From positions 1 to 34,588 of the forward strand of contig JAHJTB010000027.1 in NCBI GenBank assembly GCA_018830135.1: 34,588 nt of DNA, in the 5' to 3' direction. The notes under the pieces are model-generated. The model was given only the letters and a program-made list of their open reading frames with translations, was not told the origin of the DNA and made no database searches. Source of the DNA: Pseudomonadota bacterium (lineage in GTDB: Bacteria > Desulfobacterota > Desulfarculia > Adiutricales > JAGVGV01). Below, piece after piece: positions 1-34,588 of this stretch (the stretch's first letter is position 1; every line of letters starts with the position of its first letter). The position numbers and the translations under genes were made by a program.

Positions 1-996
1 TCCCAAAGCCGCTGGGTCCAGAAGGTCATGCTGAACAAATCCGTGCGGGACGTGGCCCGAAAAAGCGGCCGGCGCATCGATGAGACCCGGGCCATCCTCG
101 AGCAGATGACGGACAACGGCGTGATTCAGGACATCGGCGGGTACTCCTATTTCCTGACCATGCCCCACCTGTTCAATATCGGCTTCAAGTATTCCAAGGC
201 CCTCAAGCGCCTGGGCCGGAAAGGCGCCGAACTGTACCAGCAGTTTTTCATCGAGGAAAAATTCTACAAGCGCTACCAGTCCTCGGACAACGGCACCCCG
301 ATCACCCGCATCGTCCCCGTGGGCATATCGATTGAAAACCAGTCCGAAATCAGCAATGCCGACGAAATCCACCGAATTCTGGACACCTGCCGCGAACCCA
401 TCGTCATCACCGACTGCCCCTGCCGCAACCGGACGGAAATCCTCGAGACCCGCGAATGCCGGGACAAGTACCCCATCGAGGAGTCCTGTTTTCAGGTCGG
501 CCTGTTCGGCGAGTACTTCCTGAAGCGGGGAGAAGGACGGCGTCTGACCCGGGAGGAAGCCCACCGGCTGGTGGATGACTTCGCCGGATTGGGTCTGATA
601 TTCACCACCGAAAACACCCGGGACCCCAACCGGTTCGTCATCTGCTGCTGCTGCGCCTGCTGCTGCGCCCTGATCCGGGGCATGACCCGCTTTCCGGAAA
701 GAAACCCGGCCTGTTCGGCCAAATCGAACTTCCTGGCCCGGGTCGACCCGCAAAAATGCAAAGCCTGCGGGTTGTGCGAACAGCGCTGCGTTTTTCGGGC
801 CGTGGCCATCGAGGACCGGTCCGCCGTGGTCGATCCGGCCCGCTGCTACGGCTGCGGGGTCTGCGCCGTCACCTGCCCCACCGGCGCCATCATGCTCCAC
901 CGAAGCGAGCGTTCGCCCATGTTTGACAACGGCCTGGAACTGATGCACCGGATATACGTGGAAAACCGACGGACGGATTCGGGAGAGCGAAAATAA
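1..996 (+). CDS. 4Fe-4S ferredoxin-domain protein with N-terminal winged-helix-like region (5' end outside window)
   Basis: The frame is already open at base 1, so the true start probably lies upstream; the first internal ATG is at 28. The N-terminal part (SVRDVARKSGRRIDETRAIL, then a short hydrophobic beta region) looks like a small winged-helix or helical domain. A central CPCRNR motif follows, then an extraordinary cysteine run (ICCCCACCCAL, about bases 641-671). The C-terminus is a two-cluster ferredoxin domain with CKACGLCEQRC and CYGCGVCAVTCP. It probably binds several Fe-S clusters and acts in cytoplasmic electron transfer or redox sensing; the partner is not visible. A frameshifted paralogue sits at 9693-10306 and shares the CPCR motif and the central layout. 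Domain identity is firm, function is not known. Confidence 0.85.
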   Translation, partial: SQSRWVQKVMLNKSVRDVARKSGRRIDETRAILEQMTDNGVIQDIGGYSYFLTMPHLFNIGFKYSKALKRLGRKGAELYQQFFIEEKFYKRYQSSDNGTPITRIVPVGISIENQSEISNADEIHRILDTCREPIVITDCPCRNRTEILETRECRDKYPIEESCFQVGLFGEYFLKRGEGRRLTREEAHRLVDDFAGLGLIFTTENTRDPNRFVICCCCACCCALIRGMTRFPERNPACSAKSNFLARVDPQKCKACGLCEQRCVFRAVAIEDRSAVVDPARCYGCGVCAVTCPTGAIMLHRSERSPMFDNGLELMHRIYVENRRTDSGERK

Positions 997-1119
997 AAGG
1001 CCAGGTCTGGCGGTGCATGGCCGTGGGGGCCTGATTGTTGACCTGCCGGGAGAATGGCGGCAGGGCGGCGCCGTCCTGGCAGCAAACCGGACTTGTCCGC
1101 CGAATCCTTGGCACTGGCG

Positions 1120-1201
1120 GATCGCTTCGGCGCCTGAGGCGCCTCGCAAAGAAGGCACCTCTAAACACCGTCTCTGCGAGAAGCGAAGCGACGAAACAAC
1201 C
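1120..1201. repeat. Dispersed imperfect inverted repeat, copy A
   Basis: The left arm (1120-1155, beginning gatcgcttcggcgcctg) and right arm (1168-1201, ending gcgacgaaacaacc) are imperfect reverse complements around a short AT-richer loop. Both arms resemble those of the element at 32784-32997 at the other end of the window (gattgcttcgtcgcc, ccgtctttgcg, gcgacgaagcaatc). This matches a type of intergenic repeat with GCGAAGCGACGAAGCAATC-like ends that is common in proteobacterial genomes. It is non-coding, with no transposase nearby. The remainder of the 997-1503 gap shows no convincing gene. Confidence 0.6.
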
Positions 1202-1222
1202 TCATGCGTCCAAGGCCGTGGG

Positions 1223-1246
1223 TTGGGTTGGCGGAGCGTAACCCAA
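1223..1246. repeat. Hairpin TTGGGTT-N10-AACCCAA
   Basis: A perfect 7-bp stem (1223-1229 with 1240-1246) surrounds a 10-nt loop GGCGGAGCGT. It follows the inverted repeat at 1120-1201. It lies 227 bases after the stop of the ferredoxin-like gene and has no T-run, so it is better read as part of an intergenic repeat than as a terminator. Confidence 0.5.
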
Positions 1247-1503
1247 CAATATACCGGTCGTGATCCGAAACACGGTCCACGGCCGTCCCCGGCCGCGGGG
1301 GCCCAGAGCAAATAAGGCCCCCTATCTTTTTAGATCAAATCGTACATCCGCTCATTGTGATCAATGGGCACAGTTGCGAAATGAATGTCCTCATCTTTTG
1401 GCTGCTTGCCACGGGCTTGGCCCGCCAACCGAACAACCGGGTCTTCCCCTTGCATGCCGAAGCCTCGCGACGAACCCGACTGCCATGTCCTGGATAATGC
1501 GGC

Positions 1504-4443
1504 CTATTCGCCCAAGAGCATGTCAATCCAGGGCAGTCCTCTGCTTGGATGCGAGTTTTGGTCCATGGGATCGGTTCGCCCAACGTACTCCTGGCAGTTG
1601 GTCCAGCCGTCCCGGTCCGGGTCCGCGTCGCAGTCGTCGACCTTGGGGTCGAGCCCGTGCTGGACCTCCCAGCCGTCGGGCATGCCGTCCCCGTCCGTGT
1701 CCGCGTTTTTCGGATTCGTGCCGAGCTGGTACTCCCGGAGGCTGGTCAGTCCGTCGCCGTCCGGGTCCTCGCCGGCGTCGTTCACATTGGGGTTGAGCCC
1801 ATTGGCGATTTCCCAGCTGTCGGGCATGCCGTCCCCATCCGTATCCGGGTTATCTGCTAAAAGCAGGGTGAGGACATTCGAGAAGCCGGCGTTTGGACAC
1901 GAGGCCGTATAGTCCTGGGTCTGATCCGAACGAATATAGGTATAGGCCGCGGTTTCAGGAACAAATGTGCAATGGGGCTTCAAAGGCCGGGCGAGAAGGG
2001 ACCAGCCGGAGGGTATGGTCGCGCGATAATAGCCATTCGAGTCGGTGGTGGGGAACCAGGGCAGTCCGGCCAGGACCACGCCGGGGACCCCCCTTCCATC
2101 GGGCGTTCTCACATACCCGGATACGATCGACTGGCGGCAGGACAGGGGCCTGATGAACAGGCCGTAGGCGTCAGCCTCCTCAAAACCTGTACTCCCCAGC
2201 ACTCCCATGAACATGGCCCCGTAGTATCGACTCCCGTCAAAATGGACGATCGGCCCGACGGGAACCTTTGTGCCTTCGGTCTCGGCGATGATGATCCAGT
2301 CGCTGGCCGGAGCGAAATTCTGGTCGTAGAACCGGCCCTTGGCCGTCAGGACCGCCAGACTGCCGGAAGGCTCGGAACGCCCCGCCAGGTAATGGGTCCC
2401 GTCAAAGGCAAAAACAAAACAGCCTCCCATGCCCATCGGTCCCTCGAACAGGGTGACCCGTTGCGGAAGGACCGTGCCGTCCGGCTTGATGAGGCGGACG
2501 TATTGTCCCCAGGTATCAGCCGACAGCTGGTCCTGCAGGGTCATGACGTACCGCGTTCCGTCGAAAATGAGATAGGTCGGGTTGTCGCTCGGCAGATCGT
2601 TGCTGTCGATGACGAAATTGCTCCCGACCAGCCCACCCGTCGGACTGATAAACTGGCCGTAGCAGCTCTTGTCGCTCGTGTCTTCCACCCAGACCACCAG
2701 AAAATTCGTGCCGTCGAAAGCCAGGGACGGAAGTCGGCCCGGGGTCCCGCTGATTTTGATTTCCCCGCCGACCAGGGCTCCGGTTTGAGATATGACCTGG
2801 CCGTAGATGTACCAGGGCCCGGCGTCCGGCCCCTGGGAGACGCGCCCGTCCTGCCAGACGACCAGGTAGTTGCCCCCGCCGGCAGCGATGTTCTCTATTT
2901 CGGTCCGTTGCTCCCCGGCCGCGGTGCTGATGGGAAAAGCACTCCCCACCTTGGCCCCGGATCGATCGATCACCTGGCCGTAGATGTCGTCGTTGGGATA
3001 ATTGGCGTAGTCCGCCCAGATCATGAGGTAGTTGGTCCCGGCAAAGGCGACCTGGGGCGTGTCTCCGTTCCGGGCGACGGATATCCTCGAACCGACCAGG
3101 GTGCCGACCCGGGAAACCATTTGGGCCTGGATTTCTTTCTCGTTGGTCGTTTTCGACCGGATTCCGAAAAGGTAATTCACCCCGTCAAAAGCCGCGCTGA
3201 TGCTCTGCTCGTCTGCGGTCGTAGTTGCCACGGGGAATCGGGCATGCCTCGGCCGTTCCACGGCCACGCCGTAAACGTCCCCCTGAGACATATAGTTGGG
3301 TCCCACGTTGTCGATGACGAAACGGGACATCATGCCCACGTACTGGCAGCCGTTGAACCCCAGGAAGGGGCCGACAGGCACTTTGCCGTTCTTGGTCTCG
3401 CCAACACTGAACCAGTCCCCCTGGGGACTGAACTGGTAGTCGTAGAACCGTGCCTTGCTGGTGATGGGCGGGGCCTCCGCGCCATCGGACAGCAGGGCCA
3501 CGTAATTGGTCCCGTCAAAGCCGAGCACAAAGGCGCCATACGCGGTCTGGCCCTCATAAAGCTTGATCCGGTCGGGCCAAATGGTCCCGTCCAGGGAGAT
3601 AAAACGGACGTAGTGGGCCCAGGTGCCGGCTGAAATCTGGTCATGGACCGTAAGCACGTACCGGTTGCCGGCAAACAACAGGCGGTTTCGGGCGCCGCTG
3701 GGATAACTGTTCCCATCAATTAAAAAGTTGGAACCGGCCAGGGCCCCGGCAGCACTGATGAACTGCCCGTAATAGTCCCGGTCGTTCGTGTTTTCCACCC
3801 AGGCCACCAGATAGTTGGTCCCGTCAAAGGCCAAGGCCGGATAATGGCCGGGGGCCGAACTGATTTTGATTTCACCGCCGGTCAATTTGCCGCTTTTCGA
3901 TACCAACTGGCCGTAGACATACCACGGGCCCGTGTCCTGGTTGGTGGCCAGACGGCCGTCCGTCCAGATGACCAGGTAGTTGGCCCCGTCGAAAACCACG
4001 TTGTGAAAATCGTGCGGATTGGCCGTGGCCTTGCTGATGGGAAAAGGCGTTCCGACCTTGGCGCCGGATCGGTTGATGAACTGGCCATAGATCGTCAACA
4101 TCGGACTGCTGGCGTTGTCGCTCCAGACCATGAGGAAATTGGTCCCGTCAAAGGCGACCGCGGGCACACCGCCGGTCCGGCCGATCGATATCCTGGACCC
4201 GATAAGGGACCCCGACTGGGAAACCAGTTGGGCGGTGATGTTGTAGTTGGCCTGATCGTTTCCTTGGATGCCGACCAGGTAGTTGGTCCCGTCGAAGGCC
4301 GCGCTGTTGGAAATTTCCTCGGCGGTCCCCGTGGCGATCGGGTATTCCGTTACGGCCGGGGCGGCGCCACATTCGGTGGTTCTTACCAGGGTCACGCATA
4401 CAACAAGCGCCACGACGGATAAAAGCAGTCTCCGATACGGCAT
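1504..4443 (-). CDS. Secreted repeat protein with duplicated propeller-like region, carboxypeptidase-regulatory-like domain and calcium-binding repeats
   Basis: The predicted protein has 979 residues. The start at 4443 is chosen over an earlier in-frame ATG (4632) because MPYRRLLLSVVALVVCVTLV is a good signal peptide and an AAGGAA ribosome site sits just upstream. Residues about 30-395 and 396-767 are two tandem homologous units, each built from repeats of the type FDGTNYLVVW.D.R, suggesting a beta-propeller or similar beta fold. Residues about 768-848 (VSGYVRTPDGRGVPGVVL) resemble a carboxypeptidase-regulatory-like Ig-type domain. The C-terminus (about 866-955) holds DTDGDGMPDSWE and related DxDxDG repeats typical of thrombospondin type 3-like calcium sites. 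It has no sorting signal that I recognise. It is probably exported and calcium-stabilised, perhaps an adhesin or matrix protein; no enzymatic role is evident. Confidence 0.85.
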   Translation of the reverse strand: MPYRRLLLSVVALVVCVTLVRTTECGAAPAVTEYPIATGTAEEISNSAAFDGTNYLVGIQGNDQANYNITAQLVSQSGSLIGSRISIGRTGGVPAVAFDGTNFLMVWSDNASSPMLTIYGQFINRSGAKVGTPFPISKATANPHDFHNVVFDGANYLVIWTDGRLATNQDTGPWYVYGQLVSKSGKLTGGEIKISSAPGHYPALAFDGTNYLVAWVENTNDRDYYGQFISAAGALAGSNFLIDGNSYPSGARNRLLFAGNRYVLTVHDQISAGTWAHYVRFISLDGTIWPDRIKLYEGQTAYGAFVLGFDGTNYVALLSDGAEAPPITSKARFYDYQFSPQGDWFSVGETKNGKVPVGPFLGFNGCQYVGMMSRFVIDNVGPNYMSQGDVYGVAVERPRHARFPVATTTADEQSISAAFDGVNYLFGIRSKTTNEKEIQAQMVSRVGTLVGSRISVARNGDTPQVAFAGTNYLMIWADYANYPNDDIYGQVIDRSGAKVGSAFPISTAAGEQRTEIENIAAGGGNYLVVWQDGRVSQGPDAGPWYIYGQVISQTGALVGGEIKISGTPGRLPSLAFDGTNFLVVWVEDTSDKSCYGQFISPTGGLVGSNFVIDSNDLPSDNPTYLIFDGTRYVMTLQDQLSADTWGQYVRLIKPDGTVLPQRVTLFEGPMGMGGCFVFAFDGTHYLAGRSEPSGSLAVLTAKGRFYDQNFAPASDWIIIAETEGTKVPVGPIVHFDGSRYYGAMFMGVLGSTGFEEADAYGLFIRPLSCRQSIVSGYVRTPDGRGVPGVVLAGLPWFPTTDSNGYYRATIPSGWSLLARPLKPHCTFVPETAAYTYIRSDQTQDYTASCPNAGFSNVLTLLLADNPDTDGDGMPDSWEIANGLNPNVNDAGEDPDGDGLTSLREYQLGTNPKNADTDGDGMPDGWEVQHGLDPKVDDCDADPDRDGWTNCQEYVGRTDPMDQNSHPSRGLPWIDMLLGE

Positions 4444-5103
4444 GGTCGATTCCTTTTCTTCAAATTTCCGGATCGATTCCAGGGGACCCAAGTCGGGTGG
4501 AAATCCGGCCCTGGCTGCCGGCAGACACACGCACTGCCGTTGCTGGTTTGCCTCCCTGGGCCGCTTGGGTTCCCGGGCCTCCAGGGCGGACACCCCGGCC
4601 GGGTGCAAACATCGCCCCACGGACCCCCTCATTGAGGTTCCGGCAGGACCCTTGATCTTATGGTGAATGATTTTTCAGGGGCTGCGGGTCGATATTTGAA
4701 GGCTTTCCCTGGTCCCGGGCCGTACCTGGCTCAGAATTCGAGGCCCGGCGATATGGGGAGGATATCCCGGCAGAGTCGATTTGGGGGAAAACGCAAAAAG
4801 AATCACCCTTTCCCCATGAATGTATTATCTTAGTCTCCAATGAAGAGAAATTATAGGCCGGCGCCCCGGGCCTCATTGAAGGAATCCTCTTTTTATCACC
4901 AAGTTAGCCCAACCCGGACCTTGACTCGGCTAATCTGCATATATGACACAAAACCCCTTCCATGTCAATTCAATTCCCATGCCGACTGCAAGGCTTCAGT
5001 GAATCGGGGCCTGGAGTATTCCCTCCGCCCGCCTGGCCGAAGACCGCGACAGGCCGGCCAGGCCGCCAATCGTTGGATGACGGTTGATGGTCGATTTTTT
5101 CAG
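4444..5103. other. Intergenic region, no convincing gene
   Basis: This stretch lies upstream of the secreted repeat protein and downstream of the enoyl-CoA isomerase gene. Open frames here run through without ribosome sites or recognisable protein motifs. It should contain the promoter of the repeat protein and the end of the preceding operon, but I could not pick out a confident promoter or terminator. Confidence 0.5.
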
Positions 5104-5799
5104 CTATCCGGACAGGGAGGCAATGGTCTCGTCCATAACGGCCAGGCCGTCCTTGTGCGTTTCCAGCTTCATGGTCCGTATCAACTGCCGATCCTTGTTC
5201 AGCGACCTGGCAAAGGCCGTTGCCTCGGCCAGAAGGTCTTCCAGGGGGCAGGCCTTCATGATGATGTGATGCGCCTGGCATTCCGCCGCGGTCAGCCGAC
5301 ATCCGGTATACTGCATCTCCTCGAATTTGTACATGGGGATGGCGCGCTTGCAGAGGACCGTGAAAACCGGCCCCAGGGGCATGCCCAGGTCCACTTCCGG
5401 CAGGCAGATCCAGCCCCGATCGGAACGCATGAAACGGAAATCGTGGGCAAACGACAGAAACGCGCCCCCGGCGAAGGCGTGGCCGTTGATGGCGGCCACG
5501 GTCGGCATGGGGAAGGTCAGGACACGCCGCATCAGGCCGAACATCTCGGCCAGGAATCGATTTCTCAACCCGGCCCCCTCTTTTTCAACGGCCCCGCCCA
5601 GCCAGTCCAGATCGATGCCGTTGGACCAGACCTTTTCATGGGAGGACCGGACCACCATCACCTTGGCTTCGGGGTTGTTCTCCACCTCGTCCAGCACGCC
5701 GAGGAACGCCTCGAAAAACGGGAAGCTGAACCGGTTTTCCCCGCTGTTCATGGTCACCAAGGCCACATGGCCATCCATTTCCCCATACACCTTGTCCAT
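5104..5799 (-). CDS. Enoyl-CoA hydratase/isomerase family protein, probably delta3,delta2-enoyl-CoA isomerase type
   Basis: The 231-residue protein belongs to the crotonase superfamily. The CoA and oxyanion-hole region (VVRSSHEKVWSNGIDLDWL) is followed by NGHAFAGGAFLSFAHDFRFM and DRGWICLPEVDLGMPLGP. The glutamate that hydratases carry in the GGGCEL motif is replaced (GGAFLS), while the glutamate of LPEVDL is kept. One catalytic Glu is the pattern of delta3,delta2-enoyl-CoA isomerases, and the HDFRFMRSDRG stretch resembles eukaryotic isomerases of this group. It would shift double bonds of unsaturated acyl-CoAs during beta-oxidation in the cytoplasm. A strong ribosome site (AAAGGAGAGGGA) directly precedes the ATG. 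It is the last gene of the minus-strand block. The substrate is unknown. Confidence 0.85.
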   Translation of the reverse strand: MDKVYGEMDGHVALVTMNSGENRFSFPFFEAFLGVLDEVENNPEAKVMVVRSSHEKVWSNGIDLDWLGGAVEKEGAGLRNRFLAEMFGLMRRVLTFPMPTVAAINGHAFAGGAFLSFAHDFRFMRSDRGWICLPEVDLGMPLGPVFTVLCKRAIPMYKFEEMQYTGCRLTAAECQAHHIIMKACPLEDLLAEATAFARSLNKDRQLIRTMKLETHKDGLAVMDETIASLSG

Positions 5800-5821
5800 T
5801 CCCTCTCCTTTCCGTGCGCCA

Positions 5822-5923
5822 GGTACTCCGGCTTCGATAAACGCCGGTCCGGACCGGGAGCGCCCGCCTCCACGGACTGGCTAATCCCGATCCCGCCCCA
5901 GAGGCGCGGGTACTCCGGCTTCG
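5822..5923. repeat. 15-bp direct repeat, 87-bp period
   Basis: The 15-mer ggtactccggcttcg occurs at 5822-5836 and again at 5909-5923. The first copy lies in the spacer upstream of the enoyl-CoA isomerase gene; the second lies within the 3' end of the 4Fe-4S remnant. On the minus strand both copies can encode EAGVP, the kind of tail seen at the end of epoxyqueuosine-reductase-like proteins. The intervening 72 bp could therefore be an insertion or a slippage product in a decaying gene end. Confidence 0.55.
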
Positions 5924-6162
5924 GATGGCACGCCGGCGGCGCACAGGCCGCGGCCATGGATAAAGATATGTTCATGCCGCTTGCAGTATTTCAGGGAGTC
6001 GGCCGCCTTTCGGCAGCAGGCCTCCTTGTCGCGGCCGTTCCCGTCCGATATCGCGCCCACCGGGCACCGCCCGGCGCATTTCAAGCAGGAACCTCCCTGG
6101 CGCCGGACATATCCGGTTTCCGGTTCCCGAAAACCGATGACGCCCGATGTCCGTCTTTCATG
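5881..6162 (-). pseudogene. 3' remnant of an epoxyqueuosine-reductase-like 4Fe-4S protein
   Basis: Reading the minus strand in one frame gives GYVRRQGG, then CLKCAGRCPVGAIS, then a run ending GLCAAGVPSEAGVP and a stop. The CxxCxxxCPvGAIS and GLCxxGVPxE motifs are the second half of the double-cluster domain at the C-terminus of QueG-like reductases. No N-terminal domain is present: the frame is closed upstream by a TGA that lies within the preceding DUF169 gene, and the only ATG there (ATGA overlap with that gene) is in another frame. It therefore looks like a decayed gene end, although expression of a small Fe-S protein from a TTG or internal start cannot be excluded. A 15-bp direct repeat marks its end. 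Confidence 0.55.
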
Positions 6163-6988
6163 ATTTTTTGCGGCCCAGCTTTTCCCTCAGGGTCGGCCAG
6201 ACCGGCGGTTCAACCAGGTTGCCGAACAGGCGGTTGGCGCCCATGGTCGGAATTATATGCGGGATGCTGAAGGGGGAAGGGTCCTGCAGCTTGTTTCCCG
6301 CCAGGAACAGGTTGTTTTCCACGGCTTCCAACCGGCTTTCAGGTACGGAAAAAAGCATCTCCGTATCCTGCACGCCGGCCATGACCCGGTCTCCCATGCC
6401 CGGGGAAACGACCTGGCAGACCCCGGTCTGGAAGGTCCTGATGATGCCTTCCTTGCAGGAGCTTTCCATGCCGTTGAAGCGGCTGACGATGTTCGATCCA
6501 TCATAGGTTGCCGCCAAAATCAGGTGCGAGAGCGCCAGGGGGGAGCAGTAGATCATGACCAGGTCGGGCTTGACCACGGTCTGGTGAAGCGGCGACACCA
6601 CGAACCCTTTGAACTCGTGGGGTTCGAACCGGGCATCGTCTTCCCTTGAACGCTTTTCCGCTTCCAGGCCGCACTTGTATCCGGCATGGTCCGCCCAGGC
6701 CTGATACAGGTCGTCCGGATCGGCCAGTTCGTCCAGACCGAAATAGATGACGATCGGTTTGCAGGCGATGTCGTCTTGGGTCAGATAAAACGAGAAGCCG
6801 GTCCGGCGGCAATAGGTATAAACCAGACAGGCCGGCACTTCCGCGCCGAAAACCAATGACGGCTGCACGGCGGCGGCCGGAGGGTCTTCTTCCGGGCGTA
6901 TCATTTTTACGGCCACCGGATACGTCGTCAGCTTCAGCCGATCGATCAAGGCCTGACCGATCTGGGAATACTTCGTCAAACCGTCCAT
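6158..6988 (-). CDS. DUF169 family protein (copy 1)
   Basis: The 276-residue protein starts TKYSQIGQALIDRLKLTTYPVAVKMI, the typical opening of DUF169, a family of unknown biochemical function found mainly in archaea and anaerobic bacteria. Other family-like blocks are CLVYTYCRRTGFSF, GFVVSPLHQTVVKPDLVMIY and GMGDRVMAGVQDTEMLFSVP. Several cysteines (in ACLVYTYC, YCSPLALS, SSCKEG, GVCQVV) could bind metal or a cofactor. There is no signal peptide or membrane segment, so it is cytoplasmic. The start has a good AAGGAGATACAG ribosome site. It follows a second DUF169 gene by 115 bases in the same direction, suggesting one transcript and possibly a heteromeric complex. Confidence 0.85.
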   Translation of the reverse strand: MDGLTKYSQIGQALIDRLKLTTYPVAVKMIRPEEDPPAAAVQPSLVFGAEVPACLVYTYCRRTGFSFYLTQDDIACKPIVIYFGLDELADPDDLYQAWADHAGYKCGLEAEKRSREDDARFEPHEFKGFVVSPLHQTVVKPDLVMIYCSPLALSHLILAATYDGSNIVSRFNGMESSCKEGIIRTFQTGVCQVVSPGMGDRVMAGVQDTEMLFSVPESRLEAVENNLFLAGNKLQDPSPFSIPHIIPTMGANRLFGNLVEPPVWPTLREKLGRKKS

Positions 6989-7103
6989 CGCTCTGTATCT
7001 CCTTCTCCGTCCCGGCCGGCCGCATGGCCGGGACGGCTGGCGTTTAGAAGGTCTTGAGGTCCGCCCCTCCCGGGAGGACCGGAGGAGCGGACCGATTGAT
7101 CAA

Positions 7104-7931
7104 TCATTGACCGGTCTTGCGGCTGTCCAGCTTCTGTCTCAGAAAGTTGAAGCCCGGAGTCAGCTTGGCCTTGATCCCCCGGGGCAGCAGCGTCTTGACC
7201 GGCAGGCCCATGTTCAGGCGCCCACCGGTCTTGAACAGATTGGCCGCGGCCTCAAACACCAGCGATCCCGGCAGGCCGATGGCGATCTCATAGTCGAACA
7301 CGCCGGAAAAGGTCCGGTCCCCCGTACCCGGAATGACGATCTGCGGGACCTGGGTCAGAAACGGAATCAGCCCGCCTTTCATGCACGATTCCCCGAAGCC
7401 CCAGTAGGAGCTGGTCGGGAAATTCCGGCCCTCGTAAACCAGGGCCTGGATGATGTGGGTGATCTGCTCCCCGTTGCCGTAAATCAGGACCGTATCCGGA
7501 ACCACGACGGACTTGGGCAGGGGCGAAACGATGAACCCGGTGTATTCTTTTCTCGTATCGGCCTGCTCCCCGAACAGTCCCTTCGTGAATTCCTGGAGTC
7601 GCCGTTCCGCTTCCTCATCGCGATGCCAGCCCTGAAGGACCTGGCTTTGCAGGCGATCCTCCTCGGAGATGTCCTCCCAGCCGTGGGAGGCCGTGGCCGG
7701 GACGCAGAAGTTGTCGTCGCCGGTCATGGCCACATTCCAGCCCCAACGGCGGGCATAGGTGAAGCCCTGGCACAGGGACCATTCCTCGCCCAGGGCCGAG
7801 GGGCGCATGATTTTGTCCGCCGGTATTTCCGATACATCCTTGATGTATTTGATCGCAACCGGCATGCTCGACAGGTGGAGCCGGTCATGGAGCGCCTGCC
7901 CGGCCTGCTGAAAATCCTTCAAGTTCGACAT
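7104..7931 (-). CDS. DUF169 family protein (copy 2)
   Basis: The protein opens MSNLKDFQQAGQALHDRLHL and SSMPVAIKYI, the DUF169 signature, and shares with copy 1 the order of blocks: LCQGFTYARRWGWNVAMTGD, GFIVSPLPKSVVVPDTVLIY, SCMKGG and GTGDRTFSGVFDYEIAIGLP. I place the start at 7931 rather than at upstream in-frame ATGs because AGGAGA lies 6 bases before it, giving 275 residues. The upstream neighbour is the QueG-like 4Fe-4S protein (97-base gap). The two copies are clearly diverged, so they are unlikely to be a recent duplication. Biochemical function is unknown; the context suggests a redox-linked role. Confidence 0.85.
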   Translation of the reverse strand: MSNLKDFQQAGQALHDRLHLSSMPVAIKYIKDVSEIPADKIMRPSALGEEWSLCQGFTYARRWGWNVAMTGDDNFCVPATASHGWEDISEEDRLQSQVLQGWHRDEEAERRLQEFTKGLFGEQADTRKEYTGFIVSPLPKSVVVPDTVLIYGNGEQITHIIQALVYEGRNFPTSSYWGFGESCMKGGLIPFLTQVPQIVIPGTGDRTFSGVFDYEIAIGLPGSLVFEAAANLFKTGGRLNMGLPVKTLLPRGIKAKLTPGFNFLRQKLDSRKTGQ

Positions 7932-8027
7932 GAGCATTCTCCTGATCTTCATGGGTCATGACCATTTGGTCAAAATGGCGGCATGAGCATTATTTTCCCC
8001 GGGCCGGCCGGGCCCCGGATCGAGGCG

Positions 8028-9077
8028 TCATTTCTCATACAAGGCCCTCCGCTCCGGGCTCATGGTCGACAGCCGCCGGGCAGCCTCCTCCGGGGAGACG
8101 GCCTCCAGTGAACCGTCCTCGTTCTGGACCACGACGCCGCCGCCGGTGATCATCTTGAAACGTTCCTGGCGCACCGTCTTTTCAGGGTGGCAGAGGAACT
8201 GGCAGTGCCCGCAGGTGAACTGGAGCAGATCGCCCGGGACCAGCGGATGGTACAGGCCATAGTTGGTCTTGGGCCGCTTGACGTAAGGCTTGACCGCGTT
8301 TCTCAGAGCCCCCAGGAACTCCTCGTCCTTTTCCGGAATCGGGAACCGGGCCGGCGACCAGGTGGACCATTTCCCCGATTGATGCAGCCCGCTGAACCCG
8401 CCGCACACGTATTCACAGCGGTTGTAGGAGAGGCGCTTGGCGTACTCGAAATCCACCCCGCCCAGGGTGACCGTGCTTTTCTCATCCCCGGACATCATCC
8501 CGGAAGCGCAGGAGGCCATGCACAGGCGGCAGCCGTCGCAATAGCTGTCCTCGGCGGGCAACGGGTCCGTGGGGATCAGTTCCGCTTCGGTGACCACCGA
8601 AGCCAGGATCGTCGCCGCGCCGTATTTCGGCATGATCACGTTTCCGGACAGGCCGAAATACCCGACCCCGGACCGCACCGCCAGATAGCGATGGGAGAGC
8701 GGGGGTTTTTCATCAAAGGGCCCCCGGGGCGTGTCTTTGCGGTACACGGCGTTGGCGGATGCCGGCACCGACTTGTACCCTTTCATGTCCAGGAAGTCCG
8801 AGAGCGTTTGGGCCATACCGGAGACCATGACGTTGACCCGGCGGTTGTCATTGTTCACGGACGCCATATCCTCTTTTTTCAGGAAACGTTCGATCGCCTC
8901 CTGATCCAGGGGCAAGGCGAAGACGACGGCCGATCTGCCTTCGGGCAGAACATAGGCCAGGTCCGTGGACGGCGGCCCCCCCGCCAGCGTCTCCCGGGTC
9001 GCGATCCCGACCGCGACGGCCTCGTTGCCCCGAATCAGGTCTTTTACGAGTTCACTCATTTCTTGCGCTTTTCCCAT
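8028..9077 (-). CDS. Epoxyqueuosine-reductase-like 4Fe-4S double-cluster protein
   Basis: The 349-residue cytoplasmic protein has the layout of QueG-type corrinoid/Fe-S reductases: an N-terminal domain with RYLAVRSGVGYFGLSGNVI (about 130-148), a first cluster motif with Cys at 180, 183, 186 and 190 (YCDGCRLCMASC), an unusual extra pair C221/C225, and a second cluster motif C289, C292, C296 (TCGHCQFLCHP). Canonical QueG proteins have CP after the first motif; here it is CASG, so this is probably a paralogue with another substrate rather than the tRNA-modifying enzyme. Such stand-alone relatives are frequent in sulfate reducers and are often annotated only as 4Fe-4S proteins. The start carries a GGGAGGAAAAA ribosome site. 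It lies between the DUF1330 and DUF169 genes, all co-directional. Confidence 0.82.
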   Translation of the reverse strand: MGKAQEMSELVKDLIRGNEAVAVGIATRETLAGGPPSTDLAYVLPEGRSAVVFALPLDQEAIERFLKKEDMASVNNDNRRVNVMVSGMAQTLSDFLDMKGYKSVPASANAVYRKDTPRGPFDEKPPLSHRYLAVRSGVGYFGLSGNVIMPKYGAATILASVVTEAELIPTDPLPAEDSYCDGCRLCMASCASGMMSGDEKSTVTLGGVDFEYAKRLSYNRCEYVCGGFSGLHQSGKWSTWSPARFPIPEKDEEFLGALRNAVKPYVKRPKTNYGLYHPLVPGDLLQFTCGHCQFLCHPEKTVRQERFKMITGGGVVVQNEDGSLEAVSPEEAARRLSTMSPERRALYEK

Positions 9078-9214
9078 TTTTTCCTCCCTGTTACATCGGT
9101 CCCTGGAAACGGTTCGACCCCAGGGTTCTGTAAATCATAGCCATGGCCCGGACGGTCCGGGACGCTTCCCGCCTGGCCGCTGACATTCATCTCCAAGACG
9201 GCCTCTCGCCTCGG

Positions 9215-9574
9215 TCAGGCCGGACTGACGGCCCAGAGCCGGGAATCGACCAGCGCGTCGGTCCGATAGGGAACAGCCGCCTGGTATCCGGCGTTTCTCT
9301 GCATGTCCATGAAGGCCGCTATCGAAGGATACCAGGCCAGAAGCACCTCGTCCCAGTCCTCGTCGCCGATCACGGGCATCCGGTACCGTCCGCGGTACAT
9401 GACCCGGCCGCCGACCCCCTCGAAATGCGCCTTGGTGGCTTCGGCATATATTTCATAGGACTCCGCTCCGCCATCGGGTTTGAACTTGAGCAGGTTGACC
9501 ATGAGCACCGGCCCCTCGTCCGGCAGGCTCATCAACTGCTTGAACTGGTCCCGGGTGGGGTTGATAAAGACCAT
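9215..9574 (-). CDS. DUF1330-like small alpha/beta protein
   Basis: About 119 residues. It shows the ferredoxin-like alpha+beta barrel pattern of the DUF1330/dimeric barrel group: GPVLMVNLLKFKPDGGAESY, then AHFEGVGGRVMYRGRYRMPV, then DWDEVLLAWYPSIAAFMDMQ and a C-terminal YQAAVPYRTDALVDSRLWAV. Two ATGs are possible (9580 and 9574). I prefer 9574 because the AAGGAGG site ends 6 bases before it, whereas it abuts the first ATG. Dimeric-barrel proteins of this size often act as small enzymes or chaperones of reactive intermediates; no catalytic residue can be named here. It lies between the frameshifted ferredoxin gene and the QueG-like gene. Confidence 0.75.
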   Translation of the reverse strand: MVFINPTRDQFKQLMSLPDEGPVLMVNLLKFKPDGGAESYEIYAEATKAHFEGVGGRVMYRGRYRMPVIGDEDWDEVLLAWYPSIAAFMDMQRNAGYQAAVPYRTDALVDSRLWAVSPA

Positions 9575-9677
9575 TTTCATCCTCCTTGGCCCGGATTGAC
9601 GTCATCCGGACCGGCTTCGGTCCCTGTTTCCTGTATCGTCGGCGGACCATTCCGGGCCACGAACCGCCATGGTCGGT

Positions 9678-9689
9678 CGGTCGCGACCG
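9678..9689. repeat. 12-bp perfect palindrome within a CGCCCCTACA-type intergenic repeat
   Basis: The bases cggtcgcgaccg at 9678-9689 are a perfect palindrome and continue into cccctacaacc, a pattern common in dispersed bacterial intergenic repeats. It runs into the stop codon of the neighbouring ferredoxin-like gene, whose C-terminus appears shortened. Confidence 0.35.
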
Positions 9690-9692
9690 CCC

Positions 9693-10306
9693 CTACAACC
9701 GGTTGTTGTCCCTGGCCATGGTCATGACCAGGTCCAGGCAGGTCCCGCACAAGACGCACTCGTCGTCGGCCCGGGGCGCGAAAGCGGAAGGCAGCACCTC
9801 GGTGGGATTGTCCCAAACGGTGCGGCCCCGGACGTTCGAGCAGCCGCCGCCGCAGCACAGACACATCACGCCGAACGGGCCGGCCAGATGATTCTGGGCG
9901 GTGGGAATCAGACCGCGTTCGACCATTTCGTCGAGGTATTCGATGGCCTGCTCCTTGGTCACCGGTTTTCCCGGGCCCAGTTGTTCGAAGCGCCGGGCCG
10001 TACCCCCGCTGAAAATACAGCTCCCGATGGGGAACTTGTCCCGGTATTCGCGAACGTCCAGCTTTTCCGTCCGGGTCCGACAGGGGCAGGGCACCAGGGC
10101 CGGATTCCCGGTCCGGGCCCAACATCATCAATATCTTTGGTCCTGGTCCGCTCCCAGGCGGATGGGTCCACCGGCGTGGTGACTCGGTCCACGGACCGGA
10201 CCCAGCAGGGATACCGGCCCCTCTGGTCCCGAAAGACGTATCCCTCCGGGATGGCGGCCGGGTCCTTGAACCCGTTGTCCGCTCCGTCAAGGACGTTTCG
10301 GGTCAT
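9693..10306 (-). pseudogene. Ferredoxin-like 4Fe-4S protein, frameshifted and C-terminally short
   Basis: The start at 10306 overlaps the stop of the TetR gene as ATGA and has a GGGAGGA ribosome site. Its frame gives MTRNVLDGADNGFKDPAAIP through ERTRTKDIDDVGPG and then loses homology. From about 10120 the next frame takes over with NPALVPCPCRTRTEKLDVRE and continues to the stop at 9693. The join lies in a G/C-rich run (about 10097-10122), so a 1-base indel or sequencing error is likely. The second part shares CPCR.RTE, a cysteine cluster (MCLCCGGGC) and CVLCGTC with the gene at 1-996. It ends soon after CVLCGTC and lacks the second Cys-rich motif, so the ferredoxin domain is incomplete. Either it is a real pseudogene or the assembly has an error. 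Confidence 0.7.
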
Positions 10307-10884
10307 GCGTCCTCCCTGAATAGCCGTTCGAAGACCAGCCGGGTGAAAGGCTCGTGGGGGGCCGTGCTTTGCCTGACCTTCATCTGCATCAACACCCCTT
10401 CCCAGCCCGCGACCAGGAATTCCGCGGTTTCAGCCGGGTCGAGCGAAACCGGGATTTCACCCCTTTCCCGGGCCTGGACCAGCAGGTCGATGAGTTCCTG
10501 CTTCATGTCGTCAAAGACTTCATTCAGTTTCCGCCTGAATTCGGGGTCCCGGTCTCCCAGCTCCAGGGAGAGATTCCCGATCGGTCAGCCGCCCTTGAAC
10601 CTGGCCTTTTCAAACTGCTCCGCCTGCTGTTTGAAGCCCAGGCGGATTCTGTCCAACGGGCGGAGCGAGTCGTCATCCAGGATGCCCGCCCTCATGACCT
10701 TCAGTTTTTGGGCGATGTATCCGATCAGATGGAGCCCGAAGTCGTGCTTGCTTTTGAAATAATGATAAAAGGACCCTTTGGGGACATCGGCGGCCTTCAG
10801 AATTTCCTGGATACCCGTGTCGTTGAACCCCTTTTGATTGACGATTCTGGCCCCGGCCTTCAAGATTCGCGTCCTTGCATCCAT
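10303..10884 (-). CDS. TetR/AcrR family repressor, NemR-like, candidate selenoprotein (UGA at codon 100)
   Basis: Read through one UGA, the frame encodes 193 residues, normal for TetR. Residues 1-60 form the HTH domain (TGIQEILKAADVPKGSFYHY, FKSKHDFGLHLI). The UGA (10587-10585) falls in KARFKGG-X-PIGNLSLELGD, where the family normally has Cys (GCxxGNL); in E. coli NemR the matching Cys106 is the redox sensor. Lys169 (LMQMKV) aligns with the NemR lysine thought to bond to that Cys. A SECIS-like hairpin follows the UGA. The ribosome site GAGGTG precedes the ATG; the last codon overlaps the next gene as ATGA. A promoter with TAGAC-type palindromes lies upstream. If the UGA is a stop, the gene is a truncated 99-residue DNA-binding domain. 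The Sec reading is inference; family assignment is firm. Confidence 0.8.
10541..10581 (-). promoter_or_regulatory. Candidate bacterial SECIS hairpin after the in-frame UGA
   Basis: Starting 3 nt after the UGA on the minus strand, the RNA can fold into a lower 5-bp stem (UCGGG with CCCGA), an asymmetric internal loop, and a perfect 6-bp upper stem (UCUCCC with GGGAGA, 10571-10553) closed by a 7-nt loop UGGAGCU. The loop begins 19 nt after the UGA and has G as its second base. Known bacterial SECIS elements need a G in the first two loop positions and a UGA-to-loop distance of roughly 16-37 nt. Because it lies in coding sequence, chance folding of GC-rich codons remains possible. Confidence 0.55.
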
Positions 10885-11015
10885 CGCCGCACCTCTTTGG
10901 TTGTCGTTCAGGCCCGGCCGGACCTGGCCTGCTCCACCTTCCGTTCAGGGGGGCCTCGGGCATGAATTTCGGAGCGAATTCATCCTTGTATTTGATTGTA
11001 TTATGTTTTACAGAA

Positions 11016-11032
11016 GTAGACCGGTCGTCTAC
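11016..11032. promoter_or_regulatory. Palindromic operator 1, GTAGAC-N5-GTCTAC
   Basis: A perfect 6-bp inverted repeat around CGGTC, lying just downstream of the predicted -10 box of the TetR gene. TAGAC...GTCTA half sites match the NemR-type operator consensus (TAGACC...GGTCTA), in keeping with the NemR-like character of the adjacent regulator. It is likely an autoregulatory site. Confidence 0.65.
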
Positions 11033-11041
11033 CTCATGATC

Positions 11042-11070
11042 AGAATAGACCGCGCCTCTACCCGTGTCAA
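11042..11070 (-). promoter_or_regulatory. Sigma70-type promoter for the TetR-led block
   Basis: On the minus strand TTGACA (11070-11065) and TATTCT (11047-11042) are separated by exactly 17 bases. The -35 box is perfect and the -10 matches 4 of 6. It would start transcription about 150 bases upstream of the TetR start codon. Operator 2 fills the spacer and operator 1 lies immediately downstream, a layout expected for repression by RNA polymerase exclusion. Confidence 0.6.
11046..11060. promoter_or_regulatory. Palindromic operator 2, TAGAC-N5-CTCTA (imperfect)
   Basis: An imperfect copy of operator 1, with its centre 29 bases away (about three helical turns) and located between the -35 and -10 boxes. 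The similarity of the left half (TAGACCG in both) supports a shared binding protein. Confidence 0.5.
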
Positions 11071-11208
11071 GCGGTTTTTCAGCTCAACCGGGCAAAATAT
11101 ATGACATCCACATTCTTATAGTAGAGACCGGACCCGGGAGACCCTGGTCCCCTTCACCCCGACAATCGGCAAAAATTACGGCCCCGGCATATTTCCAAGA
11201 TGTGCGGA

Positions 11209-12093
11209 TTAATAAAGAGCCTCACGGGCCAGGTCCATGAATCCGGACAGGGCCGGTGACAGCCAGCGGTCCTTGCGCCAGATCATTAAACAGGCCGCTT
11301 CCAGGGGACTTTCATCCCAGGCAACAAGCGACAGCCGCCCGGATCGCAGGTCTTCGTCCGCCGCCACTCGCGGCAACAGCGTCCAGCCCAGGCCCTGGCG
11401 GGCGTGAGAGATCACGGCCGCCACGCTGCTGAACTCCAGAGGCGTTCGCGACTCGGCGCCCTGTTCCTTCATCAAGGACTCCAGCATCCGCCGGTAGCTG
11501 CAATCCACCCGAGACGCCAGCAGCGGCCATTGCCCCAGATCGGCCGTTGACACCCGCCCGGACCGGGCCAGGGGATGGTCGGGCGAAGCGACCAGGACGA
11601 TTTCTTCCCCCCCTAACGCCTCCACGGACAGATCGGCTGAATGGATCGAATCGGTCAGCAGAAAGGCCAGGTCGGTCACGCCCTTGGCCAGGTCCCGTTT
11701 CAGCCCCTCCTGGGCGCAGGTGATGAAATGGACTCGCACCTGGGGCATCCGCTCCCTCAGTCCGGACATCACGGGAGGCATTCGATGCACGCACAGGCTC
11801 TCCGGAACCCGGATCGTCAGCGAACCCGCGGTCTCGGCCTGGCCGGTCAGCTCCGCCCGGGCCGCGTCCTGCAGATCCAGCATCTTGGCCGCGTATTGGT
11901 ACAGGGTCTCCCCGGCCTGGGTCAGCAGGATGCTCCGGCCCAAACGGTCGAACAGGCGAACCCCCAGGTCCTCTTCCAGGGCGATGATCTGGGCCGAAAC
12001 CGTGGATTGGGCGTAATGGAGGCGCTCGGCGGCCAGATGAAAGTTGAGATGGTCCGCCACGGCCTTGAAGGTGATTAACTGTTTGATGTCCAT
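11209..12093 (-). CDS. LysR family transcriptional regulator
   Basis: 294 residues from the ATG at 12093; a TTG 12 bases upstream is a possible alternative. The N-terminal winged HTH is clear (LITFKAVADHLNFHLAAERL, HYAQSTVSAQIIALEEDLG, RLFDRLGRSILLTQAG). The rest is a typical type 2 periplasmic-binding-like effector domain (AGSLTIRVPESLCVHRMPPV, DLAFLLTDSIHSADLSVEAL, VLVASPDHPLARS). The effector cannot be predicted. The gene is divergent from the C_GCAxxG protein gene, with a 136-base intergenic region that carries a T-N11-A palindrome. By family habit it probably regulates itself and that divergent gene. Confidence 0.92.
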   Translation of the reverse strand: MDIKQLITFKAVADHLNFHLAAERLHYAQSTVSAQIIALEEDLGVRLFDRLGRSILLTQAGETLYQYAAKMLDLQDAARAELTGQAETAGSLTIRVPESLCVHRMPPVMSGLRERMPQVRVHFITCAQEGLKRDLAKGVTDLAFLLTDSIHSADLSVEALGGEEIVLVASPDHPLARSGRVSTADLGQWPLLASRVDCSYRRMLESLMKEQGAESRTPLEFSSVAAVISHARQGLGWTLLPRVAADEDLRSGRLSLVAWDESPLEAACLMIWRKDRWLSPALSGFMDLAREALY

Positions 12094-12135
12094 CCTTGAT
12101 ACCAATCTATCCCGGAGATCACTCCGATCGGATAA

Positions 12136-12152
12136 TATCGTTGGACACGATA
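12136..12152. promoter_or_regulatory. LysR-type operator candidate, TATCG-N7-CGATA
   Basis: A 5-bp perfect inverted repeat that contains the T-N11-A core of LysR boxes (TCG-N7-CGA), located between the divergent LysR and C_GCAxxG genes, 43 bases from the regulator start. Nearby (12159-12179) AACATG is repeated directly with 15-base spacing and may be a second half-site region. Confidence 0.5.
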
Positions 12153-12229
12153 ATTGGCAACATGTAATCCAATAACATGATCAGTGGCCGGCCACGGTTA
12201 AAAACAAAACGTCACGCAAGGAGAAAAAA

Positions 12230-12661
12230 ATGGACCGGATCGAGCAATCCAGGGAACGGGCCCTGCAATATCATCAATCGGGTTTTCACTGCGCCGAAGC
12301 GGTGAGCCTGGCCATCATGGAGATGTATGGCCAGGGTGAAGAGCCGGACCGGGCCCGGGCCGCCTCGGCCTTTGGCGCCGGGCTGGGCCGGTGCAAGCAG
12401 GACGTCTGCGGCGGCCTTGCCGGCGGGGTGCTGGCCTTGGGCCTGCTTTACGGTCGCACCCGTCCTGACCAGGATTGGGGGAAGGCGGCCAGGCTGGCTG
12501 CCGAGTTGAGAAACCGCTTTGTCCAGCGGTATCTGACCACCAACTGCGGGTCCCTTTTGGCCGTCTTTGGGCCTCAAGAAAACATGATGCGCTGCAAGCA
12601 GCTTTCCGGCGAGGTGGCCGGCATTCTCGCCGAGATACTGGAAGAGGAAAACAGGCGTTAG
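12230..12661 (+). CDS. C_GCAxxG_C_C family redox protein
   Basis: 143 residues. Conserved-type cysteines are at 21 (FHCAEAV), 55 and 60 (GRCKQDVCGGLAGG), 106 (TTNCGSLL) and 122 (MRCKQL), with the glycine-rich helix GGLAGGVLALGLLYGR between them. This is the pattern of the C_GCAxxG_C_C family, small helical cytoplasmic proteins of anaerobes that likely bind a metal or perform disulfide redox chemistry; some relatives use selenocysteine, this one uses Cys. The AAGGAG ribosome site 6-7 bases from the ATG is strong. It is divergent from the LysR gene that probably controls it and converges on the DUF2284 gene across a shared terminator-like hairpin. Confidence 0.88.
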   Translation: MDRIEQSRERALQYHQSGFHCAEAVSLAIMEMYGQGEEPDRARAASAFGAGLGRCKQDVCGGLAGGVLALGLLYGRTRPDQDWGKAARLAAELRNRFVQRYLTTNCGSLLAVFGPQENMMRCKQLSGEVAGILAEILEEENRR

Positions 12662-12708
12662 GTTATCGCGCCGATAAAAGCCGGGAACGAAAGACGGCAT
12701 CGCCGGAT

Positions 12709-12734
12709 GTGAAGAAGACCCTGGTTTTCTTCAC
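12709..12734. terminator. Bidirectional terminator-like hairpin between convergent genes
   Basis: GTGAAGAA (12709-12716) pairs perfectly with TTCTTCAC (12727-12734) around a 10-base loop. The hairpin sits between the ends of the C_GCAxxG gene and the DUF2284 gene, where a terminator serving both is expected. There is no long T-run on either side, so the efficiency is uncertain. Confidence 0.55.
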
Positions 12735-12746
12735 AAATAATCCGGG

Positions 12747-13532
12747 CTATCCGATCAGGACCAGTCCGGCCAATGTCCCCATGGAGGTCCCGCCGGACGG
12801 GCCTCCGGCCTCCCACATCTTCCAGCCGGCCGCTTCCACGAGTTTTCGGACGTCGATCCCGAACCCCGACATGGACGGCCGGGCCTTTTCAGGATTTCGG
12901 CACGGCCCCCCGGCTTCCACCACATTGCAGTCGGGCTGGTCTCGGCAAAACAGGTTCTTACACGACCCGCCGGCAAAGGCCCGCGAGGCAACAGCCCCGG
13001 ATTCCCGGGCCGCACGTTCCACTTCCACGGCAATTTCATGAACCAGAAGTCCGATCTCGCGCCGGTCGCTGGACAGCAGAATCTCGGAGGGAACGTCGAT
13101 CTTGAAAACCAGGGCCTTGTCCATGCCGGCCTGCAGTGCCCTGAACTCGGACGGACCGCCGACGTGGGGGGGACAACTGGCCGAAAGGCCGTAGTTCGGG
13201 CATCTCGGCTCCAGGCAGTGTCCGGCCAGTTCATCATCGACCGGTATCGCGGACGCGTCGACCCAGGCGGCCGCGGATGCGCCTTGTTGCCGGGCGACAT
13301 CCAACAGGGCATTCAGGTCTACGCCGCCGCCGCTGTCGATCCCGAGAAAAAGCGCTCTGTTCCGCGGAGTCTCCCGGTTGTGAACAACCGCCCGGCAGGA
13401 AGGGCACCGGGTCCTGGCTTCATCGCTCCAGATTTCGACCTCGTTTCCGCAACCCGGGCAGGCAACGGTTTCAGGCTCCGGATTCAACAGGGTCTCCATT
13501 CCGGGGCATCTCTGGTAGTCGCTCCAGGGCAT
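12747..13532 (-). CDS. DUF2284 cysteine-rich metal-binding protein with N-terminal zinc-ribbon-like domain
   Basis: The 261-residue protein starts at 13532, where GGAGGAGG lies 5 bases upstream; longer in-frame starts up to 13673 have no such site. Residues about 24-47 (CPGCGNEVEIW and CPSC) form a zinc-ribbon-like knuckle. The remaining part matches DUF2284: CLEPRCPNYGLSASCPPHVG, GGSCKNLFCRDQPDCNVV, and GGPCRNPEKARPSMSGFGID, which together supply many cysteines for metal or Fe-S binding. It is cytoplasmic. The function is unknown; DUF2284 proteins are common in strict anaerobes. It converges with the C_GCAxxG gene, making a small cysteine-rich pair. Confidence 0.85.
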   Translation of the reverse strand: MPWSDYQRCPGMETLLNPEPETVACPGCGNEVEIWSDEARTRCPSCRAVVHNRETPRNRALFLGIDSGGGVDLNALLDVARQQGASAAAWVDASAIPVDDELAGHCLEPRCPNYGLSASCPPHVGGPSEFRALQAGMDKALVFKIDVPSEILLSSDRREIGLLVHEIAVEVERAARESGAVASRAFAGGSCKNLFCRDQPDCNVVEAGGPCRNPEKARPSMSGFGIDVRKLVEAAGWKMWEAGGPSGGTSMGTLAGLVLIG

Positions 13533-13700
13533 GACACCTCCTCCTGCTCGGCGGGTCTGGTGAACCGTGGACATCTGGTTTTCAGGATGGTCCGTCATCC
13601 GTAATTTGACGCCCCGGACCAAACTCGGACATAACGTCCTTTGCGACCGCGCAACGAAATCCATATACCGCAAGCATAGGCCTCCGGCTGAACCGGCGCA

Positions 13701-13716
13701 TCACCCGGACGGGTGA
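13701..13716. repeat. Perfect hairpin TCACCC-GGAC-GGGTGA
   Basis: A 6-bp stem with a 4-base loop, followed 4 bases later by a second perfect hairpin. It lies upstream of the minus-strand DUF2284 gene, about 170 bases from its start. Confidence 0.5.
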
Positions 13717-13720
13717 TAAG

Positions 13721-13747
13721 GAAATCCCTGGGTGGCGCTGGGATTTC
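13721..13747. repeat. Perfect hairpin GAAATCCC-N11-GGGATTTC
   Basis: An 8-bp stem with an 11-base loop, immediately next to the hairpin at 13701-13716. The two stacked hairpins could be a terminator for leftward transcripts, an RNA element in the DUF2284 leader, or a mobile intergenic repeat. No T-run is present. Confidence 0.5.
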
Positions 13748-14215
13748 TCCTCCAAAACCGGCTCAACTCTTTATGCGCCCCGGGTCGCGACCAGGCGTCG
13801 AAATGCATCGCGAAACGCGAACTTGGACCGTTTTTGGCCACCCACGCATCCCTGGACACGCCCGGGTAAAAAAAAGGGGAAACGAACGTTGCGGCACGCG
13901 GTTCGGCCCGACAATGGAAGCCAACTGCCATATCCGGGATAATATGGATATGCCCGGGCATCAGGCAACCGGCCCGGACCTGGACCCGAAAACCAAGGAG
14001 AGACCCGGCAGTAAGCGACAGATGGGCGTGGCAGCCTGCTTGGCGGAAAAACGTTTCCGGGGCGGCGGTTACCATGTCGAGTCGGGCGCCCAGGCCAGCC
14101 AGGCGCGACAGATCGCGCCCTAACACCCAACCAACCGGTTATCAAGGAAACGGGAACAGACACGTAGGCGCGCCCTGTATCCCGGCCCCTTTATCTTTCC
14201 CGGTGCTCCAATTTC

Positions 14216-14623
14216 CTACTTGGAAACCACCGAACGCACATGGTCCACGATCGTGTCGAAAGGCGTGCCCGGGCCGAAATTGCCCGTAACCCCCAAGGCC
14301 TCCAACTCGGCGAGACTCTCCTTGGGAATCAGCCCTCCGGCCACGATGGGAATATGATCCATGTCGTATTTCTTCAAGGCCTCGATGACCTGTTTGGCGA
14401 TGATCAGCATGCTGCCCGTGCTGTCGCTCAAGGCGACCAGATCGGCGCCTTCCTCCACGGTCGCCTTGGCCACCTGCTCCGGCGTGGCGTAACGGCCGGT
14501 ATAGATGACCTCCATGCCTTCGTCCTTGAAGACCTGCATCAATGTCAACGCGCCCCGTTCGTGGATGTCCACCCCGACCTTGGCCATGATGATTCGGATT
14601 TTTCGATCGCTGTTCCGTTCCAT
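14216..14623 (-). CDS. Cobalamin-binding small subunit of an acyl-CoA mutase
   Basis: 135 residues, the size of stand-alone B12-binding mutase subunits. The cobalamin motif DIHERG (DxHxxG) is at residues 19-24 and supplies the lower-axial histidine; SDSTGSM and GGLIP complete the nucleotide-tail and phosphate loops, followed by FGPGTPFDTI. It would bind adenosylcobalamin and associate with the large subunit encoded directly upstream (14-base gap), forming the complete enzyme. The start at 14623 follows a GGAAGG site; the longer frame upstream overlaps the large-subunit gene and is not used. Confidence 0.9.
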   Translation of the reverse strand: MERNSDRKIRIIMAKVGVDIHERGALTLMQVFKDEGMEVIYTGRYATPEQVAKATVEEGADLVALSDSTGSMLIIAKQVIEALKKYDMDHIPIVAGGLIPKESLAELEALGVTGNFGPGTPFDTIVDHVRSVVSK

Positions 14624-14637
14624 GGGTTCGCCCTTCC

Positions 14638-16332
14638 TTATCTCAGTTCGTCGAGGAACGCCGGTCGGTCCACCGCGTCGAACGGGTCGTAGTTCAACCC
14701 GTACCCCAGACGAACGACCCCGACCACCTCGCCGATGGTGGCATAGGCCTTGACCGCCTCGATCGTGGGCCGGACCACGTTCCGTCCCTCCTTGACGGCC
14801 CGGAACAGCTCGGTCAGCGTGTCCTTGACCTTCCGAGGCTCCCGTCTCTGTTTCAACTCCTGCAGGGCGCAAACGTTGCGCCGGCGGTCCTCTTCGGTCG
14901 GCACCTTGTAGGCCGTGTCGGATATCGCATTGTTGATCAGTCCGCCTTCCCCTTCAAAGGCGTTGACGCCCACGATGATCCGTTTCCGGTCCCGCTTCTC
15001 CAACTGGGCCTTCATCCGGCTCGCTTCGATGTTCTTCCTCAGCCAGCCGGACTCCAGGCAGTTCCACATGCCGCCATGGGCCTCGATCTCGGCCAGATAG
15101 TCGTTCACGCCCTTCTCGATATGATCCGTCAGCCATTCCAGGTAGTAAGATCCGCCCAGGGGATCGGCGACCATGGGGACGTTGGCTTCGTGGGTCACGA
15201 TATGCTGCGCGTCCAGGTTGAATGTCCGTGCTTCGAGGGAAGGCAGGCCGATGGCTTCGTCGATGCTCGAGGCGTCCAGCGAGTTGACCCCGCCCAGCAC
15301 GCAGCTCAGAATCTGCAGCGTCACCCGGGCCGCGTTGTTGAGCGGTTTCTGCGTGGTCAAGGACATTCCGGACGTTCGGATGCCGATACGAAGACTCATG
15401 GCCCGAGGGGTCCTGGCGCCCAGCTTCTCCTTGGCGATCCGGGCCCACATCCTCCGGGCCGCCCGGAATTTGGCGATGGTCTCGAAAAAGTCCGACTCCG
15501 CATCCAGGGAAAAGACCGTGGCCCCGATGTCGTCCAGCGAAACGCCCCGCTTCTCGATCAACTCCCCGTACACGGCCGTGGCCACGCCCAGACAACCGGC
15601 CAGTTCCTCGATGACGTTGGCCCCGGTCTGCTGAGGGTCCACGCCGTTGGGCGCGATGGCCTTCCATTTGGGCGTATGCCGGGCCGAAAACTCCACCAGG
15701 TCCAGGCATATCCGCCGGTTGATCTCATTGGGCCATTCCGGCGTGTTGTAAACCAGCCTGGCCCGGAAAGGATCGTTGATGTTCGCCCCCCGAAGCCTGG
15801 CGATGTCCAGGCCCTGGTTCTCCATCAGGGCCGGAAACATGCCGTAGAACATCAGGGCGCTGGATATCGAGGAGTGGGCCAGTTCGTAATCCACGTCCTC
15901 CAGGGGAAGCCCCTCGAGCATCCGCTCGTAAACGGACAGGGCATACGTGGACACCCCCCCGCACATCATGGCGTTCCAGGCCGAAGGATGGTCCGGGTCG
16001 ATCCCGCTCTGCGTGGGCAAATCCGCCAGACAGCGCAGCCCGGTCTGCCCCGAGGCGATATTGTCCTTGAAGGCCTGGTTTGTCTCCTCGGCCGTGGCAT
16101 AGCTGACGATAAAGGACTTGATCCAGAGCCGGTCCCGGTACATCCGCGGATAGATGCCTCGGGTATACGGATACTCGCCCGGGTCGCCCGAATCCTGCTC
16201 GTATTCGAGATGAGCGACGTCCCGAGGCGAATAAAACGTTTCAACCGGAATCCCGCTTTGAAGATCGGTTCGAACCAGACCCCCGAACGATCGATCGAGG
16301 CCCACCTTTTTGTCGGCCGATTCCTTGGACAT
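14638..16332 (-). CDS. Divergent B12-dependent acyl-CoA mutase large subunit (methylmalonyl-CoA mutase family)
   Basis: 564 residues, the length of large subunits that lack a fused B12 domain. The TIM-barrel family is evident from YTRGIYPRMYRDRLW (56-70), GLRCLADLPTQSGIDPDHP (98-116), AAKFRAARRMWARI-like helix, and VADPLGGSYYLEWLTD. The active-site block that reads SGYHIREAG in methylmalonyl-, isobutyryl- and hydroxyisobutyryl-CoA mutases is here APNGVDPQQTG (227-237): the Tyr-His pair is replaced by Val231-Asp232. The reaction should still be an acyl-CoA carbon-skeleton rearrangement, but the substrate is unknown. A strong AAAGGAG site lies 9 bases before the ATG. The gene is divergent from the double-TetR regulator. 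Confidence 0.88.
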   Translation of the reverse strand: MSKESADKKVGLDRSFGGLVRTDLQSGIPVETFYSPRDVAHLEYEQDSGDPGEYPYTRGIYPRMYRDRLWIKSFIVSYATAEETNQAFKDNIASGQTGLRCLADLPTQSGIDPDHPSAWNAMMCGGVSTYALSVYERMLEGLPLEDVDYELAHSSISSALMFYGMFPALMENQGLDIARLRGANINDPFRARLVYNTPEWPNEINRRICLDLVEFSARHTPKWKAIAPNGVDPQQTGANVIEELAGCLGVATAVYGELIEKRGVSLDDIGATVFSLDAESDFFETIAKFRAARRMWARIAKEKLGARTPRAMSLRIGIRTSGMSLTTQKPLNNAARVTLQILSCVLGGVNSLDASSIDEAIGLPSLEARTFNLDAQHIVTHEANVPMVADPLGGSYYLEWLTDHIEKGVNDYLAEIEAHGGMWNCLESGWLRKNIEASRMKAQLEKRDRKRIIVGVNAFEGEGGLINNAISDTAYKVPTEEDRRRNVCALQELKQRREPRKVKDTLTELFRAVKEGRNVVRPTIEAVKAYATIGEVVGVVRLGYGLNYDPFDAVDRPAFLDELR

Positions 16333-16490
16333 GTCTTTTTACTCCTTTCACCCTGCATCGCCGAGCCGCCCTCGCCGGCAGCGGCCCGACCGCCATCCCC
16401 GACCGGGCGGCCAACCTGGCATTTGTTAATGATAAATTTGGTTTATCTCCATGACAGCCCAGGCCTCTTCACGGAATGACCAACGAGCAT

Positions 16491-16540
16491 AAGGTGATTC
16501 TTTCTATTAATTTAAATCAAAATATAGCTTCATTCACCTT
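16491..16540. promoter_or_regulatory. Inverted repeat AAGGTGA-N36-TCACCTT
   Basis: Two perfect 7-base half sites (16491-16497 and 16534-16540) flank an AT-rich core that includes the palindrome ATTTAAAT. The position, about 160-210 bases upstream of the mutase start, suits a regulatory site or looping pair. Confidence 0.4.
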
Positions 16541-16617
16541 TGCCTAAATCCTTCCCTTTTGTCAAGCGAAAAAGCGAGGAAGCATCCCGCTCTGGCCATT
16601 GTATTTTAACTATCTGT

Positions 16618-16637
16618 TATATAATGACTATTATATA
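16618..16637. promoter_or_regulatory. Perfect palindrome TATATAAT-GACT-ATTATATA, candidate TetR operator
   Basis: An 8-4-8 perfect inverted repeat that overlaps a TATAAT hexamer (16620-16625). Placed between the mutase operon and the double-TetR gene, it is the best candidate operator for that regulator. AT-rich palindromes arise by chance more easily than GC-rich ones, so the assignment is tentative. Confidence 0.5.
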
Positions 16638-16869
16638 TTGACCCATATTCAACCCGGATTTTCAGCTTCGAGCGGTCGCCTGAAAATCCACGCAATTGGC
16701 CCTTCCCCTCAAAAAAATATGGTGATTTTGACTTTTTTCTATCCGTATGGTACTGTCCGGCAGTCCAGGGGCCTGCGAAGGGCCGGAGGCGTCAAGGCGG
16801 CGCTCCACCGTTCGAGCAGGTCAATTATTTAATTATATTAAGATTATAAGATTTCAATCTGAATCGGTT

Positions 16870-18051
16870 ATGGCGAGCACCAACAAGCACCGGATATTGC
16901 AGGCCGCGGAAAAACTCATACCCAGGCTGGGTATCCACCGCACGACCATCGCCAAAGTGGCCCGTGAGGCGGACGTGGCCGACTCCCTGGTCTACAAATA
17001 TTTTGAAAACAAGGAGGACCTCCTGTTCTCCGTGGCCGATATCCGGCTCAGGGAGGTGCTGGCCGTACTGGACGAACAGCTGGGAGGCATCATCGACCCG
17101 GAGTCCAGGCTGCGCAAGCTCATCTGGCACACCCTGAACTATCATGACCTGCACCCGAACTACGTCAAACTCCTTTTCTTCGAATGCTGCTCCAACGCCC
17201 GGTTCTACCGTTCGCCCACCCATGGCCTGATCCGGGAGCACTCGAAAGTCACCCGAAACATCCTGGATCAGGGGGTTCAATCCGGCGTGTTTCGCTCCGA
17301 CGTGAATATGCGTCTGGTCCGGGAATTGATCTACGGCATGTTCAATATCCAGGTCATCGGCCGCCATGCGGCCAATGAAATCCAAGCCTGCATCGACGAC
17401 TTCGACGATATATTCGATCTGATACTGGCCATGATCCGCGAGAATAAAATGCGTGTCGAACCATCCCGTGAAGATCGGATTCTGCGGGCCGCGGAACAAC
17501 TTTTCGCCCGGAAGGGCTTCCACAATTCCAAGGTGGCCGATATCGCTCAACTGGCCGGAGTGGCCGAAGGTTCGCTTTACGACCTCTATAAAAACAAGGC
17601 CAATCTGCTCAACTCCATTGCCGAAAAACGATTTTCCGACCACCTCCGAAAATCCGAGGAAGCCTTCCTCCCCAATAGCGCCGCCGGTAAACTGAGGCAC
17701 CTGATGAGATATCATTATACCCTCTACATGGCCAACCCGGATTTCCTCAAGGTATCCCTGCTGGACATGCTGCTGAATCTGAATTTCTACCGGTCCAGCG
17801 CCTGGTCGACTTTCAAGGCGTATCTCGCCCGCTTCGAACACCTGGTTGAAGAGGGCCGGGAAGGCGGCGCTTTCCGGCCCGAAGTCAACCCCCGGGTCTT
17901 CAGAAACCTCTTCCTGGGCGCCTTCAGCTACATGGCCTTCCGCTGGCTTCTTTTCGAAGATAAAATGACGGACAAAATCATGGAGATCGATCAACTGATC
18001 GAAATGCTCGTCTCGTCCATCGTGGCTGATAAAATGTATGATTCTAAGTGA
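16870..18051 (+). CDS. Tandem double TetR regulator (two TetR units in one polypeptide)
   Basis: The 393-residue protein carries two complete TetR-like units. The first HTH is NKHRILQAAEKLIPRLGIHR through ADSLVYKYFENKEDLLF; the second, starting near residue 200, is EDRILRAAEQLFARKGFHNS through EGSLYDLYKNKANLLN. Each is followed by its own helical ligand-binding-like region. Most TetR proteins are single-unit homodimers, so one chain here may act as a covalent pseudo-dimer. The ATG at 16870 lacks a clear ribosome site; a longer frame opens at 16747 but begins with non-conserved sequence. It is divergent from the B12 mutase operon, which it probably controls, perhaps in response to an acyl-CoA. 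Confidence 0.88.
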   Translation: MASTNKHRILQAAEKLIPRLGIHRTTIAKVAREADVADSLVYKYFENKEDLLFSVADIRLREVLAVLDEQLGGIIDPESRLRKLIWHTLNYHDLHPNYVKLLFFECCSNARFYRSPTHGLIREHSKVTRNILDQGVQSGVFRSDVNMRLVRELIYGMFNIQVIGRHAANEIQACIDDFDDIFDLILAMIRENKMRVEPSREDRILRAAEQLFARKGFHNSKVADIAQLAGVAEGSLYDLYKNKANLLNSIAEKRFSDHLRKSEEAFLPNSAAGKLRHLMRYHYTLYMANPDFLKVSLLDMLLNLNFYRSSAWSTFKAYLARFEHLVEEGREGGAFRPEVNPRVFRNLFLGAFSYMAFRWLLFEDKMTDKIMEIDQLIEMLVSSIVADKMYDSK

Positions 18052-18172
18052 GGTGAGCTATATTTATTCCAATGGCAGGGAGGCCCAAGCCCCACGGCCC
18101 AGCTTAATGCCTCCTCAACAGGCGAAAGGCGGAACCAGGGCGATTGATAAACTGATATCGTATCGAGTAACG

Positions 18173-18178
18173 TATAAT
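18173..18178 (+). promoter_or_regulatory. Perfect -10 hexamer upstream of the hybrid kinase gene
   Basis: TATAAT lies 41-46 bases upstream of the predicted start at 18219, at the end of an AT-rich stretch. No good -35 box is found at 16-18 bases, so this is only a candidate promoter. Confidence 0.35.
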
Positions 18179-18218
18179 TCGAGATTATGTAGCAAGGCTC
18201 AAAGTCCGTGTTACAAGA

Positions 18219-21200
18219 ATGTTGAGGCAAATGGTGTTGGGTAGATTATTTACTAAGCTCGGGGCAATAAAGGGTTCACTCTTAATTACGGTGTTTTCTG
18301 CTATTTGTTCGGTTGTTTTGTATTTAATCATTGGGACCATCTTGGATAAAATTGAGACTCGTGGAATTATTACCTCAATGATAATTCCCTTGATAATCGC
18401 CCCAGCCATATCCTATTTTTTCTTGAAAATGTTTATGCAACTGCTTCTGACTGAGAAGGCGTTGCGAAAGTCAGAGCACGATCTAGAGATCAGAAATCGG
18501 ATTGCCAATATCTTCCTCACTATTTCTGATGAGGAATTTTATGGAGAAGTATCGGACTACATTCTTGAGGTTATGGAAAGTAAATACGGGCTTTTCGGCC
18601 AAATAGCCGAGAATGGCCACCTGATCATTCCTTCACTATCAAGAGACATTTGGAATGAGTGCCAAGTTCCCGACAAGACGACTGCATTTCCGCCCGAAAA
18701 ATGGGGCGGTCTCTGGGGTCGAGCCCTCCGGGAGGGGAAGTCATTCTATTCCAATGGACCATTTCATGTGCCTGAAGGACATATCTCAATTTTTAGATTT
18801 CTCACCGTGCCGATTGTGTATCGAGAGAACGCGATAGGATTGATCTCCATCGCCAACAGGGAGACGGACTATGACGAGCAGGATAAGGAATTACTGGAGT
18901 CCATCGCCGGTTACATAGCACCGATTCTCATGGCAAGACTACAGAGAGATAGAAAAGACTTTGCAGGCAAACGGGCGGAGAAGGCTTTGAGGGATAGCGA
19001 GATGTTTCTCAATGCCGTTGTCGATAATATCCCCGATATGATTTTTGTGAAGGATGCCGATGAACTACGTTTTGTACGCTTCAATAAGGCGGGTGAGAAC
19101 CTGCTTGGTTATTCCAAAGACGAACTGGTTGGGAGAAATGACTACGACTTCTTTCCGAAAAATGAGGCCGATTTTTTTACCCAGAAAGATAGAGAAGTCC
19201 TGAGCAGTGGCAAGCTCCTCGATATTTCGGAGGAACCAATACAAACCAAATATCGCGGTGAAAAAATACTTCATACCAAGAAAATCCCCATTTTGGATAA
19301 AAATGGGAAGCCAGAGTATTTGCTCGGAATCTCAGAAGACATCACCGAACGCAAACTGGCGGAGGAGGCTCTTTATGAAGAGAGAGAAAAACTAATATCG
19401 ATCTTTGATAGTATTGATGAAGTTATCTACGTTTCCGATCCTGAAACCTACGAACTACTTTATGTGAATGCCAAAATCCACCAGACCTTTGGCAATATAG
19501 AAGGGCGGAAGTGTTATGAAGGCTTGCAGGGTCGAGATACGCCTTGTCCGTTCTGTACCAATGATCAAATCTTTGGCAAGAATGCCGGACAGCCATATAT
19601 TTGGGAATTCCAGAATAAAATAAATATGAGATGGTATCGTTGCATTGACAAAGCCATAAAGTGGCCTGACGGAAGGATGGTGCGTTATGAGCTGGCCATT
19701 GACATTCACGATCGCAAACTGGCCGAGGAGGCCTTCAGGGACGGCGAGAAAAGGTATCGTGCCGTCGTAAATGACATGCCCGGGATGATTTTTCGTTTCC
19801 TCCCCGATGGAACATTGACTTTCGTAAATAGCGCTTATTGTAATTATTTCGGAAAAACAGATGAAGAATTGCTGGGCCGGGACTTTTTTCAATTCATACC
19901 GAAAACGGACCAAGAGAATATTAAAAGCCATTTCCTGTCTCTTACCCGAGAAGCACCCATAATGACGTACGAGCATCAAGTTATGGCAGCCGATGGGACT
20001 ATCCGTTGGCAGGAGTGGACTGACCGGGCCATTTTTGATGAACAAGACCGAGTCATTGAATACCAATGTATCGGAAAAGATATTACTGAAAAAAAACTTG
20101 CACTTGAAGAAAAAACAAAACTTGTAAAACAGCTTGAGCAGAGCCAAAAGATGGAGGCCATCGGCACGCTTGCCGGCGGAATTGCACACGATTTCAACAA
20201 CATTCTTCAAGCGGTGCTGGGGTACACCGAATTGGCCAGGCAAAAACACCAAGCCGGCAAGAGGATCACCCATGAACTTGACATGGTGAGCAAGGCCGGT
20301 ACACGGGCCACGGATTTGGTCAAACAAATTCTTTCTTTCAGCCGCCAGACCGAGCCCGAGCGAAAACCGTCAGACATCAGTCTGATCGTGCAGGAGGCTC
20401 TGAAATTGCTTCGGCCCTCGCTGCCCACGACGATTGAGATTAGACAGGAAATAGCCGACACACCAGACACCGTCCTGGCTGATCCCACCCAAATACATCA
20501 GGTTTTGATGAACCTTTGCACCAATGCCGCCCACGCCATGATGGATAAAGGCGGGGTGTTAGATATCATTTTGGATAGTGTGGTCATTGGCGAAAAATCA
20601 GCGGCTCAACATGTCGAGTTGAATCCTGGAAGATATCAGAGGCTCACTGTATCCGACACTGGACTCGGTATGGACAAAGAGACGCTGATCCGTATTTTTG
20701 ACCCGTTCTTTACTACCAAAGAGAAGGGAAAAGGAACCGGTATGGGGATGTCTGTGGTACACGGTATCGTCAAGAGTCATGGAGGGACGATAACCGTCTA
20801 CAGCGAGCTGGGTATAGGATCCACTTTTCACGTTTACCTGCCGATTTTGGAGCCGGGGGCTGATATACAGCAAAGTGCAGCTGAACCGGGCACTCTTCCC
20901 GCAGGCATGGAACGTATTCTTTTCGTGGACGATGAAGAGCCGCTCGTGGAGCTTGCACGCGAAATGCTTGAATCTCTCGGGTATAAAGTAACCAGCCGGA
21001 CCTCCAGCATCGAAGCCATGGAATTGTTTAAACATGATCCGCACCGATTTGATTTGATCATCACCGACCTGACCATGCCTCACCTGACTGGTATCGAGTT
21101 GTCCAATGAAATAATAAAGATCAGACCAGACATACCTATAATTCTCTGCACGGGCTTCAGTGCAACAATTACTCCTGAGAAAGCCAAGGCTGCGGGTATC

Positions 21201-21272
21201 AGGGAGTTTGTCATGAAACCTCTGCTTATTGAGCAGATAGCAAAGACTATCAGGGTTGCACTCGACGGTTAG
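18219..21272 (+). CDS. Membrane-bound hybrid sensor histidine kinase (GAF, three PAS, HisKA, HATPase, receiver)
   Basis: 1017 residues. Two hydrophobic segments (about 18-40 and 49-72) anchor the N-terminus. A GAF-like domain follows (about 90-240), then three PAS domains (about 265-380, 385-500, 515-625; junctions DITERKLAEEAL, DIHDRKLAEEAF, DITEKKLALEEK). The HisKA domain carries the phospho-accepting His657 in GGIAHDFNN; the ATPase domain has NLCTNAAHAM, DTGLGMDKETL, FFTTKEKGKGTGMGM. A C-terminal receiver domain has Asp950 in ITDLTMP and a conserved Lys in FVMKPL. Autophosphorylation and transfer to its own receiver are expected; no separate response regulator lies nearby. PAS 2 contains CPFC, which could bind metal. 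The start is weak (M1 at 18219 or M5). Codon use is more AT-rich than the neighbours, suggesting acquisition by transfer. Confidence 0.92.
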   Translation: MLRQMVLGRLFTKLGAIKGSLLITVFSAICSVVLYLIIGTILDKIETRGIITSMIIPLIIAPAISYFFLKMFMQLLLTEKALRKSEHDLEIRNRIANIFLTISDEEFYGEVSDYILEVMESKYGLFGQIAENGHLIIPSLSRDIWNECQVPDKTTAFPPEKWGGLWGRALREGKSFYSNGPFHVPEGHISIFRFLTVPIVYRENAIGLISIANRETDYDEQDKELLESIAGYIAPILMARLQRDRKDFAGKRAEKALRDSEMFLNAVVDNIPDMIFVKDADELRFVRFNKAGENLLGYSKDELVGRNDYDFFPKNEADFFTQKDREVLSSGKLLDISEEPIQTKYRGEKILHTKKIPILDKNGKPEYLLGISEDITERKLAEEALYEEREKLISIFDSIDEVIYVSDPETYELLYVNAKIHQTFGNIEGRKCYEGLQGRDTPCPFCTNDQIFGKNAGQPYIWEFQNKINMRWYRCIDKAIKWPDGRMVRYELAIDIHDRKLAEEAFRDGEKRYRAVVNDMPGMIFRFLPDGTLTFVNSAYCNYFGKTDEELLGRDFFQFIPKTDQENIKSHFLSLTREAPIMTYEHQVMAADGTIRWQEWTDRAIFDEQDRVIEYQCIGKDITEKKLALEEKTKLVKQLEQSQKMEAIGTLAGGIAHDFNNILQAVLGYTELARQKHQAGKRITHELDMVSKAGTRATDLVKQILSFSRQTEPERKPSDISLIVQEALKLLRPSLPTTIEIRQEIADTPDTVLADPTQIHQVLMNLCTNAAHAMMDKGGVLDIILDSVVIGEKSAAQHVELNPGRYQRLTVSDTGLGMDKETLIRIFDPFFTTKEKGKGTGMGMSVVHGIVKSHGGTITVYSELGIGSTFHVYLPILEPGADIQQSAAEPGTLPAGMERILFVDDEEPLVELAREMLESLGYKVTSRTSSIEAMELFKHDPHRFDLIITDLTMPHLTGIELSNEIIKIRPDIPIILCTGFSATITPEKAKAAGIREFVMKPLLIEQIAKTIRVALDG

Positions 21273-21320
21273 ATTTCCGAACGCCGCTCCATCCAAAAAA
21301 AAGCCGGTGTTTTTCCCAAG

Positions 21321-21335
21321 CCGGTCAAGCACCGG
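21321..21335 (+). terminator. Weak hairpin after the hybrid kinase gene
   Basis: CCGGT-CAAGC-ACCGG forms a 5-bp stem about 50 bases after the kinase stop. No T-run follows, so it may simply be part of the local repeat pattern. Confidence 0.3.
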
Positions 21336-21362
21336 TCGGAGTTCACCTCTCGGATGCAATAT

Positions 21363-21390
21363 CAAAAGCATATCTCACAAAAGCATATCT
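21363..21390. repeat. Two tandem copies of CAAAAGCATATCT
   Basis: The 13-mer occurs at 21363-21375 and 21378-21390, a 15-base period. It lies between the convergent kinase and membrane-protein genes. It could be slippage debris or a protein-binding pair. Confidence 0.5.
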
Positions 21391-21493
21391 GGACATCCAT
21401 ATTTTAGTGATAGCAGTGAGCCGTCTGATCGCCCATGCCTATGCGGGACCGGCCTTGACAGTCCACATGACCCAACCCGTAGGATGGGGAATT

Positions 21494-22288
21494 CTAGCTC
21501 GATTGAATTATTTTGTTCTCTTGCTTCGGCCGGAACAGGAAAACGACCATAATGAAGGCCAGAACCCCCAAAAGGCCGAAAAACCGTTGCGGGCCGGACA
21601 CGTAGGCCATCACCCGAATTCCGCTCCCCCATAAAAACATGATAAACGCGGACAGACCCAGGATCGTCCATTCGATCACAGGGTTCCCCCGGGCAAAAAG
21701 CGCATGGGCCCGGGGAAGGACACGCTGGTAAAAGACATAAAGTCCAAAAACAAGGGCGGATGAACCCAGGATGAATAATATCCAGGGAGAAAGGCCCAAC
21801 CCATGATTAAAATGTCCGGTGTCGCCATGGCTCGAAAAGGGCCGCATCCAGATGTAGGCGATCAGTTCCATGCAATTGGCTGCGGTGAACCAGAAAACGG
21901 CATGGAACAGCCATTTTCTTTTTACCAGCGATTCCTTTTGTAAGAAAATGAGGCTCCAGGTCACGATGAGCGCGTGCATCAGCAACGGGCTCCCGCCGAT
22001 CAGGGCTTCCTGGATATAACGTCCTTCAGCGACCAGCTTATGATAATCCACTCCTTCGTCCCACCCGGTCATCATCAGAGGGTTTCCCCAGACGATGTCG
22101 AAGGGGCTTGGCAGATCGCCCAAGACCCAGGCCGTGGTGCTGTGGGTGAACTCGTGCATGACCACAACCGTGGATTGCAGGATAAAAAAAGACACGACCA
22201 CGATAATCAGGTAGGGTATTGCTTCCCTCAAGCGATCGGAATTGATAATGGCGGCCTCAACTTGTTTGAAAATCCCAATATTTTTCAA
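21494..22288 (-). CDS. Multi-pass membrane protein with HExxH motif (M50-like putative metalloprotease)
   Basis: About 264 residues with roughly six hydrophobic segments, the first at about 24-44 (IPYLIIVVVSFFILQS). It leads directly into HEFTH (45-49), the zinc-binding HExxH motif on a membrane helix, as in intramembrane M50-like proteases. A later HGDTGHFNHGLGLSPW stretch may carry a further ligand, resembling the TG-N-L-G-L block of uncharacterised M50-like proteins. No ATG fits the start; the frame begins with TTG at 22288, with AGGA about 10 bases upstream. The next ATG in frame is too late because it would remove the first helix. Proteolytic activity is inference. Confidence 0.65.
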   Translation of the reverse strand: MKNIGIFKQVEAAIINSDRLREAIPYLIIVVVSFFILQSTVVVMHEFTHSTTAWVLGDLPSPFDIVWGNPLMMTGWDEGVDYHKLVAEGRYIQEALIGGSPLLMHALIVTWSLIFLQKESLVKRKWLFHAVFWFTAANCMELIAYIWMRPFSSHGDTGHFNHGLGLSPWILFILGSSALVFGLYVFYQRVLPRAHALFARGNPVIEWTILGLSAFIMFLWGSGIRVMAYVSGPQRFFGLLGVLAFIMVVFLFRPKQENKIIQSS

Positions 22289-22392
22289 TTCGCGATAATC
22301 CTAAGCCATTGATATTATCCCAGTCAAGCCGAAATCATCCCGTCAGGCCTTAACCCGGCGCGGCATGATAAATGTCCCCGACAAGCTGCGGC

Positions 22393-23439
22393 TTATCTGC
22401 CGGCGGGGAGCAGCCCCTCGATCAGATCGTACAGGAGGCGGCCCCGGTTTTCCCAGGAATGGCTTTCGGCGATCAGCCGGGCGACCTCCATGGAAGCCGT
22501 CGTCCCTGGATTGTCCAATAGCAGGTCCAGTTGTTTCACCATGTCCCCCACGTCGCCGTAGGCGAATACGCGACCACCCCCCGTGCTCAAGATCAGGTCG
22601 TTATTGAGCACGTGTTCCTCGGAAAGCACGGGCAGCCTGCCTCGCAAATAGGACAGGACCTTGGACAGATCGTTGTCAAAGGCATGGGGGCCGGCGGCCA
22701 GGGCCAGCCCGACGCGGGCGTGGCGGATGTAATCCCACATTCGGGTTTCGACCACCTCGCCGTGCTGGATTATTAATGGCGAAAGGGCGGCGTTTTCATC
22801 TCCGCCGTATAGATGAGCCACGTTTCGTCCCAGGTGGTGAACCTGGGATCGAGGATGGACCGCGGCGGCCAGGTCGTTGAGCAGATGAACCATTCGGGGC
22901 GCGGCCAGCGAGCCCAGAAACAGGACGATCGGCCGGGCGGTCTGATAGGGGGATTTCCCCGGTTGGGGCAACATCGAAGGACAGCCGTTCGGAATCAGGG
23001 TGATGGGCGGATGGGGGCCATGGAGAGACCGCCACCGGTCGGCGTTGACCGGGTTGTTCAGGATCAGGGCGTTGGCCCGTTCGTGGATCATGTCCTGAAA
23101 ATACAAAAGCCGCCCGCGGTCGGTTTCGTCCCGTTCGGGCAGGCGTTCGTCCACGACCCGGACGATGCGGGCCGCGACCGGCCCATCGAAGTCGCCGATC
23201 AGTCCCATGGACGAATGGTAGCAGGTTTTGATCAGATCGTACCGGCCCGCCTCTTCCAGGCAGGCCAGGGGCTGCACCGGGATGCCCTCGTCCAGCAGGC
23301 CTTCCTGTTTCACCGGCGCGATAATCTCGGCCGACAAGCCATGATCGATCAAGGCCCGACTGAGGGCCCTCAAGCGGATGAGATCGATCCGGGTCGGCGG
23401 CTCGTACGGGTCTTTATGAAAGACGATGCCGATTCTCAT
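22393..23439 (-). CDS. Glycosyltransferase, GT4/GT-B type
   Basis: 348 residues with the GT-B pattern. The N-terminal Rossmann half opens MRIGIVFHKDPYEPPTRIDL; LIPNGCPS and RPIVLFLGSLAAPRMVHLLN mark the domain junction. The C-terminal half has WDYIRHARVGLALAAGPHAF and YLRGRLPVLSEEHV in the position of the donor-binding loop. It would transfer a sugar during polysaccharide assembly at the inner face of the membrane; donor and acceptor are unknown. It is divergent from the next glycosyltransferase, at the edge of the polysaccharide region. The ribosome site is weak. Confidence 0.75.
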   Translation of the reverse strand: MRIGIVFHKDPYEPPTRIDLIRLRALSRALIDHGLSAEIIAPVKQEGLLDEGIPVQPLACLEEAGRYDLIKTCYHSSMGLIGDFDGPVAARIVRVVDERLPERDETDRGRLLYFQDMIHERANALILNNPVNADRWRSLHGPHPPITLIPNGCPSMLPQPGKSPYQTARPIVLFLGSLAAPRMVHLLNDLAAAVHPRSQVHHLGRNVAHLYGGDENAALSPLIIQHGEVVETRMWDYIRHARVGLALAAGPHAFDNDLSKVLSYLRGRLPVLSEEHVLNNDLILSTGGGRVFAYGDVGDMVKQLDLLLDNPGTTASMEVARLIAESHSWENRGRLLYDLIEGLLPAGR

Positions 23440-23488
23440 GGCTCATCATATCACGAACCATAGCCTGTCGGATTCCGGCCTCCCGCGC

Positions 23489-23575
23489 GGCCTTTGGCCG
23501 AAGGACGACTCTGCCGCCGAGTCCCTTGCTTATTATATGGAAAAGGCGGCAGTCGGAGTCCTGAGGCTAAAGGCC
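23489..23575. repeat. Long imperfect inverted repeat, about 30-bp arms
   Basis: The left arm (23489-23518, ggcctttggccgaaggac then ctgccgcc) and right arm (23545-23575, ggcggcagtcggagtcc then aaaggcc) are largely complementary, with a 26-base AT-rich loop that contains tattatatgg. It could be a structured RNA, a miniature inverted-repeat element, or a promoter-containing cruciform between the two divergent genes. A second small inverted repeat (gagcgg ... ccgctc) follows at 23582-23610. Confidence 0.6.
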
Positions 23576-23706
23576 GCGACAGAGCGGCCCTGCGATGCCG
23601 CTAACCGCTCAATGGTAGCGCTTATGGAAGCAGCGCCCTTGTCTGTTCGGTTGGGGTATACTATAGTGCATCCCTGAGGGCAAGCCGTTGAAATCAAATT
23701 GAAGCT

Positions 23707-23726
23707 CCCCTCGGCAAGCCGCGGGG
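23707..23726 (+). promoter_or_regulatory. Leader hairpin upstream of glycosyltransferase gene
   Basis: CCCC-T-CGGC-AA-GCCG-C-GGGG forms a stem with a single T-C mismatch and a 2-base loop, 39 bases before the start codon. It could affect translation or mark an intergenic repeat. Confidence 0.4.
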
Positions 23727-23764
23727 AATGCGCCCGCCCCGCATGTTTATAAAACGGTCGGACA

Positions 23765-24949
23765 ATGAACAAGCGCCCGCTCAAGGTCTGCATCGCCACA
23801 CCCGAGTTCCCGCCCGCATCCTGGGGCGGGCTGGCCCGCAGCGTCGGCAGGACGGCCGGGTACCTGAAAAAATCCGGTCTGGAAGTCCAGGTGGCCCATT
23901 TCGTTTTCGAGAACCGCCGGGACATCCTGCTGGACGAAAACCGGCATAGCGAGCACTGCCGGGGCGTCCGGGTGCACCGTATTCACCTGGGCCGCGAATC
24001 CATGCCGGCGACCGGCCGCGAAATCTGGGACTGCCCCCACGACCTGACCCTGCAAATGATGTATCAATCCCTGGAACTGCTTCATCTGGAAGAACGGTTC
24101 GACTTTTTCCAAAGCTATTTCCTGTACCCGGTCGGGTACGTCACCGGCCTGCTGGCCGCCAGGCATGGCCTCCCCACCGCAGCGGCCCTGGTGGGCAACG
24201 ACGTCAAAAAATACCTTTTCAGTCCGGAGAAGGCGGCCTTGTGCCGAAGCGGGTTGGAAAACGCGGACCGGGTCGTCTGCCTGAGCCGGGAACTGCTCGA
24301 ACTGGCCAACGCCCTGACCCCGATCCGGGCCAAGGCCCGCGTGATTTACAATTCGGTCCAACTCCCGGCCGAGGGCCGCTCCCATGGACACGTCGGCAAA
24401 CCGCCCTTCCGAATCGGCGCGGCCGGAATATTCAAATACGCCAAGGGCCTGCCTTACCTGTTCAAGGCCGTGGCCGATCTCCGTTCCCGTCTGCCGGTGG
24501 TCCTGGAACTGCGGGGAGAAGTTCGCCCCTCGGAGCGGCGCGGTTTCCATGACTGGATCGAGAAGACCGGAATCCGCGACCTGGTGCGCCTGGAGCCGCC
24601 GCTTCCTCACGAGGATGTTTTCACCTGGCTCAAGACCCTGGACGTTTTCGTGCTGTCTTCGGTTTCCGAGGGCTGCCCCAATATCCTCATGGAGGCCATG
24701 AGCGTCGGCCTGCCCTGCGTGGCGGCCCGCGTGGGCGCGGTCGAGGACCTGATGGTCGACGGCGTGGACGGCCGGGTCGTCCCCTGGGGCCGGACCCGGG
24801 ACATTTCGGACGCGGTGGAAGACATTCTGACCCGTCCCGATCGCGGTGAATCCCTGGGCCGGTCCGCGCGGGAGCGGATGAAAGCGTTTTCCCCGCAGAG
24901 GGAATGGGCCGCCTGGGACGCCCTGTACCGTGAAATGCTGGACTTCTGA
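23765..24949 (+). CDS. Glycosyltransferase family 4 protein
   Basis: 394 residues, GT-B fold. The N-terminal acceptor half has PEFPPASWGGLARSVGRTAG, the usual glycine-rich GT4 entry. The junction reads ARVIYNSVQLP; the C-terminal donor half has GAAGIFKYAKGLPYLFKAV and, near residues 300-317, SEGCPNILMEAMSVGLPCVA, the E-x7-E-type nucleotide-sugar motif. It probably adds a sugar to a lipid-linked glycan. Its stop abuts the ATG of the following methyltransferase gene, so the two are translationally linked. Confidence 0.9.
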   Translation: MNKRPLKVCIATPEFPPASWGGLARSVGRTAGYLKKSGLEVQVAHFVFENRRDILLDENRHSEHCRGVRVHRIHLGRESMPATGREIWDCPHDLTLQMMYQSLELLHLEERFDFFQSYFLYPVGYVTGLLAARHGLPTAAALVGNDVKKYLFSPEKAALCRSGLENADRVVCLSRELLELANALTPIRAKARVIYNSVQLPAEGRSHGHVGKPPFRIGAAGIFKYAKGLPYLFKAVADLRSRLPVVLELRGEVRPSERRGFHDWIEKTGIRDLVRLEPPLPHEDVFTWLKTLDVFVLSSVSEGCPNILMEAMSVGLPCVAARVGAVEDLMVDGVDGRVVPWGRTRDISDAVEDILTRPDRGESLGRSARERMKAFSPQREWAAWDALYREMLDF

Positions 24950-25744
24950 ATGACTACGGGAATCAAATACCCGCCGGGCCACTGGATTCGGGACGCCTCC
25001 CCCCGGCAGGGCCTGGAACAATATCTCGGCCAGCAGCGTCTGACCTACAGCCGGATAAAAAACCGCTTTGTCCAGGACCTGCTCGGCGACCTGACCGGCA
25101 AGACCTTTCTGGATTACGGATGCGGCGGCGGCTTTTTTCTTATTCACGCCGTTCACTCAAAAGCCCGGCTGGTCATGGGGGTTGACGCCGAAGAGAACGT
25201 TCTGGCAACGGCCCGGTTTTTCCTCGACCGGCAGGGGGCGGCCGGGCCGGTCCACCTGATTCGAAGCGACCAGTTCCCGGCTTTCCGCCCGGAAACGAAA
25301 TTCGACGTGATCCTGATGAAAGACGTGATCGAACACGTGCCGGATGACCTGGGGCTGGTGCGGGCCGCCGCTTCGGTCCTGGCCCCGGGCGGCCGGATGG
25401 TTTTGTCCACCCAGAACGCCCTGTCCCTGAACTGTCTGATCCAAGGAACCTGGAACCGGCGGGTCCGGAACAACAAGGCCTGGCTAGGCTGGGACCCGAC
25501 CCACCTCCGGTTTTACACCCCGAACCGGCTGAAAAGGATTTTGGCGAGCGCCGGCCTGGCCTGCCGGGGTTGGCGCGCAAGCTACCTCATACCCTACAAA
25601 TGGCCGGCCCCGCGCTTTCTGAAGCGCCAATTCGTCCGCGTCGACTTCCTGAGCGTCGCGGATCGGGCCTTGGGCGCGTGCTTCCCGTTCAACCGACTGG
25701 GATGGAACGTGGCGGTTCTGGCCGTTTCAGACGAGAAAGGCTGA
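24950..25744 (+). CDS. Class I SAM-dependent methyltransferase
   Basis: 264 residues. The SAM-binding motif I is FLDYGCGGGFF (53-63), followed by VMGVDAEENV, then DVILMKDVIEHVPDD (motif with EH typical of sugar and UbiE-type methyltransferases) and LAPGGRMVLSTQNA. It likely methylates a sugar or a glycan intermediate, given that it starts immediately after a glycosyltransferase and precedes a GSCFA gene. The substrate is unknown. Confidence 0.88.
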   Translation: MTTGIKYPPGHWIRDASPRQGLEQYLGQQRLTYSRIKNRFVQDLLGDLTGKTFLDYGCGGGFFLIHAVHSKARLVMGVDAEENVLATARFFLDRQGAAGPVHLIRSDQFPAFRPETKFDVILMKDVIEHVPDDLGLVRAAASVLAPGGRMVLSTQNALSLNCLIQGTWNRRVRNNKAWLGWDPTHLRFYTPNRLKRILASAGLACRGWRASYLIPYKWPAPRFLKRQFVRVDFLSVADRALGACFPFNRLGWNVAVLAVSDEKG

Positions 25745-25746
25745 CC

Positions 25747-26709
25747 ATGGCCCGATCCGACGTTCACCCCTGGCACGGTTTCAAACCCTGGCAGGTCTGG
25801 CCCGGTTCCTACGACAACCCGCCCTCGAACGGTCTGTATCCGCTGCCGAACGTCCCCGGACCGTGGCTGAACAAAAGGACGGCCCTGGCCTCCATGGGTT
25901 CCTGTTTCGCGCGGGAGATCAAGCATGTGCTCAAGCGGGAGGGCTGCAACTACCTCGAGGAGGAAACGGACCACCCGGCGGCCCAACATGCCAGCGCGGC
26001 CTGGGAACGCCTGTACAACACCTTTTCCATGCGCCAGATATTCGAATACACGTTCGAATCGTTCAGGCCCAGTCTTCGGTGGTGGATATCCCCTCGGTCC
26101 GACCAAGTCCAGGACCCCTATCGGCGCATCATCCTGTATTCCTCCCTCGAGGAGGCCGAGGCGGATTTCGAGCGGCATCGCGTCTGTTCCCGCCGGGTTT
26201 TGGAAAAGGCCGAGGCCCTCATCCTGACCCTGGGCCTGACGGAAATATGGGCGGACCGGGAGGACGGCGCCGTGATCTGCCTCCCTTCCGGTCCGTACGT
26301 CGACGAAGGCGGCGACATGGGCCGGTACGAATTCCGGGTCAGCCGGTACCGGGAAAACCTGGACAACCTGGAGCGCATTTTCGCCATCATGAAGGCGCAC
26401 AATCCCGCCTGCCAATTGATCGTCACGGTCTCGCCGGTCCACTTATGGGCCACGTTCAGGCAGGACGCCGACGTGATCAGCGCCTCGTGCAATTCCAAAT
26501 CCACCTTGAGGGCGGTGCTCGACGAGTTCGCCTCCGGCCACGAGAACGTGCATTATTTCCCGGCCTACGAGATGGCTTCCATTTTCCGCCCCTTGATGGG
26601 CCGGTCCATCTTCACGGAAGGGCGGGAGAACTTCCACGTCAACCCGGAGACGGTCGAATTCATCATGCGGCATTTTTTCGCCGGTTATTTCGAAGGGCCC
26701 GAGGTGTGA
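25747..26709 (+). CDS. GSCFA domain protein
   Basis: 320 residues. The family signature GSCFAREI is at 51-58, placed like the catalytic GDS-type nucleophile of SGNH hydrolases, followed by ILTLGLTEIWADREDGAVIC, LIVTVSPVHLWATF and a C-terminal block HVNPETVEFI. GSCFA proteins are proposed SGNH-like hydrolases or acyl-modifying enzymes; the activity is inferred. The start is 2 bases after the stop of the methyltransferase gene, so these form an operon with the preceding glycosyltransferase. Its 3' end overlaps the heparinase-like gene on the other strand by 25 bases. Confidence 0.88.
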   Translation: MARSDVHPWHGFKPWQVWPGSYDNPPSNGLYPLPNVPGPWLNKRTALASMGSCFAREIKHVLKREGCNYLEEETDHPAAQHASAAWERLYNTFSMRQIFEYTFESFRPSLRWWISPRSDQVQDPYRRIILYSSLEEAEADFERHRVCSRRVLEKAEALILTLGLTEIWADREDGAVICLPSGPYVDEGGDMGRYEFRVSRYRENLDNLERIFAIMKAHNPACQLIVTVSPVHLWATFRQDADVISASCNSKSTLRAVLDEFASGHENVHYFPAYEMASIFRPLMGRSIFTEGRENFHVNPETVEFIMRHFFAGYFEGPEV

Positions 26710-29081
26710 ATCCGGGCCTCCGGCCAGATCGGCCCGAGGCGGACGACATCGACCCGGTTCGAGGGACGTCCTATTTCCAGGACGATCGGGCCGTCTTGTT
26801 CATCCTTCCGGACGGCCCGGACCTCTCCGGCCCGGTCCGCCGTTTCCGGGACAAGCAGCCAGACCAGGGAGACCGGCCCCGCCGCCTGGACCGAATACCG
26901 GACACGGGTTGCCGGGATGTCGATTCCGGCCGCGGAGACCCAACCCCCGGGCGGTTCGGCCCTTCCCTCCACGGCGTCGACTTGCAGCCGATGGGCTCCC
27001 GGCAGGGGAATCAGGCGCAGGGCCCCGGAATTATCCGGAGCGGTTTTTATCGTTCCGTTTTGCTCCAGGGTCGTCTCTCCCGGGGCGAACTGCCAGCAGA
27101 CCTGCACCGAAGTCACCTCCAGGCCCCGGATGAAGTCCCGGACGATCCAGTAGGAGCGGTCGACCCAGACAACGCCGCGCCGGACGTCCACCCGGATTCG
27201 TCCTCGCCCCCACGGTCCCGGATAAAAACCCGCTGCCACATCCAGACGCCCCGACGTCCGCCAGGTAAAGTCCGGGCCCGCCGGCCGGGTCCGTTCGGAA
27301 AAGCCGGCCCGGGATCGGAGGGCGCCTTCGCCGTTTATCAACAACGTGTTGTGGGCCTCGGCCGAACGGTAATAGTCCGTGAGCGGGCCGGGCGCATAGG
27401 CCGTGATACCGGGATCGACCAGCCGGGGTCGGCCGAAGACCGTTACGTCCAGGGACAAAACGTCCTCGTGGACGTGAGCGGCCCCGGCCGGGCCGGCCCG
27501 AAAAAAAAGGGCCCGGGACCGAGGCGACCAGCCGGACCGCATGACGGCCAGCCCGGCCTCGGGAAATGCCTGAAAACGCTCTTCCGGCGGCACTCCTTCC
27601 TCGCCCCGCGAACCGATCCACAAAAAGTCGGGCCGCCCGAACAGGCGCCCGGCCCGGCGGATTTCCCCCGTGTAATCCCTGGCGGCGCTTCCGGAATCGT
27701 TGAACGACGGCCAGGTGAAGTCGGGCCGAGACAAAGCGGCCAGAAATTCAATCGACCTTTCCAAGGGACGACCGAAAAGCTCGGGCAACGGCCGGCTGAG
27801 GCCGGCGGCGGCCTGTTTAACTTCCAGTAGGGCCGAAACGCATATGGCCTGATACAGGGGCGACAGCTCGTAGTGGGCGCCGTCAAGAAAAAACTGGCGG
27901 CGGCCCTCCCGTTCCAGGCGATCGAGTCCCGAGTCGACCCATGTTTTGGCCTGGTGAAAAAAGGGCATGCACATGCCGGCCAGGGCCAGGGCCGCGGATT
28001 CCACGATGATCCAATTGGTTGGGTGTCCCTGATGATCGAGGAGACTGACCGCGTGTTCCCAAAGGGAGCGCAGCATCATGTCCTTGCCGGCTTCGCTGAA
28101 ATACGGCGAAGACCAGGCCAGGCCGATGACCCACAACCATTCCCTCAGCCGCCAGGCCGTGGACAGGGTTTCCCAGGCCGGGCCCGCTCCGCCGTTGGAA
28201 TCGAGCGGCGAGGGGTTTTCCATGATCCAATGGCCCAATATCCGGTCAAGGGTTTCAACCGCGGCCCGGCCGGAGTCGCCACGCCGGGACTTGATCAGTT
28301 CCCGCAGGAAATGGTGGCGGTTCAAAAAGTGGGTCCACTCCATCCGCCCGTCAGGGCTCGCTCGCCAGTCGAGCGGCATGGACATTCGCCGCCCCATGAT
28401 CGAGCCGGCCAGGATTCCATCGGCCGGCTCGACGGGATAGGAATGAGGCGGGAGGATTTCAAAGCCCGACCCCGGCCCCGTGGAATTAAAAAGGTCGTGC
28501 TCTTGAAAAAAAGACCCGACATCCGGAACCCGATCCGACACGGCCCGCATCCCGGCGGCGGTCAGCCTCGGCCCCGAAGGTGTTTCCAACAACTCCCCAT
28601 TCAGGGAATGAAAACTCAGGTCGAACGGGGAAGGATCGGTCTCGGTTTTTTCCAAAACCACATGAATGACCACCTCCTGAATCCGGGACCAGCCGTCCGG
28701 CCGTCCATAAACTCCGAAGCAGTCCCGGGGAAATTTCAGATCCACCCACTGGTCGGGGGGAAGCAATTCCCGATTGCCGGAAAAGGACGTCGGCCGCGGC
28801 CCGGCCCGGCCCGGGGGGGGGGCATGAATCAAGGTCAGACCGGCCAGCAGGGGCCTGGCGGACCGGTTCAACAAACGCAGGGAGAGCTGATTGAACTGAT
28901 CGAGGTCGGGGCAAATCCGGTCCAGGGTCAGGTCCAGCCGACTTTCGGCCCGGAAGACGAAGCCGCCCCCGTCCGCCTCGGCCCCCGGCAGCAAGGCCAA
29001 ATCCCGGACGCCGACCAGCCGCTCCTTGTTCATGAGCCGGTCCGGTTGGAACTGATCTGGCGGCAGGCCCGGATTGATCAT
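26685..29081 (-). CDS. Heparinase II/III-like protein
   Basis: 798 residues. The middle (about 250-480) is an alpha-helical toroid-like domain (WRLREWLWVIGLAWSSPYFS, NWIIVESAALALAGMCMPFF, FFLDGAHYELSPLYQAICVS), and the C-terminal half is a beta-rich heparinase II/III-type domain (HVHEDVLSLDVTVFGRPRLV, DYYRSAEAHNTLLINGEG, RGVVWVDRSYWIVRDFI). The N-terminal 240 residues are a less typical beta-rich extension. YELSP and HVHED contain Tyr and His residues of the kind used for catalysis. It lacks an obvious signal peptide. It probably cleaves or modifies an acidic surface polysaccharide made by this region. Confidence 0.85.
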   Translation of the reverse strand: MINPGLPPDQFQPDRLMNKERLVGVRDLALLPGAEADGGGFVFRAESRLDLTLDRICPDLDQFNQLSLRLLNRSARPLLAGLTLIHAPPPGRAGPRPTSFSGNRELLPPDQWVDLKFPRDCFGVYGRPDGWSRIQEVVIHVVLEKTETDPSPFDLSFHSLNGELLETPSGPRLTAAGMRAVSDRVPDVGSFFQEHDLFNSTGPGSGFEILPPHSYPVEPADGILAGSIMGRRMSMPLDWRASPDGRMEWTHFLNRHHFLRELIKSRRGDSGRAAVETLDRILGHWIMENPSPLDSNGGAGPAWETLSTAWRLREWLWVIGLAWSSPYFSEAGKDMMLRSLWEHAVSLLDHQGHPTNWIIVESAALALAGMCMPFFHQAKTWVDSGLDRLEREGRRQFFLDGAHYELSPLYQAICVSALLEVKQAAAGLSRPLPELFGRPLERSIEFLAALSRPDFTWPSFNDSGSAARDYTGEIRRAGRLFGRPDFLWIGSRGEEGVPPEERFQAFPEAGLAVMRSGWSPRSRALFFRAGPAGAAHVHEDVLSLDVTVFGRPRLVDPGITAYAPGPLTDYYRSAEAHNTLLINGEGALRSRAGFSERTRPAGPDFTWRTSGRLDVAAGFYPGPWGRGRIRVDVRRGVVWVDRSYWIVRDFIRGLEVTSVQVCWQFAPGETTLEQNGTIKTAPDNSGALRLIPLPGAHRLQVDAVEGRAEPPGGWVSAAGIDIPATRVRYSVQAAGPVSLVWLLVPETADRAGEVRAVRKDEQDGPIVLEIGRPSNRVDVVRLGPIWPEARIHTSGPSK

Positions 29082-29218
29082 CCCTGGTCTCCATAAGGGG
29101 TGTTGATGACGACAGCGATCAGTTTATCCTACTATCGCCTTCGGCTTCCGGCAATCCGCAATTGACCGGCAGCCTCCGGTCGCATTATAAAATATCAAAG
29201 GCCGGGGAATCACGGACT

Positions 29219-29233
29219 ACCGGCAGTGCCGGT
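29219..29233. promoter_or_regulatory. 15-base palindrome ACCGGCA-G-TGCCGGT
   Basis: Perfect 7-bp arms around one base, 20 bases before the start of the histidine phosphatase gene and in the region divergent from the heparinase-like gene. With so short a centre it suits a dimeric DNA-binding protein better than an RNA hairpin. Confidence 0.45.
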
Positions 29234-29253
29234 GGTATAACAAACAGGTGAGC

Positions 29254-29874
29254 ATGACGCTTTTTTTATCCAGACATCCCAAGACCCGGGCCAATCAGCA
29301 AGGCCTGATTTTGGGAGGCCGTGATTCGCCCCCCACGCTCGATGGGCTGTCCGTTTTCCGGCGGGTCATGGAACGTCTCGGCCCGGAACCGGTCGCCGGC
29401 CTGGTCAGTTCGCCCCTGCCGCGCGCCCTGGCCGGAGCCCGGATCGGGGCCGCCATGTTCCATTGCGGCCTTCGGATCGAGCCCGGGCTGTCGGAGTTAT
29501 CGTGCGGATTATGGGAAGGCCGCCCGCGGGCGGAGTTGGGCCTGGCGGACCGGCCAATACGGCGGCATTGGGACGATCGCCCGCCCGGGGGAGAGAGTTG
29601 CCTGGACGCGGAAACGCGGCTGGCGCCGTTGATCGGACGCCTCAAAGCGGAAAACCATCCGGCTCCCCTCCTGATTGTCGGCCACGCGGCCGTCAATCGG
29701 GTCTTTCTGAAACTCTGGCTCGGTCTGGACTGCATGGAGGCCCTGGCCCTGGAACCGGGGTTTGACGAGGTGTATGTTCTGACCCCGGGAGGCGGCCTGG
29801 AAATTCTCTCCGCCTCCGAGAAAGCCCGAACCCGGTCATGCCCGGCCTGCTCAAAAACCGGAACATATTGCTGA
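29254..29874 (+). CDS. Histidine phosphatase superfamily protein
   Basis: 206 residues from the ATG at 29254, which follows AGGTG closely; a GTG at 29248 is the alternative. The phosphate-pocket motif is SRHPKTRANQQG, with the phospho-accepting His8; Arg57 in SSPLPRALAGA, Glu81 in LSELSCGLWEG and His144 in IVGHAAVNRVF complete the family's catalytic set. The typical RHGE(T) is changed to RHPKT, which is also found in phosphoglycerate-mutase-like phosphatases. The GGES stretch resembles alpha-ribazole phosphatases, but the substrate here may be a sugar phosphate. It overlaps the radical SAM gene by 37 bases. Confidence 0.85.
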   Translation: MTLFLSRHPKTRANQQGLILGGRDSPPTLDGLSVFRRVMERLGPEPVAGLVSSPLPRALAGARIGAAMFHCGLRIEPGLSELSCGLWEGRPRAELGLADRPIRRHWDDRPPGGESCLDAETRLAPLIGRLKAENHPAPLLIVGHAAVNRVFLKLWLGLDCMEALALEPGFDEVYVLTPGGGLEILSASEKARTRSCPACSKTGTYC

Positions 29875-31259
29875 TCGAGCCGCCCTTTTACCGCCTGTTC
29901 AAGGAGACCTATGCCCTGGTCCGGCTGCCCCTGTCCCTGGCCTACCTGGCCGGGGCGCTATGCGCGCGCACGGAGTGGGACGTCCGGGTCTACAACAGCG
30001 ACTTCCGGCTGCCCCATGAACCGTTCGAAATCAGCCACTTTACCGGCCCCGGTTTCCAAAGATACCTCGATCGCTTGAACGATACCCGAGCCGGGGTCTG
30101 GGAGGAAATCCGGTCCGAGGTCAGGATTTTTTCTCCGGCCGTAGTCGGCCTGACCATCAAATCCCCCATGCTGGCCTCGGCCCGGAACACGGCCCGCCTG
30201 GTCAAGGAGATCGACCCCGAGACCCGGGTCATCGCCGGAGGGCCTCACGCCTCCCTGGACTGGCGCTCGGTTCTCGAATGTCCCGACATCGATATCGGCG
30301 TCCTGGGCGAGGGGGAAGAAACCATCGTCGAGCTTATGGCCGCCTTGGAGAACCGGACGGAACTCTCGGAAGTGAAGGGGCTGGCCTTTCGAAAACACGG
30401 AGAACCGGTCAGAACGCCGCCCCGGGAACCGGTAACGGACCTGGACCGCCTCGTTTCCCCGCACGAATTCGCGCCTCGTATTCTCAAGGATTACGACCGG
30501 TACCCGCCCTCCGCCCTGGGGCGGGTCATGGCCGTTCGGGGCTGCCCCTTCAACTGCCGCTTCTGCGGCTCCCGCGCCCTCTGGGGCCGGAAGGCGCGGT
30601 CCCGCAGCCCGGAAAACGTCGTCGCGGAGCTGCTCGATCTATGGTCAAAAGGCATCGACGTCGTGCACTTCGAGGATGACTCCTTTGGAGTCCATCCCGA
30701 AAACCTGCGAGACCTGACCCGCCTGATAGCCTCGAAGGTTCCGGGCCTGACCTGGAGTTGCGAGACCCACGTCAACCTGATTACCGATGAAAAATTGGCC
30801 CGGATGAAAGAGGCCGGATGCCGGGCGATTCAAGTCGGAATCGAATCCGGCTCGAACCATGTGCTCGATACCATGCGCAAGGGCTTCACCCTGGAAAAGG
30901 CCCTGGAGGCCTGCGAACGGATCAAACGGCACGGGTTTCGGCTGGAGACCTTTTTCATGGCCGGTTTTCCGACCGAAACCGAATCCACGCTCCGGGAGAC
31001 CCTGACCGCCATCAAGCGGGTCCCGGCGGACAAGGTCATATTAAGCCTCTTTACCCCCTACCCCGGAACCGAGGCCTTTGACTTGTGCCGCGCCTCGGGC
31101 TTGATCGGCCCCGGATACGATCCGTCCCTCCATTACCACCAGAGCCCCCTGAACTGTTTTTGTTCGGCCCTGACCCTGGAACGGTTCCGGGCCCTGGTCG
31201 GGGAAATGGAGCAGGCGGTGGTCGCCCGGAACCGTCAAGGATTAGACCGGTCTTTATAG
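29838..31259 (+). CDS. B12-binding radical SAM protein
   Basis: 473 residues. An N-terminal cobalamin-binding-like Rossmann domain (about 8-170, with NILLIEPPF, VVGLTIKSP and VIAGGPHAS) is followed by a radical SAM core with the 4Fe-4S motif at Cys236, 240 and 243 (RGCPFNCRFCGS), then VGIESGSNHVL and FFMAGFPTETE. The family carries out methylations and other radical chemistry on unactivated carbons; here a glycan or lipid modification is likely from context. The start at 29838 lies within the phosphatase gene and lacks a clear ribosome site, so translation is probably coupled. Confidence 0.88.
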   Translation: MPGLLKNRNILLIEPPFYRLFKETYALVRLPLSLAYLAGALCARTEWDVRVYNSDFRLPHEPFEISHFTGPGFQRYLDRLNDTRAGVWEEIRSEVRIFSPAVVGLTIKSPMLASARNTARLVKEIDPETRVIAGGPHASLDWRSVLECPDIDIGVLGEGEETIVELMAALENRTELSEVKGLAFRKHGEPVRTPPREPVTDLDRLVSPHEFAPRILKDYDRYPPSALGRVMAVRGCPFNCRFCGSRALWGRKARSRSPENVVAELLDLWSKGIDVVHFEDDSFGVHPENLRDLTRLIASKVPGLTWSCETHVNLITDEKLARMKEAGCRAIQVGIESGSNHVLDTMRKGFTLEKALEACERIKRHGFRLETFFMAGFPTETESTLRETLTAIKRVPADKVILSLFTPYPGTEAFDLCRASGLIGPGYDPSLHYHQSPLNCFCSALTLERFRALVGEMEQAVVARNRQGLDRSL

Positions 31260-31273
31260 TCGACCGTTCGGCC

Positions 31274-32491
31274 TTATGAAGAAGGCTGACGGCGGGCGGC
31301 CCAGGACTCCAGGTCCTCGATGATGCGGCGGCCGATCTCATACTTGTTGAAGTCGTAACCGCTGGGCGCCGGTTTCCGATTCAGCACCTCCGGCAGGATT
31401 TCCGTCAACCCGCCCCCCAGGACGTCTTTTTCATGGATCACGGCGATGTTGCCGGACAGCCCCGCGGCCCGGAGTTCCTGCTCGCCGCTGGGGTGATGCT
31501 CGGGAATGACCACCGCCTTGACTCCGGTCAACTGGATTTCGTTGACCGTGTTGTACCCGGCCCGGCAGACGACCAGTTCCGAGATGTTGATCAACTCGAT
31601 CAGGTTGAAAACAAAAGGGAGAAAGATCACGTCTACGGACCGGCCCAGGCGTTCCAGTTCCTCCCGGGTCTCTTCCTTGAGATAGGGGTCCAGGATGACC
31701 GCCAGTTGCCGGTCTGGCATGAGCCCTGCTGTTTCACAGGCCCCGAGAAGCCGGGAAAAAATTCCCGAAATATCTCCGTGCCGGCCCAGCGAGGCGAGGA
31801 TGATGGATTGATCGGGCAGTCCCAGGCGTTTGAGCACTTCCGGGCGCGAGGGCAACTCCGCCCTGGTTTTTATGGTCGTTTTCCCGAGAAAAAAAATCTT
31901 GTCCCGGAGCCCCGGGGTCGATTCCCTGAGAATCCGCCAGGCCGCCGCCTCGGAAGCGTCATCCAGTATGTAATGGTAGTCGTACAGGTCCACAAGGTCG
32001 TATCGTTCTGAATCGAAATCGAAGACACGGGGGATGCCTAGGCGGCCCAGATTCCCTCGGGACAGATGAATCAGGGCGAATTCATCGGCCTTTCCCGCCG
32101 CGGCGATTTTCTGCCGCAGCAACACCGAGGCCTCGCCCATCAATCCCGCCAGCTTGTGTTCGAGCATGACTGCGTCGGGTTGATAAAAAGTGAAAACATC
32201 CTCGATGATTTTTTTCCTCAGGCGTATCAGGTGGTCGATTCCCAGTCCGGACAGGTGGCGCGGCCGGTAGGTCCGGGATTCATTTTCCACCTCCTGCATG
32301 ATTCCGGGCAGTTTGACGACCTCGATGCCCTCCTTCAACAGGACCTGGGGCAGCGAGGACCCGGTCAAGACCAGGATGTCCAGGTCGGGGCGGCAGCGCC
32401 TGATGCCGGTGGCTACGGCCAGGGTCCGAAAAAGGTGCCCCAGACCGATCGAGTTTGGCGTATAGACCAATAGTCTGTTGATGAGGGCCAT
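31274..32491 (-). CDS. Glycosyltransferase with GT28-like C-terminal domain
   Basis: 405 residues. The N-terminal half opens LLVYTPNSIGLGHLFRTLAV, the glycine-histidine loop seen in MurG-like and related GT-B enzymes. The C-terminal half has ELVVCRAGYNTVNEIQLTG and AVVIPEHHPSGEQELRAAGL, the GGxxT/E-x-Q-type donor-binding block of GT28. It would transfer an activated sugar to a lipid or polysaccharide acceptor. An AGGA lies about 9 bases before the ATG. It converges with the radical SAM gene (14-base gap). Confidence 0.82.
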   Translation of the reverse strand: MALINRLLVYTPNSIGLGHLFRTLAVATGIRRCRPDLDILVLTGSSLPQVLLKEGIEVVKLPGIMQEVENESRTYRPRHLSGLGIDHLIRLRKKIIEDVFTFYQPDAVMLEHKLAGLMGEASVLLRQKIAAAGKADEFALIHLSRGNLGRLGIPRVFDFDSERYDLVDLYDYHYILDDASEAAAWRILRESTPGLRDKIFFLGKTTIKTRAELPSRPEVLKRLGLPDQSIILASLGRHGDISGIFSRLLGACETAGLMPDRQLAVILDPYLKEETREELERLGRSVDVIFLPFVFNLIELINISELVVCRAGYNTVNEIQLTGVKAVVIPEHHPSGEQELRAAGLSGNIAVIHEKDVLGGGLTEILPEVLNRKPAPSGYDFNKYEIGRRIIEDLESWAARRQPSS

Positions 32492-32622
32492 GGCGTCGTC
32501 CTGCCGGGAAAGCGGAATCAGGGCGTCCGGTTCCTCTGCCCGGGAGCCGGACCGTTTATAGGATTAACATGAGTCGAGGTCCCAAGCAACACAACCCGGC
32601 CCCCGAACCCCTGCGTAAGGAA

Positions 32623-32651
32623 TTGACAAGATATGGTGTTCATGGGAGAAT
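32623..32651 (+). promoter_or_regulatory. Possible sigma70 promoter TTGACA-N17-GAGAAT
   Basis: A perfect -35 box (32623-32628) and a 4-of-6 -10 box (32646-32651) at 17-base spacing. It points toward the transporter gene more than 500 bases downstream, with the inverted-repeat element between, so it could also drive a short non-coding transcript. Confidence 0.35.
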
Positions 32652-32783
32652 GCTTGCCAAAATATAGAGAGATCAAGGAGATGGACCACGATTATGCTCC
32701 TTGGGATTACCCGGCCTCCGGGACGCCCCGAGGGCATATCGGGTTAAAAGCGGGTATTTGTTAATGGGTCAGGTCTTGAATGC

Positions 32784-32997
32784 ACCCGATTGCTTCGTCG
32801 CCTGTCGGCTCCCCGCAAAGACGGATGTGCCGTGGGGCAAGGGAAGCAGGAATGGAAGCTCACAACGGGTGGCTTTGCCTTGGTGGCATGCCGGTCTTTT
32901 CCGACGAAGCCTTGGCCTGGACCAATCGCTCCCTATCCCCGCGGACCCCAAAAAAATCCGTCTTTGCGCGGAGTTGCGGGCGACGAAGCAATCGGGT
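32784..32997. repeat. Dispersed inverted repeat element, copy B (MITE-like)
   Basis: The left arm (32784-32825: acccgattgcttcgtcgcc then gcaaagacgga) and right arm (32957-32997: tccgtctttgc then ggcgacgaagcaatcgggt) are inverted copies, with 19 and 11 matching bases at their ends and a mismatched middle. The inner flanks (cgtggggcaaggga and tccctatccccgcg) are also partly complementary. The approximately 130-base interior is non-coding. The arms match copy A at 1120-1201. Confidence 0.65.
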
Positions 32998-33199
32998 TGG
33001 TCCCGGAGCGGCTCCATCCTTAACGGACTCTCCTTCTTACGCTCCGTCTCCTTCTGGTTTTTCAAGGGAATATTACTGACGCCGAAGTGTGGTTGTTTCT
33101 GGGGAATTCCCGTTCTGTTCGCTACCGCCGGACGATTTCGGCGACCCATACGGCTGGCCGGCCCATGTTCCGGGCGTGCGACCATAACAAGGCCTTGAA

Positions 33200-34588
33200 A
33201 TGAATCCATCACCCCATGAATTCACCGACCGGCCCTCGCGCTTCTCGGGACGGGGTCTGATCGGATCATTAAGAAAACGCCTCAAAATCCATGAAAACGA
33301 AATCGGCCTCTTCCTTTGGCTGGCCCTGTTTTTCTTCCTGACCTTCTTCGTCACGGCCCTGTTTCGCAATTATACCGAGACGGCCTTCCTGAAACGGTAT
33401 GGTCCGGATTCCCTGCCGTTGATGTTTGTCATTAACGGCCTCCTGACAATCGCGGTATTCAAGTTGCTCGGCAGGATCGAATCGAGGTCCGGGGATCGCT
33501 ATCTGTTTGCCGGAATCCTCCTGGTTTACGCGGCCGGGATCATCGGGCTGTTTTTCCTGGTCCAAAACGGGACGGCCCTGGCCTACCCGGTTTTGTTTCA
33601 GCTTCTCTACCTGCTTGATTCATTCATCATTGTTTATGTCTGGAATATCGCCAACGCCCTGGTCAATGCCCGGCAGGCCGGTCGCCTGTATCCCGTCCTG
33701 ACGGCCTTCACCGTCGCCGGCGGGTCCATCGGCAGCTTTCTGACCGAGCCCCTGGGCGCGGTCCTGGGAAATGACCAACTCCTTCCTTGTTCGGCCGCCA
33801 CCTTCCTTGTATTGGCCCTGTTTCTGATTTTTGGATCGAGCCGGTTGAAGTTCGAGGACCGTGAAGTCCGGAACGAAACCCATCAAGTCCGCGCCCGGGA
33901 AATACCGGGTCTGATCCGGAAATACCCCATCCTGCGGTATCTGGTCGTCATCAGTTGGGTCCCCAATATCCTGCTTCCCATATTTTTCTATCAATTCAGC
34001 ATCATCGCCAACAACACCTTCGGCTCGGAGCAGGCCCTCCTGGCCTTTCTAGGCTCCTTCCGGGGCGGCATGACCGCCTTCATTTTTATCCTGCTCTTTT
34101 TTATTTCCAGCCTGTACAAAAGATTCGGTCTGGTCCGGGTCTCCCTGGTCAACCCGTTCGCTTTTCTGTCGATTTTCCTGGGCTTGCACTGCTTCTTCAA
34201 CATGTACGTGGCGGCCGCCGGCCAGGTGCTGATCCGCCTGATACAGCGGGCGGTGTCAGGACCGGTCAACAAGATATTTTTCCTGCTCGTTCCCGGCGCT
34301 ATTTCCGCATGGAGCCAGGTTTTCGTTCGAGGCACGGTGGTCAAGATCGGCATGATGACAGGGTCCCTGCTCATGCTGATACTCAAGCCGGTCCTCGATC
34401 CCAGGGAACTGGCCCTTCCGGCGGCCGGCCTGGCTTTATATCTCGCGGCCGAAACCCTGCTGTTCGGGCGCCGTTACAAGGCCAGCTTGAAGCAGGCCGT
34501 GATCGGCCGGAACATTGACTACGATTCCCTGGACCCCAAGGAATACTGGTCGAACTCGATGGGACTCGCCCCAAATTATTCCGTTCCA
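33200..34588 (+). CDS. Multi-pass membrane transporter, MFS or nucleotide-translocase-like (3' end outside window)
   Basis: The frame from ATG 33200 is open to the last base, giving at least 463 residues. A short hydrophilic N-terminus is followed by about 11-12 hydrophobic helices (first: IGLFLWLALFFFLTFFVTAL). The pattern ALFRNYTETAFLKRYGPDSL with PLMFVINGLLTIAVF and later SFRGGMTAFIFILLFFISSL resembles the ATP/ADP-translocase-like branch of MFS-fold proteins, which in deltaproteobacteria often carries C-terminal HEAT or cyclic-nucleotide-binding domains. The hydrophilic end (DYDSLDPKEYWSNSM) suggests such a cytoplasmic extension begins here. The transported solute is unknown. Only a modest AAGG ribosome site is seen. 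Confidence 0.8.
   Translation, partial: MNPSPHEFTDRPSRFSGRGLIGSLRKRLKIHENEIGLFLWLALFFFLTFFVTALFRNYTETAFLKRYGPDSLPLMFVINGLLTIAVFKLLGRIESRSGDRYLFAGILLVYAAGIIGLFFLVQNGTALAYPVLFQLLYLLDSFIIVYVWNIANALVNARQAGRLYPVLTAFTVAGGSIGSFLTEPLGAVLGNDQLLPCSAATFLVLALFLIFGSSRLKFEDREVRNETHQVRAREIPGLIRKYPILRYLVVISWVPNILLPIFFYQFSIIANNTFGSEQALLAFLGSFRGGMTAFIFILLFFISSLYKRFGLVRVSLVNPFAFLSIFLGLHCFFNMYVAAAGQVLIRLIQRAVSGPVNKIFFLLVPGAISAWSQVFVRGTVVKIGMMTGSLLMLILKPVLDPRELALPAAGLALYLAAETLLFGRRYKASLKQAVIGRNIDYDSLDPKEYWSNSMGLAPNYSVP

Follow-up and report, generated by a model that had tools for sequence, protein, structure and literature searches.

A TetR-family gene in the 34,588-nucleotide stretch of DNA analysed here (the window) carries a single in-frame TGA at the place of its family's sensor cysteine, and the best reading, which we consider probable, is that this UGA is decoded as selenocysteine in a NemR/AcuR-type repressor, a candidate for a new selenoprotein family. 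Translation gives a frame with an ATG start, preceded by GAGG 7 bases 5' of it, one inner TGA and a terminal TGA; a genome-wide change of the genetic code was set aside, as the gene itself also ends at a UGA that serves as its normal stop. The read-through protein matches TetR_N (PF00440; 48.3 bits, E 8.8e-13, cut-off 24) and TetR_C_13 (PF16925; 82.2 bits, E 4.3e-23, cut-off 27). The 99-residue fragment before the TGA retains a complete TetR_N domain, and the 93 residues 3' of it match TetR_C_13 when taken alone (61.9 bits, E 9.1e-17, cut-off 27), bearing out the description in an earlier note on this DNA of one TGA at codon 100 in an otherwise complete 193-codon TetR frame. In an AlphaFold2 model of the read-through protein, with residue 100 entered as Cys, the mean pLDDT is 94.8 and residue 100 immediately precedes a sensor-domain helix (101–109). 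Because the gene contains no Cys codon, residue 100 is the only place on which thiol-type sensing could depend. The features discussed are collected in the table.

Table. Features of the tetR locus in the window (positions are those of the whole stretch).
Feature	Position	Strand	Remarks
Same-strand genes after tetR	5104..9580	-	DUF1330, weak QueG/RDH-like, two DUF169, enoyl-CoA hydratase
Two joined gene remnants, not intact	9577..10306	-	reductive-dehalogenase-family piece, then inner part of an Fe-S protein
TetR-family (NemR/AcuR-like, TetR_C_13) repressor gene	10303..10884	-	193 codons, one inner TGA, stop TGA
Lys169 codon, equivalent of NemR Lys175	10378..10380	-	alignment to 4yze
Candidate bacterial SECIS hairpin	10553..10571	-	6-bp stem, 7-nt loop UGGAGCU, -9.1 kcal/mol
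TGA codon 100, proposed selenocysteine	10585..10587	-	place of invariant Cys (NemR Cys106)
Putative operator palindrome TAGACGACCGGTCTA	11017..11031	-	just 3' of promoter-like site
Second, imperfect copy of putative operator TAGAGGCGCGGTCTA	11046..11060	-	inside promoter-like site
Sigma-70-type promoter-like site TTGACA-17-TATTCT	11042..11070	-	consensus match only

Cysteine occupies the site of codon 100 in all 117 distinct homologues compared (the window excluded), and lysine stands at the position of the window's Lys169 in 98 of them. This set consists of the best 80 of 540 relatives in named genomes together with loci from further homologue searches, with only tblastn matches that span the site being counted, at 117 distinct DNA sites. 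In a 70-row alignment of the window, its residue entered as Cys, and 69 homologues picked from 112 long ones, six columns are invariant, C100 among them. The cysteine that the earlier note had named as normal for the family is thus confirmed, but the other half of its expectation, homologues with UGA at this codon, has no counterpart in a second genome: no further TGA appears among the matches listed for the source genome, for 395 genomes and for the closest relatives' order. Among 46 places listed for the 395 genomes, the window has TGA, one other place has TAG and 44 are free of stops, the residue at the site being read only where the locus was given, and no stop was found in the homologue in five genomes of the closest relatives' order (56–58% identity). 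Relatives are present in 845 plasmid records, each at less than 60% identity, and none of the 7 viral-contig stretches that matched a pattern encodes one. A UGA conserved in a second genome is not a strict criterion, as 3 of 9 new selenoprotein families likewise lack one according to PMC12013277.

Two homologues with stops at other places are noted here as separate observations. The homologue with TAG (L136 in genome G113, at about 1900) is of NemR/AcuR type and has its stop in frame at an unconserved place, which could be a nonsense mutation, an error or pyrrolysine; the stop in the other (L066) lies at the end of the protein and was taken as the normal one.

Conservation continues past the UGA, as both flanks of the site retain the family's sequence. 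The window protein keeps 39 of the 41 columns with at least 80% agreement in the other rows, and 1 conserved position is altered after the UGA, against a mean of 2.2 in relatives. The identity of its C-terminal half lies within 0.5 sd of that expected from the N-terminal half (rank 22 of 70 from the lowest), and third-position GC is similar on the two sides of the TGA (0.75 and 0.77). The part after the UGA is therefore as conserved as in relatives, and the downstream decay that the earlier note proposed to look for is not seen. Judged from this conservation, an old, decayed pseudogene is ruled out, and a recently broken gene fits the same data.

The source genome is a draft of 562 contigs (95.7% complete, 6.19% estimated contamination), and it encodes the selA, selB, selD and tRNA-Sec genes for which the earlier note had suggested a search. 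The tRNA-Sec scores 72.2 bits, over the Rfam cut-off, and is also called by ARAGORN with anticodon TCA (UCA); SelB and SelA each exceed their cut-offs, as does SelD, which itself has an in-frame TGA. Other UGA-containing genes of known selenoprotein families are present as well, with TGA in 4 of 40 places matched by the FdhA model (the FdhA cut-off is exceeded by 3 of them) and in 2 of 15 FlpD places; one further FdhA-model place of the 40 has TAA. The stretches with tRNA-Sec, SelB, SelA and SelD have a GC of 0.63–0.65, against 0.59 for the window, and tetranucleotide correlations to the window of 0.92–0.96, with 0.58–0.81 for four loci from other organisms; this agreement in composition makes it unlikely that the machinery stems from contamination. 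A weaker resemblance to the window is seen in one FlpD stretch (C400; GC 0.54, r 0.82). A LysR-type regulator gene adjoins the TGA-containing selD (L146, contig C290 of G000, 2493–3374), and may represent the selenium-related LysR type mentioned in PMC9312934.

Downstream of the UGA is a candidate bacterial SECIS hairpin, with 19 nt between UGA and loop. In the portion of PMC13188914 that sets out the bacterial SECIS model, the loop is 3–9 nt with a G in its first two positions, the stem 4–16 bp, the UGA-loop spacing 16–37 nt and the energy at most -7.5 kcal/mol, and the tetR hairpin lies within all of these limits, its loop beginning UGG. When the same peptide was recoded synonymously with the window's codon usage, 75 of 3000 recodings (2.5%) were as stable, and the same test on seven known UGA sites of the source genome gave 0.045 to 0.54, against 0.025 for tetR. 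Among 713 control Cys codons from part of the source genome, in mechanically chosen frames of at least 200 codons that may include false frames, 74 pass the SECIS model, 37 do so with a GG/GU loop and 20 reach -9.1 kcal/mol with such a loop. The hairpin program has limited power, as it scores uninterrupted stems only and passes 4 of the 7 known UGA sites at -7.5 kcal/mol. As a whole, the 61-nt stretch is no more stable than shuffled sequences (z 0.21; 116 of 200 equally or more stable), and an Rfam scan of 10200–11000 found nothing up to E 5. When the loop limit is relaxed, 2 of the 117 Cys homologues also reach -9.1 kcal/mol, each with a comparable stem in almost the same position; such equal hairpins, which may be a codon by-product of the motif, temper the SECIS argument. 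Support from the hairpin is real but moderate. The two Cys homologues with SECIS-like hairpins (L124 in G330 and L125 in G290) may hold a relic of a selenocysteine-containing ancestor or a by-product of coding.

The control region includes one promoter-like site, where 0.3 (sd 0.6) would be expected from shuffling, and a putative palindromic operator of the sort looked for upstream of TetR-family genes, placed 147 bases before the tetR start. Of 118 homologues (the window counted), 59 have the palindrome TAGAC-N4-6-GTC[TC]A in the 300 bases upstream; among 122 control stretches, taken 690–1000 bases upstream and with rows that may include duplicates, 6 have it. The same palindrome heads a gene cluster on another contig of the source genome, C116, which ends in a Cys-containing paralogue of the window's TetR; its presence at both places points to autorepression and to two related repressors with one operator sequence.

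The genes that follow tetR on the same strand are a possible regulon. The QueG/reductive-dehalogenase-like member scores 34 bits against cut-offs of 160–200 and has no Pfam match. An enoyl-CoA hydratase gene lies next to tetR in 4 of the 6 stretches from the closest relatives; none was seen beside tetR in the other 2, one of which ends close to tetR. At 5 other places, including one in the source genome, tetR has a hydratase of the same family as the window's for a neighbour, and some relatives have genes for an Fe-S protein, a nitronate-monooxygenase-family protein and a second hydratase near tetR (families checked in G071 and C116). Elsewhere in the window, 16747–18051 encodes a 434-residue protein with two tandem TetR units, TetR_N being matched twice. 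The arrangement is unusual, as TetR proteins normally act as dimers of single-unit chains.

Between tetR and these genes lie two joined remnants. The frame at 9959–10306 was sought in the 395 genomes and gave 2 weak matches besides its own; in the better one, residues 24–59 of the frame match a 519-codon frame of another genome with 50% identity over 36 positions, and this frame is assigned to the reductive dehalogenase family by TIGR02486 (218 bits against 160), with the piece coming from near the start of the protein. The second remnant frame matches an inner part of Fe-S proteins. A single gene with one frameshift across 9577–10306 was considered and dropped, since the two frames match different families. 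By these matches, the remnants are the main evidence of local decay and gene loss, and such decay directly 3' of tetR is the main reason why we hold the selenocysteine reading as probable and not more firmly.

The presence of the decoding machinery in the same genome, together with a UGA in the place of the sensor cysteine, suggests that this protein may be a selenium-based regulator. In the mechanism that we infer, the genome's own SelB and tRNA-Sec would decode UGA 100 as selenocysteine, directed by the downstream hairpin; the full-length protein would bind as a dimer to TAGACGACCGGTCTA at its own promoter, repressing itself and probably nearby genes; and the selenol of Sec100 would react with an oxidant or electrophile, upon which the protein would leave the DNA. 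A selenol at this place would be ionised at neutral pH and would react faster than a thiol. The hydratase-type neighbours and the likeness to AcuR suggest unsaturated, electrophilic acyl compounds as a possible inducer. An extension of this mechanism, in which we have little confidence, is that the gene acts as a selenium gauge: with selenium available a full sensor-repressor would be made, and without it translation would end at residue 99, leaving the product without its dimer and sensor domain and the operon open, with the Cys paralogue on the same operator sequence providing a second, selenium-independent setting.

The main rival to the selenocysteine reading is a recent nonsense mutation, which we regard as possible but unlikely. 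A single base change would have turned the Cys codon of an ordinary Cys-type repressor into TGA, with genes being lost from the locus, and only a 99-residue DNA-binding fragment would now be made, with the switch lost. The two truncated genes joined directly 3' of tetR fit such a history, and lend some probability to an assembly error as well; the Cys paralogue on C116, its cluster headed by the same palindrome, could cover the loss; and broken copies do occur, as with the inner TAG in 1 of the 117 homologues and the TAA in one FdhA-model place of the source genome. However, the tetR frame has 58 single-base routes to a stop, one of them at codon 100, so an evenly placed change would strike there about once in 58; the promoter-like site and putative operator are in place; and so stable and SECIS-like a hairpin arises in few of the synonymous recodings. 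As constraint is not relaxed 3' of the UGA, the mutation would also have to be recent.

A sequencing or assembly error at a true Cys codon, again implying an ordinary Cys-type repressor, has a small probability in our judgement. The draft state of the genome and its estimated contamination favour it to a degree, as does the broken reading frame next door, but that break is made up of two truncated genes from separate families and is not a lone slip, and the error would have to fall on exactly one codon. The assembly also has other in-frame TGAs in known selenoprotein families (FdhA, SelD and FrhD/FlpD in the table of PMC9312934), so TGA as selenocysteine is not foreign to it. It is very improbable that the UGA is a real or leaky stop, with either a functional 99-residue product or a little full-length protein made by ordinary read-through: the short fragment does retain its complete DNA-binding domain, but the C-terminal domain retains its conserved positions as well. 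TetR proteins dimerise via this C-terminal domain. The earlier note's selenocysteine reading thus gains from the invariant cysteine, the machinery and the intact downstream part, and is held back by the lack of a second UGA-containing genome among the listed matches.

Redox enzymes make up most of the known selenoproteins. The 87 prokaryotic selenoprotein families collected as of 2022 in Table 1 of PMC9312934 (16 verified, 71 predicted) include no TetR repressor and one putative regulatory protein, FmdB. The FmdB family and redox regulators are mentioned in the portion of the 2026 review PMC13188914 consulted here, with no TetR regulator seen there, and the words TetR, regulator and repressor do not occur in the deep-Sep main text (PMC12013277). 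No selenocysteine-containing TetR was found in the literature searched, which comprised neither subscription papers nor preprints, and a search of it for AcuR likewise brought up no relevant paper. If the reading is true, a repressor that senses through a selenol would bring selenium chemistry into direct control of transcription, and would raise the question of why a sensor of higher reactivity, or one that is easier to reset, is needed; the prokaryotic selenoproteome would also gain a family whose members gene finders would mistake for truncated TetR proteins.

Among solved structures, 3bru and 4yze come nearest, both in sequence and in predicted fold. The closest is 3bru, a Rhodobacter sphaeroides TetR protein (TM 0.91, 37% identity) with a GC-xxGNL motif. 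The second, 4yze, is E. coli NemR in its Cys106-only form, as described in an excerpt of the Hypocrates paper (PMC8748444), and shares the TetR fold with the model of the window protein at TM 0.86–0.89. The aligned part of 4yze has a single Cys, which stands opposite codon 100, and Cys106 and Lys175 of NemR align with codon 100 and Lys169 at the same offset, which upholds the earlier note's equation of codon 100 with Cys106. Its further proposal of Lys169 as a bonding partner stands as to the presence and alignment of the lysine, but the bonding link is weaker: in the excerpt of PMC8748444 on Hypocrates, a NemR-based sensor, the matching lysine is replaceable and a Cys-Lys bond was not seen, so that a lysine partner may be optional here.

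The two proteins differ in their complement of cysteines. According to excerpts of PMC7464077 and PMC5297802, E. coli NemR leaves its operator when Cys106 meets reactive chlorine species or when Cys21 and Cys116 meet electrophiles; the latter source gives six cysteines and states that the electrophile response requires Cys21 and Cys116. The window gene has none of the six, and has UGA at the place of Cys106, which would supply a selenocysteine equivalent only if decoded; of these sensing residues it thus keeps the lysine and lacks counterparts of Cys21 and Cys116. No nemA- or gloA-like gene is found among the same-strand neighbours scanned. The best named NCBI model is that of the acrylate regulator AcuR (NF051457; E 2.4e-43), and the window protein, with UGA for the Cys, falls below its cut-off (147.8 against 247 bits); no acrylate genes were recognised among the neighbours scanned. 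The designation as a NemR/TetR repressor therefore holds for the TetR fold and domains and for the NemR-type site, but the protein is no strict NemR orthologue.

The Cys paralogue on C116 (L021/L179) is 49% identical to the window TetR and has Cys for the UGA. Its cluster has the palindrome at its head, about 2.9 kb before the paralogue, and the enoyl-CoA hydratase adjoining the paralogue is 57% identical to that of the window; unlike the window, the cluster includes a full-length Fe-S protein gene and a nitronate-monooxygenase-family gene. The same contig (L179, G000) also carries a CRISPR-like array at 431–1800, with 23 repeat copies mostly at 61-base spacing, running to the end of the scanned part.

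An in-frame stop in a TetR-type gene is shared with Methanosarcina MA2902, a TetR-like gene with an amber codon; there the codon is UAG, the candidate residue pyrrolysine and the host an archaeon, and in an excerpt of PMC1914089 the recoded residue is presented as possible and the pyrrolysine content called unclear by the authors. With the known prokaryotic selenoproteins (FdhA, SelD, FrhD/FlpD and others), the window tetR shares a UGA in the place of Cys, a downstream hairpin, and a genome that encodes SelA, SelB, SelD and tRNA-Sec.
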